From NCBI RefSeq assembly GCF_030408755.1, contig NZ_CP047209.1, positions 1,550,001 to 1,614,000 on the forward strand: a stretch of DNA of 64,000 bases. Reading direction: 5' to 3'. The notes below the pieces were generated by a model. It did no database searches. It was not told the origin of the DNA and was given only the letters and a program-made list of their open reading frames with translations. A program made the position numbers and the translations under genes. This document shows positions 1-64,000 of the stretch, piece after piece. This DNA is from Corynebacterium felinum. GTDB taxonomy: Bacteria > Actinomycetota > Actinomycetes > Mycobacteriales > Mycobacteriaceae. Position 1 is the first letter of the stretch; each line of letters starts with the position of its first letter.

Positions 1-156
1 GGCGCTACCCTTCTGCAGGGATACACCGGCCTGATCTACGGCGGCCCAGAGTGGATTCGCGATATTCACCTCGGAATCGCCGCTCAACTGCGCGCCCATG
101 GTTTCAGCAATATTAGCCAAGCCATAGGTTGCGGTTTGAAATGGACACTCGACTAA
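1..156 (+). CDS. pyrD: Dihydroorotate dehydrogenase (quinone), C-terminal fragment
   Basis: Reading frame 1 is open from the window edge to a TAA at 154-156 and gives 51 residues. The stretch GATLLQGYTGLIYGGPEW followed by a run ending in ...LRAHGF matches the C-terminal end of class 2 dihydroorotate dehydrogenases, where the G-x-x-L-(V/L)-Q-x-Y-T motif binds the FMN phosphate. The enzyme oxidises dihydroorotate to orotate in pyrimidine synthesis at the inner face of the membrane. The N-terminal part lies outside the window. A strong bidirectional terminator follows at 192-231. The identification rests on a short piece but the motif is characteristic. Confidence 0.85.
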   Translation, partial: GATLLQGYTGLIYGGPEWIRDIHLGIAAQLRAHGFSNISQAIGCGLKWTLD

Positions 157-189
157 CATCGAACACCCTTTTTCACTGAAGGTAAAAGA

Positions 190-233
190 AAAAAGGTGGC
201 ATCTTCGTAGTAAAACAAAGATGCCACCTTTCA
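190..233. terminator. Bidirectional terminator between pyrD and a leftward operon
   Basis: A 14-bp perfect stem is formed by 192-205 and 218-231, flanked by A-rich DNA on the left and T residues on the right, so it can stop transcription from both sides. It serves pyrD from the left and the converging membrane-protein operon from the right. Confidence 0.85.
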
Positions 234-253
234 TTGTTCCCAACGCAAGGAAC

Positions 254-643
254 CTAGCCCTTAGGGATCATGGCGCGACGAATAGCAAGACTGCAGGCAA
301 ACGCCAAGAGCGCATAGGCCGGAAGCCAGTACTGATCCCACACCATAAGCACAGGCTGTGGGATAAAACGACCAATAACTACCAAAACCAACGCAATACC
401 AAGTGCAACCACCTGGGCCATGCTGGATTTTTGGTTACGGGTCATCGTGGCAAATCCACCTAAAATGGCACCCGCCACCACGATCAGAAGAAAACGAGGA
501 GTCACTGGAAAAGGGCTCATCCAGCCGTGGGTAATCACTTCAAAAGCGGTGAAAATTGCCAGCACAATCGCCACAGCCATCAAAGCACCACCAATACGGA
601 TTGGTGCAGGAATGCTCACTTCAGCAGTGGGCTTTTTAGTCAT
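254..643 (-). CDS. Small integral membrane protein, unknown function
   Basis: Predicted 129 residues from the ATG at 643 (MTKKPTAEV...). Four hydrophobic segments are visible, around residues 16-34, 48-63, 76-92 and 104-121, separated by short loops, with a basic C-terminus. It looks like the small four-helix membrane proteins found in many corynebacteria; I do not recognise a named family. The ATG overlaps the last 8 bases of the upstream PEBP gene, so it is probably translationally coupled and is the last gene of the ABC-ABC-PEBP-membrane protein operon. An in-frame ATG at 676 lies well inside the PEBP gene and is less likely. Confidence 0.6.
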   Translation of the reverse strand: MTKKPTAEVSIPAPIRIGGALMAVAIVLAIFTAFEVITHGWMSPFPVTPRFLLIVVAGAILGGFATMTRNQKSSMAQVVALGIALVLVVIGRFIPQPVLMVWDQYWLPAYALLAFACSLAIRRAMIPKG

Positions 644-1193
644 TCTCGTACCAACCCCACACGATGGCTCGCCCAAGGGAATGGAAATAGAGATTAAACC
701 CGAGAACAGTTGGAGTAGCGCCGGCAGGAATATCGAGCTTTTCTACATCAACTGCATGTACAGCAAACAAGTAGCGGTGCGGCCCATGCCCCGATGGAGG
801 CTGCGGTCCGTAGTAGCCAGCAATGCCGGAATCACCACGAAGGGTAACAACCTCATCAAGGCCTAAAAGCTTCTGGTCGGCAGCACCCGCGCCTTGAGGA
901 ACTTCGGTCACCGAGACAGGAATGTTGAACGCAGCCCAGTGCCAGAAACCACTAGCGGTTGGGGCATCAGGGTCAAAGCAGGTAATAGCAAGAGATTTGG
1001 TGCCTTCGGGCAGATTATCCCAAGCAAGATGCGGGCTGACATTGGAAGGGGCAACAAACAGCTCACCGATCTTCTCACCATTGCTCAGATCATCGGAGCG
1101 AAGATCAAAGGTGGGCAGATCTTTCAAAGGCGCATAAGGGTCGGGGCCCGGGAAGCGGGGATCATTGGCGTAGGTATTCATGTACTCATTCAT
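636..1193 (-). CDS. PEBP family protein (YbhB/YbcL type)
   Basis: 185 residues with the two hallmark motifs of the phosphatidylethanolamine-binding/Raf-kinase-inhibitor-like family: D-P-D-A-P near residue 75 followed by F-W-H-W, and GYYGPQPPSGHGPHRYLF near residues 126-143, which form the anion-binding pocket. No signal peptide is seen, so it is probably cytosolic. Bacterial members have no firmly assigned role. AAGGA lies 8 nt upstream of the ATG. It begins 3 bases after the ABC exporter gene and overlaps the small membrane protein, so the four genes form one operon. A link with lipid or hydrophobic-ligand transport by the exporter is an inference from position only. Confidence 0.88.
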   Translation of the reverse strand: MNEYMNTYANDPRFPGPDPYAPLKDLPTFDLRSDDLSNGEKIGELFVAPSNVSPHLAWDNLPEGTKSLAITCFDPDAPTASGFWHWAAFNIPVSVTEVPQGAGAADQKLLGLDEVVTLRGDSGIAGYYGPQPPSGHGPHRYLFAVHAVDVEKLDIPAGATPTVLGFNLYFHSLGRAIVWGWYEND

Positions 1194-1196
1194 ACC

Positions 1197-3095
1197 CTAA
1201 TCCTTGTGATGGTTGCCACTCCAACGCGCATAAAGTTGCGCATACCTCTTCCCTAACGCCACGAGCTGATCGTGAGTGCCATCCTCAACAATCCTTCCTT
1301 CCTCCATCACAATGATCCGATCGGCGCTCACTGCCTGATCCAACCGGTGAGCAACCACTAGTGCGGTTTTCCCTTCGGTCACCGCCATCGCGGCCCGTTC
1401 GAGAGTGTGAGCGTGTTCACTGCCTGCCTCACTGGTGGCTTCATCCAAAATAACCACATGAGGTTGTCGCAGCACCACGCGGGCTAGAGCGATCTGCTGG
1501 GCAATCTCTGGGCTCATTTCCTCCTCGCCTGCACCCACTAAAGTGTCTAGCCCATCGGGGAAAGAGCGCTGAAAAGCCTGGGTTTTTGTGCTAAGCCCCA
1601 CTGTTGCTAGAGCTTCAAGCAGTTGTTCATCCGTGGCCGATGGGGCAGCCCACTGTAAGTCTTGGCGCAATGTGCCAGAAAAGACATGCACTTCTTGGCT
1701 TAACAGTGTGACATTACGGGCAGTCCACGCATCGGAGACTTCTTGAGTGTCCACATCCCCAATGAGGATCTGCCCACCAGTGGGAATATGCAGGCCTGCA
1801 ATCAAGCCAGCGAGGGTTGATTTTCCGGCACCAGAAGCACCAACAAGTGCAGTTTTTGTATGTGCCTGAAGATGCAAATTTAGTGGTGGTATCACTTCCC
1901 CACCACCGGGATAAGTAAAGCGCAGATTGTTCAGCGTGATATCCGCAGGAGCATGCAAATTAGCAGGCTCTGGCTTGTCACTTGCCTGCTGCATTTTCGC
2001 TAAGGACACAGCACGGCCCAGCATGGTCGCTGCGGCCTGGATTTCGCCGGAGAAAAACACCACGTTAAAGATGTGGATTTCGGCACGAACAACCAAAAAG
2101 ATTGCCGAGGCGGCTTGGCCTTCACTCACACTTCCCTGATGCACCAACCACAGCGCAAGAATGATGGTGCCAATAAGCCACGCACCATAGGCGAACTGCC
2201 CACAATACAACAGGCGCACCAAGTAAGGCACACGATCGGCGCTTGCCTGCATCGCAGCCCAACTGTTCTTTTTCATGCGTTCTAAAGCCCAGTCGCCATA
2301 GTGAAACGCCCTTAACGTGGGCAAACCACGCAAAGTATCAAGCAATGTGGAATTGCGTTGTGCTTCAGCCACGCTCATGTGGTTGGACACCTGCGGGAGT
2401 GCACGCAACGTCTTTTTCGTGCTCGGGTATACCAACACCAGCGAGACTAAGAAAACGAGCAAGAACCGGGCGTCGATAAGCACTAAAGCCCCGAGGGTGA
2501 AAGGGAAAAGCAAAACCGTATTAATAATCCTGCTGCCGATCGGGATAAGTACCCGCATAGAATCGTCGACATCATTAGTCATGCGAGTAATCACGTTGCC
2601 GGTGCCCAGCTTCATCACCTCAGGAATCGGTGCACGCAACACCGAATCCAAGCAAGCACGTTTGAGATCCACGCTTAAAGTGCGCAGTTTCAGCCCCACA
2701 AAGTACTCGGAAAGCGCGCGCCCCAACGCATCCACGATCAATGACAAACCGCCGATAGCGATGAGAATCAACGCCGCGTCCATGCCGGTGCCCCCAACAG
2801 GTACCTCAGTGCCGCGCAACGCATCCACAACATGGCCAAAAACCGTGGATTGGAGGACGAAAAAGCTCAAGATCACTGAATGCAAGGCGATGATTCCCAG
2901 CACCCATCTGCGCGACCAGCAATGTGGCAATGTAGTGAAAAAGCGGAACGTCTCACCAAGGCTTTCCGGCGCTAAAGCATCTGAAGCCAACGCGGGCACG
3001 AAAGTGTTTTGGCGCTGGAAAAATCGCTGAAAACAGCGTGTGATCAGAGATTTCTTTTCTGGATCGGCGGTGGAGTTATTTTTTCCAGTTGTCAT
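1197..3095 (-). CDS. ABC exporter half-transporter, Walker A subunit of heterodimer 1
   Basis: 632 residues: an N-terminal type IV ABC exporter membrane domain (about residues 60-350) and an ATPase domain (about 385-625). Walker [10 protein letters not shown] is at 419-427, the Q-loop Gln at 467, Walker B VVILDE at 547-552, and the H-loop His in VVAHRLD at 583. The signature LSGGQ is replaced by MSPEI (527-531), and the D-loop reads SEAGSE in place of SALD. The partner gene immediately upstream (ATGA overlap) has the complementary set of intact motifs, so the two should form a heterodimer with one usable ATP site. AAGGAGG precedes the ATG. The substrate is unknown. The protein resembles the product of 8509-10251. 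Confidence 0.88.
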
Positions 3096-4654
3096 TTCAG
3101 TCCTCCTTGACGTGCTGCACTAGCCCATGTTTGGCGCCCAGAAATAACCACGGTGACACGGTTTTTGCGAAGCTGTGCCGTATTGTGAACAACCTTGTCT
3201 AAGGTCACTGCGTCCAAACCAGTTGTAGGTTCGTCGAGCAAAAGTATCTCTGGGTTGCGGGCAAATGCGCGGGCTAAGGCGATGCGTTGGCGTTGTCCAC
3301 CCGACAGGTTCAATCCGGCCTCGCCAATACTGGCTGAAGGCAGTTCGCCATTAGGGCCGTAGCCACCGAAGCGTTTGACAATATCGTCGCAGGCCGCAGC
3401 ATCGAGGCTGGCGCGAAGATGCGTAAGATCGATATCGCCAAGCGGGTTGATGTTATCTTCCAAGGTGCCTTCAAAGATGCTCACGACGTGCGGTGTGGCC
3501 AATGCGCGCTCGTGTCGGGCGAGTTGTTGGAAAAGGGTGTAGTTTTCGGCGGTGGGTTTCCACACATGCAAGCCCGGAGCAGGGATAGGGATGAGTTCGC
3601 TGGGGTGTTCGTCGAGTTCCTGCTGGGGTTGGATTTTTATGATGCGCTTAGCAGCAGCCATAGCAATGGCCCAGGTGGTACTGAGTGTGCCTAAGGCGTA
3701 TCCAGACCATGTCAACGCAGGCGGCGCGAGTAGTGTGATGCTTAACATTTGGCCGGCACTAATTTCGTTACTGCGGGTCAGGTAAGCTCCAACGCCAATG
3801 ATCAGCACGCTAAACAGTGCAGGTGTTAGTTGGCGTAGGAAATTCAACGTTGCACTTAATTGTACGTCTTTGCGCATCCACTCAAGGGCGTGCTCGCTTT
3901 CTGCATAAAAACGGGCGCGCGTGGGTTCGACTGCCCCGAGTCCTTTGAGTACGCGTGAGCCTTGAGCAACATCGGTTGCGAGTCCGGCAACTTTTGCTTC
4001 TGCTTCTCGACGTCGGGAGCTTACTTTCTCAATCGGTTTCGCACTCCACGCTGCAACAGCTGCGGTCGCTATCATCCCTAGGGGGATAATGAGTGCTACT
4101 TTCCAGCTAATGGAAGCCAAACTGATGGTTGTTCCCACGATATAGGAGAACATCATCACCGGAAAGTTAAATATTTCGCGAATATTTGCTGCAGTATCAG
4201 CATCTGCGTCTACCGTATTGAGGATTGTTCCAGGCGAGTGCTCGCTACGGGGGCTCGATAGTAGCTTTTCGGTGAGATAGACGCGCACATTGTGGGTCAC
4301 GCGGCTGACGCCTACTTCGGAAAATCCATCACTTAAACCTTCGGAATAGATGTGGAAGATAAGAATGCTGAGCAATATCAGCAGCGGGATTACCACAACG
4401 ATCGGATCAGTGGAACCAAAAGCGTGGTCAATGATCCAGCCGATGACAAGAGGGGTGGTAGCGGAAATGGCTGAGCCGATGCCGAGGATGATCACTTGGA
4501 GTATCACGGCTGAGCGGTAGGCGAAAAGGAGGTTCCGAATGAGTGCGGTGGGGCTGCGCCAGCGGTGGGGTTGGACGGCGGTGTCGTTGTGTGGCGGTGT
4601 GGCTGGGGCGAACCAGCTCCACAACTTCGCTCGTTTCGGGGTGTTGAAAAGCAT
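3092..4654 (-). CDS. ABC exporter half-transporter lacking the P-loop, heterodimer 1
   Basis: 520 residues: a six-helix exporter membrane domain (about 40-335) and a shortened ATPase domain. LSGGQ (450-454), Walker B ILLLDE (470-475) and D-loop TGLD (478-481) are perfect. Between the membrane domain and the Q-loop there are only about 45 residues, with no Walker A; the Q-loop region reads [11 protein letters not shown] with His where Gln is expected, and the H-loop His is absent (VVISGRQTW), with the chain ending soon after. The frame is continuous, and the paralogue at 10399-12060 has the same gap, so this is not an assembly error. First gene of the operon; its stop overlaps the next start as ATGA. 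It probably supplies only the signature and D-loop to its partner. Confidence 0.85.
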
Positions 4655-4824
4655 ATCAATAACCTTACTTTTAATTGTTCGATAGATGATGCGGAATTGG
4701 AACAGAAGTTAAGAATTTCAAAGACTTGCCCAAAAATGGCCTTTGAGCTGGCGATTTGTCATAGTCAAAGCTCTCTAATATAGTTTTGGGAGTGCCCAGC
4801 CAACAGGCTGAAAACAAAACCCAA

Positions 4825-4910
4825 GCCCGGGTGGCGGAATGGCAGACGCGCTAGCTTGAGGTGCTAGTGTCCTACTAACGGACGTGGGGGTTCAAGTCCC
4901 CCCTCGGGCA
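4825..4910 (+). tRNA. tRNA-Leu (anticodon GAG)
   Basis: An 86-nt cloverleaf is visible. The acceptor stem pairs 4825-4831 with 4903-4909 with discriminator A at 4910; the anticodon stem CTAGC/GCTAG encloses loop TTGAGGT with anticodon GAG at 4858-4860; there is a long variable arm (GTCC/GGAC), typical of class II leucine tRNAs; the T arm is GGGGG-TTCAAGT-CCCCC. CCA is not encoded. A terminator follows. Confidence 0.97.
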
Positions 4911-4944
4911 CTCGATACACTTGTTGTAGTGTTGAGTTTTGAAT

Positions 4945-4988
4945 AAAGGCTGTGAAATTTTCTTCGGAGAGTTTCACAGCCTTTTTTC
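4945..4988 (+). terminator. Intrinsic terminator after tRNA-Leu
   Basis: A stem of at least 10 bp, GGCTGTGAAA (4948-4957) with TTTCACAGCC (4972-4981), is followed by a run of T. It ends the tRNA transcript. Confidence 0.88.
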
Positions 4989-5091
4989 CCATGCCACTGC
5001 TACTTTTGGGGCTTTGGGGCTGAAGGGACAAAAAGTGTGGACCAAAAGTGAAGCTTCACAAAGAAACGATTGCGAGGCTGACTTCTTGGGA

Positions 5092-5187
5092 AGTACTCTC
5101 CTAGGGTTAAAATCCCATCACGGTTGAAGTACTGTGGCGTGTGCTGATGGTAGCCGAAAGTAGATCAACGCCGTGATGGTTTTTTAC
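5092..5187 (+). terminator. Long hairpin with T-run; possible small-RNA end
   Basis: CCATCACGGTTGA (5115-5127) pairs with TCAA-CG-CCGTGATGG (5165-5179) around a loop of about 37 nt, and a T run follows at 5180-5185 on the plus strand. No coding gene ends upstream on this strand (the tRNA already has its own terminator), so it may end a short untranslated RNA. It may also help stop the leftward lipoprotein gene, whose end is at 5201. The heptamer AAGTACT occurs twice (5092 and 5127). Confidence 0.45.
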
Positions 5188-5200
5188 AAGCTGCGAGTTG

Positions 5201-6700
5201 TTAACGCACGGCCGGCTTTTTGGCTTCGACTTCCTTTGATCCGGACTCGGCCGAAATGGTGTAGGTCTCCCCTGCCTTCAGCTCGGGGCTGCTGAAGAAG
5301 ATCTGACGCACCTCGACCTCCACCAGTTCTTCGAGAATCACTGTGTCTTTAGCATCACGGATCGAAATGGCCTCACCGATGCCAATATCCATCGGTTCTC
5401 GAATCCATGGCGCACCTAAGGTCACGCCGATCGGTTCATGATCCTTACCCGCGGCAAAGACCGTGCCACCAGTGATTTCAAAAGATCCATCCACATCAAA
5501 GAACCCATTATTGCCCGGATCTTGGACGAAAATTCGCACCTTGCCGTTGGTGATTCGCAACTCGCCATTGGAATCGATGCCGTCGGTGCCAGCATTGATA
5601 GACAGGTCGCCACCGGTAATGGTGATCGAAGGCTTGAAGTAGTTGGGGCGATCTTCCGGCAAGTTGCCAGAGGACGCATTGATGCCATCATCGGTTGCGG
5701 TGATATTGATCGTGCCACCTTCAATGAGTACGGTCAGTGCCTCAATACCCTCCAAGGCGCGCACGATATTGACTTCGCCGCCAGTAATCACAGCGGTCGT
5801 GGTGGCGTTGATGCCGTTATATTCCGCATCAATGGTGACGATCCCGCCGAGAATAAAGGCGTCGCCTTCGCATTCAATACCCTTGCGGCCAGCCTTCACA
5901 TTGAAGTCTGCCTTCAAGATCACCAGTTCTTCACCGTTGACTGCATTGTTTCCGGCGGAAATTTCATAGGCGCCGCTTTCCATAATCACATCCGAGCCAG
6001 CTTTGAGTCCGTCTTTTTGTACCGCAATTTTTAACACACTGCGGGCAGAATCAATGACACCATGTGCAGGATCGGTTGTATCCGTTGCGGTAATGCCGTG
6101 AGCGCCGGCATCAATAGAAATGTGGGCATCGCGGACATAGACGGAGTCGTAGGCCTCAATGCCGTGTCCGTCGGCAGAAATATAGAGTGCACCACCAAGG
6201 ACTGCGACATTGTTTGCGGAAATGCCCGTGCTGTTACTGGTAATACGTAATTGGCCGGTGCCAACGAACGTGAGATTGACGTTCGAGCGCACCACACCAC
6301 TGCTGTTATCGCCCTCGGTTACCACTACAACGTTGCGGGCGGATTGCACAGTGATCGATGGAAGTGTGGCATTGGCCAACCGAATGACAACCAGTTCCTC
6401 GGGGGCATTAATGGTTAAAGCGGGCAAGTCGCCGCTGAGGGTATAGCTACCCCCGCGGGTAATGTCTTGCTCAGGGTTGAATTCAGCGGAGGCGACTGCG
6501 GTCCATTGGGACTCGTGTACGCCTTCAAAGGTTTCGTTTTCTTCCCTGGTGACGGAGATCAAACGCTGATAGTTCGTTTGGGTCAAAGTATCGGCGGTTT
6601 GGGGTACTGGGGTCCGCGGTTCTTCGGTTGGAAGATTGTGGGTACAAGCAGTAAGGACTCCTGCGGTTAAAATGGCGAGGGCTAAACGCACAGATCGCAT
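5201..6700 (-). CDS. Lipoprotein with beta-helix carbohydrate-binding domain (DUF4353-like)
   Basis: 499 residues. A lipoprotein signal peptide is clear: MRSVRLALAILTAGVLTAC, with a lipobox ending in Cys19. From about residue 90 to 440 the chain is a ladder of short rungs with recurring patterns such as I-x-A-x-x-x-G-I-x-A, D-G-I-N-A and I-T-G-G-x-(V/L)-x-I, typical of right-handed parallel beta-helices of the DUF4353/Cthe_2159 family, whose characterised member binds acidic polysaccharide and calcium. Acidic and glycine-rich turns are frequent. AAGGAG lies 12 nt before the ATG. It stands alone between the tRNA and the divergent SDR gene. A role on the outer face of the membrane in binding envelope glycans is inferred. 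Confidence 0.8.
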   Translation of the reverse strand: MRSVRLALAILTAGVLTACTHNLPTEEPRTPVPQTADTLTQTNYQRLISVTREENETFEGVHESQWTAVASAEFNPEQDITRGGSYTLSGDLPALTINAPEELVVIRLANATLPSITVQSARNVVVVTEGDNSSGVVRSNVNLTFVGTGQLRITSNSTGISANNVAVLGGALYISADGHGIEAYDSVYVRDAHISIDAGAHGITATDTTDPAHGVIDSARSVLKIAVQKDGLKAGSDVIMESGAYEISAGNNAVNGEELVILKADFNVKAGRKGIECEGDAFILGGIVTIDAEYNGINATTTAVITGGEVNIVRALEGIEALTVLIEGGTINITATDDGINASSGNLPEDRPNYFKPSITITGGDLSINAGTDGIDSNGELRITNGKVRIFVQDPGNNGFFDVDGSFEITGGTVFAAGKDHEPIGVTLGAPWIREPMDIGIGEAISIRDAKDTVILEELVEVEVRQIFFSSPELKAGETYTISAESGSKEVEAKKPAVR

Positions 6701-6909
6701 ATGAGGAGCTTCTCCTTAAGCTTGTCGTGATGTGTTGTTGATAACGCAATCGTTGTCTTTAAGAAATAGCTTATTAGAGTATTCCACCGCTCGAAAAATG
6801 GCAAAACCCGTATAAATTCCCCGTCGCATGTCGGAGCCTAGTTTGCACACTGTCTACTTTTGGTTTCGATAGCTTTAAGAAGGCTTAACTTAAGGAGAAA
6901 GTCGCTGCT

Positions 6910-8481
6910 GTGAACAAAGACCTTGAAATACCTGAAGAAGATTTTCGCATCACCTTGAGGGTGCTTGAACAGGTAGGTGACTTCCCTAGCGATCACCTGC
7001 AATCGAGGCAACTTCAACAAGCGGTAGCCAAGCTTTTCAAAGCGGTGAAAAAACAGCGTCGACAAGCAGCGAAGCAACGCCGCCAAACAAACGACGCCTC
7101 CGTGCTTGCCCGCACCGCAACCGCGAACCCGCAGCGCATCGATGATGAGACTGCTGGGCTTGTGCCTACCCCCGCCGCACTCACGCCGCCGACGAGCGCG
7201 CACCTTGATTCTGGGCAGTCGGCTCTGGGGAATACTCACGCGCGCATCGCTGCTGAGGTGGCGACACCGCACGGCTGGGCCGGAAAACTGTACCGGGCGA
7301 ACAAGTGCTATATCTGCAAGCAACCTTATACTTTGGTCGATTCCTTCCACCACCAGCTGTGTCCTGACTGTGCTGCAGACAATCGTGCCCGGCGTGAGGC
7401 GCGGGTCGACTTGTCGGGTCGTCGTGCGTTGCTTACTGGTGGACGGGCGAAGATCGGTATGTATATTGCGCTGAAGCTGTTGCGCGATGGCGCGGATGTG
7501 ACAATCACGACGCGTTTTCCGAAAGACGCGGTGCGTCGCTTTTGTGCAGTGGCTGACTCAGATGCGTGGCTTGATCGACTGCACGTTGTGGGTATTGATT
7601 TGCGTGATCCGAATCAGGTTGAAGATCTAGCAGAGCGGATGTCGGCCCAACCGCTCGATATTTTGATTAATAATGCTGCCCAGACTGTTCGGCGTTTGCC
7701 TGGCGCCTACAGTGGGCTTATCGACGCCGAAACTGCGCCACTTACTGCTGCGGAAAGCAGCGTTGATTGTGTGAGTTTGGGGGCAACATCAACCCTGCAC
7801 CCCGCAGTGTTGGTCGGTGGCGATGCCCAGGCGTTGGGCGAGGCTGCGCCAAGACCAGTTGTGGATGCGGATGCGGTTTCTGCACAGATTCATGCCGCGC
7901 GCTTAGCAGCGCTGGCGCTCACGGGTGGTTCGGCGGCGCTGGAGCGTGTTGCTGATGGCACGGCAGTGGATGCTGGTGGGTTGATTCCTGATCAGGTGGA
8001 GCATAATTCGTGGGTGGCAACCATTGGTGAGGTTGATCCGCTTGAGCTGTTAGAAGTTCAACTGTGTAATGCGACAGCGCCATTTATTTTGCTCAATCGC
8101 CTGCGCCCAGCTTTGGAAGCATCGAAGGCGCGGCGTAAGTATGTGGTGAATGTTTCGGCTATGGAAGGGGTTTTTCACCGCGGGTATAAAGGGCCTGGGC
8201 ATCCGCATACAAACATGGCGAAAGCGGCGCTGAATATGCTCACCCGCACCAGCTCCGCGGAACTGTTTGAGCATGGAATTTTAATGACCTCAGTAGATAC
8301 TGGGTGGATTACTGATGAGCGCCCCCACACGCTTAAACAGCAGATGGCAAGCCAAGGTTTTCACGCACCTTTAGATCTCGTCGATGGTGCAGCACGAGTG
8401 TATGACCCGATTGTGCAAGGGGAAAACGGCGTTGATCTCTACGGCTGCTTCCTCAAAGACTTCCGCCCTCACCCGTGGTAA
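6910..8481 (+). CDS. Zinc-ribbon SDR-family oxidoreductase with altered active site
   Basis: 523 residues from a GTG start with AAGGAG 12 nt upstream. An N-terminal helical, basic region (1-70) and a low-complexity linker lead to a zinc ribbon, C133-x2-C136 and C151-x2-C154. A Rossmann fold follows: TGGRAKIG at 176-183 (cofactor binding) and NNAAQ at 254-258. About 115 residues of extra sequence come before the NVSAMEG segment with the SDR serine. The expected YxxxK is replaced by T-N-M-A-K in HPHTNMAKAALNM, with a lengthened Ser-Lys spacing. The fold is clear but the catalytic Tyr is not where it should be, so the reaction is unknown. Divergent from the lipoprotein gene. Confidence 0.75.
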   Translation: MNKDLEIPEEDFRITLRVLEQVGDFPSDHLQSRQLQQAVAKLFKAVKKQRRQAAKQRRQTNDASVLARTATANPQRIDDETAGLVPTPAALTPPTSAHLDSGQSALGNTHARIAAEVATPHGWAGKLYRANKCYICKQPYTLVDSFHHQLCPDCAADNRARREARVDLSGRRALLTGGRAKIGMYIALKLLRDGADVTITTRFPKDAVRRFCAVADSDAWLDRLHVVGIDLRDPNQVEDLAERMSAQPLDILINNAAQTVRRLPGAYSGLIDAETAPLTAAESSVDCVSLGATSTLHPAVLVGGDAQALGEAAPRPVVDADAVSAQIHAARLAALALTGGSAALERVADGTAVDAGGLIPDQVEHNSWVATIGEVDPLELLEVQLCNATAPFILLNRLRPALEASKARRKYVVNVSAMEGVFHRGYKGPGHPHTNMAKAALNMLTRTSSAELFEHGILMTSVDTGWITDERPHTLKQQMASQGFHAPLDLVDGAARVYDPIVQGENGVDLYGCFLKDFRPHPW

Positions 8482-8508
8482 ACCTTCTACTCCCCTAGCT
8501 TTAGTGCG

Positions 8509-10251
8509 TTATGCATCCCAGTGGGCATACAGCTTCGCATAGGCACCGCCTGCGTTTATGAGTTCATCATGGGTGCCGTCTTCAATGATGGCCCCATTGT
8601 CCATCAAAATAATCCTATCGGCACCACGAGCCTGATCCAGACGATGTGCGACAATTAGGCTCGTGCGCCCACGAGTGGCCAACGTTGCCGCATGCTCTAA
8701 TGTCTTAGCGTGCTCGCTGCCGGCTTCGCTGGTGGATTCATCCATAATGAGCACAGGCGGATTCCGTAGCAGGATCCGCGCTAGCGAGATTTGCTGCTCA
8801 ACCTCGGGGGAAAGCTCATCAGCTCCAGCCCCAATTGGCGTATCTAATCCTTGCGGGAACCATCGTGAAAACACCGTGCCACTTAAACCAACAGCACTTA
8901 AAGCCTCCAAGAGCTGTTCATCATCAGGGTTTTCTGCTGCTAGATGCAAATCCTCCCGCAATGTGCCAGAGAACAAATGCACTTGTTGGCTAATAAGTGC
9001 CACATGCCGCGCAATCCATGAATCAGGGGCCAAGCGGGTATCCACATCACCGATATAAATCGTTCCCGCCGTCGGTTGCTGCAGCCCAGCAATCAGCGCC
9101 GCCAACGTCGACTTGCCCGCACCTGATGCCCCCACCAGGGCAGTCGTACTCCCTGCAGCCAACCGCAACGAAAGATCTTCAATAATTGCAGCACCCTGCG
9201 GGTAGGAATAACTCACGTTACTTACGATCACCTCAGGTGACGAAAGATCAGCAGGCTCACACGTGGTATTCTCCTTCCCCAACAAAGCAAGAGAAACCGC
9301 GCGACCTAGACTCGTCACCGCATTTTGAATATGCGCCGAAAAAGTCAACACATTAAACAAATGAATCTCTAACCGCGCCACCAAAATCACTGCAGCACCA
9401 GCCTGCCCCACACTCAACACCTGCTCATGCGCCAAAAACGTGGCAAGAACAAGCGTTGCACACAGCAACAGCCCGTACGCAGTCGTACCAAACAGCAACA
9501 ACCGGCTAAAAATAGGGATACGACCAGCCATTGCCTGCACCGCAGCCCAATTCTTCTGCTCCACACGCGCCAAGGCCCACCGGTGACGACCAAGCGCACG
9601 GATTGTTCCCAACCCCTTAATCGTGTCCAACAATGTATTATTCCGCGTAGCTTCCTTTTCCGACATCGCATTCGTCGCCGGCGGAAAATCCCGCACAATT
9701 ATCTTCACCAACGGGTACTCAACCACAACGACCACGCACACAATAACGATGAACGACCAATGCACAAAAGCCAATGCCACAGTCGTAAACGGGAACATAA
9801 AGGCCGTAATCACCAGACGTGCGCCAATCTCCTGAAACGCACGAGAAAAACGATCCACATCCTTAGTCAATCGCGAAATCACATTGCCAGTCCCCAACTG
9901 GACTACCTGCGGAATCGGCGCCGCTAACACCGAACGAACACAGGCCTGACGCAAGAAAATCGCAAGCTCAGCAATCTTACTTACCAACAAATACTGACCA
10001 ATATTCCGCGCCACATTCTCACACAGCAACGCCACCACAATCACCGCAAGGACGCTAAAAAATATCCCCCGATCATCCCTATAATCAACCAACCTCCCCA
10101 ACAACGACGAAGTCAGCACCATCACGGTCAACAACACACCAAAACTCAACCCCATCCCCACCCACCAGCGGCGCGCCGGGCGGGCCGGAAGAGTGCGAAG
10201 AAATTTTATTGAGGTTTGTAAAGATGCAGGGGTAGATAAATCAGTAGTCAT
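8509..10251 (-). CDS. ABC exporter half-transporter, Walker A subunit of heterodimer 2
   Basis: 580 residues, clearly paralogous to the product of 1197-3095. The membrane domain spans about residues 28-320. The ATPase domain has Walker [10 protein letters not shown] (374-382), Q-loop Gln422, Walker B LIMDE (501-505) and H-loop His536 (IVAHRLD). The signature is LSPEV (480-484) instead of LSGGQ and the D-loop reads SEAGSE, the same two defects as in the paralogue. Its partner is encoded 147 bp upstream on the same strand. The ribosome site before the ATG is weak. It converges with the SDR gene, leaving only 27 bp. Substrate unknown. Confidence 0.88.
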   Translation of the reverse strand: MTTDLSTPASLQTSIKFLRTLPARPARRWWVGMGLSFGVLLTVMVLTSSLLGRLVDYRDDRGIFFSVLAVIVVALLCENVARNIGQYLLVSKIAELAIFLRQACVRSVLAAPIPQVVQLGTGNVISRLTKDVDRFSRAFQEIGARLVITAFMFPFTTVALAFVHWSFIVIVCVVVVVEYPLVKIIVRDFPPATNAMSEKEATRNNTLLDTIKGLGTIRALGRHRWALARVEQKNWAAVQAMAGRIPIFSRLLLFGTTAYGLLLCATLVLATFLAHEQVLSVGQAGAAVILVARLEIHLFNVLTFSAHIQNAVTSLGRAVSLALLGKENTTCEPADLSSPEVIVSNVSYSYPQGAAIIEDLSLRLAAGSTTALVGASGAGKSTLAALIAGLQQPTAGTIYIGDVDTRLAPDSWIARHVALISQQVHLFSGTLREDLHLAAENPDDEQLLEALSAVGLSGTVFSRWFPQGLDTPIGAGADELSPEVEQQISLARILLRNPPVLIMDESTSEAGSEHAKTLEHAATLATRGRTSLIVAHRLDQARGADRIILMDNGAIIEDGTHDELINAGGAYAKLYAHWDA

Positions 10252-10398
10252 TGTGTGTCACTATTTCCAATGGCGCAGTAGTAGGTTGGGCAAATGAGAA
10301 ACTATCGGCATGAAAGCGCTGGGGGATAAACAATAAGCTCGTCGGTGGGCATTTCTCAGCGGACGACGGATGAGATTCAGCACAAGTTTGTGACATCG

Positions 10399-12060
10399 CT
10401 ACGTGTTAGGTGTGTCAGCGGAAGACACGAGTAGGAAATCCTCATCAGTGAACACCACGTCAGCCGCACTGATCCACGCCTGGGACGTTGTAATCACAAT
10501 CGTGCGCTTAGCCTTACGCAACTGGACAACTGCCGCAGCTACCGAACTTAAGGTCACCGCGTCCAAACCTGTGGTGGGTTCGTCAAGGATGAGGAAATTT
10601 GGATCCATATTCAACACCCTGGCCAACGCTATGCGTTGACGTTGTCCACCGGAAAGGTTCAAACCACTCTCTCCAATGGGTGCAGTAGGAAGCTGGCCCA
10701 TAGGCCCATATCCACCCAAACGCTGCACAATATCGCCACAAGCTGCCGCATCCAAGCCAATGCGGGATTGGGCATCAAACTCCACGTTATCGGCAAGCGT
10801 ACCTTCAAATACCGCAACAACATGAGGCGGATACACCGCTTCACACTCCACCACATACCGTTGCGCCAACTCTTGCGCCTTGACTCGGGCAGACTCAGTA
10901 CCTAAAGCCCACACCTCTAAACCAGCGCGATCCGGCTGAAATACCGAAGAACTGTGCTCAAATGCTTGATCTACATCTGGTTCACTGTGCTCAGCTTCCT
11001 CCAAATCGCTTACGAGAGCATTCAGCCGGGCAGCCGACGCCGTCGCCCTGCCCCAATATTCTGCAATCATTCCCAAAGAAATACCCATCACCTGAAGCGA
11101 CAGCGGAACAAGCAACGTAACAGTGACCATGTCGCCGGGCGTGATGTCGCCGTCGAAAAGCAAGAAGCCCGCATAGCCAATAATCACAGTGATGAAAACA
11201 GTAGGGACCGACTGCCTAGCAAAATCGCACCATGCCATCACCCGTGCATTCGCACGGGTCGCCTCCAACGTTGTGCGTGCAGCCTCATCAAAACGCTGTT
11301 GACTGCGCCCAGTAGATCCCATCCCCTTCAATACCCGCACACCCTGAGCAAAGTCCGTTGCCAACGACACAGCACGAGACTCAGCAACACGACGCGCACT
11401 ATTAGCCCTATTAATCGGCCCCACAGTTGCACGCGCAACAAGCGCAGTCGAAATTCCACCTAACGGAACCAGCACGGCCAACAACGGTGAAATCGGTGCA
11501 AGCACTATCGACGTACCGATCAAATAACCCGCCATCGTGACAGGGAAATTCAAAATATGCTTGAGCTCACCCACAATCGACGTGTCATCATCAACTGTAT
11601 TCAGAACCTCACCTGGCGTTTTCGTACGCGGTGCGCGCGCCATCAACCTATGAGACAACTCCATCCGCAACCCGTGCGTACTTCGTGCAGCCACAACATC
11701 GGTCAAACCGTCGGCCGTAGCCTCCATAAACCAAGAAAACAGCAGTAACGCAACAACCGCAAGCACTGGAAATACCAAAGCCGAAACAGGCTGATGCCCA
11801 ATCACTGAATCAACAGTCAAGCCCACGACACGATTTGTAACTGCAGAGGCCAACGATCCCGCTAGAGTTGCTAGAATCAACGATGCCGAAATGCCAGGAA
11901 AAGAACGAAGAACGCGCAAACACAACGCCGCTGCATGATCTCCAAAGCCCAAGGCACGCGGATCATGCGTCGGCGGATCCGATGGCGCAGCCCACGCCCA
12001 CGTGCGCATTCTTTGATATCTCATAAAGTATGAGACTACCGCTCTCCAATGCCGAAACAA
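10399..12060 (-). CDS. ABC exporter half-transporter lacking the P-loop, heterodimer 2
   Basis: 553 residues from the ATG at 12060; a shorter form starting at MRTWAWAAP (12009) would align better with the N-terminus of the paralogue at 3092-4654. Six hydrophobic helices lie in about 55-350. The ATPase remnant has a perfect LSGGQ (469-473), Walker B FLILDE and TGLD, but no Walker A, a PPHVVAVFEGTL motif with His at the Q-loop position, and no H-loop His (IVITTSQAW). The match to the first pair's partner in exactly these defects shows the arrangement is maintained. Unlike pair 1, this gene is separated from its partner by 147 bp. Confidence 0.85.
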   Translation of the reverse strand: MFRHWRAVVSYFMRYQRMRTWAWAAPSDPPTHDPRALGFGDHAAALCLRVLRSFPGISASLILATLAGSLASAVTNRVVGLTVDSVIGHQPVSALVFPVLAVVALLLFSWFMEATADGLTDVVAARSTHGLRMELSHRLMARAPRTKTPGEVLNTVDDDTSIVGELKHILNFPVTMAGYLIGTSIVLAPISPLLAVLVPLGGISTALVARATVGPINRANSARRVAESRAVSLATDFAQGVRVLKGMGSTGRSQQRFDEAARTTLEATRANARVMAWCDFARQSVPTVFITVIIGYAGFLLFDGDITPGDMVTVTLLVPLSLQVMGISLGMIAEYWGRATASAARLNALVSDLEEAEHSEPDVDQAFEHSSSVFQPDRAGLEVWALGTESARVKAQELAQRYVVECEAVYPPHVVAVFEGTLADNVEFDAQSRIGLDAAACGDIVQRLGGYGPMGQLPTAPIGESGLNLSGGQRQRIALARVLNMDPNFLILDEPTTGLDAVTLSSVAAAVVQLRKAKRTIVITTSQAWISAADVVFTDEDFLLVSSADTPNT

Positions 12061-12226
12061 AAGTGCCGTAGCTCACCTAATCAGCCCCTGTGTGTGTAAA
12101 ACAACCAGCACACTAGGTGCTCAAGACTCACAAACGCCACCACACCCCCTTGCGCACCGCACTGGCGACACAAAGAACTATGGTGGCGTGCACACACGTC
12201 AGGACAAAGCGCTGACGTGCGCAATT

Positions 12227-12697
12227 TTAGTGATGCTGCTCGTTTGGATCGTTATCAGCATCTTCCTTCGTGGCGTGAACAGTACCAGGAAGGTGATCAG
12301 GGGCAGCGTAAATGGAGTACAGCTTCACAGGCTCATCACCAGCATTGAGCACATTATGCCACTTGCCAGCAGGGATGAACACTGCCCAGTCGTCCTCCAC
12401 AACCTGATCAATATCAAGCTCAGACTCGCTTGCACCAATCATCACGCGAGCCTTACCGGACTCCAAGCGCAAGAATTGGTCATGATCATCGTGAATTTCC
12501 GCACCGATCTCGCCACCGGCAGGAATGTCCATCACCGTCATCTGAAGGAACTGGCCAGTCCACACCGTATCACGGAAATTAGTGTTGGACAGGGTCTTTT
12601 CCTCAATATCAAGGACGTATGGATGTGGGCCAAAATCAGCCATGAGTGTGGCCATGCCTTTCTTTTCGACAATAGAACTCATACCCATCGTACTCAT
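12227..12697 (-). CDS. Cupin-domain protein
   Basis: About 156 residues if started at the ATG at 12697 (MSTMGMSS...); ATGs at 12688 and 12682 are also possible, and longer forms would run into meaB. A single cupin fold is indicated by G-x-E-I-G-A-E-I-H-D-D-H-D-Q-F and the later P-A-G-K-W-H-N-V-L-N, which supply the metal-binding His and Glu residues. This subfamily (conserved ATLxADFGPxPYVxDIE opening) is found in many bacteria without a defined reaction. It is the last gene of the mutA-mutB-meaB group, 40 bp after meaB, but nothing shows a functional link to methylmalonyl-CoA. Confidence 0.8.
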   Translation of the reverse strand: MSTMGMSSIVEKKGMATLMADFGPHPYVLDIEEKTLSNTNFRDTVWTGQFLQMTVMDIPAGGEIGAEIHDDHDQFLRLESGKARVMIGASESELDIDQVVEDDWAVFIPAGKWHNVLNAGDEPVKLYSIYAAPDHLPGTVHATKEDADNDPNEQHH

Positions 12698-12737
12698 GGA
12701 TCGACCAACGCGCAGATAAAAACACAACCAACCCGAA

Positions 12738-13841
12738 CTAAACCTGCTCTGCCTTATCAAACGCCCGCAACACCCGCTCCGCAGCCAACGTCGGTGTGAT
12801 CTGGGCATGGCGCAATTGCTTTTCGACGAGCGAACGCATCGCCATCACATCAGGATCAGTATTCAGCCGCTGCAAAATCGTCTCATGAACCATCGACCAC
12901 ATCCACTTCACCTGCTGCTCACGGCGATTACTCTCAAAGAAACCAGAAGCAACCATCGCCTCATGATGATCCACAACTAACTGCCAGAACTCATCAGTAC
13001 CCTGCGACTCCACAGCAGACAACGTAATCGTCGGCGGATGCCACACAGCATTTTCTGGCCTCACCAAACGCAAAGCAGCCGCCAACTCACGCGCAGCACG
13101 CTTAGCATTCTTCACATTCGGCCCATCCGCCTTATTGATCGCCACCACATCAGCCATCTCCAGAACACCCTTCTTAATGCCCTGAAGCTGATCACCAGCA
13201 CCTGCCAAAGCCAAGAACGTAAAACAATCAACCATCTGGGAAACAGCGACCTCGGATTGTCCCACCCCCACAGTCTCGACCAAAATGACGTCGAAACCAG
13301 CAGCCTCAAACACCACCATCGACTCACGCGTCGCCTTCGCAACACCGCCCAACGTCCCCGCCGACGGTGACGGACGAATAAACGCATTATCCTTGCGCGC
13401 TAATTTCGCCATACGAGTCTTATCCCCCAAAATTGAACCCCTCGTTTTCGTCGACGACGGGTCGATAGCTAAAACGGCCACCTTATGGCCCTCACCAATG
13501 AGCTTCATGCCCAAGGACTCAATAAACGTCGACTTGCCCACCCCAGGCACACCCGTAATACCGACTCGCAATGCATCGCCACTAAACGGCAGCAAACGAA
13601 CCAACAACTCCTGCGCCAACACACGATGTGCGGGAGCAGTGGACTCCAACAGCGTGATAGCCCGCGAAATCATTGTTCGATTACACGCCCGCACGCCGTC
13701 GAAAAGCTCATCAACATTAATCCTGCGCCGCGCCTTCACAACAATCTCTGGGGCTACCGCAGTTTGTTCCCCCAAATCCGTACCAGCGGTCGTAGTCAAC
13801 GACCCCAAATGATGCTCAAGATACTCGTTATCAACAGGCAT
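12738..13841 (-). CDS. meaB: Methylmalonyl-CoA mutase-associated GTPase MeaB
   Basis: 367 residues of the ArgK/MeaB G3E GTPase family. The P-loop GVPGVGKST is at about 97-105, followed by D-P-S-S-x-x-T-R-G-S-I-L-G-D-K-T-R-M, the family's switch region, then E-T-V-G-V-G-Q-S-E and N-K-A-D-G for guanine recognition. MeaB protects methylmalonyl-CoA mutase, loading adenosylcobalamin and ejecting inactive cofactor at the cost of GTP. Its place directly after mutB on the same strand fits this role. The 160 bp between them hold two hairpins that may lower its expression relative to the mutase. Confidence 0.95.
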   Translation of the reverse strand: MPVDNEYLEHHLGSLTTTAGTDLGEQTAVAPEIVVKARRRINVDELFDGVRACNRTMISRAITLLESTAPAHRVLAQELLVRLLPFSGDALRVGITGVPGVGKSTFIESLGMKLIGEGHKVAVLAIDPSSTKTRGSILGDKTRMAKLARKDNAFIRPSPSAGTLGGVAKATRESMVVFEAAGFDVILVETVGVGQSEVAVSQMVDCFTFLALAGAGDQLQGIKKGVLEMADVVAINKADGPNVKNAKRAARELAAALRLVRPENAVWHPPTITLSAVESQGTDEFWQLVVDHHEAMVASGFFESNRREQQVKWMWSMVHETILQRLNTDPDVMAMRSLVEKQLRHAQITPTLAAERVLRAFDKAEQV

Positions 13842-13868
13842 GGGAAGAAAACTCCTCGTAGAAACAAA

Positions 13869-13988
13869 CCGGCCACAAAGGAATCAATAAGGTAAAAGAA
13901 ACCTTCATGGCCGGCCAAACAAGAGTGCACACAGTGCACGCAAGGAAGGCTTAAAGACATGAATGCCATGGCATAGACAATGCCTTCC
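13869..13988 (-). other. Paired hairpins between mutB and meaB
   Basis: Two inverted repeats lie in the 162-bp gap: CCGGCCA (13869-13875) with TGGCCGG (13908-13914), extended by AAGG/CCTT inside, and GGAAGGC (13944-13950) with GCCTTCC (13982-13988), which encloses the palindrome TGCCATGGCA. GTGCAC also occurs twice between them. Only a broken T run follows the first on the minus strand, so they look more like transcript-processing or attenuation structures than a full terminator. Confidence 0.45.
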
Positions 13989-14003
13989 ATCAACACGAAA
14001 GCA

Positions 14004-16214
14004 TTACACTTCCACGTCAACCTCAAGCTCAAAACCCAACTGGGCGCTCAGCTTCGTTAACAAATCGATCGCAGAATCCGCAATCACAGTACCCGGTGGG
14101 TAAATAGCGACAGCACCGTCATCGTACAGTTCTTGGAAATCACCCGGTGGAATCACGCCACCGACCACGATCATGATGTCTTCCCGACCCAGCTTCGCCA
14201 ACTCCTCCTTCAACGCTGGAACTAAAGTTAAGTGACCAGCAGCCAAAGAGGACACGCCAACAACATGCACGTCGGCGTCGACAGCGGCACGCGCTGCCTC
14301 AGCAGGGGTCTGGAACAAAGGTCCGACATCCACGTCCATACCAAGATCGGCGTAGGCAGAAGCAACAACCTTCTGGCCACGATCATGCCCATCCTGGCCC
14401 ATCTTGGCAATGTAGATACGAGGGCGACGACCTTCCTCAGCCTCGAAAGCATCAGCCATAGCAATAGCCTTTTCGACGTTGCCCACGCGGCCCTCCTTTC
14501 CAACCTCATCCTTATACACACCAGACAAGGTACGAATCTCCGCCTCATGGCGGCCAAAGACCTTCTCCAACGCGTAAGAAATCTCACCCACCGTAGCCTT
14601 CGCGCGGGCACAATCGACCGCCAACTTCAGCAGATTCTCATCGAGATTACCTGGCTCCTTGGTATCCTTTGCCGCAGCGGCGGTCAGCGCATCCAAAGCC
14701 GCCTGGCAGGCAGCCTCGTCACGCTCAGCGCGAAGCCTATCCAACTTCGCCAACTGCTCTGCACGCACCTTAGTGTTATCAACCTTCAGAACCTCAATCT
14801 GCTCGTCCTCTTCGACGATGTACTTATTCACGCCGATCAGAGCCTGACGGCCCGAATCAATACGAGCCTGAGTACGCGCAGCGGACTCCTCAATGCGCAA
14901 CTTCGGAATACCTTCCACCGTTGCCTGAGCCATACCACCAGCAGCCTCAACTTCTTCGATGTGCGCACGCGCACGATCAACCAACTGCTGAGTCAACCAC
15001 TCGATATAGTACGAACCAGCCCAAGGATCAACAGGGCGAACAGTCCCCGACTCCTGCTGGAGCAACAACTGAGTGTTACGAGCAATACGCGCAGAGAAGT
15101 CAGTGGGCAAAGCCAGCGCCTCATCCAGCGCGTTGGTGTGCAGCGACTGGGTGTGACCCTGCGTTGCAGCCATAGCCTCAATACAGGTACGAGGAACGTT
15201 ATTGAACACATCCTGCGCAGTCAGCGACCAACCAGAAGTCTGGGAGTGCGTACGCAACGACTGGGACTTCGCCGACTTATTGTCGAACTTCGCCACCAGC
15301 TCACTCCACAGCAAACGACCAGCACGCATCTTAGCGATCTCCATGAAGGTGTACATGGAAATACCCCAGAAGAAAGACAGACGAGGAGCGAACTTATCAA
15401 CATCCAAGCCCACTTCCATACCGGCACGAATGTACTCCACACCATCAGCAAGGGTGTAAGCCAACTCCAAGTCAGCCGTCGCTCCTGCCTCTTGGATGTG
15501 GTAGCCAGAAATCGAAATGGAGTTAAAGCGAGGCATCATCAGCGAGGTGTACTCGAAAATATTCGAGATAATACGCATCGAAGGCTTCGGAGGGTAAATG
15601 TAGGTGTTACGAACCATGAACTCCTTCAGAATGTCATTCTGAATGGTGCCTGCCAAGCGGTCCGGAGTAACACCCTGCTCCTCAGCAGCAACGATGTACA
15701 ACGCAAGCACTGGGAGCACAGCACCGTTCATGGTCATCGATACGGACACATTGCCCAAATCGATGCCCTCAAAAAGCTGGCGCATGTCCAAGATCGAGTC
15801 AATAGCAACGCCCGCCATACCGACGTCGCCAAGCACACGCTCATTGTCAGAATCGTAGCCACGGTGGGTAGCCAAGTCGAAAGCCACGGACAAACCCTTC
15901 TGACCAGCCGCAAGGTTACGGCGGTAGAAAGCATTCGACTCCGCAGCAGTGGAGAAACCAGCGTACTGGCGAATCGTCCACGGCTGGTTGGTGTACATCG
16001 TAGGATAAGGGCCACGCATAAACGGTGGCATACCTGGGAAGGAATCAAGTTGCTGTGCGTCGACTGTCTCGTTGCGGTCAGCACGATCGAACACACGAGG
16101 AACATCAATACCCTCAGGTGTATTCCACACCTGTGCCTTCAGCGCCGACGCATCTTGGGCAGCACTGGTTTCCACAGTTGCTGTGTATTCGGAAAAATTA
16201 GGAATAGTGCTCAT
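14004..16214 (-). CDS. mutB: Methylmalonyl-CoA mutase, large subunit
   Basis: 736 residues, the normal length of the catalytic subunit. The N-terminal TIM barrel has the family's [21 protein letters not shown] opening and S-F-F-W-G; the C-terminal cobalamin domain (about 600-736) has D-G-H-D-R-G, whose His is the lower axial ligand to cobalt, then G-V-S-S-L-A-A-G-H and G-G-V-I-P. It interconverts succinyl-CoA and (R)-methylmalonyl-CoA in the cytosol, linking odd-chain fatty acids and propionate to the TCA cycle or supplying methylmalonyl units. It starts 5 bp after mutA with GGGAG ahead of the ATG. Small and large subunits form the heterodimer. Confidence 0.97.
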
Positions 16215-16219
16215 AGTGG

Positions 16220-18028
16220 TTATGCTCCCAACTTCTCAAGCAGCTGAGCCAAAGTATCAGCCGCATCAATCTTGAGGTTCAAGTAACCATCGGCATCAAC
16301 ACCGCTACCTGCAGCACCCGCAAGCAAAACAGTCTCAACACCCGCCTCACGCAGTGCCGTGAGTGCCTCGGCACCAGATTCCTCATATTCCTGATCAGTA
16401 CCGCAAATAACGACGATCGAACTCGCCTTCGCGGCTTTTGCAAACTCCTGCGTACCTGGAACAACCTGACCCGGATTAACAGCCTCAATACCACCAGAAG
16501 CCAACAAGTTCGTAGCAAAACCAGTGCGGATATTGTGCTTAGCCAAAGGCCCCAGCGGGATCAACGCAACCTGCGGACGCTTACCATGCGACTCCAAGAA
16601 TGCATCCGAACGGTTGCGCAATGCCTCAAACTCCGCAGCCCAACGGCGAACACCATGAGGCTCAACTCGTAACTCAGAAGCCAACGGAGCCTCCAACAAG
16701 TTCGGGAACTCGTTAATAGCCGTCACCTTCTTGATACGGCGAGCAATATCGGCACGCGTTAACTCATGCGAGGCATCAAGCAACGCCTTGACCGAACCAG
16801 AAGCAACAGCGGCCCTAAAACCACCCTCCTTTTCAATGGTGCTAAACACAGCCCAAGCCTTGTCAGCAAGCTCGGTCGTGAAAGCCTCCACGAAATACGA
16901 ACCACCAGCCGGGTCCACAACGTGACCCAAGTGCGACTCTTCCAGTAGAAGAAGGTTGGTGTTACGAGCAATACGACGGGCAAAGGTGCGCGAAGTATTT
17001 GGCAAACCACCAGGAATCGCCCAATCAAAAGGCAAAACCTCAACATCCGTCGCGCCACCAACACCGCCAGCAAAAGCAGCAACAGTGCACCTAAGCATAT
17101 TCACCCACGGATCACGCTGCGAAAACATGACAGGTGCAGTCTGCGCATGCTGCGGGCAGGAACCATGGTCGGGTGCACCGACAATCTCAGCCACACGAGC
17201 CCACAATTGGCGGGCCGCACGCAACTTCGACAACTGAGCGAACTGATCATCAGACACCGCGAAACGGAAAGCAAGCTGGTCAAGGGCTTGCTCCACGCTT
17301 AAGCCAGCATCAGTTAACGCACGAAGATAGTCTGCACCCGTAGCCAAAGCCAGACCAATCTCCTCCGCATCAGTAGCACCCTGATTCGAAAAAGCTGCAG
17401 AATCAACCAAAATTGCGCGCGTGCGCACGCGAGCAGCACACGTCTTTGCCAAAGAAACAGCAGTCTCAAGGTCAACAGAGTCAGAACCATCAACCTGCGA
17501 TGTCAACGGGGACGCGCCAAGCTCAATCAAAGCAGGATCAGCATCCTCGGCGTCGACAAGCGCAAATAGCGCCTCGGCTTGGGAAACAAGCGCTAAGCCT
17601 GCCTCCAAACGCACAGGAGCGTACTGAAACAGCACACCCTTCAACAGCGCTGCAAGATCAGCCTCACCCTTGACCACCACATGCGTCGTGCCGTTATTGA
17701 GAGCATGCATCAACTCCGCATTCGAACTTTTGGCATCAAAAGATTCAGTCACCCCCCAGCCCTGATGCTGATGGCCAACACCCTTCGCGCCACGACGGAA
17801 CGGGAACACACCCGGAATCGGATCCTGCTCCAGCTCATCAGCACGGGTATACAGCGGATTAACATCAATGCCCTCATACGTTGTTTTAATCAGCTTCCGC
17901 CAACTATCCAACGGGACATCAGCAATGTCCTTCTTCTGGACACGCGCAAAAACGCCAGCCACAGACTTGTACCAAGCCTGCTGACGGGCCTCAAACTCTT
18001 CAGTTAAGGAATGTCGTGTGTCAGTCAC
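16220..18028 (-). CDS. mutA: Methylmalonyl-CoA mutase, small subunit
   Basis: About 602 residues from the GTG at 18028 ([27 protein letters not shown]); GAGGGGAG lies about 12 nt upstream and the N-terminus then fits the family. Starts at 18055 or 18175 are in frame but add a hydrophobic stretch unlike other MutA proteins. The barrel domain is similar to MutB, but the C-terminal cobalamin-like domain lacks the D-x-H-x-x-G motif (it reads [12 protein letters not shown]), as expected for the non-catalytic partner. First gene of mutA-mutB-meaB-cupin. The 280 bp upstream are shared with the divergent TVP38 gene. Confidence 0.93.
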
Positions 18029-18309
18029 GATAGGGACCCACTCCCCTCTTTCCATATCATTTGTCAACAGCATCCAACAAAACAAACTGCGCCTCAAACC
18101 GGCAAGAAACCACACAAGTGGAACCAGTAACAGCAGAAAGATCATCGAACACTTCATGCTTAGAGTGGTGTGCAAAGCACACTGATCACAGAATGCTTTA
18201 ACTCACAACCACAGTTCAGTCTAGTCCTAACGCACAAAAGTTTTGGCATTGTTAAGTAGCGAAAAATTTTTCCCCCAACCCCCATCGAGGGATAAGATAC
18301 ACCCCTAGA

Positions 18310-19020
18310 ATGAACACTCCCACACCTACCCCTAAAATGCACAACAAACTGCATAAAGCATGGCGCACACTGCGTGGCAGTATCCCCACCACCCGCTTAG
18401 TGGCACTGACGGTGGTGGCAGTGATCATGATAATTATCACTCTCACCTATAACATCCCGCCTCTTGCCCAATGGCAAGCCTGGTCCCAATCTAACGGTCA
18501 CTGGTTCATTCCTGTCTTCTTCAGCTGCTACGTCCTCGTTACTCAATTCCCCATCCCGCGCACCTTCTTCACCCTCACATCAGGAATACTCTTCGGTCCT
18601 AGCGTCGGCATCGGAATTGCACTCGCCGCCACTACCGTATCCGCGGGAATTTCCTTGCTGACCATGCGTTACCTCGTCGGTGACTGGATTGGGCCGACAC
18701 TCACGCATCCCGCCGTTAATCGAATCAACACACGGCTAAAACAACGCGGATGGTTAGCCGTCACAAGCCTGCGAATGATTGCAGGCGTCCCCTTCTGCGC
18801 GGTGAACTACGCCGCCGCACTAACCCCCATCCCAATCATGAGCTTTTGCTTAGCAACCTTAGTCGGCTCCGCCCCCGGAACGGTCATGACGGTCATCTTC
18901 GGCGATGCCCTTACCGGACACTATGAACCACAATTAATCATCTTTAGCCTGCTTCTGGCGTGTCTAGGTGCCATCGGATTAGTTCTAGACCATAGACTTC
19001 CAGTCAAGGACAAAGACTAG
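18310..19020 (+). CDS. TVP38/TMEM64-family membrane protein
   Basis: 236 residues with about five hydrophobic segments. The VTT (SNARE-associated/DedA-like) signature is seen around residues 75-125: P-I-P-R-T-F-F-T-L-T-S-G-I-L-F-G-P-x-x-G and then the G-x-x-L-x-x-(M)-x-x-Y-L-V-G region, followed by a G-W-x-x-V-x-S-L-R-M-I-x-G-V-P-F motif. Members are thought to act in lipid scrambling or membrane homeostasis; no bacterial substrate is settled. TAAGAT lies 11 nt before the ATG, suggesting a very short or no leader. The HTH gene follows on the same strand. Confidence 0.85.
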   Translation: MNTPTPTPKMHNKLHKAWRTLRGSIPTTRLVALTVVAVIMIIITLTYNIPPLAQWQAWSQSNGHWFIPVFFSCYVLVTQFPIPRTFFTLTSGILFGPSVGIGIALAATTVSAGISLLTMRYLVGDWIGPTLTHPAVNRINTRLKQRGWLAVTSLRMIAGVPFCAVNYAAALTPIPIMSFCLATLVGSAPGTVMTVIFGDALTGHYEPQLIIFSLLLACLGAIGLVLDHRLPVKDKD

Positions 19021-19054
19021 AAAAATCTTAAGAGTAGTGAAAGGAGTCACCGGG

Positions 19055-19615
19055 GTGTTTGCCATACACGCACGCTATCGAGGCCGAGAGCGACGCAGAG
19101 CAGAACTGGTGCGCAATTCCGCACAAGCACTATCCACCCTCCCCGGGGTTGGTGAATTCAGTGTGCTTGGTGTTGAAGATATCGCAGCCACCATCGACAC
19201 CCCCAGCGCAACCTGTGACACCACCATGGCATTACTTTCGCACGGAGATTGGGCAGTAGCAATTGGCGTCGCCCCTACCGATGAACAAGCCCTCAACCTT
19301 GCCCGAACCACACTTGGAGCCCATGCACGGGCAGGGCAAGTAAAAGTAGGTATCCGGCGTCAAAAAGAAGCGGCACAAGATGTAGCTGGTGCATTCCTCA
19401 TGCTCGCGCACATCTTGGCGAAACGCACCCCTGAAGGGCGCGAAGCCACCAGCCTCATGCGTAGCGGCTACAACCAAAACGAAGCAGCCGCCGAGCTTGA
19501 AATCTCCAAACAGGCCATGAGCCAAAGACTTCAAGCAGCTGGCTGGCAAGCAGAACTTGCTGGTTGGCGGCTCGCAGTGAGATTGCTCGAACAAGCCGAT
19601 GCGAAAACCAAATAA
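19055..19615 (+). CDS. Helix-turn-helix protein, unknown role
   Basis: I choose the GTG at 19055 (VFAIHARYRGRERRR...) because AAAGGAG lies 8 nt ahead; the GTG at 19037 has no such site. This gives 186 residues. The C-terminal part (about 140-165) is a helix-turn-helix: Y-N-Q-N-E-A-A-A-E-L-E-I-S-K-Q-A-M-S-Q-R-L-Q-A-A-G-W. The N-terminal 110 residues resemble SatD-like proteins in layout (a small alpha/beta domain), but I cannot confirm that. It probably binds DNA. It ends at a strong bidirectional terminator. Confidence 0.6.
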   Translation: MFAIHARYRGRERRRAELVRNSAQALSTLPGVGEFSVLGVEDIAATIDTPSATCDTTMALLSHGDWAVAIGVAPTDEQALNLARTTLGAHARAGQVKVGIRRQKEAAQDVAGAFLMLAHILAKRTPEGREATSLMRSGYNQNEAAAELEISKQAMSQRLQAAGWQAELAGWRLAVRLLEQADAKTK

Positions 19616-19616
19616 A

Positions 19617-19673
19617 AAAAGTGTGGCTTCACAGAATTCTACTGAAATGAGAAAACTGTGAAGCCACACTTTC
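19617..19673. terminator. Bidirectional terminator, HTH gene / SPFH gene
   Basis: A 14-bp perfect stem, GTGTGGCTTCACAG (19621-19634) with CTGTGAAGCCACAC (19656-19669), has an A run on its left and TTT on its right. It lies between two converging genes. Confidence 0.9.
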
Positions 19674-19694
19674 TGTTCGCTGCGCGAACAGAAA

Positions 19695-20867
19695 CTAACT
19701 ATCGAGCTCTTTGTGCAGCTGACCTAGATCAAAACTCACTGCCGGAGTCTCATTTTGCGCAGGAGCAGCCGTTGGCTCTGGTTCATCGACAGGCTTTTGC
19801 GCCACAGCGTTTGCTGCAGCAACCGCAGCTGCAATTTCTGGATTTGCTGAAGCTTCAAACCACTCTTCAGGCACGGAGCCTTCCGTTGAATCCTTTTCTA
19901 CCTTCACAGGCTCGTAACGGAACACGCCGTCATCATCCTTCTTAGCCAAAGCGCGGGCAAACTGTTCAAGAGAATCACCAAACTGGCTCGGAATCATCCA
20001 CATCGTGGATGCTTGGCCCTCGGCCATCTTCGGCAGCTTCTCCAAATACTGGTAAGCCAACAGTTCAGGAGTTACCTCAGAGTGTTTAATCGCAGTATTA
20101 ATCTGCTCAATTGCACGTGCCTCACCTTGAGCCTCCAAGAACTTCGCTGCGCGAGCACCTTCGGCACGCAAGATAGCTGCTTGACGATCAGCCTCAGCCT
20201 TCAAAATAGCGGCGTGCTTCTCACCCTCAGCCGCCAAAATGCGCGCTTGCTTTTCGCCCTCAGCGGTACGAATATCCGACTCACGGCGACCTTCAGCCGT
20301 CAAAATCATAGCGCGCTTTTCACGGTCAGCCTTCATCTGCATTTCCATCGATTGCTGAATCGATGGTGGTGGATCAATAGCCTTCAACTCCACGCGGGAA
20401 ATACGCAAGCCCCACTTGGTCGTAGCAGCATCAAGCTCGCCACGCAGACGACGGTTAATAACATCACGGCTGGTCAAAGTCTCTTCCAAGGTCATGCCGC
20501 CAACGACGTCACGTAGCGTGGCTACCGAGATCTGTTCCACGCCCACGATGTAGTTATCGACGCCATAAATTGCGCGTGCAGGATCGTTGATCTGGAAAGT
20601 CACCACAGTATCGATAGCAACAGTCAAGTTATCCTGAGTGATCACGGCTTGAGGCGGGAAGCTGACCACGCGCTCACGAGTATCAACTCGTTCACGCACC
20701 CGATCGATAAATGGAATGAGGATGCCAATACCGCCAGAAATAGTCCGAGTATAACTACCCAACCTTTCGATGACGGCAGCTTCACCCTGCGGAATCAACA
20801 CAATAGTCTTTAACACGAAGATAACCACAAGGGCTATCACTAGACCAAGCAAAATAAGTGTTGGCAT
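19695..20867 (-). CDS. SPFH/Band 7 (stomatin-like, QmcA-type) membrane protein
   Basis: 390 residues. A single N-terminal membrane helix (residues 3-25) is followed by the Band 7 domain (V-I-E-R-L-G-S-Y-x-R-T...G-I-x-I-L-I-P-F-I-D-R-V) and a long charged coiled coil in which the motif A-E-G-E-K-x-A-x-I-L-x-A-E recurs at least four times (about 195-250). The last 90 residues are acidic and proline-rich. Such proteins form large oligomeric cages in functional membrane microdomains and often partner with NfeD proteins, whose gene lies 9 bp upstream here. Its precise client proteins are unknown. Confidence 0.92.
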   Translation of the reverse strand: MPTLILLGLVIALVVIFVLKTIVLIPQGEAAVIERLGSYTRTISGGIGILIPFIDRVRERVDTRERVVSFPPQAVITQDNLTVAIDTVVTFQINDPARAIYGVDNYIVGVEQISVATLRDVVGGMTLEETLTSRDVINRRLRGELDAATTKWGLRISRVELKAIDPPPSIQQSMEMQMKADREKRAMILTAEGRRESDIRTAEGEKQARILAAEGEKHAAILKAEADRQAAILRAEGARAAKFLEAQGEARAIEQINTAIKHSEVTPELLAYQYLEKLPKMAEGQASTMWMIPSQFGDSLEQFARALAKKDDDGVFRYEPVKVEKDSTEGSVPEEWFEASANPEIAAAVAAANAVAQKPVDEPEPTAAPAQNETPAVSFDLGQLHKELDS

Positions 20868-20876
20868 AAAACGAAA

Positions 20877-21308
20877 TCAGTCCTTCCAGACGATAGCAGT
20901 CGTTCCTTCAATAGAAACCACGTGAACACTTTCCCCTTCTTCAAAATGAACGTCAGGGAAGAGGGCTCGCGCCGACCAAATAGAGCCATCCAACCGAACC
21001 TGGCCTCCATCACTCGACACGCTCTCAACAACAACAGCGCGCTCCCCTTCGAGAGCCTTCACTGATGTATCAAGCTTGGGGGCTTGATTAATTCGTGATT
21101 TCAGTGCTGGCTTCAAAAACAGAAGCATCAGCACGGAAATCAGGGCAAAAGCTACGACTTCTACCCCCAACGGAACCCCAAACGCAGCCACACCTGCCGT
21201 ACCCAGCGCAGCTAAACCCAACATCAGTAAGGTCAGCTCACCAGCGGTAAGGACCAATTCGAGGCCCATCAATGCAACTGCGATAATTAACCAAATAAGT
21301 GCACCCAC
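20877..21308 (-). CDS. NfeD-like membrane protein
   Basis: 143 residues: two or three tightly spaced hydrophobic helices (about 4-25, 27-47, 50-68), then a soluble beta-rich OB-fold domain (80-143) with the pattern L-x-G-E-R-A-V-V-V-E...G-x-V-R-L-D-G-x-x-W-x-A-R, typical of the NfeD C-terminal domain. It has no protease domain, so it is the short NfeD1b type that pairs with SPFH proteins, as in the gene directly downstream. The two form an operon, with the DUF3097 gene ending 10 bp downstream of it on the right. Confidence 0.9.
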   Translation of the reverse strand: MGALIWLIIAVALMGLELVLTAGELTLLMLGLAALGTAGVAAFGVPLGVEVVAFALISVLMLLFLKPALKSRINQAPKLDTSVKALEGERAVVVESVSSDGGQVRLDGSIWSARALFPDVHFEEGESVHVVSIEGTTAIVWKD

Positions 21309-21318
21309 CCCACCAAGA

Positions 21319-22149
21319 CTACAGTAAGTCCTCCTTCGAAAGTTCGGGATTTGTTACAAAATCAACTAAACGTTCCACAGCACCAATCAAGGTTGAATCA
21401 ATATCGCGGAAAGTCTTCACCGCACCATACACCCGGCTCCACCCTTCACGCGGATCAGACCAACCTAATTGTTGGCACACCCCAGTTTTCCAATCCTGGC
21501 CATAGGGCACCTCGGGCCAATGCCTCAACCCCAACCGCTCAGGTTTCACTGCTGCCCAAATATCAATATAAGGATGCCCAGTAACCAGCACATGTGGACC
21601 AACAGATTGCGTCAGTCGAGTCTCCTTAGAGCCGGAAATTAAGTGGTCAGCCAATACCCCAATCCTGCGCCCAGGGCCTGGCTGGAATTCCGCCAAGCGC
21701 TGCTCTAAGTTATCCAAGCCTTCCAAATACTCCACTACGACACCTTCAACGCGAAGGTCATGGCCCCAGATCTTCTCCACAATCGCAGCATCATGGACGC
21801 CTTCCACCCAAATACGAGACGGTGCAGCTACTTTCGCCTCCACATTGGCGACCCGCGTGGAGCCAGAATTTGAGCGCTGAGGCTGCTGCTTGGGCACGAA
21901 GCGAGTAAGGGTAACGCGGTTCCCATCAACCAAGAACGCACCTGGACGAAGTTTGAACAAGCGGGTGACACCCCGGCGATCCTCCAAGCGAATGAAATCG
22001 CCATCATAGGTCTTTTCAAAACCTACAACGGCACCAACGAAGCCGTCGGCAAGCACCTCCACAACCTCGCCCGGTGCGGCGGGGACACTGGGGAAGGAAG
22101 GCTTTTGATTACGTGCATGTCCTTTGAGGATGTCTCCATAGTCTCTCAC
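21319..22149 (-). CDS. DUF3097-family protein
   Basis: About 276 residues using the GTG at 22149 (VRDYGDILKGHARNQKPS...). The longer frame from 22197 overlaps the divergent gene and has an N-terminus unlike the family. The opening Y-G-D-I-L-x-G-H and the conserved R-I-W-V-E-G-V-H-D-A-A-I-V-E-K-I-W-G-H-D-L-R and L-V-T-G-H-P-Y-I-D-I-W-A-A-V-K-P blocks identify DUF3097; the middle part recalls a Toprim-like fold (E-G...D-x-x at residues 170-225). Function unknown. A TAGGGT hexamer 7 nt before the GTG could be a -10 box for a leaderless transcript. Confidence 0.85.
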   Translation of the reverse strand: MRDYGDILKGHARNQKPSFPSVPAAPGEVVEVLADGFVGAVVGFEKTYDGDFIRLEDRRGVTRLFKLRPGAFLVDGNRVTLTRFVPKQQPQRSNSGSTRVANVEAKVAAPSRIWVEGVHDAAIVEKIWGHDLRVEGVVVEYLEGLDNLEQRLAEFQPGPGRRIGVLADHLISGSKETRLTQSVGPHVLVTGHPYIDIWAAVKPERLGLRHWPEVPYGQDWKTGVCQQLGWSDPREGWSRVYGAVKTFRDIDSTLIGAVERLVDFVTNPELSKEDLL

Positions 22150-22178
22150 AGACAAAACCCTACTAAAATTAAGCCCCG

Positions 22179-22961
22179 ATGAAACACTTCTACTCACCGT
22201 GTCAGAATATTGCCCTCTGGTGGGCAGCCTGGCTTTACGGATACGAATCCTTTGAGGAACTCAATAACGCACTTGGCGAGCTGCACGGACCCCATCGTCG
22301 TGCAGGCGAGGAATTTAACTTTCTCATCCTCGCCAAAACTATCCGCGATCAAGCCTCGCACATGCCTCATGTCCCCCGCGTGGGGCTCTGGTTAGGCGGG
22401 CCAGGCGATCCCGTGATCGCCAGCAGTCAATTAGTAGCACACAACGATAGCGACGTCGACACGCACGTGCCAGCGGCTGGTGACAATAGCACCGTGGATG
22501 ACAGCATCTTTGAAGCAATCGTGCTCAACGATGAAACAGTATGCATTCCGCACCATGATCGATCCGGCACGGGGTGGTCACTCTTGACAAGCACGCGACC
22601 ACCCCGTGCCTATCTTTCTCCAGGGGAAGCCGATATCGCACTCAGTAATGCTACGCGCATGGCTGCACGCTTTATTGAAAACTCCAACTACAACATTCGT
22701 GACTTAGTCGCCCCACGGCTGAGTGTGGGGCGATTGACAGATTTCTACGAAAGCCCAGGATTGCCCTCGGCCGTGCCACCACGCTGCGCCAAACTCATTG
22801 CGCGAGCAGACCAGGTGAGTGCGATTGTATCCACAGTGACGGAAACACTCGGTGACCACTATTTTGACCCGCAACTGCTATCACTAGCTCAGCACATCCG
22901 CGCAGCGCGAATGGCTGCTGTGAACTATGCGGTAATGGAATGGGGACGTTTAGCTGGTTGA
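22179..22961 (+). CDS. Conserved actinobacterial protein, unknown function
   Basis: 260 residues, no membrane segment or signal peptide. It opens with MKHFYSPCQNIALWWAAWLYGYESFEELNNAL and has a tryptophan-rich first 30 residues; I know no named domain. TAAAAT lies 9 nt before the ATG, so the message may be leaderless. It is divergent from DUF3097 and its last 37 bp overlap the convergent ferrochelatase gene. Similar genes of unknown function lie next to hemH in other corynebacteria as far as I recall. Confidence 0.75.
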   Translation: MKHFYSPCQNIALWWAAWLYGYESFEELNNALGELHGPHRRAGEEFNFLILAKTIRDQASHMPHVPRVGLWLGGPGDPVIASSQLVAHNDSDVDTHVPAAGDNSTVDDSIFEAIVLNDETVCIPHHDRSGTGWSLLTSTRPPRAYLSPGEADIALSNATRMAARFIENSNYNIRDLVAPRLSVGRLTDFYESPGLPSAVPPRCAKLIARADQVSAIVSTVTETLGDHYFDPQLLSLAQHIRAARMAAVNYAVMEWGRLAG

Positions 22962-24001
22962 CAACAGTCAACCTCGCACGGCGATCCATTCACCGTGCAG
23001 CCCTTCGATGGCACCGTACCGAGATGTAACGGTGGTTGATATCCGAAAGTTTCAAAGAGTAGATCAACCACCATAGAAGCAAATTCTTTCGTGTGGCCAA
23101 CCGTGGCGGCACGAACCACTTTCATGCCCATTTCTTCCGCTTCTTCTTGCAGCTCATTATCCAGATCCCACACCACTTCCATGTGGTCGGAAATAAACCC
23201 AATCGAGCACACTACTAGGTTGTTAACCCCTTGTGCATGGAGTTCATGAGCATGGTCAACAATATCGGGGTCAAGCCACGGAACTTTACCGTCGCCGGAA
23301 GCTGATTGCCACACGACGTCGTAATCGCTAACGCCGAGCTGTTGTGCGACAAGGCGTGCAGACTCATTAACCTGACGGGAGTACAGCGGGCCATCTTCCG
23401 CAGTGCCAGAATTGGTGTCAGCAATGATCGGGATGGAATGGGCCGTGAAAACGAGGCGGATCTCGTCTTTGTTGATCCCCTGTCGGGAAAATGCTTCATA
23501 TGCGTCATTGATGGCGTGGACGTTGCCCTCAATAAACTCAGGGTGGTCAAAGAACTGGCGCAGGCGGTAGAAGTCGACGTGCCCAGCATTATGTGTGTTA
23601 AGTGTCTCAAGCATGAGTGCGATATCTTCGGCGTATTGGCGACACCCCGAATAGCCACCCCATGCGCTTGTAGCAAATACAGCGACCTTCTTATGGCCCG
23701 CGCGGGCAATCTCTAAAGCAACATCGGAAGCATACGGAGCCCAGTTGCGATTGCCGAAATAGATAGGCAGGCTAATTCCGCGTAGCCCCAACTCAGTTTC
23801 GATATTGCTAATTATTTCTCGATTGCAGTCATTAAGTGGGCTATAACCATCGAAGTGATGATAATGAACGGCCACTTCCTCCAGCCGGGAGTCGGGGATG
23901 CCACGTCCCCGAGTGACGTTTCGGAGGAAAGGCATAACATCTTCGGGCTTTTCTGGGCCACCAAAGCTTAAGAGAAGGAGCGCATCCACGGGGGTGTTCA
24001 T
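22925..24001 (-). CDS. hemH: Ferrochelatase (coproporphyrin III type)
   Basis: About 358 residues from the ATG at 24001 (MNTPVDALLLLSFGGPE); a GTG at 24019 is in frame. Motifs: L-L-S-F-G-G-P-E-x-P-E-D-V at the start, F-T-A-H-S-I-P with the catalytic His near 200, and W-Q-S-A-S-G. The C-terminal cysteines (C-T-V-N-G-S-P-C-E-V-D-C-C) fit the [2Fe-2S] cluster of actinobacterial enzymes. In Actinobacteria this enzyme inserts iron into coproporphyrin III, giving coproheme for HemQ. Its 3' end overlaps a convergent gene. Confidence 0.95.
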   Translation of the reverse strand: MNTPVDALLLLSFGGPEKPEDVMPFLRNVTRGRGIPDSRLEEVAVHYHHFDGYSPLNDCNREIISNIETELGLRGISLPIYFGNRNWAPYASDVALEIARAGHKKVAVFATSAWGGYSGCRQYAEDIALMLETLNTHNAGHVDFYRLRQFFDHPEFIEGNVHAINDAYEAFSRQGINKDEIRLVFTAHSIPIIADTNSGTAEDGPLYSRQVNESARLVAQQLGVSDYDVVWQSASGDGKVPWLDPDIVDHAHELHAQGVNNLVVCSIGFISDHMEVVWDLDNELQEEAEEMGMKVVRAATVGHTKEFASMVVDLLFETFGYQPPLHLGTVPSKGCTVNGSPCEVDCCQPAKRPHSITA

Positions 24002-24035
24002 AAGTAGCGAGTCTAACACTACTTTTGATTGATAT

Positions 24036-24072
24036 AGAAAACCCCTTGATCGAAGCCTCCGATCAAGGGGTA
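24036..24072 (-). terminator. Terminator of the RipA-like gene
   Basis: A 12-bp perfect stem, 24041-24052 with 24060-24071, is followed on the minus strand by TTTTCTAT. It ends the NlpC/P60 gene just before hemH. Confidence 0.85.
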
Positions 24073-24120
24073 ATAACTAGTGAGCACCCAAAAAGTGTGC
24101 TCAGATAAATCCTGTGACTA

Positions 24121-25920
24121 TTAAATCAAGCGCACTGCGTAAGGACTCATGCCACCCCAGCGCACTGGAGAAATACGCACTGTAGATCCTGACTGGGGAG
24201 CTTCGATCATGGTGCCATCACCCAGATAGATTGCAACGTGATGCTCTGCGTTTGGGCCGTAGAAAATGAGGTCGCCACGCTGCATTTCCTTGGGATTGAT
24301 CTTCGTTCCCCGCTGATACTGGTAGCCAGTGTAGTGCGGAAGAGAAATCCCAGCAGCGGCAAAGGCGTACAACACAAGCCCTGAGCAGTCGAAGCCAACC
24401 TTATTGTAGTCACCATGCCGGTCGGCTGTGCCACCGTCGCGAATGCCCTTGGTTGGGCCGTGAGCATTGCCACCACCCCATGCATAAGGGGTGCCGATTT
24501 GGCTTTGCGCACGTGCGATCACTGCCTCGATCTTCGCGCTACGGTCGCCACTGATGACTGCGGTGGAGGCGTTGCTTGTGCTGTTTGCAAGATCATCGAG
24601 AACGACGAAAATATCCTCGAGCGCATTCTGCACCGCGCTATCAGTACTAGGCTGGCTCTGCTCCGGTGCGGGCGTTGTCGTTTGTGGTGACTGGTCACCT
24701 AGATCAACAGTGCCAGTGTCGGTGCTTTGGGTGGCCGAATCAACGTTGAGAACACCAGTGTTATCGGGGCTTGGAGTGGTGGCAGTTTGATCTTGTGTGG
24801 CTGCCGCCAAAAGCTCCTGAGCGGCTTTTGCGGCGGCCTCAGCTGCTTGCTGCTGTTGTTGGGCGGCCTGTTGTGCATCGTTATTTTGCTGCTGGGCTGC
24901 CTGCGCTGCCTTTTCTGCGGCTTCTTTCGCAGCCTGAGCTTCAGCCTGTGCCTTGGCTTTCTGCTCGGCGGCCTGCTTGCGCTCAGATTCTGCACGTGCT
25001 TGTTTTTCCGCCTCTGCTGCTGCCTTGGCTGCAGCTTCTGCTTCGGCCTGCGCCTGAGCCTTCGCGCGTGCTTGCTCTTCGAGCTTGTGGCGCTCTTCTT
25101 CTGCCCGATGCGCCTCTTCTGCAGCCTTAACGCGGGCCTGTTCAGCTTCCTGATACGCCAGGTATTCAGAACGTTGCGTGTTCAGTGCAGAAGCATTGGA
25201 TCGTGCCAGCTCTAGTTTGATCTGAGCATTGTTGCGCTCAGCTTCGAGTTTCTGGTGCTCTGCTTGTCGACGCGCAATCTCCGCGCTATTGCGTTCAAAG
25301 CTCTGCTCTGCATCCTCTTTAGCTTGCTTCGCTTCCTCTTCACGTGCTTGGGCAATATTGCGGGCTTCGCGAAGGAGGGATTCTTCGTTGGCTTGCTGGG
25401 TCCGCAGGCGATCGAGATCATCGATCAACTTCTTCTGCTTTGCAGCGTTGGTACGTAGGTACGTCTGGCGGTCGAGTGCGTCTTCAGTGTTGGTGGTACC
25501 TGCAATACCGCCTACGACGCTCGTCGCGCCTTGGCGGTAGGTGGAGCGAGAAATCTCATCCAAGGTTTCCTGAGCTTTGACCATCTCAGATTGCGTGAAT
25601 TCCAACTTGCTGCGAGCCTCGGTTACGCCTTCGCGTGCTTCCGCAGCTTTGTGCTGAGCGTCGTGATAGTCGACCAAACTCTTGTTTACAGCTTCACGCA
25701 GCCGACCCATCTCCATTTCCATAGCGTTGAGCTCGGCATTGGAGGTAGCGATGGTGGCAATGAGTGCAGAAACATTGGTCTCCGCTTCATTGACTGCGCT
25801 GTGAGCCTGAGTGATGTCGCTATCTGAGGGATTTGTGGGCTCGGCTAAGGCGAACGGGTTCACGGCTGTAAGGCAGGCAACGACCGTAACGGCTGCCCAA
25901 CGACGACCCAGTGTGCTCAC
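24121..25920 (-). CDS. RipA-like NlpC/P60 peptidoglycan hydrolase
   Basis: About 599 residues from the GTG at 25920, chosen because AAGGAG sits 5 nt ahead and the protein then opens with a signal peptide (VSTLGRRWAAVTVVACLTAVNPFALA). A long coiled coil (about 35-290) leads into an Ala/Gln/Lys-rich region with A-A-x-A-x-A-E-x repeats, a Ser/Thr/Pro linker, and a C-terminal NlpC/P60 domain (about 480-599) with F-D-C-S-G-L (catalytic Cys), H-H-V-A-I-Y-L-G (catalytic His) and Y-G-P-N. It cleaves peptide stems during daughter-cell separation. It appears to correspond to C. diphtheriae DIP1281, a protein needed for normal septation and host-cell adhesion; that link is from memory. Confidence 0.92.
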   Translation of the reverse strand: MSTLGRRWAAVTVVACLTAVNPFALAEPTNPSDSDITQAHSAVNEAETNVSALIATIATSNAELNAMEMEMGRLREAVNKSLVDYHDAQHKAAEAREGVTEARSKLEFTQSEMVKAQETLDEISRSTYRQGATSVVGGIAGTTNTEDALDRQTYLRTNAAKQKKLIDDLDRLRTQQANEESLLREARNIAQAREEEAKQAKEDAEQSFERNSAEIARRQAEHQKLEAERNNAQIKLELARSNASALNTQRSEYLAYQEAEQARVKAAEEAHRAEEERHKLEEQARAKAQAQAEAEAAAKAAAEAEKQARAESERKQAAEQKAKAQAEAQAAKEAAEKAAQAAQQQNNDAQQAAQQQQQAAEAAAKAAQELLAAATQDQTATTPSPDNTGVLNVDSATQSTDTGTVDLGDQSPQTTTPAPEQSQPSTDSAVQNALEDIFVVLDDLANSTSNASTAVISGDRSAKIEAVIARAQSQIGTPYAWGGGNAHGPTKGIRDGGTADRHGDYNKVGFDCSGLVLYAFAAAGISLPHYTGYQYQRGTKINPKEMQRGDLIFYGPNAEHHVAIYLGDGTMIEAPQSGSTVRISPVRWGGMSPYAVRLI

Positions 25921-26180
25921 AGATTCTCCTTGGTTGGGGACACAACAAGCGAAACTGTGACTACCAAAAAAATTTTTCTGCTTCATGCTTCCCCACACGT
26001 GCACAAGAAAGTCTATTGGGAGTCAAGTTTCTAGAATCGACTCAGTAGTCGACACTTCGAACATTAGAGCACTCCACCCTCAGTGCGCATCAAAAGTCAG
26101 AGAAGTATGAGTTAATACCAATATTCACATCTGTAACATTGGTACCATGACCTTGGCTTTTATCTACTAAGCACATTAGG

Positions 26181-26196
26181 TGTGATATTAATCACA
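26181..26196. promoter_or_regulatory. GlxR/CRP-type operator
   Basis: The palindrome TGTGATATTAATCACA matches the TGTGA-N6-TCACA consensus of the cAMP-responsive regulator GlxR at every fixed position. It lies 260 bp before the start of the RipA-like gene and just past the 3' end of the leftward Rv1476-like gene, so the most likely target is the hydrolase. Confidence 0.7.
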
Positions 26197-26264
26197 ATAG
26201 TAGTGATAGCGGCGTGGCTCGTTGCCATGGGCACAAAAAGTGTATGTATACCCCAACGGGGCAT

Positions 26265-26732
26265 CTAGTCTGTGTGCTTGACTTTTACAAGTGTGAGAGC
26301 AATGGAAACGAGGAAAATCACACTGGCCAGAATAAGTGTCAACGTTCCGCCAACAGCTGGACTAGCCTCAAGTTCTTGGTTTAACTTTGCTACACCAGCC
26401 TCTATCGTTGGGGCGCTAAGAAAAGCATGTTGCGCACTTTCAAGATGGGCACGACTGTATGTAGTGCTGACAATTGCACCACTGTCAGGGCTTCGAACGA
26501 CGATCGTGGACAAATCGGTCGACAGTAAGAGATCTTGGGCAATATCGCGAAGATCGGCCGGTTGTGCCGGTGTGAAGTTGAGAACAACGAACCCTGCGTC
26601 GTGTAGTACCGGTGATTGTTCGCGGGATGCCACGAGTTGTGCGTGTAATTCGGGATCATCGTGGACAAATGCCACGCCGTCGTCAAGCAATTGCGTGGTG
26701 AGGTCGGAAATGTGTATGCCTTCAGGAATCAT
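26265..26732 (-). CDS. Rv1476-like membrane protein (DUF6676 type)
   Basis: 155 residues with one C-terminal membrane helix (about 128-148: G-G-T-L-T-L-I-L-A-S-V-I-F-L-V-S-I-A-L-T-L) and a short basic tail, preceded by a soluble domain. The soluble part has no enzyme motif I recognise. It lies between acn and the RipA-like gene, the same place as Rv1476 between acn and ripA in Mycobacterium tuberculosis, which is the main basis for the name. It may assist the hydrolase, but that is inference from order. Confidence 0.75.
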   Translation of the reverse strand: MIPEGIHISDLTTQLLDDGVAFVHDDPELHAQLVASREQSPVLHDAGFVVLNFTPAQPADLRDIAQDLLLSTDLSTIVVRSPDSGAIVSTTYSRAHLESAQHAFLSAPTIEAGVAKLNQELEASPAVGGTLTLILASVIFLVSIALTLVKVKHTD

Positions 26733-27262
26733 TAATTCCTTATCCTAGCTGCAAATCCTGCCATCAAAGCCTTTTCCCGACTTGAAGACCTAAGGGTTTG
26801 CAGGGCAATTCACTGTAGAGTTTCTCTTACATTCAAGTGTCATAGCTTGATTTCCGTTATGTTTTACTTTTGACGATGGCTCCCTTGGCGGGTGTGGGCC
26901 GTAGGATCGCGGCATGATACATCTTCTCCTTATTTCTTATCTATAGTTCCTCATTCCTTATCTATAGTGTTGCCGTAGTACGCGCCCTGATTTTTCGATG
27001 CCTACGTCGTCGCTGTCGTCAATGTATTCTGTGGGATTGGTTAATTATCCTCTGCGAAATACTGAGGGTGAAATGCGCATGTTTTATTTCACTGGCTAGT
27101 CAATGGCAGTGAAGAGCTCCCCCTAACTGTGGGTAGTCGATTGGGGAAAAATTCCCCCGCCCTTCGAGAGCTGCTTTTGTGTCTTGCGCTGTGGGCATGT
27201 TCGATTTTTATGCGATAAGCACGCAAAATGATGTTCACCTTCGCTGAACATGTCCAGTGTTT

Positions 27263-27281
27263 TTAGGGTAGCCAAAGCTAC
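27263..27281. promoter_or_regulatory. Possible DtxR box
   Basis: TTAGGGTAGCCAAAGCTAC agrees with the DtxR consensus TTAGGTTAGCCTAACCTAA at 15 of 19 positions. It lies 67 bp upstream of the AcnR operator. Iron control of aconitase in corynebacteria is known to run through RipA under DtxR; a direct DtxR site would be an added layer. Confidence 0.35.
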
Positions 27282-27347
27282 TTTGTGGCTGTGACCGGCG
27301 GTTTCTTGTGGTGATCGTGTTGGCTAGGGGTAGCGAAAATTCCACAA

Positions 27348-27370
27348 CAGAACGGTTGTACTGTTAGAAT
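27348..27370 (+). promoter_or_regulatory. AcnR operator and acn promoter -10
   Basis: CAGAACGGTTGTACTG (27348-27363) fits the known AcnR operator CAGNAC-N4-GTACTG exactly. TAGAAT at 27365-27370, two bases beyond, is a good -10 box, so bound AcnR would cover the promoter. The acn start is about 165 bp downstream, leaving a long 5' leader. Confidence 0.85.
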
Positions 27371-27533
27371 GAGCGTCAGGCGACGCGGTTGTTTAGAACA
27401 CAACTCCGCGAACGCAAGCGACCATAACGATGGTTTTCCCCACCCCCCACCGCCACTCAGTGAACGTGGCAGGCACAGGGGCAATCCATCGCTAAAGCGC
27501 TTCATATCTACTATCCCCCCCTGTTGAAAAGGA

Positions 27534-30320
27534 ATGGAGCTCAACGTGACTGAAAGCAAGAACTCCTTCAACGCCAAGAGCACTTTGAAAGTCGGCGACA
27601 AGTCTTACGACTACTTCGCTTTGAACGCAGTGCCAGGCATGGAGAAGCTTCCCTACTCCCTGAAGGTTCTCGGCGAGAACCTTTTGCGCACCGAAGATGG
27701 CGCTAACATCACCACCGAGCACATCGAGGCAATTGCAAACTGGGATCCAACCGCTGAGCCCAGCATCGAAATCCAGTTCACCCCTGCACGCGTATTGATG
27801 CAGGACTTCACTGGTGTTCCTTGTGTTGTCGACTTGGCAACCATGCGTGAAGCTGTGAAGACCCTCGGCGGCGACCCAGACAAGGTGAACCCACTGAACC
27901 CGGCGGAAATGGTCATCGACCACTCCGTGATCGTCGAAGCTTTCGGCTCTGCAGAAGCCCTGCAGAAGAACGTTGACATCGAGTACGAGCGCAACGAAGA
28001 GCGCTACCAGTTCCTGCGTTGGGGTGCTGAGAACTTCTCCAACTTCCGCGTTGTTCCTCCTGGAACCGGTATCGTCCACCAGGTCAACATTGAGTACCTC
28101 TCTCGCGTTGTCTTCGACAACAACGGCCTGGCATACCCAGACACCTGCATCGGTACTGACTCCCACACCACCATGGAAAACGGCCTAGGCATCCTGGGTT
28201 GGGGTGTTGGTGGCATTGAGGCTGAGGCTGCAATGCTCGGCCAGCCAGTCTCCATGCTTATTCCAAAGGTTGTTGGCTTCAAGCTCACCGGCGAGATCCC
28301 TGCCGGCGTGACCGCGACCGACGTCGTGTTGACCATCACCGAGATGCTGCGTGAGCACGGCGTGGTGCAGAAGTTCGTTGAATTCTACGGCAACGGTGTG
28401 AAGTCTATTCCTCTGGCAAACCGTGCCACCATTGGCAACATGTCCCCAGAGTTCGGCTCCACCTGTGCGATCTTCCCAATTGACGAAGAGACCACCAAGT
28501 ACATGCACCTGACCGGTCGCCCAGAAGAGCAGATCGCTCTGGTTGAGGCTTACGCGAAGGCTCAGGGTATGTGGCTGGAGCAGGATGCTCCAGAGGCAGA
28601 GTACTCCGAGTACCTTGAGCTCGACCTATCCACCGTAGTTCCTTCCCTTGCAGGTCCAAAGCGTCCACAGGACCGCATTCTGCAGTCTGAGGCAAAGGCA
28701 GCTTTCCGTAAGGATCTGCCAAACTACACCAACGACACCGAGACCGTTGCGCCAGTGAAGGCATCTGGCACCTTCGAGGCTAACTTCAACTCCTCCCGCC
28801 AGGGCTTCGGTGAATCCGCAGCTGAAGGCGCTGAGGGTCGCGTTTCCCGCCCAGTGGTAGTTGCTTCCCCGAATGGTGGCGAGTACACCTTGGATCACGG
28901 TATGGTCGCTATCGCGTCCATCACCTCCTGCACCAACACCTCCAATCCATCCGTGATGGTTGGTGCTGGCTTGATCGCACGCAAGGCTGCTGAGAAGGGC
29001 CTGAAGGCTAAGCCATGGGTGAAGACCATCTGCGCACCAGGTTCTCAGGTTGTTGACGGCTACTACCAGCGCGCCGACCTGTGGAAGGACCTTGAAGCTC
29101 TTGGTTTCTACCTCGCTGGCTTCGGTTGTACTTCCTGCATCGGCAACTCCGGCCCACTGCCTGAGGAAATCTCCGCTGCTATTAACGAGCATGATCTGAC
29201 TGCCACCGCGGTACTGTCCGGTAACCGTAACTTCGAAGGCCGCATCTCCCCAGACGTCAAGATGAACTACTTGGCTTCCCCGATCATGGTGATCGCATAC
29301 GCTATCGCCGGCACCATGGACTTCGATTTCGAAACCCAGGCTTTGGGCAAGGATCAGGATGGCAACGATGTGTTCCTTAAGGACATCTGGCCATCCACTG
29401 AAGAGATCGAATCCACGATTGCTGAGTGCATCTCCCGTGAACTCTACGAGGCTGACTACGCTGACGTGTTCAAGGGCGACGCTCAGTGGCAGGCACTGCA
29501 GATCCCAACTGGTAAGACCTTCGAATGGGATGAGGCTTCCACCTACATCCGTAAGGCTCCTTACTTCGATGGCATGACCATGGATCCAGAGCCAGTCACC
29601 GACATCAAGGGCGCTCGCGTTCTGGCTAAGCTCGGCGATTCGGTCACCACCGACCACATCTCCCCTGCTTCCTCCATTAAGCCAGGCACCCCTGCTGCTC
29701 AGTACTTGGATGCTAACGGCGTTGCACGCCAAGATTACAACTCCTTGGGTTCGCGTCGTGGCAACCACGAGGTTATGATGCGCGGTACCTTCGCGAACAT
29801 TCGCCTGCAGAACCAGCTGGTGGACATCGCTGGTGGTTACACCCGCGACTTCACCAAGGAGGGTGCACCTCAGTCCTTCATCTTCGATGCGTGCCAGAAC
29901 TACAAGGCAGCCGGCATTCCGTTGGTTGTCCTTGGTGGTAAGGAGTACGGCACCGGTTCGTCCCGCGACTGGGCTGCAAAGGGCACCAACCTGCTGGGTG
30001 TGAAGGCAGTGATCACCGAGTCCTTCGAGCGTATTCACCGCTCCAACCTGATCGGTATGGGTGTTATCCCACTGCAGTTCCCTGCTGGCGAGTCCCACGA
30101 GTCTCTCGGCCTGGACGGCACTGAGACCTTCGATATCACCGGTATCGAAGAGCTGAACAACGGTGTCACTCCGAAGACCGTTCACGTCACCGCAACCAAG
30201 GAATCCGGCGATGTTGTCGAGTTCGATGCGGTTGTCCGTATCGACACCCCTGGTGAGGCTGACTACTACCGCAACGGTGGTATCTTGCAGTACGTGCTCC
30301 GCAACATGGCGCAGTCCTAG
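27534..30320 (+). CDS. acn: Aconitate hydratase A
   Basis: 928 residues, the usual length of the monomeric AcnA/IRP type. It converts citrate to isocitrate in the TCA cycle. The [4Fe-4S] ligands are visible in [12 protein letters not shown] (about 468) and [11 protein letters not shown] (about 533-536). Substrate-binding S-R-R-G-N-H and G-S-S-R-D-W are present in the swivelling C-terminal domain. The ATG at 27534 has AAAAGGA directly against it, while the GTG at 27546 (VTESKNSF) has GGAG 6 nt ahead, so translation may begin at the GTG. Codon use is strongly biased towards preferred codons, fitting high expression. acnR follows. Confidence 0.97.
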
Positions 30321-30389
30321 TTTGCACTGTGTTGTACTCCCCGCTCATGGTGTGATTTAAGCTTCCCCCTTATCGTTGTGCGACGAGGG

Positions 30390-30405
30390 GGTGAGGTTTA
30401 TCACA
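30390..30405. promoter_or_regulatory. Possible GlxR-like site in the acn-acnR gap
   Basis: GGTGAGGTTTATCACA matches TGTGA-N6-TCACA at 9 of 10 fixed positions. It lies before the acn terminator and 133 bp upstream of acnR. A hairpin (CCCCC at 30365 with GGGGG at 30387) overlaps its left edge, which makes the assignment tentative. Confidence 0.3.
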
Positions 30406-30429
30406 TTGCTTGGGGTGGGTTAAACACTA

Positions 30430-30478
30430 AAGTGGGGCCGAAACAATGTTTTGACGTGTGGCGGCCCCACTTTCTTTT
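30430..30478 (+). terminator. acn terminator
   Basis: AAGTGGGGCCG (30430-30440) pairs with CGGCCCCACTT (30462-30472), followed by TTTCTTTT. Confidence 0.88.
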
Positions 30479-30537
30479 CCCTTCATTGCGGTATGAAGAT
30501 GTATTCGTTTTTCAGTGAGAGGAGTGAGTCGGTTCCT

Positions 30538-31101
30538 ATGCCTGTGGTCTCCAGTGTCGAGCTTTCCTCGCGTCGGCAAGAAATCCTTGATGGTGCCCGC
30601 CGCTGCTTTGCTGAACATGGCTATGAGGGAGCCACGGTTCGTCGTCTCGAAGAGGCGACTGGGAAATCTCGGGGTGCGATTTTCCATCACTTCGGTGATA
30701 AAGAGAACTTATTCTTAGCGCTTGCTCGTGAAGATGCTGCTCGTATGGCTGAGGTTGTTGCAGATAATGGTTTGGTAGAGGTGATGCACGATATGCTCGC
30801 CCATCCTGAACGCTACGATTGGCTGTCAACCCGGCTGGAAATTTCGAAGATGTTGCGTACTGATCCCAGTTTTCGGGCTCGCTGGCAGGAGCATCAGCAA
30901 GTGCTTGACGACGCCGTTCGCGCTCGATTGCGCGGAAATCTGTCCAAGGGGGGCTTGCGTAACGACGTCGAAGTTGATGTATTGCACACCTATCTCGAAA
31001 CCGTTTTAGACGGTTTTATCACCCGCATTGCTTCAGGGGCGTCGACGAAAGATTTGTCAGCTGTGCTCCACCTTGTTGAAGATAGTGTCAGAAAACACTA
31101 A
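30538..31101 (+). CDS. acnR: TetR-type repressor of aconitase
   Basis: 187 residues from the ATG at 30538 (MPVVSSVELSSRRQEIL), close to the length of C. glutamicum AcnR; the in-frame ATG at 30451 lies inside the acn terminator. The TetR N-terminal HTH spans about 15-60: I-L-D-G-A-R-R-C-F-A-E-H-G-Y-E-G-A-T-V-R-R-L-E-E-A-T-G-K-S-R-G-A-I-F-H-H-F-G. This stretch is nearly identical to C. glutamicum AcnR, which represses acn and senses citrate. The matching operator stands upstream of acn. AGGAG lies 13 nt before the start. Confidence 0.95.
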   Translation: MPVVSSVELSSRRQEILDGARRCFAEHGYEGATVRRLEEATGKSRGAIFHHFGDKENLFLALAREDAARMAEVVADNGLVEVMHDMLAHPERYDWLSTRLEISKMLRTDPSFRARWQEHQQVLDDAVRARLRGNLSKGGLRNDVEVDVLHTYLETVLDGFITRIASGASTKDLSAVLHLVEDSVRKH

Positions 31102-31125
31102 CGCTGGACTAGACTAGATTTTTCG

Positions 31126-31854
31126 ATGGCTGATTTTCTTTTTATCTCACTGCGCTTCGGTGAGCATTCACGCGAAATCGCGCAGGCTGAACTCGGTGAC
31201 CTGCTGCGTTCAACAGTTCTTAGTGCTCACGAGGTCGACCACCTCATTATCGACTCCACGAACGTGTGTATTCCTCACCTTGACTCCTACGTAGGGGTCA
31301 TCGTTGGGGGTAGTGCGCTTAATGTGACAACAAGTACCTATGATGAGTTCCAGACCCACGTGCATTCTGAGCTCACTCGACTCATTGGTCTTGATATTCC
31401 GGTGTTCCTCATCTGCTTTGGCATGGGATTCTTAGCGCAGGCAACGGGTGGCAAGGTGGATCGGAGTCGCCCTGAGGTCACGGGCATTACTGAAGTGGTT
31501 CTTAGCGACGTACCTGATCCTTTGACTGCTTCGCTGCCCGAACGTTTCCTTGCATTAACCGGGCATCAGGAATCCACTGTTGAATTGGGTGATGGGGCCA
31601 CTATTCTTGCTCAAGGGCCTACGTGTTTTGCGCAAATGGTGCGTTACCGCGATCACGTGTGGGCAACCCAGTTCCATCCGGAAATGGATGCGGATGCGAT
31701 GAAGGTTCGCATGGCATTTTTTATGAATCACGGCTATTTCTCACCCGAAGATTATGACGAGATCGTCTCCAATATCCGTGACTTTGACGTGTCGCACTCA
31801 CATGCGGTGATCAATAATTTTGTTCATCATTGTCGCGCCATGGCCGCCAAATAG
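31126..31854 (+). CDS. Class I glutamine amidotransferase-like protein
   Basis: 242 residues, one GATase domain without a synthetase partner. The nucleophile elbow is F-L-I-C-F-G-M-G-F-L (Cys near 98) rather than G-x-C-x-G-x-Q, and the His-Glu pair is in T-Q-F-H-P-E. It resembles GMP-synthase-like GATases found next to acnR in corynebacteria. The amino acceptor is unknown, and it might act as a glutaminase or on a separate partner. TAGACT 10 nt ahead of the ATG suggests a very short leader. Its end overlaps the convergent DUF1990 gene by 28 bp. Confidence 0.85.
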   Translation: MADFLFISLRFGEHSREIAQAELGDLLRSTVLSAHEVDHLIIDSTNVCIPHLDSYVGVIVGGSALNVTTSTYDEFQTHVHSELTRLIGLDIPVFLICFGMGFLAQATGGKVDRSRPEVTGITEVVLSDVPDPLTASLPERFLALTGHQESTVELGDGATILAQGPTCFAQMVRYRDHVWATQFHPEMDADAMKVRMAFFMNHGYFSPEDYDEIVSNIRDFDVSHSHAVINNFVHHCRAMAAK

Positions 31855-32312
31855 CGTTGTGTGATGCGTCGCTGCGCCCACCTGGCAGCTGGAGCACCTA
31901 GTGTGGTGATCCAATGATTGGGTTGAGAAAAAGCGACGCATCGTCCAGTTACTGTGTCGTGAGAATCAATGCTGATGATGAAGGCTTCTTCGCCGCTTGC
32001 GAGATGTCGAGCACGGGTTCCGTACACCATGATTGTGTGCGCTGGTTGGGCGTCGATAAGCAGGATGTCGCATTCGTTGGTGGTTGGGCCACATTTTAGC
32101 TCCACCCAGCCTTCGTGTGCGGTTACTTTCATGCCAGCTTCTTCGTGGACCTGCCAACATAGTAGTTTTTCGCTAGCGCGCGCAAAAGTCTGTCGACCAT
32201 GGCCAAGCACTCGGGATTCGTCGAGAACACGCCACGGTGACACGAGATGTGACCTAGATCCCTTTGCGAGGTCAAGTGTTGTTAATTTCAGGTGTGGTGG
32301 GTAGTTAATCAT
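31827..32312 (-). CDS. DUF1990-family (UPF0548) protein
   Basis: About 161 residues from the ATG at 32312 (MINYPPHLKLTTL), which has GAGAG a few bases ahead; longer frames would overlap the ACT-domain gene on the other strand. The pattern V-S-P-W-R-V-L...G-x-G-R-Q-T-F-A-R-A-S-E-K-L-L-C-W-Q-V-H-E-E-A-G-M and later G-T-x-x-x-H-L-A-S-G-E-E-A-F is typical of DUF1990. Function unknown. It overlaps the GATase gene at its 3' end. Confidence 0.78.
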   Translation of the reverse strand: MINYPPHLKLTTLDLAKGSRSHLVSPWRVLDESRVLGHGRQTFARASEKLLCWQVHEEAGMKVTAHEGWVELKCGPTTNECDILLIDAQPAHTIMVYGTRARHLASGEEAFIISIDSHDTVTGRCVAFSQPNHWITTLGAPAARWAQRRITQRYLAAMARQ

Positions 32313-32339
32313 GGATTCTCTCAGGGTAAGATGTGGTGC

Positions 32340-32609
32340 ATGTTTGCCATTATGACTGTAACGGGTGTTGATCACACCGGCATTATCGCCGCAGTATCCA
32401 CCGCGCTTGCTGAACTCGACGTCAATATCCACAACGTGTCACAAACCCTCATGGGCGAGTATTTCACCATGATTTTGCACGTCGCTTTCGACGAAAAAGC
32501 AGTTGATATGGGCACCATTCAGGAAAAGATGACTGAAGTGGAAAAGCAAGAAAAGCTCGTGATCCGAATCCAGTCTCAGGCGATCTTCGACGCCATGAAC
32601 ATCATCTAA
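32340..32609 (+). CDS. ACT-domain protein (UPF0237)
   Basis: 89 residues from the ATG at 32340 (MFAIMTVTGVDHTGIIAAVS). One ACT domain with the family's D-H-T-G-I-I-A-A-V-S-T-A-L-A-E-L-D-V-N-I-H-N-V-S-Q-T start. Small UPF0237 proteins are nearly always encoded directly before a UPF0210/DUF711 gene, as here (20 bp gap), and are thought to bind a small regulatory ligand, possibly an amino acid. The actual ligand is not known. The start is close to the divergent DUF1990 start (27 bp apart), so both promoters overlap the coding ends. Confidence 0.9.
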   Translation: MFAIMTVTGVDHTGIIAAVSTALAELDVNIHNVSQTLMGEYFTMILHVAFDEKAVDMGTIQEKMTEVEKQEKLVIRIQSQAIFDAMNII

Positions 32610-32629
32610 GCAAACTATAAGGATAGTTC

Positions 32630-33994
32630 ATGACTTTTCACCACTCCTCTTCCTCGATCCTCGAAACTATCGACATGATCGAGAAGTACCGCCTCGATAT
32701 CCGCACCGTCACCATGGGTATTTCCCTGCTTGACTGCGTGCGCTCCACTATGGAGGACACCTGTGAGGCGGTCTACAATAAAATCACCACGAAAGCTGAA
32801 AACCTCGTCTCCGAATGCGAAGCGATTGAACGGGAGCTCGGAATCCCCATCGTTAACAAGCGGATCTCCGTCACCCCTATCGCTCTGATTGCGCAAGCAG
32901 TCGACGGCTCGCCCGTTGAGATTGCGAAGGCACTCGACCGCGCCGCAAAAACCGTGGGCGTGAACTTCATCGGCGGCTATTCAGCCATTGTGGAAAAGGG
33001 CATGACGCCTGGCGATGAGCGTTTGATCCGTTCCATTCCCGAAGCGCTCACTGTGACCGACGTGGTGTGTTCCTCGGTCAATATCGGTTCTTCTCGTGCT
33101 GGCATCAACATGAATGCTGTGGCCCTGATGGGTGAAATTGTCAAGGAAGCCGCGGAATTAACCAAAGACAACTCCGCAATTGCCTGCGCCAAGCTCGTCG
33201 TCTTCGCCAATGCGGTGGGCGATAATCCCTTCATGGCAGGTGCTTTCCACGGCATCGAAGAGCCCGATTGCGTCGTTTCCGTCGGCGTTTCCGGCCCCGG
33301 CGTGGTCAACCGTGCGCTTGGCGATCTGGACGGCGCCACCCTCGATGAGGTGGCCGAAGCGATCAAAAAAGCTGCCTTCAAGATTACCCGCGCAGGTCAG
33401 CTGGTCGGCACCATGGCGTCGCAACGCCTTGGCGTCCCCTTCGGCATCGTCGACCTCTCGCTGGCACCCACCGCCGAACTCGGCGACTCCGTTGCCCACA
33501 TCATGGAACACATGGGCTTAAAGCAGGTCGGCACCCACGGCACTACCGCAGCACTTGCCTTGCTAAACGACGCCGTGAAAAAGGGTGGCATGATGGCTTG
33601 CTCCCGCGTCGGCGGTCTGTCCGGCTCTTTTATCCCCGTCTCCGAAGATAAGGGCATGATTGATGCCGTACGTGCTGGAAATATCAGCATCGACAAGCTC
33701 GAAGCCATGACCGCAATCTGCTCCGTCGGACTTGATATGGTCGCAATCCCCGGTGACACCTCCGCACAGCTCATCGCCGGAATGATCGCTGACGAAGCTG
33801 CAATCGGCGTGATGAACCATAAGACCACCGCCGTGCGCGTTATCCCCGTACCTGGCACAAAGCCAGGCGACGAAGTCAACTTCGGCGGACTCTTGGGCTA
33901 CGCCCCTGTCATACCTGTCTCCACCGTAGACAACTCCGATTTCATCAGCCGCGGCGGCTTCATCCCCGCACCAGTCCACGGTTTCCGAAACTAG
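32630..33994 (+). CDS. UPF0210/DUF711 (PFL-like) protein
   Basis: 454 residues, full length for the family. AGGATAG lies before the ATG. Conserved blocks include [29 protein letters not shown] and the C-terminal [13 protein letters not shown]. The fold is related to pyruvate formate-lyase/ribonucleotide reductase barrels but the activity is unknown. It forms a two-gene unit with the ACT protein. Its stop is only 20 bp from the end of the group II intron, and the bidirectional terminator that probably once served it now lies 1.9 kb away beyond the intron. Confidence 0.9.
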
Positions 33995-34051
33995 CCACTT
34001 CACACCGAACACGATCGAGTAGGGTGCCGGGTTTCCCGGCAGCCCTCTCAC

Positions 34052-34085
34052 ACCACCGTACGTGAGGTTCATCGCATACGGCGGT
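34052..34085 (-). ncRNA. Group II intron domain V
   Basis: The 34 nt directly after the reverse transcriptase stop fold into the standard domain V hairpin: ACCGCCGTA at the 5' side pairs with TACGGTGGT at the 3' side, with a G-U wobble in the lower stem. The catalytic triad is CGC in place of the more common AGC. Confidence 0.8.
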
Positions 34086-34088
34086 TCC

Positions 34089-35567
34089 TTACACCAATAC
34101 AGAGTATTGACTGTGCTTATAGTTCCAATACGCCACGGCTGATACGAGGTTCTGGTCATTCCAATACGCATTAGTAAGCGTGGTTGTAAGCACCCACGAG
34201 CCAGCGATACGCCAGTAGGACTTACTGGTATTAGCCCACTCATAGGCCTTTTGTTTATCCACACCCAAGCGGCAGAGGTTCCGTATCCGCGTTCGGATAC
34301 GTTTCCACTGCTTCCATACGCACATCCGCAGTCGACGACGAAGATGCTCATCCAGCCGGTTAAGAAACACCTTCGCATCCGCCAACGCGAAATAACCAAG
34401 CCATCCACGCAAATATTTGTTTAACCGGTCAATGCGATACTCCATCGACACCGACCACGATCTTGCCGTAAGCTCTTTCACTCGGGCTAAAACCCTCACC
34501 TTCGTGGCCTTAGTAAGTCGAAACCGATACTGATCACCACGAACCAGATAGAACCCATAGCCTAAAAGCTCCGCCTTAATCGCATGACAAATAGTGGACT
34601 TCTCCTGATTAACCCGCAGCTTTAACTTCCCCTCCAGAAACTTCCCAGACTGGGCAAGCGCACGCTGCGCAGCACGCTTGGAACGAACAAAGACCCGAAT
34701 ATCATCAGCATAACGAACAAACTTCGTGCCCTTAGATGCAAGATAATGATCAAAATCATCCAACATGATATTGCTCAACAACGGCGATAACGGTGACCCC
34801 TGCGGAGTCCCTGCATCACTACACCGAACAACACCATCAGCCATAATCCCAGCGTTTAAATACGCCCGAATAAGCTTCAACACGCGCTTATCGTCAACCT
34901 TACGAGCCACCCTCGACATCAACATGTCGTGATTAACCGTGTCGAAATACTTCGACAAATCAACCTCAACAACCCACACATACCCCTCGTTAAGAAACCC
35001 ACGTGCGGTCTTTAACGCCATATGTGCGCTACGTTGAGGCCTGAAACCAAAAGACACAGGCACAAACCCCACATCAAAGATAGGCGTAAGTACCTGCGCG
35101 ATCGCCTGACAAATCACACGATCAACAACAGTCGGAACACCAAGCATACGCCAACCACCCGAAGGCTTTGGGATCATCACCTCACGAACCGGCAACGGCT
35201 TATACGTTCCCGCGTCAAGACGCTCACGAATGCCACTCCAGTGTTCGCGCAGATAAACGTCAATATCCTCAACACCTACCCCGTCCACACCAGCAGCACC
35301 CTTATTCGTCTTAACCCGCTCTAATGCAGTGCGGAGATTGCCACCTGAAAAGACTTGATTCCACAGATCAGCACCCGCACCAGTTGACACTTCCCCTACA
35401 TCGGCAGACACACAACTAGGCACACCATGGCTATCGTCGGGATTCACCCTATCCTCCCCATAATGCCCACACACACGTGGTTGGCAGCTTTCACCGTTAT
35501 GCATAACTACAATCCAGGTTCCATACTCAACAATGTAAAGTTCAGTCCTTCCTCGCTCACCCACCAT
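34089..35567 (-). CDS. ltrA: Group II intron reverse transcriptase/maturase
   Basis: Up to 492 residues; the true start is uncertain because no ribosome site is clear (ATGs at 35567 and 35504 are possible). Reverse transcriptase blocks are in order: N-K-G-A-A-G-V-D-G (about 87-95), G-V-P-T-V-V-D-R, F-G-F-R-P-x-R-S-A-H, G-T-P-Q-G-S-P-L-S-P-L-L-S-N-I and the polymerase motif Y-A-D-D (about 288-291). A thumb/maturase X region and a W-R-I-A-G-S-W tail follow. No DNA endonuclease domain is seen, so mobility would rely on nicked or replicating DNA. The stop codon lies 3 bases before domain V. Confidence 0.95.
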   Translation of the reverse strand: MVGERGRTELYIVEYGTWIVVMHNGESCQPRVCGHYGEDRVNPDDSHGVPSCVSADVGEVSTGAGADLWNQVFSGGNLRTALERVKTNKGAAGVDGVGVEDIDVYLREHWSGIRERLDAGTYKPLPVREVMIPKPSGGWRMLGVPTVVDRVICQAIAQVLTPIFDVGFVPVSFGFRPQRSAHMALKTARGFLNEGYVWVVEVDLSKYFDTVNHDMLMSRVARKVDDKRVLKLIRAYLNAGIMADGVVRCSDAGTPQGSPLSPLLSNIMLDDFDHYLASKGTKFVRYADDIRVFVRSKRAAQRALAQSGKFLEGKLKLRVNQEKSTICHAIKAELLGYGFYLVRGDQYRFRLTKATKVRVLARVKELTARSWSVSMEYRIDRLNKYLRGWLGYFALADAKVFLNRLDEHLRRRLRMCVWKQWKRIRTRIRNLCRLGVDKQKAYEWANTSKSYWRIAGSWVLTTTLTNAYWNDQNLVSAVAYWNYKHSQYSVLV

Positions 35568-35946
35568 AAGGGCTACCGCGGACCGCGGTGTCTCCCACGA
35601 GTACTATGACCTCGGCTGACTCCTACCACACCAACCCACAACAGGGCTTACCACACCTACTTGGCATAGTCTGTGACAGGCCTCCCCGATTAAGAACATG
35701 CTCTTTCCTCCTACAACCGCCACATCTACGCACTAACCACTTCGATGGAACGGGCTTCGACTTCTTCGGCAGCCTTACCCAGATCAGCGCGCCTTATATG
35801 TGATTCGTATACCTCGGTGCAGGATTTCGCTTGAAGCTTCCTCCCCACAACACCTCACGATGCTGCAGTTGCCATCAGCTACATAGTTAAACCACCTTCA
35901 CTATCAGGGACTCACACCCTTAAGAACATGCCCATGTCGGGCGAAC

Positions 35947-35987
35947 CGAAAATGCCACCGGGAAAAAATTCACGGTGGCATTTTTCT
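35947..35987. terminator. Bidirectional terminator beside the group II intron
   Basis: AAAATGCCACCG (35949-35960) pairs with CGGTGGCATTTT (35973-35984), flanked by A and T runs. It ends the PLDc_N-like/MFS operon; the intron sits about 30 bp beyond it on the minus strand. Confidence 0.88.
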
Positions 35988-35990
35988 GGG

Positions 35991-36170
35991 CTAACGTTTA
36001 ATACCCCGAATCAAAAACCACGGCGATCCCGACACAGTCAACACTGTCGCAAGTACCCAATTTCGCTTCTTCCCTCGAATCCGATCAGCAGGCAAATGAT
36101 ACAAAAAATGCCACGCAGCAAGCTTAGCCACGACGTCGAAAAGTATCAGGCCACACACCGCCTTCTTCAT
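35991..36170 (-). CDS. Small PLDc_N-like membrane protein
   Basis: 59 residues from the ATG at 36170 (MKKAVCGLILFDVVAKLAAW). Two hydrophobic segments with the layout of the PLDc_N/SdpI-like small membrane domain: A-W-x-x-L-Y-x-L-P-x-x-R-I-R-G-K-K-R-N-W-V-L-A and P-W-F-L-I-R-G. It overlaps the end of the MFS-like gene by 47 bp and is the last gene before the terminator. A longer form from 36242 overlaps even more. Function unknown. Confidence 0.6.
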   Translation of the reverse strand: MKKAVCGLILFDVVAKLAAWHFLYHLPADRIRGKKRNWVLATVLTVSGSPWFLIRGIKR

Positions 36171-37224
36171 CTTCGGGCTTAACGTAGTCAATTCTGTCAA
36201 CGAAACGCGCACGCGCCACTCCTTTCCTGTCAGCCGGGCCAACCCCAGCTAACCTCACGCTACCAGTAACAACCTCCACCATAATAACCACCGCAATACC
36301 CGCACAAAGCGCAAGAAAAATCACCGCAGCAGCCTGACTATACAACCACATCGACCCCAACAACACCGAACCGCACAACCCACCTAAAACCTGCGATGCC
36401 GCCAACCTCGCCCCACTCGCAGTACGCAGACTTGCCGGAAACACAGTCACATACTGCAAACCCACCGCGCTCGCCCACAAAAATACCCCCACCAAGCTCA
36501 CATACAATTGTGAACTCAACACCACCACAACACTCAACAACGCCACGAGTGGCAACGCAACAAAAGCCCACACCCCCATTCGGCCTCCGACACGCATCGA
36601 CGCCCACACAACTACCCCCGCAGCCGCATACACCAACCCCACACCCCACACAGGAAACGAATGCAAACTGACCAAATGCAGAGCAATGAAACCAAAACTC
36701 ACAACAGATGCCGACACTAAACCCGCAGCCCACCACACTCCAGGATTTTCTTGGAGGGGATGCGATGGCACAGATGGCGCAGCATAAGAAACGTCACGTG
36801 ACATAAACCGCACCACCACAGCTGCCCCCGCAACCGCAATGCTGGCTAAAGCAAGAAAATGCAGATCAGGGGCCAACCATAACCCCACACTTGCACTCAT
36901 CGCCCCTATAAACGCCGCATAGTGCATATGCAACAGCGAAAGCGAACCAAACGCAAACACCAGCCCTGCAATAATTCCTACGTGACCACCGAAGAAAAGA
37001 AGCGGCGCTGTTGCCGCGCACAACCAGAAGAAGAACTGCCGCACGGTGTGGCCGTCGATAAGCATGTACAGGGCGGCGCCAAGACCGAAGCCCACTCCCA
37101 CCCAGAACGGGTGCGCCCCAAATTCAACAAGCATGGGGCCAAGATAAGGGCGGATAAGAGCAGATAAAAATATGCCGAACAGGGCAATCACGCTGAGTGT
37201 AGCTCCCCGTTCGGCACAAATCAT
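36124..37224 (-). CDS. MFS-like membrane protein
   Basis: 366 residues with about ten to eleven hydrophobic helices and a charged C-terminal tail (from about 335). The layout resembles a shortened Major Facilitator permease, but the classical motif G-x-x-x-D-R-x-G-R-R is only weakly recalled by S-M-R-V-G-G-R-M-G near 210-218, so the family is not certain. It begins 21 bp after the ABC-F gene, so the two are probably co-transcribed. Ligand unknown. The coding region is rich in short CA-biased runs on the plus strand, reflecting hydrophobic codons. Confidence 0.6.
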   Translation of the reverse strand: MICAERGATLSVIALFGIFLSALIRPYLGPMLVEFGAHPFWVGVGFGLGAALYMLIDGHTVRQFFFWLCAATAPLLFFGGHVGIIAGLVFAFGSLSLLHMHYAAFIGAMSASVGLWLAPDLHFLALASIAVAGAAVVVRFMSRDVSYAAPSVPSHPLQENPGVWWAAGLVSASVVSFGFIALHLVSLHSFPVWGVGLVYAAAGVVVWASMRVGGRMGVWAFVALPLVALLSVVVVLSSQLYVSLVGVFLWASAVGLQYVTVFPASLRTASGARLAASQVLGGLCGSVLLGSMWLYSQAAAVIFLALCAGIAVVIMVEVVTGSVRLAGVGPADRKGVARARFVDRIDYVKPEDEEGGVWPDTFRRRG

Positions 37225-37245
37225 AAGTGATATTTTAGAACATTT

Positions 37246-38877
37246 CTATGATAATTCAACGATTTCCATATATTCGTCGTTCCAGAGATCCTCATCCCCA
37301 TCCGGCAACACAATAACCCGCTCCGGCTCCAACGCCTGAACCGCACCAGGATCGTGCGTCACCAACACCACAGCACCCTGATATGTGCGTAGCGCATCCA
37401 GCACCTGTTCGCGCGAGACAGGGTCCAAGTTGTTCGTCGGCTCATCCAACAACAACACATTCGCCCGCGACGAGACCAAACCCGCCAACGCCAAACGAGT
37501 CTTCTCACCACCCGACAAAGTACCCGCCGGCTGATCCAGCTGCTCACCCGAAAACATGAACGCACCCAAAAGCCCGCGCAAATCCTGCTCGCCCGCCTCC
37601 GGACACGCATCAATAGTGTTCTGCCACACCGTCTTCGCAGGATCAATCGTATCGTGCTCCTGGGCAAAATACCCGATCTTCAAACCATGGCCAGTCACAA
37701 TACCGCCCTCGCCATCGGTACGCTCAACCCCAGCAAGCAACTTCAATAACGTGGTCTTACCTGCACCGTTATAGCCCAACACCACAACACGCGAACCCTT
37801 ATCAATCGCCAGATCAACACCAGCAAACACCTCCAAAGACCCATACATCTTCGTCAGCCCAGTCGCATTCAACGGAGTCTTACCGCACGGCGCCGGCTCC
37901 GGGAACTTAATCGCAGCCACCCGATCCGCCACACGAACCTCATCCAAACTGCCCATCATCCGCTCAGCACGCGCCAACATTTGCTTTGCCGCCGCAGCCT
38001 TCGTTGCCTTCGCCCCCAAACGAGCAGCCTGATCCTTTAACGCCGCAGCTTTCTTCTCCGCATTCGCACGCTCACGACGTCGACGCGCCTCATCCGTTGC
38101 ACGAGCATCCAAATACTTCTTATAGCCCATGTTGTACACATCAGCTTCAGCCCGCACCGCGTCAAGGAACCACACCTTGTTACAGACATCCTCCAGCAGC
38201 TCAACATCGTGGCTAATCATGATCAAACCACCCTCATGCTTAGCCAAAAAACTACGCAACCACACAATGGAATCAGCATCCAAGTGGTTCGTCGGCTCGT
38301 CGAGAAGCAAAGTTGTCTGAGACTTACCTGAACCCGCTGACGCCGCAAACAAAATCTGCGCCAACTCCACACGACGACGCTGACCACCCGACAACGTCTT
38401 CAACTGCTGATCCAAAATACGGGCAGGCAAACCCAAATTATCGCAAATCTGGGCGCACTCAGCATTCGCCTCATACCCACCCAAAGAATGGTACTGCTCC
38501 TCTAACCGGGCATACTTCCGAATCGCCTGATCCCGCTTCCGATCATCAACAGTCGTCTCCATAATCTCCTGCTGACGATCCATACTCCGACGAATCTGAT
38601 CCAAACCACGCGCACTTAAGACACGATCCCGCACAGACTGCTCAATATTCCCCTCCCGAGAATCCTGCGGCAAGTACCCAATATCCCCCGAACGAACAAC
38701 CTTACCCGCGAAAGGCTCAGTCTCCCCCGCCAAAATACGCATCGTCGTAGTCTTACCAGCACCATTACGGCCCACCAGACCAATACGATCCCCAGGCTGC
38801 ACACGCAAATGCTGCCCCGGAGCCAAAAGAAGGGTGCGAGCACCCACGCGAACCTCAAAATCATTGGTCACAATCAC
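37246..38877 (-). CDS. ABC-F family ATPase (ribosome-associated type)
   Basis: About 543 residues from the GTG at 38877 (VIVTNDFEVRVGART), with AGGAT 8 nt upstream. Two ATPase domains in tandem: Walker A GLVGRNGAGKTTT near 33 and VVLGYNGAGKTTLL near 350; signatures LSGGQRRRVELAQ and LSGGEKTRLALA; Walker B LLLDEPTNHLD and LLLDEPTNNLD. A charged linker of about 80 residues (A-R-R-R-R-E-R-A-N-A-E-K-K) joins them. No membrane domain, so it is not a transporter; ABC-F proteins bind the ribosomal E site, acting in translation control or antibiotic protection. Which of these applies is not clear from sequence. Confidence 0.93.
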   Translation of the reverse strand: MIVTNDFEVRVGARTLLLAPGQHLRVQPGDRIGLVGRNGAGKTTTMRILAGETEPFAGKVVRSGDIGYLPQDSREGNIEQSVRDRVLSARGLDQIRRSMDRQQEIMETTVDDRKRDQAIRKYARLEEQYHSLGGYEANAECAQICDNLGLPARILDQQLKTLSGGQRRRVELAQILFAASAGSGKSQTTLLLDEPTNHLDADSIVWLRSFLAKHEGGLIMISHDVELLEDVCNKVWFLDAVRAEADVYNMGYKKYLDARATDEARRRRERANAEKKAAALKDQAARLGAKATKAAAAKQMLARAERMMGSLDEVRVADRVAAIKFPEPAPCGKTPLNATGLTKMYGSLEVFAGVDLAIDKGSRVVVLGYNGAGKTTLLKLLAGVERTDGEGGIVTGHGLKIGYFAQEHDTIDPAKTVWQNTIDACPEAGEQDLRGLLGAFMFSGEQLDQPAGTLSGGEKTRLALAGLVSSRANVLLLDEPTNNLDPVSREQVLDALRTYQGAVVLVTHDPGAVQALEPERVIVLPDGDEDLWNDEYMEIVELS

Positions 38878-39025
38878 AAGGGGAAATCCTACCAAACCCC
38901 CAACAAAAGCCCACCATCCCCCAAAAAGCCACCAAAAATCACTAAATTAAGAATTTTCACACACTCCCCTCCCAGAAATCTTATTAACCTTGCGCGCTGT
39001 TTCTGGCACAGATAGCGTAACCATT

Positions 39026-40219
39026 ATGAGCTCGATCCAAACCATGCTTCGCACCCGCGCCGCCCAAGAAGCAGTGCTTTTAAGCGAAATGGCCGCCCAC
39101 CAACTCACCGCGGCCGACATCGCCGACTGGGCAGAGCTCAGCCAAAAACAAGCACGCCGCCTGTTATGGGTCATAAAGAAAATCCCTGTCGACGTCCTTC
39201 ACGCCAACACCACATACGGACTTGGTTTTTCCAAGATGGACATCATCGCCTCCGCATTAAACAAATGCCGCGATGAAAACGCAAACCTCAGCGAACTAGG
39301 TTTACGCATGCTCGATCACGGGCGAACCGTCACCTGCGACGAACTGAAACAACACGCAGAAGCAATGATGGAAGAAGTCAACGCAAACCACTTTCGCCCA
39401 CACCGCGCTCGGCTCGCCTTCAACCGAACCCCCAACGCAAACGACCAACTATTCTTCCAAGGCGCAGGACCATCAACCATGGTCGCAGAAATGGAATCAA
39501 TCCTCGTTGCCGAAGCCCACGAATACCGCGCACAACGACCAGACCAAGGAATCAAACTCTCCCAAGCCCTCTTCCACGTGCTCTACAACAAAGTGTGCGC
39601 AGCCAGAGACTACGATGCTCTACTCGCAGCCCAATTCTCGGCGGGGGAAACACCCACCACAGATCACTACCTGCCCTACCGTCCCTGCTACGTTCTCGTC
39701 CTCGACCCCACATACCGCTACCATGCAGACGGAAAAGCCATGACAACGGACGGTTCACTAATCCCCCTCAAAGAACTAGCCGAACAGCAACTCAACCCCC
39801 TTGGCTACGCCGTAGTCTACGCACTCTCGGAGGGTGGGGACTACGAACACGTCGCCACCTACGGCACCCGCCGCTTTTTCACCGACCACCAGCGCTTCGT
39901 TGGTGCACTTGAGACGCCCTTGTGTGCGCATCCGGCCTGCGACCGCAAAGCGGTCAACTGCCAAGCACACCACATTCATGCGTGGGCGCGAGGCGGCGAA
40001 ACCTTGCAAACAAATATGGTGCCGTTGTGTGCTGAACATAATGGGCTTAACGACGACCTCTCCGACGTCGTCAAGCACGGCAGGATCGAACGGTGCCCGA
40101 AAACAGGAATACCGGGCCTACGAAGAAGACCCGGCGAACCGCTCGATTTCAACCTCAACCCACTGATGCGCAAAGGAATCAGAAAATATTTGGCGGAGTT
40201 GAGATGGGCGCGAGAATAA
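39026..40219 (+). CDS. HNH endonuclease, 13E12/DUF222-type repeat protein
   Basis: About 397 residues from the ATG at 39026 (MSSIQTMLRTRAAQ). The N-terminal half is the helical DUF222-like region; the C-terminal HNH domain (about 300-350) reads C-A-H-P-A-C-D-R-K-A-V-N-C-Q-A-H-H-I-H-A-W-A-R-G-G-E-T-x-x-x-N-M-V-P-L-C-A-E-H-N, with the two metal Cys pairs and the H-N-H catalytic residues. Such genes occur in several copies in corynebacterial genomes and behave like selfish or phage-derived elements. No att site or integrase is seen here. The TTG at 38990 is in frame but unlikely. Confidence 0.9.
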   Translation: MSSIQTMLRTRAAQEAVLLSEMAAHQLTAADIADWAELSQKQARRLLWVIKKIPVDVLHANTTYGLGFSKMDIIASALNKCRDENANLSELGLRMLDHGRTVTCDELKQHAEAMMEEVNANHFRPHRARLAFNRTPNANDQLFFQGAGPSTMVAEMESILVAEAHEYRAQRPDQGIKLSQALFHVLYNKVCAARDYDALLAAQFSAGETPTTDHYLPYRPCYVLVLDPTYRYHADGKAMTTDGSLIPLKELAEQQLNPLGYAVVYALSEGGDYEHVATYGTRRFFTDHQRFVGALETPLCAHPACDRKAVNCQAHHIHAWARGGETLQTNMVPLCAEHNGLNDDLSDVVKHGRIERCPKTGIPGLRRRPGEPLDFNLNPLMRKGIRKYLAELRWARE

Positions 40220-40232
40220 CCCCTCCCAGAAA

Positions 40233-40603
40233 TTACACCGAAAAACCAAGGGCGCGAAGCTGTTCGCGGCCTTCTTCGGTGATCATATGAGGACCCCACG
40301 GCGGCATCCACACCCAGTTCAACGTGAGTTTCTCAACAACCCCGCTGCCGACAACAGCAGACTGTGCTTGATCCTCCAACACGTCGGTCAGGGGGCACGC
40401 AGGGCTGGTCAACGTCATATTGATGTGTGCTTCGTTGCCGTTTTCGATCCAAATGTCGTACACCAAACCCAAATCAACAACATTGATACCAAGCTCAGGG
40501 TCGATCACATCACGCATATATTCTTCAACATCGGATGCCTTCGCCAAATCCTCCGGGGACTGCTCGGGGATCACTTTTTCTTCCGCAGGGGTGTTTTCTT
40601 CAC

Positions 40604-40607
<4 letters not shown>
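40233..40607 (-). CDS. sufT: SufT/MIP18-type Fe-S assembly factor
   Basis: 124 residues of the DUF59 family: D-P-E-L-G-I-N-V-V-D-L-G-L-V-Y-D-I (about 37-53) and L-T-S-P-A-C-P-L-T-D (about 67-76) with the conserved Cys. It helps deliver or mature Fe-S clusters. Overlaps sufU by 4 bp (ATGA) and ends the operon; the HNH gene ends 13 bp away on the opposite strand. Confidence 0.92.
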
Positions 40608-42333
<1,726 letters not shown>

Positions 42334-42368
42334 TTACTTGATCCTTAGGTATTTTTCTCGGAGGGGGG

Positions 42369-43127
42369 TTATGCCAAGAAGCGGTCGTAGCCGTGCGCCT
42401 CAAGCTCGTCGGCCATTTCGGGGCCTCCGGAGGCTACGATTTTTCCGTCTGCGAAGACGTGGACGTAGTCGGGCTTGACGTAGTTGAGGATGCGCTTGTA
42501 GTGGGTGATCATGAGGATGCCGCCGTTGGTTTCTTCTTGGTAGCGGTTGATTCCTTCGGAGACGATGCGCAGTGCGTCGACGTCGAGGCCGGAGTCGGTT
42601 TCGTCCATGATGGCGAACTTTGGCTTCAGGAGATCGAGCTGGAGGACTTCGTGGCGCTTCTTTTCGCCACCGGAGAAGCCTTCGTTGACGGAGCGTTCGG
42701 AGAAGGATTTGTCAATGGCGAGCTTGTCTTGGGATTCCTTTACTTCCTTGATCCAGTCGCGCAGTTTTGGTGCTTCGCCGCGGATGGCGGTTGCTGCGGT
42801 GCGCAGGAAGTTGGCCATGGAGACACCGGGGATTTCGGTTGGGTACTGCATGGCAAGGAACAGGCCTGCGCGGGCGCGCTCGTCGACGTCGAGTTCGAGG
42901 ATGTTGACGCCGTCGAGAAGCACTTCACCGTCGGTGATTTCGTAGCGTGGGTGACCTGCGATGGTGTAGGAAAGGGTGGACTTGCCGGAGCCGTTGGGGC
43001 CCATGATTGCGTGGGTTTCACCGGATTTGATGGTGAGGTTGACGCCTTTGAGGATCGGCTTTGGTTCTGCGTTTTCGTCCGCAGGCAGGACTTGTGCGTG
43101 CAGGTTGCGGATTTCGAGTGTGCTCAT
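42369..43127 (-). CDS. sufC: Fe-S assembly ATPase SufC
   Basis: 252 residues from the ATG at 43127 (MSTLEIRNLHAQV), with AAGGAAAG upstream; an ORF from 43430 is in frame but overlaps sufD. A single ABC-type ATPase domain: Walker A G-P-N-G-S-G-K-S-T, signature F-S-G-G-E-K-K-R, Walker B A-I-M-D-E-T-D-S-G-L-D. It forms the SufBC2D complex, in the cytosol, not a transporter. Confidence 0.96.
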   Translation of the reverse strand: MSTLEIRNLHAQVLPADENAEPKPILKGVNLTIKSGETHAIMGPNGSGKSTLSYTIAGHPRYEITDGEVLLDGVNILELDVDERARAGLFLAMQYPTEIPGVSMANFLRTAATAIRGEAPKLRDWIKEVKESQDKLAIDKSFSERSVNEGFSGGEKKRHEVLQLDLLKPKFAIMDETDSGLDVDALRIVSEGINRYQEETNGGILMITHYKRILNYVKPDYVHVFADGKIVASGGPEMADELEAHGYDRFLA

Positions 43128-43164
43128 TGTGTGTTTCTTTCCTTTTTGCGTTTCGACGCCGGGG

Positions 43165-44352
43165 CTAGGCGTTGGCTTTCTTTGCTTGGAGGGATTCGAG
43201 TTCGGCTGCGACACGGGATTCGAGTTCTTCTCGGATCTCTGCCACGGGGATGCGTCCGATGACTTCGGAGAAGAATCCGCGGACGATGAGACGGCGTGCT
43301 TCTTCTGGTGGGATGCCGCGGGAGCGGAGGTAGAATTCCTGCTCATCGTCGAAGCGTCCGACGGTTGCTGCGTGACCTGCACCTGCGATTTCGCCGGTTT
43401 CGATTTCGAGGTTAGGCACGGCGTCGGCACGTGCGCCTTCGGTGAGTACGAGGTTGCGGTTTGCTTCGTAGGTGTCGGTACCTAGAGCGTTGGAGCGGAT
43501 GAGCACGTCACCGATCCATGCGGTGTGTGCTTCTGGTTTCCCGGAGGTGGGGTCTGCTTGGAGTGCGCCCTTGTACAAGACGTTGGAGCGGCAGTTGGGT
43601 ACTGCGTGGTCGACGAGGAGTCGCTGCTCGAAGAACTGGCCGTCGTCGGCGAAGTAGACGCCAAGCATTTCTGCGTCGCCGCCTGGTTGGGTGAATTTGA
43701 CGCGTGGGACGATGCGCACGACTTCGCCGCCGAAGACGGCTGCGGAGTGGCGCAGGGTTGCGTCGCGTCCGAGGATGGCGGTTTGTCCTGACATGTGGAC
43801 TGCGTCGTCGTTCCAGGATGCGTCGACGATGACGGTGAGCTTGGCGTTGTCGCCGATGACGAATTCGACGTTGTCGGCGTGGGTGCCGGTGCCGGTGTAG
43901 CGCAGATCGACGACTGCTTCTGCTCCTGCTTCGACGTCGATGACGAGGTGGGCAAAGGTTGTGTTATCAAGGCCTGCGCCTTGAACTTTGATCGCTACTG
44001 GGGTCTTGTTGACCGAACCAGCGGCGAAGCTGAGCACCAGTGCGTTTTCGGCCGAGGTAAAGGCTTGGGCGCCGACGCGGTCGACGGCTTTGCCGGAACG
44101 GCCTACGAGTGCGTCAGTGCGGGAGACGATCTGGGTGGTTGCACCCTCGACCGACTCCGGGATTTCGACGTCGATGATCGGAGCGATGGGCTCAGCGAAG
44201 GTTCCGTCGTGGAGGCCGCGCAGGCGGCGGAGGGGGACGTAGCGCCAGACTTCGTCTTTGCCGTGGGGTACGGCGAAGTCGTCGACGTCAAAGGAGGTGA
44301 AGAGGTCACCTTTGGTGTTGTGAACGGTTGCGTTCTTGACTGTTTCAGCCAT
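43165..44352 (-). CDS. sufD: Fe-S assembly protein SufD
   Basis: 395 residues, a SufBD-core beta-helix protein. The N-terminus carries a short F-x-S-F-D-V-D-D-F-A-V-P-H-G-K-D-E-V-W-R-Y-V-P segment, and the C-terminal G-H-A-A-T-V-G-R-F-D-D-E-Q-E-F-Y-L-R-S-R-G-I-P-x-E-E-A-R-R-L-I-V is typical. It acts as the non-catalytic partner of SufB. Starts 5 bp after sufB. Confidence 0.95.
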   Translation of the reverse strand: MAETVKNATVHNTKGDLFTSFDVDDFAVPHGKDEVWRYVPLRRLRGLHDGTFAEPIAPIIDVEIPESVEGATTQIVSRTDALVGRSGKAVDRVGAQAFTSAENALVLSFAAGSVNKTPVAIKVQGAGLDNTTFAHLVIDVEAGAEAVVDLRYTGTGTHADNVEFVIGDNAKLTVIVDASWNDDAVHMSGQTAILGRDATLRHSAAVFGGEVVRIVPRVKFTQPGGDAEMLGVYFADDGQFFEQRLLVDHAVPNCRSNVLYKGALQADPTSGKPEAHTAWIGDVLIRSNALGTDTYEANRNLVLTEGARADAVPNLEIETGEIAGAGHAATVGRFDDEQEFYLRSRGIPPEEARRLIVRGFFSEVIGRIPVAEIREELESRVAAELESLQAKKANA

Positions 44353-44357
44353 GGCGG

Positions 44358-45800
44358 TTAGCCCACCGATCCTTCCATCTGCAGTTCGATCAAGCGGTTG
44401 AGTTCAAGGGCGTACTCCATGGGGAGTTCCTTGGCAATGGGTTCAACGAATCCGCGGACGATCATGGCCATTGCTTCGTCTTCGGCGATGCCACGAGACA
44501 TCAGGTAGAACAGCTGTTCTTGGGAGACCTGAGTAACGGTGGCTTCGTGACCGAGGGAGACGTGGTCGTTGCGGATGTCATTGTATGGGTAGGTGTCGGA
44601 GCGTGAGATGTTGTCAACCAACAGTGCGTCGCATTCGACGTTGGAGGTGGAGTGGTGCGCGTTCGCATTGATGCGCACGAGTCCGCGGTAGGCTGCACGT
44701 CCGCCGCCTCGTGCCACCGATTTACTGACGATGTTGGAGGAGGTGTAGGGAGCCATGTGAACCATCTTGGCACCGGTGTCTTGGAACTGTCCTTCACCGG
44801 CGAAGGCGACGGAAAGAACTTCGCCCTTGGCGTGTGGGCCGGTCATCCATACTGCTGGGTACTTCATGGTGACCTTTGAGCCGATGTTGCCGTCGACCCA
44901 TTCCATGGTTGCGCCTTCTTCGCACTTGGTGCGCTTGGTTACTAGGTTGTAGACGTTGTTCGACCAGTTCTGGATGGTGGTGTAGCGGCAGCGACCGCCC
45001 TTCTTCACAATGATCTCGACGACTGCGGAGTGCAGGGAGTCGGACTTGTAGATTGGTGCGGTACAGCCCTCAACGTAGTGCACGTAGGCGTCCTCATCAA
45101 CGATGATCAGGGTGCGTTCGAACTGGCCCATGTTTTCAGTGTTGATGCGGAAGTATGCCTGCAGTGGGATGTCCACGTGGACACCCTTCGGCACGTAGAT
45201 GAAGGAACCACCGGACCACACTGCAGTGTTTAGTGCGGAGAACTTGTTGTCGCCTGCTGGGATGACGGTGCCGAAGTACTCGCGGAACAACTCTGGGTGC
45301 TCTTTGAGAGCGGTGTCGGTATCGAGGAAGATCACGCCTTGGCGTTCGAGGTCTTCGCGGATTTGGTGGTAGACAACCTCAGACTCGTACTGTGCGGCTA
45401 CACCTGCGACGAGGCGTTGCTTTTCGGCCTCGGGGATGCCGAGGCGGTCGTAGGTGTTCTTGATGTCTTCGGGGAGTTCATCCCAGCTGGTTGCTTGCTT
45501 TTCGGTGGAGCGAACGAAGTACTTGATGTTGTCGAAGTCGATTCCCGACAGGTCCGCTCCCCACGTAGGCATGGGCTTTTTGTCAAAGATTCCCAGTGCC
45601 TTGAGGCGTAGCTCCAGCATCCATTCTGGTTCGTTCTTTTTGGCGGAGATGTCGCGGACAACATCTTCGTTCAGGCCGCGGCGTGCGCTTTGGCCTGCGA
45701 CGTCTGGGTCGTGCCAGCCGTAGTTGTAGGGGCCGATTGACTCGATGATCTCGTCGTCGGTGGTTGGACCGCCGGTGGTACCAGATGGTGCCTGGGTCAT
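44358..45800 (-). CDS. sufB: Fe-S assembly scaffold SufB
   Basis: 480 residues from the ATG at 45800 ([16 protein letters not shown]), with AAAGGAG ahead; an upstream ATG at 45899 lies in the sufR end region and is not supported. The conserved N-terminal N-Y-G-W-H-D-P and core motifs ([19 protein letters not shown], and the C-terminal L-G-H-E-A-T-V-x-Q-V-S-E/Q) are present. It is the site of cluster assembly in SufBCD. Confidence 0.96.
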
Positions 45801-45814
45801 TAACCTAGCTCCTT

Positions 45815-46543
45815 TCAAAGCTTCTTGGTGTGAGGTGTCTTCTCTGTTCCGCGTGGGCGGGGTTTGTGGATGGGGATTAGCGGTATGTTGGTTGTGCATA
45901 TCCCGTGCCCGTCAATGATTTTGGCGAGCGGTTGTACGTGGTGGCCGAGTAGTTCGGCGATGGCCTCGTGTTCCGCTTCGCACAGTTCTGGGAATTGTGC
46001 GGCGACGCCGGATATTGGGCAGTGGTGCTGACAGATTTGTACGCCGTGTCCTGCTTTGGTCACGGTGGCGGCGTACCCGTTTCGGCTGAAGGCATCGACG
46101 ACAGCTTGCGCTGCTTTTTCGATGGAGTCTTCGCCGCCGTCGTCACGCTTGTCGATGTCGGCAACGATCGCTGCGGCCCGTTTACGCGCAAACTCGCGTA
46201 CTGCTTGGTCTCCCCCGGTTTCTCTGAGGGTGTGCAAGGCTTGGGCTGCTAGTGAGTCATAGTCGTGTCCGAAGTGGTTTCTGCCTGCTGCAGTCAGTCG
46301 GAAGGCTTTGGCGGGGCGTCCGCGTGAGCCTTGCTGTGCTGTTTTAGGTCGGGGTGGTGCTAGTTCTGCTAGTCCCTCCTCCACAAGGTTGTCTAGGTGT
46401 CGGCGTATTCCCGCCGCGGATAGCCCGAGAAGGCTGCCCAATTGCGTGGCGGTGATGCTTCCGTGGCGGAGCATGGTCAGCATGATGGTTCGGCGAGTTT
46501 CGCCGTCGGTGCTTCGGTGCTCGACTTGTGGGTGTTCGGCCAT
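45815..46543 (-). CDS. sufR: Fe-S dependent repressor SufR
   Basis: 242 residues. A winged HTH is at about 15-75 ([32 protein letters not shown]). The C-terminal half has Cys residues in I-C-Q-H-H-C-P, L-C-E-A and H-G-I-C-T-T, expected to hold an Fe-S cluster. SufR represses the suf operon when its cluster is intact. It is the first gene, with a palindromic site upstream. Its end is 14 bp from sufB. Confidence 0.93.
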
Positions 46544-46608
46544 GGTTGCGTCACCTCCTTGCGTGATGGGGTTTGTGTGCTTAGCGGATCAGATAAACAC
46601 CTTTAGAC

Positions 46609-46620
46609 AACACTAGTGTT
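46609..46620. promoter_or_regulatory. Possible SufR operator
   Basis: AACACTAGTGTT is a perfect 12-bp palindrome 65 bp upstream of the sufR start. Its core resembles the inverted ACACT repeat reported for mycobacterial SufR, though with shorter spacing. A second near-palindrome, TAGGGCACCCTA (46681-46692), lies further upstream. Confidence 0.45.
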
Positions 46621-46851
46621 CCCTAAATCCAGTGCAACTTACAACCCAGCATTTTACCTATGGCTCTCACCTTGATTATTTAGGGCACCCTATATAAAAA
46701 TTTTGCCCCTGAATGGTGTCAAACAATTGATTTTTAGCCACGCTTTTTCACGGTATTTTTCTCAGTTTTTAGGGCGCGCGTGGGTGCGTGTGTGGGAAGT
46801 TTCATGGATTAGGGCGGGTTGGGCGGGTGCGGGGATGGTGCTTTTACTAGC

Positions 46852-48783
46852 ATGGCTTGTGTGATTGATGATCAGCGCAGCGATTCTGCGCAGCCACGGC
46901 CTCGAACCACAGATGAGAACTCCTGTTCCGGGGATTCTGCTTCTGATGGTTCTGCTTCGGCGTTGCCGCTCAAGCGCGTGTCATGGTGGAGGCGTGCGTG
47001 GGGAATCCTGCCCCAGGTAGGTGCTGCGGGTTCACGTTCGGCACATTTACATGTGGCTGAGGATGAGTTTGGCGATGATCTCAGCCGCTATGACAATGTG
47101 TCGGTTCTGGTGAAGGCTGCCAGTGGTGTCGATTTGCTGACTCCTTCCCGGGACGGTTCCGTCATTCCTTTCGGCACACTCCCTGAGAGCAAGTCTAAAA
47201 ACTTGACTCGCCCGGAATCGCGCCGCGGTTTTGTGTTCCCTACTTTGGGTTATCAAGAGTTGCGCCGTTTTGCTTTCCTTAGATGGCTTGGCACATTGGG
47301 CGCATTGCTGCTGGGTTTCGGCGCATTAGGCGCTGGGGCGATGCCGGTGGTGAACTCGCCTTATGCGGAGTTTCCTGGCGGCTCCTTGATGTGGCGCATG
47401 CTGCAAACTTCCACCATGTTGTGTTTTGTGGGAGTGAGTTTGATTGTTGTGGCGTGGTTGTTAATGGCGCCGTTTACTGGTGTTGCTTTACGACGCGGGC
47501 ATGTGCGCACCGGTGTGATCAGTATGTCGATGATGCGACGTACATTTTTGGTCTGGAGCTTGCCTATTGTGGCGAGTGCGCCGATGTTTACTCAGGATAT
47601 TTATTCATATTTGGCCAATGGTTCGATCATTCGGCTTGGGTTGGATCCTTATTCGGGTGGGCCTATTGATTTGTTGGGCACTGAGAATGTGTTGGCGCGA
47701 TCGGTTCCGTTTATTTGGGCGCACTCCTCGTCTCCTTATGGTCCTGTGGCGTTGGGTGTTGCGGCGATTATTTCATGGTTGACTAACGACAGCATTGTTT
47801 TAGGCGTGATCGCTCACCGCATTACTGCCATTGCTGGTGTTGCCCTTGCTGGTTGGGCTGTGGTGCAACTAGCGCGTCGTTGTCGGGTGATTCCGCAGGC
47901 GGCGTTGTGGTTAGGGATCTTGAATCCGTTGACAATCTTGCATCTTGTTGGCGGTATTCATAACGAGTCCATTTTGTTGGGTTTACTACTAGCCGGTGTG
48001 GAGCTGGGTTTGCGGGCTGCTGATTATTTGCGCTTGGGCTTATTTTATCGCGCGTGCTGGCTGCTTGTAGCGAGTGGTTTTTTGATTTCTTGTGCCGGAA
48101 TGGTCAAGGTTACAGGCTTTATCGGTCTGGGTTTTATTGGGATGGCGGTTGCTCGTTCAATCAGGTTACGGGAGCATTCTGTTCTTCTCAGCTGGATTGT
48201 AGCGATACTCGCCCAAACTGTTTTGTTGTGCGTGTCGGTGGCGTTGGTGACCTGGATGAGTGGCATTTCGTTGGGCTGGATCAGCGGGCAAGGTGGTGCG
48301 GCAACGATTCGTAGTTGGATGTCGATGTCGACTGCCATTGGCGTGGTATTTTCGTGGGTTGCTGAGCAATTGGCTTTGGGTAATCATTCGGATGCGATGC
48401 TTGTGGTGACCCGAATGGTCGGTATTGCTATTGCGGGGGTGTTTATGGTGCGCATGTTGTTGGCAACTTACGCGGGCCGAATTCATCCCGTGGGTGCTTT
48501 GGGGGTATCTACCTTCGTGATGGTGATTTTCTTTCCGGTGGTGCACCCGTGGTACATGTTGTGGGCTATTTTGCCTTTGTCGGCTTGGGCGAACCGGGAG
48601 CTGTTTAGGGGTGCGGTTATTGCCTATACATTGGTGTTGAGTTTCTTTGTGCTCCCCCGCGGTTTAGGTTTACCACCTACAACCGTTCTTTCGATTTATA
48701 TTGCCTCCATCTTTGGATTCGGCATAATTATCGGATCTTCGTATGTCATTTTGAAGCGTCGGGGCGTGATTGGCCTACACTAG
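46852..48783 (+). CDS. mptB: Polyprenol-phosphomannose-dependent alpha-1,6-mannosyltransferase MptB
   Basis: About 643 residues from the ATG at 46852 (MACVIDDQRSD). A cytosolic N-terminal stretch of about 120 residues precedes some twelve to thirteen membrane helices. The C-type glycosyltransferase loop between early helices has T-Q-D-I-Y-S-Y-L-A-N-G, with the D essential in this family. MptB starts the alpha-1,6-mannan core of lipomannan and lipoarabinomannan at the membrane. Its place beside the suf cluster matches C. glutamicum. Confidence 0.9.
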   Translation: MACVIDDQRSDSAQPRPRTTDENSCSGDSASDGSASALPLKRVSWWRRAWGILPQVGAAGSRSAHLHVAEDEFGDDLSRYDNVSVLVKAASGVDLLTPSRDGSVIPFGTLPESKSKNLTRPESRRGFVFPTLGYQELRRFAFLRWLGTLGALLLGFGALGAGAMPVVNSPYAEFPGGSLMWRMLQTSTMLCFVGVSLIVVAWLLMAPFTGVALRRGHVRTGVISMSMMRRTFLVWSLPIVASAPMFTQDIYSYLANGSIIRLGLDPYSGGPIDLLGTENVLARSVPFIWAHSSSPYGPVALGVAAIISWLTNDSIVLGVIAHRITAIAGVALAGWAVVQLARRCRVIPQAALWLGILNPLTILHLVGGIHNESILLGLLLAGVELGLRAADYLRLGLFYRACWLLVASGFLISCAGMVKVTGFIGLGFIGMAVARSIRLREHSVLLSWIVAILAQTVLLCVSVALVTWMSGISLGWISGQGGAATIRSWMSMSTAIGVVFSWVAEQLALGNHSDAMLVVTRMVGIAIAGVFMVRMLLATYAGRIHPVGALGVSTFVMVIFFPVVHPWYMLWAILPLSAWANRELFRGAVIAYTLVLSFFVLPRGLGLPPTTVLSIYIASIFGFGIIIGSSYVILKRRGVIGLH

Positions 48784-48792
48784 TTGCTTGTG
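48776..48792 (+). promoter_or_regulatory. Leaderless promoter of the ABC-2 exporter operon
   Basis: The hexamer TACACT (48776-48781), overlapping the mptB stop, lies exactly 8 nt before the GTG at 48790, so transcription would begin at or near the start codon. ctaA and zwf show the same spacing. Confidence 0.5.
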
Positions 48793-49719
48793 ACTGTGTT
48801 GGATCAATCTCAGGTATATGCCCTTGAGCTGAATAATGTTGAAAAGTCTTTTGGGGCTGTGCGTGCTGTTAAAGGCGTGAGTTTGAAGGTGGCTGAAGGC
48901 ACCGTGCTTGCGTTGTTAGGGCCGAATGGTGCCGGTAAGACGACGACCATTGAGATGTGTGAGGGTTTTCAAAAACCTACGTCTGGTTCCATTCGGGTGT
49001 TGGGGCTAGATCCGACGTCGCAGCCTGATCAGGTTCGTGCCCAGGTGGGCATCATGCCGCAGGATTCTGGTTCGTATTCGGGGATTAAGGTGGCAGAAAT
49101 GCTGCACCTGGCAGCTTCCTATAATGCGAATCCACTAGATCCCGAGTGGTTGTTGAATTTGGTGGGGTTGGACAATGTGCGTTCGACAACCTATCGAAGG
49201 TTATCGGGTGGCCAAAAGCAGCGTTTATCCTTGGCTCTTGCATTGATTTCGAGGCCGCGACTTGTTTTCCTTGATGAGCCTACGGCGGGTATGGATGCTC
49301 AGTCCCGGTTGTTGGTGTGGGAGTTAATTAAACAACTTCGCGCTGATGGGGTGACTGTGGTGCTGACGACTCATGTGATGGATGAAGCCCAAGCGTTGGC
49401 GGATTATGTGGTGATTATGGATCATGGCGAGATTGTGGCTGAAGGTAGTTGTTCGCAGTTGCAGCATGCCACTGCTCAAGTGCTGCGTTTTGAGACTGAT
49501 CGTGATCTTGATCTGTCCTTGCCGCTGTGGCAGGAATTAGGTGTGGAGGCGCTGCGTCCGCGGGTCTATGTGGTGCGTGTGCATCCTGATCCTGATGTGG
49601 TTGCGCGTGTGGCAGCGACTGCTGCGAAGGAACAGGTGTTGATCAGTTCGTTGTCGACTGATTCACGCAGTTTGGAAGATGTGTTTTTGGATTTGACTGG
49701 GCGCGAGCTGCGCAGCTAG
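48790..49719 (+). CDS. ABC-2 type exporter, ATPase
   Basis: 309 residues from the GTG at 48790. Walker A L-L-G-P-N-G-A-G-K-T-T-T near 44, signature L-S-G-G-Q-K-Q-R near 139, Walker B R-L-V-F-L-D-E-P-T-A-G-M-D and the H-loop T-H-V-M-D-E-A-Q. The layout fits drug/polysaccharide/lipid exporters of the DrrA/CcmA type. It is followed 7 bp later by its permease. There is no Shine-Dalgarno, but a -10 box lies 8 nt upstream. Substrate unknown. Confidence 0.92.
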   Translation: MTVLDQSQVYALELNNVEKSFGAVRAVKGVSLKVAEGTVLALLGPNGAGKTTTIEMCEGFQKPTSGSIRVLGLDPTSQPDQVRAQVGIMPQDSGSYSGIKVAEMLHLAASYNANPLDPEWLLNLVGLDNVRSTTYRRLSGGQKQRLSLALALISRPRLVFLDEPTAGMDAQSRLLVWELIKQLRADGVTVVLTTHVMDEAQALADYVVIMDHGEIVAEGSCSQLQHATAQVLRFETDRDLDLSLPLWQELGVEALRPRVYVVRVHPDPDVVARVAATAAKEQVLISSLSTDSRSLEDVFLDLTGRELRS

Positions 49720-49726
49720 AAAGGCG

Positions 49727-50518
49727 ATGGTGACTATTATGCAGGACAATGCTGTTGAGCACAGTTTTGAACCGGGTACTTTTCGCCCTTCGCCGCAGCG
49801 TGCGCATCCTAGTGCTATGTTGCGTGCCCAAGGATTGATTGAGGCGAAGCTGTTTTTACGCCACGGCGAACAATTGCTGTTGAGTTTCATCATTCCAGTG
49901 GGCATGTTGTTGGTTGTTGGGCTTGTGCCAATGATCAAGCATGCTGAGCCGTTGACTGTGGGCTTTCCGGTGATGTTAGCGATTGCGGCCATGAGTTCTG
50001 GTTTTACCGGGCAAGCGATTGCCTTGGCCTTCGATCGACGCTACGGGGCTTTGAAGCGCACGGGTGCGTCGGGTGTTCCGGCGTGGACGATTATTGGTGG
50101 CAAAATTATCGGTTTGGTCGTGGTTTCTGTCCTCCAAGCTGTGATTTTGTCGGTCGTGGCGATGATGCTTGGATGGCATGTCCCGGTTGTTGCTGCTCTC
50201 GTGGGTTTTGGGGTGTTTTTCTTCGGTGTGGCATGCTTTACGGCTTTGGGCATGCTGATGGGTGGCACTTTGTCCTCTGAGTTGGTGTTGGGTTTGGCCA
50301 ATTTGGTGTGGCTGTTGTTGGTGGGTGTTGCTGGATACTGTGCGTTTAGTGGTGTGGATGTTTCGGGCTGGTTACTGGCGATTCCGTCGATTGCGTTGGC
50401 TGAGGGGATTAAGGCGGCGTTTGCGGGACTGTTTCCTGTTGCTGCACTTGTGAGTTTGTTGCTGTGGACAGTGGTGGGGATATTGGGTGCTGCGAAGTGG
50501 TTTAAGTTTGCTGACTAG
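49727..50518 (+). CDS. ABC-2 type exporter, permease
   Basis: 263 residues, six hydrophobic segments. The start is not certain: ATG 49727, GTG 49730 (AAAGG 5 nt ahead) or ATG 49739 are all possible. The first about 30 residues are hydrophilic and rich in Pro and Ser. It forms an exporter with the ATPase upstream. Terminator follows at 50545-50577. The same pair stands before ctaA in C. glutamicum. Confidence 0.88.
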   Translation: MVTIMQDNAVEHSFEPGTFRPSPQRAHPSAMLRAQGLIEAKLFLRHGEQLLLSFIIPVGMLLVVGLVPMIKHAEPLTVGFPVMLAIAAMSSGFTGQAIALAFDRRYGALKRTGASGVPAWTIIGGKIIGLVVVSVLQAVILSVVAMMLGWHVPVVAALVGFGVFFFGVACFTALGMLMGGTLSSELVLGLANLVWLLLVGVAGYCAFSGVDVSGWLLAIPSIALAEGIKAAFAGLFPVAALVSLLLWTVVGILGAAKWFKFAD

Positions 50519-50544
50519 CGTGTAAGAGTTTTTGGGTGGGATAT

Positions 50545-50577
50545 CCCACAACTGTTGGGTTGATGGTTGTGGGTTTT
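50545..50577 (+). terminator. Terminator of the ABC-2 operon
   Basis: CCCACAAC (50545-50552) pairs with GTTGTGGG (50566-50573), followed by TTTT. It separates the exporter from ctaA, which has its own promoter. Confidence 0.75.
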
Positions 50578-50600
50578 AAGGTTTTTGGGTGGGTGGCCGG

Positions 50601-50617
50601 TAGAATGGTTGCTTGTG
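50601..50617 (+). promoter_or_regulatory. Leaderless promoter of ctaA
   Basis: TAGAAT (50601-50606) is exactly 8 nt before the GTG at 50615; the RNA probably starts at the initiation codon. No ribosome site is present. Confidence 0.6.
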
Positions 50618-51550
50618 ACTAGCACTGTTTCGGAGAAAAAGAATCGTTGGAACCCTACTGTGGCTGTGCAGAAAAAGCTGGCTTTGTTGCTGCTGTGCGC
50701 GCAGGGCGGGATCACGGTAACAGGTTCCATTGTTCGTGTGACAGGTTCGGGTTTGGGGTGTAATACGTGGCCGAATTGTCATGAGGGGTCGTTGGTTCCG
50801 ATTCAGGGGGCGGCGCCGGCGATCCACCAAGCTATTGAGTTTGGCAACCGCATGCTGACTTTTGTGTTGGTGGCGTGTGTGGTTGCTGTGTTTGTTGCTG
50901 TGTTGATGGCTAAGCGTCGCCGTGAGCTGGTGGTTCATTCGGTGATTCAGGGTGTGGGCGTGATTGCTCAGGCTGTGATCGGTGGTGTATCTGTTTTGCT
51001 GGAGCTGCGTTGGTGGTCGGTGGCGGTGCATTTCTTGCCGTCGATGGTGTTAGTGTGGCTGGCAGCGATGTTGTATGTGCGAATCCAGGAACCTGATGAT
51101 GTTGCACCGGTTCGTTCCTATCCTGCGGCGTTGCGGGTGTTGGCGGCGTTGTGTGCTGTGGGTTTGTCGGTGGTGTTGATCACCGGCACGATGGTTACTG
51201 GTGCGGGTCCGCACTCGGGTGATTCCGGTGTGGGCATGGAGGGCCGTTTAGAGGTCGATATTGACTGGATTGCTCATGTTCACGCGTGGACGATGTACAC
51301 ATTCTTGGCGGTTTTGGCACTGTTGTTTGCGTCGTTGTTGATTCACCGCGTTGCACTTGAGGTGCGTCGTATTGGCTGGATGGTCATGGTGGTAGTGGTC
51401 ATTCAGGCGCTAATTGGTATTGCGCAGTATCGTTTGGGGGTTCCGCGCTGGAGTGTGCCGGTGCATATCGGTATGAGCTCTGTGGTTGTGGCGTACTGTT
51501 CGTTTTTATTTACGTTGGGTTGGCGTCGCACCCCTAAGCCTGTAGCGTAG
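50615..51550 (+). CDS. ctaA: Heme A synthase CtaA
   Basis: About 311 residues from the GTG at 50615 (VTSTVSEKKNRWNPT). About eight membrane helices. Signature: T-G-S-G-L-G-C-N-T-W-P-N-C-H-E-G, the cysteine pair in the first periplasmic loop, and histidines in A-I-H-Q-A-I-E-F, A-V-H-F-L, H-V-H-A-W and V-H-I-G-M. Converts heme O to heme A for the cytochrome aa3 oxidase. Divergent in function partner ctaB is downstream on the other strand. Confidence 0.93.
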   Translation: MTSTVSEKKNRWNPTVAVQKKLALLLLCAQGGITVTGSIVRVTGSGLGCNTWPNCHEGSLVPIQGAAPAIHQAIEFGNRMLTFVLVACVVAVFVAVLMAKRRRELVVHSVIQGVGVIAQAVIGGVSVLLELRWWSVAVHFLPSMVLVWLAAMLYVRIQEPDDVAPVRSYPAALRVLAALCAVGLSVVLITGTMVTGAGPHSGDSGVGMEGRLEVDIDWIAHVHAWTMYTFLAVLALLFASLLIHRVALEVRRIGWMVMVVVVIQALIGIAQYRLGVPRWSVPVHIGMSSVVVAYCSFLFTLGWRRTPKPVA

Positions 51551-51570
51551 GCTTTCCCTTACTTGCTGTA

Positions 51571-51615
51571 CTGCCCCTGTGCGTTGCTGTGCAACGTGTG
51601 CATGGGGCAGTTTTT
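51571..51615 (+). terminator. ctaA terminator
   Basis: CTGCCCC (51571-51577) pairs with GGGGCAG (51604-51610), enclosing a second stem GCGTTGC-TGT-GCAACG, and is followed by TTTTT. Confidence 0.8.
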
Positions 51616-51966
51616 GCCTCTGTTGTGTCGGTGTCCGGGTGCGTAGACGAATGTATCCGCAGCTTATCCGTGCTCGTGCGGATGATTCGCGAGTGTGTGC
51701 ATGGTTGATCGTGGCTTCGATGCTTGTCGACGTCGTCACGCATGTGTGCCGTGCCTGCAGCGCTGAGAAGTGGCTGGGGTTGTACGCGGGGAAGATAAGC
51801 TGAGTAGCTTCGCGCGTGGGCAGGCTGGGACGGGGCGGCTTAAGTTCTAGTGGTCGTGGAAACACCTAACACATGTCAGGTGTTTCCACGACCTCTAGAA
51901 TTCGCCAGGATTCTAGGTATAAAAAATCCCCCACAATGACTGTGAGGGAAGGACAATGCTGCCGTG
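51616..51966. repeat. Gene-free interval with a long near-perfect hairpin
   Basis: No convincing gene. From 51845 to 51900 there is a 23-bp stem with one mismatch (arms 51845-51867 and 51878-51900, core GGTCGTGGAAACACCT) around a 10-nt loop, without a T run on either strand. It is unlike the terminators in this window, and may be a small palindromic element. The ctaB terminator lies to its right. Confidence 0.6.
51920..51950 (-). terminator. ctaB terminator
   Basis: On the minus strand TCCCTCACA (51949-51941) pairs with TGTGGGGGA (51935-51927) and is followed by six T. Confidence 0.85.
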
Positions 51967-52899
51967 TTAGAACAAGGTGAGGTTCCAGTTGAGCATCTCA
52001 CCAATAGTTTCAAGACCCATCACTGCATCGATGGAAAGGCCAACGAACAGCAATGCAAGGTAGTTGTTGGAAAGGATGAACAGTTTCAGTGGTTTGACCT
52101 CTGCGCCATTCTTCACACCGTTATGAAGATGAATGGCCATCAGCAGGAACCACACACCAGTCACAATCGCAACAGCGGCGTAAATCCAGCCAGCAGCTGG
52201 AATGAGCAGCGCAGTGGTCAACACCGTAGCCACGGTGTACCACACGATCTGGCGAGTCACCTGGGATTCAGTGCGCACAACGGGGAGCATGGGAACGCCG
52301 GCAGCTGCGTAATCCTCTTTGTACTTCATCGCCAACGCCCATGTGTGAGGTGGGGTCCAGAAGAAAATAATCATGAACAATACGATGGCTTGCCACCACT
52401 GTGAAGGCGCAGCAACCTCAAGATTGTCCTTGATTACAGCCCAGCCGACAAGAACCGGCATACAACCTGCAGCGCCTCCCCACACAATATTCATGTGGGT
52501 ACGACGCTTGAGAAACTTTGTGTACACGAAGATGTAGAAAGCGATCGTGATCATCACGAAAATTGCAGCGAGCAGCGAATTACACAGCAGCCACAAGAAC
52601 AAGAAGCTTAAAACAGTCAGCGTCCACGCAAAAATAGTGGCATTTCGATTGCTCACAGTATGGCGAACCAAAGGCCTTGCACGCGTACGGCCCATCTTCT
52701 GATCGATATCAGAATCCGCCACCATATTAAAGGTATTCGCTGCCGCGGCGCCCATCCAGCCACCGATCACCGTGAGCAAAATCAACGCAATATTGTTTTC
52801 ACCACGTTCAGCCTGCAACATCGCGGGAATGGTAGCAACCAAGAGGAGCTCAATGACCCGGGGTTTCGTCAACGCAATATAGGCCTTGATCGTCTCCAA
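51967..52899 (-). CDS. ctaB: Protoheme IX farnesyltransferase (heme O synthase)
   Basis: About 310 residues from a TTG at 52899 ([17 protein letters not shown]): GGAGGAG lies 8 nt ahead, and the protein then begins as in other corynebacteria. A GTG at 52926 is in frame but has no such site. Nine membrane helices. The prenyl diphosphate site N-x-x-x-D-x-x-x-D appears as N-M-V-A-D-S-D-I-D, with R-T-x-x-R-P-L just after. It adds farnesyl to heme B, giving heme O for CtaA. Confidence 0.94.
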
Positions 52900-53495
52900 G
52901 GGGGTTCTCCTCCACAAAATCTTCACTAAGAATAAACAGTTTTAACAAGTCCACAGGCCATAATCACGCATCTTGATATGCGCAAACCATCTATGTTTAA
53001 GCAGGATATCAAGGCGAAAAGGCTACTTGTCACACAGTAGTCGGACGTGAGGACTGTTTAGTTCCCGGATTCAACAAAATTTATGCACAAATCTCAGGCA
53101 CGCAACTTCCGCGCAACCTCATCATGGTAGCGCTGATTGTTCATTTTCCCCACTTCGACAGCCTGAAATGGTGCTTTGGCCCCATCCAGCCACCCCAGCA
53201 ATCTAAAAAATACTTAAGAGTAGGGGTGGGCGGAGACAAGCACAGCACAATTGCTCACAACCCACACCGCTCCCCCGCTAAAAATGCAAAACCGCTGGTG
53301 TAAGAATCAACACAGTGAAGTTTCTTGAGCAATTTCAGCGCTTGCGCCCCTGTTAGGGCTAGAGTGTTGTATGGGGACACAAGTGTCGTTACACGCTCGA
53401 AACCCCCATGGAAAAATTTCACAATCTTGTACTAGCCCACCTGCCCCAACAAGCACAATGTGTTTGAACAAAGCTGAAGGACGGAATCTCCCATC
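52900..53495. promoter_or_regulatory. Intergenic region between ctaB and tkt
   Basis: Nearly 600 bp without a convincing gene. It must hold both divergent promoters. A palindrome GACAC-AA-GTGTC (53376-53387) sits about 110 bp before tkt. Small frames here (e.g. on the minus strand 53307-53546) lack ribosome sites and are not called. Confidence 0.5.
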
Positions 53496-55586
53496 GTGTC
53501 TTTGCCCCCAGAACTCGCGAAATACACAGTCCGAAACTACCCACAAGACTGGACCGAACTAGACACCCGCGCCGTCGATACCACCCGCATCCTGGCTGCT
53601 GACGCCGTACAAAAATGCGGATCGGGTCACCCAGGTACCGCAATGTCACTAGCCCCATTGGCCTACACCCTGTTCCAGCGCGTGATGAACCTTGACCCCG
53701 CCGACACCGACTGGGCTGGGCGTGACCGCTTTGTACTTTCCTGCGGACACTCCTCCTTGACCCAGTACATCCAGCTATTCTTGGGCGGATTCGGGTTGGA
53801 AATGGACGATCTCAAAGCGTTGCGCACGTGGGGATCACTCACCCCAGGTCACCCTGAATACCGCCACACTAAGGGTGTCGAAATCACCACCGGCCCACTC
53901 GGCCAAGGTTTAGCCTCCGCTGTTGGCATGGCCATGGCGGCTCGCCGCGAACGTCATCTGTTCGACCCTCACACTCCAGCCGGGCAGTCCCCCTTCGACC
54001 ACTACATTTACGTCATTGCTTCCGACGGTGACCTGCAAGAAGGCGTCACCGCCGAAGCGTGCTCCTTGGCAGGTACCCAGGAGCTGGGCAACCTCATTGT
54101 TTTCTGGGACGACAACCGTATCTCCATTGAAGAAGACACCCAAATCGCTTTCACCGAAGACGTGTGTGCCCGTTACCGCGCGTACGGCTGGCAGGTCATA
54201 GAAATCGACGGCGGCGAAGACATCGTTGCTTTCGAAAAGGCAGTAGCCGAAGCACAAGCTGATACCTCTCGCCCAACCTTCATCCGAGTGCGCACCATCA
54301 TTGGTTACCCAGCACCAACCATGATGAACACCGGTGCTGTGCATGGTGCAGCTCTTGGCGCTGCCGAAGTTGCCGCCACCAAGGTGGAATTGGGCTTTGA
54401 CCCCGAGGTTGATTTCCCCATGACCGAAGAATTGCTGGCGCACACCCGTCGCCTTGTTCAGCACGGTGCGAACAAGCACGCTGAATGGCAGCAGAAGTTT
54501 GACCAGTGGGCAGTGAACAATCCTGAAGCAAAGAAGCTGTTCGACCGCATGTCGACCCGTACTTTGCCTGACAATTTCGATGCGGATCTTCCCACCTGGG
54601 ACGCTGGCGATTCCGTGGCAACCCGTAAGGCCTCTGAGGCAACCATCCAGGCATTGGCTGCGAAACTTCCAGAGTTCTGGGGCGGCTCCGCTGACCTGGC
54701 AGGCTCTAATAACACTGTGGTCAAGGGTGAGCCATCCTTCGGCCCAAGCACTATCACCACGGATACGTGGACTGCAGAACCAGGTGGCCGTAACCTGCAC
54801 TTCGGTATTCGCGAGCACGCCATGGGTTCCATCGTCAATGGTATGGCTCTGCATGGCGGCACCCGCCCCTACTGTGGTACCTTCCTGATCTTCTCTGATT
54901 ACATGCGCCCTGCCGTGCGCTTGGCTGCTTTGATGGGAACCGACGCATACTACGTGTGGACCCACGATTCCATTGGTTTGGGCGAAGACGGCCCAACCCA
55001 CCAGCCAGTTGAGCAGCTTGCGACACTTCGCGCGATTCCCAACATGTCGATGCTGCGCCCTGCCGACGCCAATGAAACTGCGGCAGCGTGGCGGGCCGCC
55101 TTGCTATACAAGGCAGCACCAAAGGGCATTGCTCTAACCCGTCAAAATGTGCCAGTGCTGGAAGGTACTAAGGAAAAGGCAGTTGAAGGTGTAGCCCGTG
55201 GCGCATATGTTTTGGTCGAAGGATCAAAGGCTACTCCAGATGTGATTCTGATGGGCACCGGTTCTGAGGTTCAGCTGGCCGTTGAGGCTGCCAAGCAGTT
55301 GGAATCTGAGGGCATTGCTGCCCGCGTTGTCTCTGTACCTTGCTTGGATTGGTTCGAAGAGCAGGATGCTGACTACCGTGAGTCTGTTCTCCCAGCAGCT
55401 GTGAGAGCTCGTGTGTCTGTTGAAGCAGGTATTGCGATGCCTTGGTACCGCCACCTCGGCACCCGCGGACGCGCGGTGAGCTTGGAGCACTTCGGTGCTT
55501 CTGCGCCATACCAGAAGTTGTTCGACGAGTTCGGGATTACCACTGCTGCAGTCGTTGCTGCTGCAAAGGATTCCTTGAGCGCCTAA
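53496..55586 (+). CDS. tkt: Transketolase
   Basis: 696 residues from a GTG with AAGGA about 13 nt ahead. Thiamine diphosphate motif S-D-G-D-L-Q-E-G-V-T...N-R-I (about 168-195), substrate His in G-H-P-G-T near 40 and H-S-S near 81, and the transketolase signature in the middle domain (G-E-D-G-P-T-H-Q-P-V-E-Q-L, about 494). Transfers two-carbon units between sugar phosphates in the non-oxidative pentose phosphate pathway. First gene of tkt-tal-zwf-opcA-pgl, separated from tal by a terminator. Confidence 0.97.
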   Translation: MSLPPELAKYTVRNYPQDWTELDTRAVDTTRILAADAVQKCGSGHPGTAMSLAPLAYTLFQRVMNLDPADTDWAGRDRFVLSCGHSSLTQYIQLFLGGFGLEMDDLKALRTWGSLTPGHPEYRHTKGVEITTGPLGQGLASAVGMAMAARRERHLFDPHTPAGQSPFDHYIYVIASDGDLQEGVTAEACSLAGTQELGNLIVFWDDNRISIEEDTQIAFTEDVCARYRAYGWQVIEIDGGEDIVAFEKAVAEAQADTSRPTFIRVRTIIGYPAPTMMNTGAVHGAALGAAEVAATKVELGFDPEVDFPMTEELLAHTRRLVQHGANKHAEWQQKFDQWAVNNPEAKKLFDRMSTRTLPDNFDADLPTWDAGDSVATRKASEATIQALAAKLPEFWGGSADLAGSNNTVVKGEPSFGPSTITTDTWTAEPGGRNLHFGIREHAMGSIVNGMALHGGTRPYCGTFLIFSDYMRPAVRLAALMGTDAYYVWTHDSIGLGEDGPTHQPVEQLATLRAIPNMSMLRPADANETAAAWRAALLYKAAPKGIALTRQNVPVLEGTKEKAVEGVARGAYVLVEGSKATPDVILMGTGSEVQLAVEAAKQLESEGIAARVVSVPCLDWFEEQDADYRESVLPAAVRARVSVEAGIAMPWYRHLGTRGRAVSLEHFGASAPYQKLFDEFGITTAAVVAAAKDSLSA

Positions 55587-55728
55587 TTATTCCACCAATC
55601 CCCTCCCGCACGCAGTTTTTGACAATATCTCTGTTGCGAGAGTGGGGTCCATGGTGGAGGTCGTTGCTGGGGAGATTCGTGGCGAGAGAGAAAAAACTCA
55701 CAGTGATTCTCCCCTCTTAGCTCTAGTC

Positions 55729-55776
55729 ACGGGAAAGGTTGTCACACTAGTATCAGTGGAAGCCTTTCCCGTTTTG
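55729..55776 (+). terminator. Terminator between tkt and tal
   Basis: ACGGGAAAGG (55729-55738) pairs with CCTTTCCCGT (55763-55772), followed by TTTTG. It suggests that tal can be read as a separate or reduced transcript. Confidence 0.75.
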
Positions 55777-55808
55777 TTCAACATATAGTGAAAAAGATAG
55801 GTATTACG

Positions 55809-56891
55809 ATGAACGCAATTACACAGCTGGCGCAGGTTGGCACTTCGACGTGGTTGGATGATCTAAGCCGCGAGCGCATTGAATCGGGCAACCTATCAGA
55901 GATCATCGCGAGCAAGAATATTGTGGGAGTGACCACTAACCCGGCTATTTTTGCTGCTGCTATGAGCAAGGGTACTGCGTACGATGCTCAGATTGATCAG
56001 CTGAAAGCAGCTGGGGTGAAGGCTGATGAAGCCGTGTACGCCATGAGCATTGAGGACGTGCGTGCTGCTTGCGATCTGTTTGCAGATATTTACCAACACA
56101 GCGCGGGCGCAGACGGTCGGGTATCGATCGAGGTCGATCCGCGTACTTCTGAGGATGCGGATGCAACGCTGGCGCAGGCGCGACAACTGTGGAAAAAAGT
56201 TGATCGTGAAAATGTGATGATCAAGATCCCAGCGACAGAAGGCTCCCTTCCCGCAATTGCTGATGCTTTGGCGGAGGGTATTAGTGTCAATGTGACGTTG
56301 ATTTTCTCTGTTCCCCGCTACCGCGAAGTGGTTGCTACGTACATCAAGGGCATTACTCGTGCTGCGGAAGCAGGCTTGGATGTGTCCAAGATTCACTCGG
56401 TCGCTTCATTCTTCGTGTCCCGCCTAGATACTGAGGTGGATCGTCGCTTGGATAAGATCGGTACTGAGCAGGCGCTTGCGTTGCGTGGCAAGGTTGGTAT
56501 CGCCAATGCTCGTCGTGCATATGCGGTTTTTACTGAGCTTTTCGACGCCGCCACACTGCCTGAAGGCGCGAATCTGCAGCGCCCACTCTGGGCATCTACC
56601 GGTGTGAAGAACCCCGAGTACCCTCAAGATTTGTATGTGCGTGAATTGGCTGGTGCTCACACTGTGAATACGATGCCAGAGTCCACCATTGATGCTGTCC
56701 TTGCGGGCGAGAATATCAATGGTGACACCCTTTCGGGTAGGGCGCAGGCCGCTGAGGATTTGTTTAAGGAACTAGAAAATATCGGTATTGACTTCGAAGA
56801 TGTTTTTGCACTTCTTGAGCGTGAAGGTGTGGAGAAATTCGTGGCAGCCTGGAATGAATTGCTCGAACTGATGGAAGCGCGATTGAGCTAA
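55809..56891 (+). CDS. tal: Transaldolase
   Basis: 360 residues from the ATG at 55809 (MNAITQLAQVGTSTWLDDL), the same length as the C. glutamicum enzyme; a GTG at 55788 adds seven residues. The Schiff-base lysine lies in N-V-M-I-K-I-P-A-T (about 139). Transfers a three-carbon unit in the pentose phosphate pathway. Followed by a terminator before zwf. Confidence 0.96.
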   Translation: MNAITQLAQVGTSTWLDDLSRERIESGNLSEIIASKNIVGVTTNPAIFAAAMSKGTAYDAQIDQLKAAGVKADEAVYAMSIEDVRAACDLFADIYQHSAGADGRVSIEVDPRTSEDADATLAQARQLWKKVDRENVMIKIPATEGSLPAIADALAEGISVNVTLIFSVPRYREVVATYIKGITRAAEAGLDVSKIHSVASFFVSRLDTEVDRRLDKIGTEQALALRGKVGIANARRAYAVFTELFDAATLPEGANLQRPLWASTGVKNPEYPQDLYVRELAGAHTVNTMPESTIDAVLAGENINGDTLSGRAQAAEDLFKELENIGIDFEDVFALLEREGVEKFVAAWNELLELMEARLS

Positions 56892-56914
56892 GCGTTTTCC
56901 TTCAGAAACAATGG

Positions 56915-56953
56915 ATGTGCCTACCTGACTACTATGGTCGTAGGCACATTTTT
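56915..56953 (+). terminator. Terminator between tal and zwf
   Basis: TGTGCCTAC (56916-56924) pairs with GTAGGCACA (56940-56948), followed by five T. Confidence 0.8.
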
Positions 56954-57029
56954 CATTCCACATCTATGTGATTGTGTAAACGTATGTGGACGTGTGGCAG
57001 TGGGTTATGTGCTACCAACCTTCCACAGG

Positions 57030-57046
57030 TAGACTGCTAGGACGTG
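57030..57046 (+). promoter_or_regulatory. Leaderless promoter of zwf
   Basis: TAGACT (57030-57035) is exactly 8 nt before the GTG at 57044, the same architecture as at ctaA and the ABC-2 ATPase. No ribosome site precedes the GTG. Confidence 0.6.
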
Positions 57047-58618
57047 AGTGAAAGCGTGAGTAACCAATCGGATACGGAAGCAAAATTTTCATCCGCGCCA
57101 TGGGAAAATCCATTGCGCGATGCGGGCGATAAACGCCTCCCCTTAATCGCAGGCCCATCCGGAATGGTCATTTTCGGTGTCACCGGCGATCTAGCGAAAA
57201 AGAAGCTACTTCCAGCAATTTATGACCTCGCCTCCCGTGGGCTTTTGCCCGCAGGTTTCCCATTGGTGGGATACGGGCGTCGCGACTGGTCGAAACAAGA
57301 TTTTGAGCAGTATGTTCTTGAAGCCGTGAAAGCTGGTGCACGCACGGAGTTCCGCGAAAACGTGTGGCAGCGTTTGGCTGAGGGTATGCACTTTGTCAAG
57401 GGTAATTTCGATGATGATGCAGCGTTTGATGCCTTGGCCGCACAACTGAAGGAATTGGATGCATCCCGTGGCACTGCTGGGAACTGGGCTTTCTATCTTT
57501 CTGTTCCACCGGACTATTTCTCTGACGTGTGTCACCAGTTGCAACGTTCAGGGATGGCTCACGCGCAGGGGCATGCGTGGCGTCGTGTGATCGTCGAAAA
57601 GCCTTTTGGCAATGATCAACAGACCGCACGGGAACTGAACAGGTTGATTAACTCTGTTTTCCCTGAAAAGTCAGTGTTCCGCATCGACCACTACTTGGGT
57701 AAAGAAACCGTACAGAACATCATGGCGCTGCGTTTCGCCAACCAACTGTTCGACCCATTGTGGAATTCCCACTACATCGATCATGTGCAAATCACCATGG
57801 CTGAGGATATCGGCTTGGGTGGACGCGCCGGCTACTATGACGGAATTGGCGCCGCGCGTGACGTCATTCAGAACCACCTTATTCAGTTGCTGGCTTTGGT
57901 GGCGATGGAAGAACCTATCGACTTCACCCCTGAGCAACTCCAGGCCGAGAAAATCAAGGTGCTTCGAGCTACGTCTCCTGTGGAGCCTTTTGCTAAAACG
58001 ACCGCTCGTGGTCAGTATGCATCGGGTTGGCAGGGCAGCGAATATGTTCAGGGTTTGCGGGAAGAAGAGGGCTTCGATCCGAATTCAACCACCGAAACCT
58101 ATGCTGCTTGCACACTGCAGATCAATTCGCGTCGCTGGGCTGGTGTGCCGTTTTATCTGCGTACCGGTAAGCGTTTGGGCCGTCGCGTGACCGAAATCGC
58201 TTTGGTATTTAAAGATGCACCTCACCAGCCTTTCAGCGAGGGTTCGCGCCATGCGCAGGGCCAAAACGTGGTGGTTATTCGTGTGCAGCCTGATGAGGGT
58301 ATGCTGATGCGCTTCGGTTCCAAGGTGCCAGGTTCTGGCATGGAAGTTCGTGATGTGAACATGGACTTCTCCTATTCGGAGGCTTTCACTGAGGAGTCCC
58401 CAGAAGCCTACGAGCGTTTGATTTTGGATGCGTTGTTGGATGAAGCGTCCCTGTTCCCAACAAATGAAGAGGTGGAATTGTCGTGGAAGATCCTCGACCC
58501 CATCTTGGAGTATTGGGCGCAGCGTGGCCAACCTGAAGAGTATCCAGCTGGTACGTGGGGTCCGGAATCGGCTGACCGGATGCTCGCACGCCACAATCGT
58601 GCATGGCGACGCCCTTAA
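57044..58618 (+). CDS. zwf: Glucose-6-phosphate 1-dehydrogenase
   Basis: 524 residues from the GTG at 57044; a GTG at 57056 is in frame. The NADP site is G-V-T-G-D-L-A-K-K-K (about 45-54), and the active site R-I-D-H-Y-L-G-K-E (about 213-221). It makes 6-phosphogluconolactone and NADPH. opcA, which stabilises it, follows 14 bp later. Together they form the oxidative branch with pgl. Confidence 0.97.
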   Translation: MSESVSNQSDTEAKFSSAPWENPLRDAGDKRLPLIAGPSGMVIFGVTGDLAKKKLLPAIYDLASRGLLPAGFPLVGYGRRDWSKQDFEQYVLEAVKAGARTEFRENVWQRLAEGMHFVKGNFDDDAAFDALAAQLKELDASRGTAGNWAFYLSVPPDYFSDVCHQLQRSGMAHAQGHAWRRVIVEKPFGNDQQTARELNRLINSVFPEKSVFRIDHYLGKETVQNIMALRFANQLFDPLWNSHYIDHVQITMAEDIGLGGRAGYYDGIGAARDVIQNHLIQLLALVAMEEPIDFTPEQLQAEKIKVLRATSPVEPFAKTTARGQYASGWQGSEYVQGLREEEGFDPNSTTETYAACTLQINSRRWAGVPFYLRTGKRLGRRVTEIALVFKDAPHQPFSEGSRHAQGQNVVVIRVQPDEGMLMRFGSKVPGSGMEVRDVNMDFSYSEAFTEESPEAYERLILDALLDEASLFPTNEEVELSWKILDPILEYWAQRGQPEEYPAGTWGPESADRMLARHNRAWRRP

Positions 58619-58632
58619 GGAGTAAAAGAAGA

Positions 58633-59595
58633 ATGATTTTCGAACTACCAAACTCTGATACGAGGGAAATTGCCAAAACCTTGGTGCGTATTCGCGACAA
58701 CGGAGTGCAATCCACCACCTCGCGTGTACTGACCCTCATTGTGGTTGCTAAGGCCACCGATGATCTCAGCGCTGTGATTGATGCGGCTAAGGATGCTTCA
58801 CGCGAGCACCCATCTCGTGTGATTGTTCTTGTCACCGGTGATGCTCATGCTGAGCACCGCTTGGATGCTGAGGTGCGCATAGGTGGCGATGCGGGTGCCG
58901 CTGAGTTGATTGTGATCCGTCTGAACGGTGAAGTTGTTCATCATCTCGTTCATGTGGTCACTCCCCTTCTTCTTCCTGATACCCCCATTGTGGTGTGGTG
59001 GCCCTTTACTGCCCCTGTTCATCCTTCGGAGGATCAGCTGGGTAAAATTGCACAGCGCCGCATCACAGATGCAGAGTTTGATCCGTTGGTGGATGCTTTG
59101 TACAACCGCCGTAATGCCTACGCCCCCGGCGATTCCGACATTTCGTGGGCGCGACTGACCCCTTGGCGTGGTGTGTTAGCGTCCGCTTTGGACCAGCCAC
59201 CGCACGAGATGGTGGTGGAAGCTAAGGTTTATGGCCCGGCTTCTTCCCCATCGGTGGATCTGGCTGCTGGTTGGCTGGTTGATCGCTTGGGCGTGACTGT
59301 CACGCGAATGATCACCCCAGAATCACAGCAGCATTGTGGTTGTTCGAAGCGTCGCAATGTGGTTCCTGTGATGCGTGCCGAGTTGATCCGCCCCTCGGGA
59401 ACGATTGTGTTGGAAGCGTGCGATCATAATGAGACTATTGCAGTGACCATGCCAGGTCGCGCGACTGCGAAAGTTGCGGTGAATCTGCGTACAGAAGCTG
59501 ATTGTTTGGCTGAGGAACTGCGTCATCTCGACCCAGATTCCGCTTACGAGCGCGCCCTTCATGGGTTAACACGCGTGTACTACCCTGTGGTGTAG
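58633..59595 (+). CDS. opcA: Glucose-6-phosphate dehydrogenase assembly protein OpcA
   Basis: 320 residues from the ATG at 58633 (MIFELPNSDTREIAK), with AAGGAG ahead; a start at 58603 would overlap zwf. OpcA is needed for full activity of the multimeric Zwf in corynebacteria. The region P-I-V-V-W-W-P (about 120) and H-C-G-C-S-K-R-R are typical for the family. Confidence 0.95.
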   Translation: MIFELPNSDTREIAKTLVRIRDNGVQSTTSRVLTLIVVAKATDDLSAVIDAAKDASREHPSRVIVLVTGDAHAEHRLDAEVRIGGDAGAAELIVIRLNGEVVHHLVHVVTPLLLPDTPIVVWWPFTAPVHPSEDQLGKIAQRRITDAEFDPLVDALYNRRNAYAPGDSDISWARLTPWRGVLASALDQPPHEMVVEAKVYGPASSPSVDLAAGWLVDRLGVTVTRMITPESQQHCGCSKRRNVVPVMRAELIRPSGTIVLEACDHNETIAVTMPGRATAKVAVNLRTEADCLAEELRHLDPDSAYERALHGLTRVYYPVV

Positions 59596-59625
59596 TGAAA
59601 AACTTTCGCCCATGTGCTCTTTCAT

Positions 59626-59675
59626 AGCCTTGGCTTTGTGGGATAAACTTTGTTCCTAAGGCCAAGGCTTATGCC
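59626..59675 (+). terminator. Possible hairpin between opcA and pgl
   Basis: AGCCTTGGC (59626-59634) pairs with GCCAAGGCT (59661-59669) around a 26-nt loop, followed by TATGCCTTTT. A full terminator is doubtful because of the loop and the broken T run; it may attenuate read-through to pgl. Confidence 0.4.
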
Positions 59676-59777
59676 TTTTCTTGATAGCTATTCTCACAAG
59701 TTTTTTACTATGCGAATGGTTATCGCATTGTCCGTGAATTTCTTTTTCCTCTTTTTAAGGAGTTTGACTAAAACACC

Positions 59778-60494
59778 ATGCTTGAAGTTCTGAAGCTTGA
59801 TTCTCTCGACGAGGTATGCAAACAGGCAGCCGGTGATTTTGCCAAGGTTGTGCGTGATGTGAGCAAGAATGGGGGCAAGCATGGCGATGGTCTCGCCCGC
59901 GTGGTACTCACCGGCGGTGGCGCAGGTATTGGGATGCTGCGTGAGCTGAAAGATGCCGATATCAACTGGGAACTTGTGCATGTGTTCTTTGGTGATGAAC
60001 GCAATATCGATGTCACACATCCCGATTCTAACGAGGGACAAGCCCGCACCGCGTTGTTAGAACATGTGGACATTCCGGAGGCGAATATTCACGGTTACGG
60101 GCTCGGTGGTGTGGATATGGCTGATGCTGCTGAGGCTTATGAGGCTGTGCTGAAGGATTTCGCTCCGCAGGGTTTTGATTTGCACGTGCTAGGAATGGGT
60201 GGTGAGGGGCATATTAATTCCTTGTTCCCCCACACCCAAGCGGTCGCAGAGGAAACGAAGCTGGTGCTTCCCATCTACGATTCGCCGAAACCCCCGAGCG
60301 AAAGGGTAACACTCACGTTGCCGGCTATCGCACGCTCGACTAAGGTGTGGCTGTTAGTTGCCGGCGAGGAAAAAGCTGAAGCTGCCGCGCATGTGGTGCG
60401 GGGGTCTTCCGCGTCTGAGTGGCCTGCTGCTGGTGCTCAGGGGAGCGAGCAGACACGTTTGTATCTCGCGCAGAGTGCTGCTGGCTTGCTGTAA
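59778..60494 (+). CDS. pgl: 6-phosphogluconolactonase
   Basis: 238 residues of the DevB family. Motifs: T-G-G-G-A-G-I-G-M-L near 40, F-F-G-D-E-R near 70, and G-M-G-G-E-G-H-I-N-S-L-F-P near 143 with the catalytic His. It hydrolyses 6-phosphogluconolactone after Zwf. AAGGAG lies 15 nt ahead of the ATG. Last of the pentose phosphate genes. Confidence 0.95.
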   Translation: MLEVLKLDSLDEVCKQAAGDFAKVVRDVSKNGGKHGDGLARVVLTGGGAGIGMLRELKDADINWELVHVFFGDERNIDVTHPDSNEGQARTALLEHVDIPEANIHGYGLGGVDMADAAEAYEAVLKDFAPQGFDLHVLGMGGEGHINSLFPHTQAVAEETKLVLPIYDSPKPPSERVTLTLPAIARSTKVWLLVAGEEKAEAAAHVVRGSSASEWPAAGAQGSEQTRLYLAQSAAGLL

Positions 60495-60503
60495 CGCGTA
60501 TCG

Positions 60504-60560
60504 ACGCCCCATACTTGCTTCCCCTCCGAGAAACAGGGAGTAAAGTATGGGGTGTTTTTG
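60504..60560 (+). terminator. pgl terminator
   Basis: ACGCCCCATACTT (60504-60516) pairs with AAGTATGGGGTGT (60543-60555) with one wobble or mismatch, an inner CTCC/GGAG pair, and a T run after it. Confidence 0.85.
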
Positions 60561-60568
60561 TTGGGACT

Positions 60569-61597
60569 TTAGCGCTCTAGAGGTGCTGTGTTTTTCACAA
60601 TGCGCAGGAGATACAGTCCGAGAAGGATGATGAAAAACAGCGCGATAGCGCTCACGATGAGCATCCGTTTTTTCACCGGCCCAGTGGGTGACGTCAGGAC
60701 CTCGCTGGGGCGTACGGTAGCTGAAATTCGGGGCTGTTCAGTCGGTTGATTAGTAGGCTCCACCGCAGTGGCATCATATTTATCAAACTCTTCTGCTTTG
60801 CCGCACTGGCGTAGTGCAAAAGTTTGTTTCCGTACCACTGCCGCGTGAATCTTCCGGAATGTACGCAACAAGGGTGCGACAAGGGTTTGTTTTTCTTCAG
60901 GGATACCGGCGAGAATCTGCTCATGGTACTGCTCAAGCCGCCACATAATTGTTGTGGCTTGAATTGCGAGTGCAACTTGGTCAGATTTTTTTGCTTCGCT
61001 TGAAGGGTAAATGCCCGGTGTTTCGGCGATTTGGCGCATCCATTCTTCAAAGTCATGGTCGGTGACATCGGGAAGTTCTTGCACTGGGATGCGCCAGGAA
61101 CGACGGATGGAGTTCACGAAATCTTGGTCTGCGTAACGTGCACGCACCAACACAGTCAGGTGCCAACGGAACCACGACACATCGGCGCTACCAAAGCCCA
61201 CGTTGCTCAGTTCTGTTTCCACCCGATCCAGTGCTGCCAAATAATCTGGGTTTACAGGAGTGAGGGACGAGTGGTCGTGCGCAAAACCTTTGTCAGGACT
61301 CGGGACAGCAGAAGTGATGTCTCCCCCACCAAGTTCGCCGTAACGTTTGAGAGCTTGTTGGGAAACACCTGTGGTGGCAAAAAAGTGATCGAGCGTGGGT
61401 GATACGGTGCTGCGGATCAACAAGGCAAATTCATCGCCGTGATCCTCTTCTTTTTTCACCGAGAACACGCAGTGTGTGCCATCATAGACAACCGAGTAGT
61501 TAATAGGGTCGTCGTATTCGCCTTGCGCCAGCGCTGGCTGGATTGCTGAGCCCGCAACGCACAGTGCAGTAAGTGCGGTGGCAGCAATTCGCCTCAT
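60569..61597 (-). CDS. Exported, membrane-anchored protein of unknown function
   Basis: 342 residues: signal peptide (MRRIAATALTALCVAGSAIQPALA), then an alpha-rich extracytoplasmic region (25-300) with no domain I recognise, a Thr/Pro-rich stalk (about 280-310), and a C-terminal membrane helix (about 315-335) with a short basic tail. Two cysteines (Cys43 and one near 269) could form a disulfide outside the cell. The layout is that of a type I surface or periplasmic protein. Corynebacterium-specific as far as I can judge. Converges with pgl. Confidence 0.65.
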   Translation of the reverse strand: MRRIAATALTALCVAGSAIQPALAQGEYDDPINYSVVYDGTHCVFSVKKEEDHGDEFALLIRSTVSPTLDHFFATTGVSQQALKRYGELGGGDITSAVPSPDKGFAHDHSSLTPVNPDYLAALDRVETELSNVGFGSADVSWFRWHLTVLVRARYADQDFVNSIRRSWRIPVQELPDVTDHDFEEWMRQIAETPGIYPSSEAKKSDQVALAIQATTIMWRLEQYHEQILAGIPEEKQTLVAPLLRTFRKIHAAVVRKQTFALRQCGKAEEFDKYDATAVEPTNQPTEQPRISATVRPSEVLTSPTGPVKKRMLIVSAIALFFIILLGLYLLRIVKNTAPLER

Positions 61598-61956
61598 GAA
61601 CTTCCTCTCAAAAATAATAGGGGCTTTATCAAAATTGTTAGGGAATCAGCTAAAGGAAAAACCATAACGCTCTCATTTTAACTGTGTTTATCTTAAGCTG
61701 CATGAAATACTAGCCAAGACAACCCTTGTTTTCTTACACGTGCACCCGAGCCTTCATGCATTGAGGTGACATTGAGCAGTGTTTCACTCACCAATTGCGC
61801 TGCCGTTGAGCTTTCATGCGCACATGCTCCCCAAGCACGGTTCGTCTCCACGTAACGGAAAACGCCCACAATGCCGTGCACTGCGGGAATGTAGACCTGT
61901 AAACAACACCACGAGTTTACACAGTATTCTCCGGAAAAATAAAATCTTCTACTCAC
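61598..61956. other. Gene-free interval upstream of the exported protein
   Basis: About 360 bp. No frame here has a ribosome site or family resemblance; the minus-strand frame 61693-62064 runs through the secG terminator and into secG and is rejected. The A/T-rich part near 61610-61690 should contain the promoter of the exported protein gene. Confidence 0.5.
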
Positions 61957-61996
61957 GAAAAACCCCTGAACATGTACTGTGACACATTCAGGGGAA
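61957..61996 (-). terminator. secG terminator
   Basis: On the minus strand CCCCTGAA (61994-61987) pairs with TTCAGGGG (61970-61963), followed by TTTTTCG. It starts 19 bp after the secG stop. Confidence 0.82.
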
Positions 61997-62012
61997 CGTA
62001 CATTTGGGAAAA

Positions 62013-62249
62013 CTAGACTGCGTAGGCCTGCACCATGTTCAGTGCGATAATGCACACGATCCATACCAAACCGGTGAAAATGGTGAAACGGTCAAGGTTT
62101 TTCTCAACCACGGTGGAGCCGGAAAGATTCGACTGGACACCGCCACCAAAAAGGCTTGACAATCCGCCGCCCTTACCACGGTGCAAGAGCACGAATAGGG
62201 TCATCAGAATACTGGAAATAACCAGAACGATCTGGAGGGCGAGAACCAT
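62013..62249 (-). CDS. secG: Preprotein translocase subunit SecG
   Basis: 78 residues with two membrane helices (about 4-22 and 54-74) and the typical L-L-H-R-G-K-G-G-G-L-S-S-L-F-G-G-G between them. SecG assists the SecYEG channel at the membrane. Encoded just after ppc on the same strand, as in C. glutamicum, separated by about 350 bp. Confidence 0.95.
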   Translation of the reverse strand: MVLALQIVLVISSILMTLFVLLHRGKGGGLSSLFGGGVQSNLSGSTVVEKNLDRFTIFTGLVWIVCIIALNMVQAYAV

Positions 62250-62601
62250 CTACTTAAACCTTCATTCTAAACACTCGTACCAACCCGCAAAACAGCCGAG
62301 GAACTTCTTGCTTTCAAAAAAGCACATTGCGGGCATGCCAGTTACATCTCGTCAATAATACACCACCACTCAGGTTCTATTGGTAATCGGCTGCGCTCTC
62401 CCCCACACCCAACCACCACCAATAACAACACAATGCTTTTCCATAGTAACGCCCAGAAAGGCAAAAATTAGCCTGTCAGTATCTCCTGTGACGATGAGCT
62501 ACCGACAGACTCTTCACCTTTGCTGATTGAGTATGTGCCCGCGAATGCATATTCAAAAGTGAAGAAAACCTTCGTCACAACTACACGTGAGCACACCGCC
62601 A
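62250..62601. other. Interval between ppc and secG
   Basis: 352 bp without a gene that I can support. A weak hairpin (CTTCAC against GTGACGAAG, about 62559-62578) lies just after the ppc stop on the minus strand, and might end it; the part next to secG should contain its promoter. Confidence 0.4.
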
Positions 62602-64000
62602 TTAGCCAGAGTTGCGCAAAGCAGTAGCGAGACCATTCATCGTCAAGCGGATACCGTAACCCACATTCGGATCATCTTCCTGATCGCGGTACCTGCGAAG
62701 CAACTCAATCTGAATCACGTTCAGCGGCAGCAAATAGGGGTAGCGCCGACGTACCGAACGAGCCATCTGCGGATTCTCATCCAGCAACTCCTGCGAACCC
62801 GTAACCGCTAAGAACATCTTGGTAGTCAACTCGAACTCCTCAACAATCGTCGAGTATATGCGTTGAGCAGCCTGTTGATCTTCCACTAAATCGGCGTACA
62901 GTCGTGCCAAGGTCAACTCCACCTTGCTCATCACCTGAGCCATGTTCTGCAGCACAGAACGGAAGAACGGCCACTTTTGATACTGCTGCTGCAAAGTAGC
63001 CAGGCGCTGCTGCGCATCTTCGCCCTCGCCAATCCACTCCTTTACAGCGGTACCCACACCGAACCAGCCAGGCAACATCACACGCGACTGAGCCCAGCTC
63101 AAAACCCACGGGATTGCACGCAGATCCGAAATCGCCTTGGTTTGCTTCCGCGCCGAAGGTCGCGAACCGATATTCAATGACCCGATTTCAGACAGCGGGG
63201 TTGAGGAAGTGAAATACTCGATAAAACCTGGGTCCTCATGCGCAAGCGCCGAGTACTTCCGCTGGCTTAACTGCGAAATCTCCCGCATAATCTCATAGGC
63301 TTCTTCACGGGAATCATCGGGAACATACGTCCGCAACAAGGTTGCTTCAATCGTGGCAGAGACCAACGCTTCCAAATTCCTGCGGGCAGTTTCTACCGAT
63401 CCATACTTCGCAGAAATAATCTCACCCTGCTCAGTAATACGCACCGCACCATGGACCGCACCCCGCGGCTGCGCCAATAAAGCCTCATAGGAAGGGCCAC
63501 CGCCACGGCCAACCGTGCCACCACGCCCATGGAACAAGCGCAACGTAATCCCGTGTGCGCGGGAGAGACGAACGAGCGCGGATTCGGCGTCGTAAAGCGC
63601 CCAGTTTGCAGCAAAATAGCCACCATCTTTGTTGGAATCAGAATAGCCCAACATCACTTCTTGGATATCACCCCGCTGCCGCACATAATTCCGGTACAGC
63701 GGAATACTCCACAACTGCTCAAGGATGGTCGCCCCAGCCTGCAAATCCTCAATAGTCTCAAACAACGGAATGATATCCATCGTGCCCGTCGGAGCATCAG
63801 CCTGCGCACGAATAACGCCACACTCCTTCAACAGCACCATGGCCTCAAAAATGTCCGAAACCGACTGCGCCATCGAAATAATAGAATGCGGAATCATCCG
63901 CGGACCAAACGCGGAAATAGAACGCTTTGCCTCCGCCAACAAATCCAATTCCCGCTGCGTTGCCTCACTAAACTCACCCCCGTCAGGTCCCAACAACGGC
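62602..64000 (-). CDS. ppc: Phosphoenolpyruvate carboxylase, C-terminal part
   Basis: The frame is open from the right edge of the window to the stop at 62602, giving the last 466 residues of about 900. Visible: the G-Y-S-D-S-N-K-D-G-G-Y signature, the F-H-G-R-G-G-T-V-G-R-G-G-G-P catalytic loop, and R-S-x-P-W-V-x-x-W-type R-A-I-P-W-V-L-S-W-A-Q. The C-terminal end is N-G-L-A-T-A-L-R-N-S-G, close to the usual -N-T-G needed for inhibition by aspartate. It adds bicarbonate to PEP, giving oxaloacetate. The 5' part is off the window. Confidence 0.97.
   Translation of the reverse strand, partial: PLLGPDGGEFSEATQRELDLLAEAKRSISAFGPRMIPHSIISMAQSVSDIFEAMVLLKECGVIRAQADAPTGTMDIIPLFETIEDLQAGATILEQLWSIPLYRNYVRQRGDIQEVMLGYSDSNKDGGYFAANWALYDAESALVRLSRAHGITLRLFHGRGGTVGRGGGPSYEALLAQPRGAVHGAVRITEQGEIISAKYGSVETARRNLEALVSATIEATLLRTYVPDDSREEAYEIMREISQLSQRKYSALAHEDPGFIEYFTSSTPLSEIGSLNIGSRPSARKQTKAISDLRAIPWVLSWAQSRVMLPGWFGVGTAVKEWIGEGEDAQQRLATLQQQYQKWPFFRSVLQNMAQVMSKVELTLARLYADLVEDQQAAQRIYSTIVEEFELTTKMFLAVTGSQELLDENPQMARSVRRRYPYLLPLNVIQIELLRRYRDQEDDPNVGYGIRLTMNGLATALRNSG

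Follow-up and report, generated by a model that had tools for sequence, protein, structure and literature searches.

A TetAB-related family of actinobacterial ABC exporters with a P-loop-less subunit and, probably, a single ATP site

Two gene pairs (B1-A1 and B2-A2) in a 64,000-nucleotide stretch of the Corynebacterium felinum genome (contig NZ_CP047209.1, positions 1,550,001 to 1,614,000; hereafter, the window) encode, on our reading of their translations, heterodimeric type IV (ABCB-like) exporters that would have a single ATP site, their degenerate site being unable to hold a glue ATP (probability about 0.8). The B1-A1 pair is not unique: it is a relative of the TetAB family, the architecture occurs in two copies in the window, and the trait is spread over the actinobacteria. 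The pairs probably represent an ancient actinobacterial exporter family, including TetAB of plasmid pTP10, that has one ATP site only, uses one ATP per cycle, and carries one nucleotide-binding domain (NBD) as a permanently nucleotide-free lid.

Results

Two exporter pairs with reciprocal motif loss

Based on open reading frames (ORFs) and profile matches, the first pair consists of a TetA-like half-exporter of 520 aa (B1; 3092..4654, minus strand; PF00664, NF000506), which combines a transmembrane domain with an NBD remnant, and a TetB-like partner half-exporter of 632 aa (A1; 1197..3095, minus strand; NF000103). The two ORFs, with B1 first, overlap by 4 bp; the initial annotation gave their coordinates correctly and omitted the strand. 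The next gene after A1 encodes a PEBP-family (YbhB/YbcL-like) protein (636..1193, minus strand; PF01161). The second pair, also on the minus strand and absent from the initial annotation, consists of B2 (553 aa; 10399..12060), which is about 40% identical to B1, and A2 (580 aa; 8509..10251), with no PEBP gene following A2. All four proteins have the six-helix exporter transmembrane domain of type IV (ABCB-like) half-transporters, and an NBD with a Walker A motif is present in A1 and A2 and absent from B1 and B2. PF00664 (transmembrane domain) was matched nearly whole by B1 (79.6 bits), and only positions 84–137 of the 137 positions in the Pfam ABC_tran model (PF00005) were covered. The B subunit is an exporter half by descent and fold, and is not a nucleotide-binding half.

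Motif positions in the first pair were read from the translations and alignments. A1 retains Walker A (GASGAGKS, residues 419-426; 1818..1841, minus strand, located by the six-frame scan), Q-loop Gln467, Walker B Asp551-Glu552, and H-loop His583. In place of LSGGQ it has the degenerate signature MSPEI (residues 527-531; 1503..1517, minus strand, computed from residue numbers), and its D-loop is replaced by SEAGSE. B1 contains no G-x4-GK[ST] sequence anywhere, has His389 at the Q-loop Gln position (3488..3490, minus strand) and Gly506 at the H-loop position, and keeps an intact LSGGQ signature (residues 450-454; 3293..3307, minus strand) and a D-loop that reads TGLD (Asp481; 3212..3214, minus strand). 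The motifs are split in the same way in the second pair, in which A2 has Walker A GASGAGKS (9109..9132, minus strand, six-frame scan), signature LSPEV, and D-loop SEAGSE. Each pair can therefore assemble one complete consensus site from the Walker motifs of A and the signature and D-loop of B, and neither B1 nor B2 retains a P-loop at the degenerate site.

These observations agree with the motif readings of A1 and B1 in the initial annotation. Its broader claim, that every element of site 1 is kept and every element of site 2 is lost, is accurate for site 1, which is whole, and for the P-loop, Q-loop Gln, H-loop His, and A signature of site 2; however, Walker B of B1 (Asp474-Glu475) is intact, and some site-2 residues therefore survive. 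A P-loop recovered in another frame or in a separate gene had been named as one observation that would overturn this interpretation. A six-frame scan of window positions 1-13000 found two Walker A motifs only, in A1 and A2, and none elsewhere; this region therefore encodes no concealed P-loop, be it in an alternative frame or in a neighboring gene, and the chance that the missing loop is supplied from such a source is negligible.

Predicted structure of the B subunit

In the AlphaFold2 model of B1, residues 361-387 (3494..3574, minus strand, computed from residue numbers) form a strand, a 3-residue turn, a helix, and a strand at the place of the P-loop, and the strand, turn, and helix were found again in a further run. 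A control model built with 5 rows had middling confidence (pTM 0.53). The best structural matches were mostly exporters, and the fold is that of heterodimeric degenerate-site exporters. When solved structures were searched by sequence, no family member was recognized: the best 60 of 525 and of 533 matches were ordinary exporters.

Kinship with TetAB of plasmid pTP10

The NCBIfam model of TetA (NF000506, tet_ABC_AB_A; cut-off 1025) was matched over almost its whole length by B1 with 416 bits (residues 10-514) and by B2 with 331 bits, and that of TetB (NF000103, tet_ABC_AB_B; cut-off 999) by A1 with 577 bits and by A2 with 439 bits; because these scores are far under the cut-offs, neither pair can be named TetAB or assumed to export tetracycline. 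TetA of the Corynebacterium striatum plasmid pTP10 (NC_004939.1) shows 41% identity to B1 across 98% of its length. Like B1, it has no P-loop, retains LSGGQ and GLD, and carries His in place of the Q-loop Gln. Its partner TetB, like A1 and A2, keeps Walker A and has a degenerate signature (IPPEV), but it is shorter (528 aa) than A1 (632 aa) and A2 (580 aa). The gene order on pTP10 (tetA, tetB, and a PEBP gene of the YbhB/YbcL type) is that of B1, A1, and the following PEBP gene, so that the first pair shares the whole TetAB arrangement of a P-loop-less first subunit, a second subunit with a degenerate signature, and then a PEBP gene. TetAB of pTP10 is described as an exporter of tetracyclines and beta-lactams and has been classed as an efflux pump (PMC8304765). 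One database label on the pTP10 record gives TetA as an MFS pump.

Conservation of the split across the family

Walker A was assessed in a set chosen without regard to this motif, comprising all fetched ORFs of at least 380 aa that scored at least 340 bits with the B profiles (n = 144). It was absent in 143 of them, in a sampling that favors P-loop-less matches because the search began with full-length profiles of P-loop-less proteins. The sole exception (L186), 1324 aa long, consists of two fused cassettes with individual scores of 301 and 234 bits, and no ORF fell between 306 and 340 bits. Because B2, pTP10 TetA, and these 143 ORFs share this state, the loss in B1 is more than chance, and a sequencing or frameshift artefact was rejected as the origin of the B1 sequence. 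As a control, 84 exporter-like ORFs from loci L184-L261, mostly from unrelated bacteria, were inspected: 83 had Walker A, and the exception (L194) is a member of the family.

The remaining motifs were counted by alignment in 137 distinct B proteins (146 genes before deduplication) from loci L001-L261 plus B1, B2, and pTP10 TetA, which were at least 380 aa long, scored at least 340 bits, and had no Walker A; this last property is part of the selection, hence the separate test on 144 ORFs. Loci L072-L101 (30 loci), shorter ORFs (e.g., L102), and the later loci L262-L324 lie outside this set. SGGQ and the D-loop Asp are present in 137/137, whereas the Q-loop Gln and the H-loop His are found in 0/137, with His at the Q-loop position in 123. 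No GK[ST] occurs within 150 residues before the signature in any of the 137. The Walker B Asp is kept in 51 (lost in 86) and the catalytic Glu in 41.

An A gene is present in 141 of 143 B loci, and when partners were picked regardless of Walker A, the motif was present in 141/141 loci. Partner motifs were counted in 114 distinct A proteins, picked as having Walker A and a complete NBD, after 31 loci had been dropped (29 cut by the locus end and 2 without a usable ORF). The Q-loop Gln, Walker B Asp, catalytic Glu, and H-loop His were each found in 114/114, the canonical LSGGQ in 0/114, and the D-loop Asp in 19/114. In B, the residues serving the A-held ATP are thus kept without exception, those for its own ATP are gone or going, and A mirrors this pattern. 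Among 104 pairs, the residue at the B Q-loop and that at the A D-loop were His/Gly in 83, non-His/Asp in 12, His/Asp in seven, and non-His/Gly in two; this pairing largely tracks deep clades, and no coevolution is claimed.

Distribution and gene neighbors

The profile search for other P-loop-less exporter subunits that the initial annotation had proposed recovered many of them across the actinobacteria. Within the genus, the P-loop-less profile is matched at least once (E-value 1e-98 or better) in 135 of 201 genomes, and the fetched matches form two groups that are about 28% identical to each other. A B gene without Walker A was found in all 40 chosen high-scoring loci from the same GTDB family (three of which are from the same genus), in all 30 from other families of the class, and in all six loci from outside the class. 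In the phylum sample, 13 of 198 genomes reached an E-value of 1e-98. Named members include Saccharothrix luteola, Kibdelosporangium philippinense, and Streptomyces sp. TRM68367. Relatives outside the phylum were sought by a genome contig scan and by plasmid searches only; the contig scan was swamped by the general LSGGQRQR pattern, and L182 (S. luteola), L183 (K. philippinense), and L194 were the only ones recognized as members among its 80 loci. The pairs of S. luteola and K. philippinense are of the long form. Plasmid matches were seen in Nonomuraea, Embleya, Pseudonocardia, Tsukamurella, and Arthrobacter, and these are not included in the P-loop counts.

In two loci (L270 and L275), the B-A pair lies at most 5 kb from NRPS genes, and L275 additionally carries an ornithine/lysine monooxygenase gene of the kind seen in hydroxamate siderophore clusters. 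By eye, an NRPS-like reading frame was seen just upstream of B in a third locus (L131). The described export of tetracyclines and beta-lactams by the pTP10 relative, together with these three distant relatives within 5 kb of NRPS genes, suggests by kinship that the cargo may be small amphipathic compounds.

A single origin, probable later trimming, and purifying selection

Trees were built from the membrane domains alone, so that the lost motifs have no influence. In a quick tree of 119 rows, 56 B, 29 A, and 34 other exporters formed separate groups (SH-aLRT 100, 99, and 83). The B clade was also recovered in a careful tree of 67 rows (100/99) and in a quick tree of 135 rows with weaker matches added, in which 65 B rows formed one clade (93). 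The P-loop-less B subunit has a single, old origin.

A search with the membrane domain only returned 30 loci among the matches listed, all without Walker A, and of 15 weaker matches (L307-L321; 91-136 bits) five lacked and ten carried the motif. One of the Walker A-bearing weaker matches outscored some family members, and no clean split of Walker A-less from Walker A-bearing proteins by membrane-domain score was found in these 30 plus 15 loci. One protein with Walker A (L308) has Gly at the catalytic Glu position and no H-loop His; it may be the sister of the B clade, although its placement (SH-aLRT 97, quick tree) is unsure given its very long branch.

The degree of trimming was measured as the number of residues between the signature and a conserved Arg that marks where the membrane domain ends. 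The median is 165 in ordinary exporters and 164 in A. Among B proteins, it is 152-154 in most long forms and 148 in the basal group, falling to 117 for the TetA-like group and to 102 for the second Corynebacterium group. On visual inspection, long forms such as L119 retain the sequence that precedes the P-loop and have other residues at the P-loop place. In the careful tree, the trimmed forms are nested inside the untrimmed ones, and two trimming changes are needed, with L110 standing apart. Two independent trimmings were considered and are not claimed, because the two Corynebacterium groups are apart in the quick tree and together (84/94) in the careful tree. The P-loop chemistry was presumably lost first and the domain trimmed later. 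The description of the site as "physically removed" in the initial annotation is thus apt for the Corynebacterium forms. Outside Corynebacterium, the NBD of the relatives is close to full length, with other residues at the P-loop place, and physical removal looks like a second step.

The dN/dS of the NBD remnant ranges from 0.03 to 0.34 in the pairs listed with a membrane-part dS <2 (one pair had no synonymous change), and that of the membrane part from 0.05 to 0.47, with the exception of a near-identical pair (L022/L027, 1.03). The NBD remnant, with values in the range of the membrane part, is under purifying selection, and a pseudogene was rejected on this basis.

Discussion

In the mechanism that we propose, ATP would be held by Walker A, Walker B, the Q-loop, and the H-loop of A and closed in by the signature and D-loop of B. 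At the opposite site, B offers no P-loop, Q-loop Gln, or H-loop His and A offers no signature, so that, judging from the sequences, a normal ATP sandwich would not form. The B NBD would act as an ATP-independent lid, the shortened core of which, in the predicted fold, presents the signature helix and D-loop to A, and it would pass the motion on to the transmembrane domain of the same subunit. Each cycle would involve the binding and hydrolysis of one ATP, and the dead side may be held together by protein-protein contact.

Binding of ATP at the degenerate site appears unlikely. The remnant would have to bind nucleotide in an unorthodox manner, with both sites occupied, as could be argued from the retained Walker B Asp-Glu of B1 and from the strand-turn-helix at the place of the P-loop. 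This is difficult to reconcile with 137/137 B proteins that have neither a GK[ST] before the signature nor the Q-loop Gln and H-loop His, with the loss of the Walker B Asp in 86 of them, and with a closing partner signature that is not LSGGQ in 114/114. It is quite unlikely that the pair is instead a regulator or channel gated by one ATP, even if its extreme NBD asymmetry recalls CFTR and SUR, in which such asymmetry is typical and one ATP gates the conformational change. The related TetAB of pTP10 has been classed as an efflux pump (PMC8304765), the top structural matches are mostly exporters, and the catalytic Glu and H-loop His that every one of the 114 partners retains would be needless in a pure sensor.

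The complete catalytic side in A raises the question of whether an A homodimer is the active form, with B as a regulatory or scaffold subunit. We consider this very unlikely: with LSGGQ in 0/114 A proteins, an A-A dimer would contain none, whereas all 137 B proteins keep SGGQ and the D-loop Asp; in addition, 141 of 143 B loci have an A gene, and B1 and A1 overlap by 4 bp. Decay of the B gene would account for the lost core motifs and the C-terminal shortening, and a few of the listed matches do contain internal stops; however, most are open, the dN/dS of the remnant is well below 1, the origin is single and old, and the signature and D-loop are invariant, making decay highly improbable. A single-site exporter remains our preferred interpretation of the B-A pairs.

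Asymmetric exporters such as TM287/288, TAP, BmrCD, and TmrAB have one consensus site and the same subunit polarity, and in the first three the degenerate subunit keeps its P-loop and binds ATP there. The initial annotation made the latter point for these three, for which it is general background, and ATP binding is also described for two further systems, MsRv1273c/72c and PatAB. The degenerate site of MsRv1273c/72c clamps ATP, which is described as acting like glue (PMC12038006), and in PatAB both NBDs are described as binding ATP, one of which is hydrolyzed (PMC9541285). Both, as described, share the polarity of the B-A pairs, with one subunit having good Walker motifs and a bad signature and the other the reverse; in contrast to MsRv1273c/72c, in which the degenerate subunit is described with its P-loop, the B subunits lack the P-loop, the Q-loop Gln, and the H-loop His. 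In the yeast ABCG-type transporter Pdr5, all motifs of one site are described as altered (Cys for the Walker A Lys, Asn for the Walker B Glu, Tyr for the H-loop His, and LNVEQ as the signature; PMC7756269). These are substitutions only, in a fused transporter of another fold, whereas the Corynebacterium B forms also have about 50-60 fewer residues than ordinary exporters in the stretch that joins the membrane domain to the signature. The beta isoform of human ABCB5 is described as having an NBD without the Walker A region (PMC3029322), but this concerns a single form of one animal gene, whereas the B-A family is a fixed bacterial one in which the partner has changed reciprocally. TetAB(60) and TetAB(46), heterodimeric ABC tetracycline pumps, have a similar name and belong to a different family. 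According to the description of TetAB(60), Walker A is present in both subunits and deletion of either abolished resistance (PMC5138185), implying that P-loop loss is not tolerated in general and that the TetA-like family must have adapted to it.

The TetAB resistance determinant and the existence of degenerate sites in exporters are already known. Our searches of the open-licence literature turned up no description of a P-loop-less bacterial exporter subunit or of a single-site family; the original TetAB paper may mention it. For the role of degenerate sites in asymmetric ABC exporters, one proposal is that the bound ATP acts as glue (PMC12038006). In the family described here, evolution has removed the loop that binds this ATP, yet the family has lasted and diversified. 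If only one ATP is bound, the glue ATP would be dispensable, and stoichiometry, asymmetry, and NBD opening could be tested without engineered mutants. The graded series from a substituted P-loop to a trimmed NBD illustrates how much of an NBD can be dispensed with while its presumed lid function persists. For TetAB of pTP10, a named resistance determinant, both the understanding of the pump and its annotation would change.

Relatives of the exporter subunits

The exporter subunit encoded at loci L308 and L323 (genome G567) carries a Walker A motif (GPVGSGKT), the catalytic Glu is replaced by Gly, and the H-loop His is absent. Walker A is also present in the neighboring subunit, the signature of which reads LSTGE. 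Of the subunits that bear a P-loop, the L308/L323 protein may be the closest sister to the clade of P-loop-less subunits (B).

On the Corynebacterium striatum plasmid pTP10 (L031, 3010–6138), TetA corresponds to B and TetB to its Walker A-bearing partner (A). One annotation source describes TetA as an MFS pump, although it is actually an ABC half-exporter. TetB is shorter (528 aa) than A1 (632 aa) and A2 (580 aa), the partner subunits of the two window pairs, and by visual inspection the shortfall apparently lies between the membrane domain and Walker A.

Genomic context of the exporter genes

Downstream of A1 on the minus strand lie a PEBP protein gene (636–1193) and a gene (254–676) whose product is hydrophobic, at most 140 aa long and matches no Pfam family; both genes may belong to the exporter operon. 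On pTP10, tetB is likewise followed by a YbhB/YbcL gene. As judged by eye, L272 and L273 have a similar hydrophobic protein/PEBP gene pair downstream of their exporter genes.

A minus-strand gene for a carbohydrate-binding Cthe_2159-domain protein (5201–6700; PF14262) lies between the exporter pairs, separated from B1 by a plus-strand tRNA-Leu gene (anticodon GAG; 4825–4911), the only tRNA found by ARAGORN in the whole window. A group II intron reverse transcriptase/maturase (PF00078, PF08388) is encoded at 34089–35567 (minus strand).

NRPS genes are located near B in three fetched loci: L270 and L275, where the exporter pair is present, and L131 (G344), where B was seen alone and the neighboring reading frame is NRPS-like as judged by eye. 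No Walker A-bearing partner was found within ~2.4 kb downstream of B in L131, the sole such case among the fetched B (143 loci). In addition to NRPS genes, L275 contains an ornithine/lysine N-monooxygenase gene, which suggests siderophore or peptide export.
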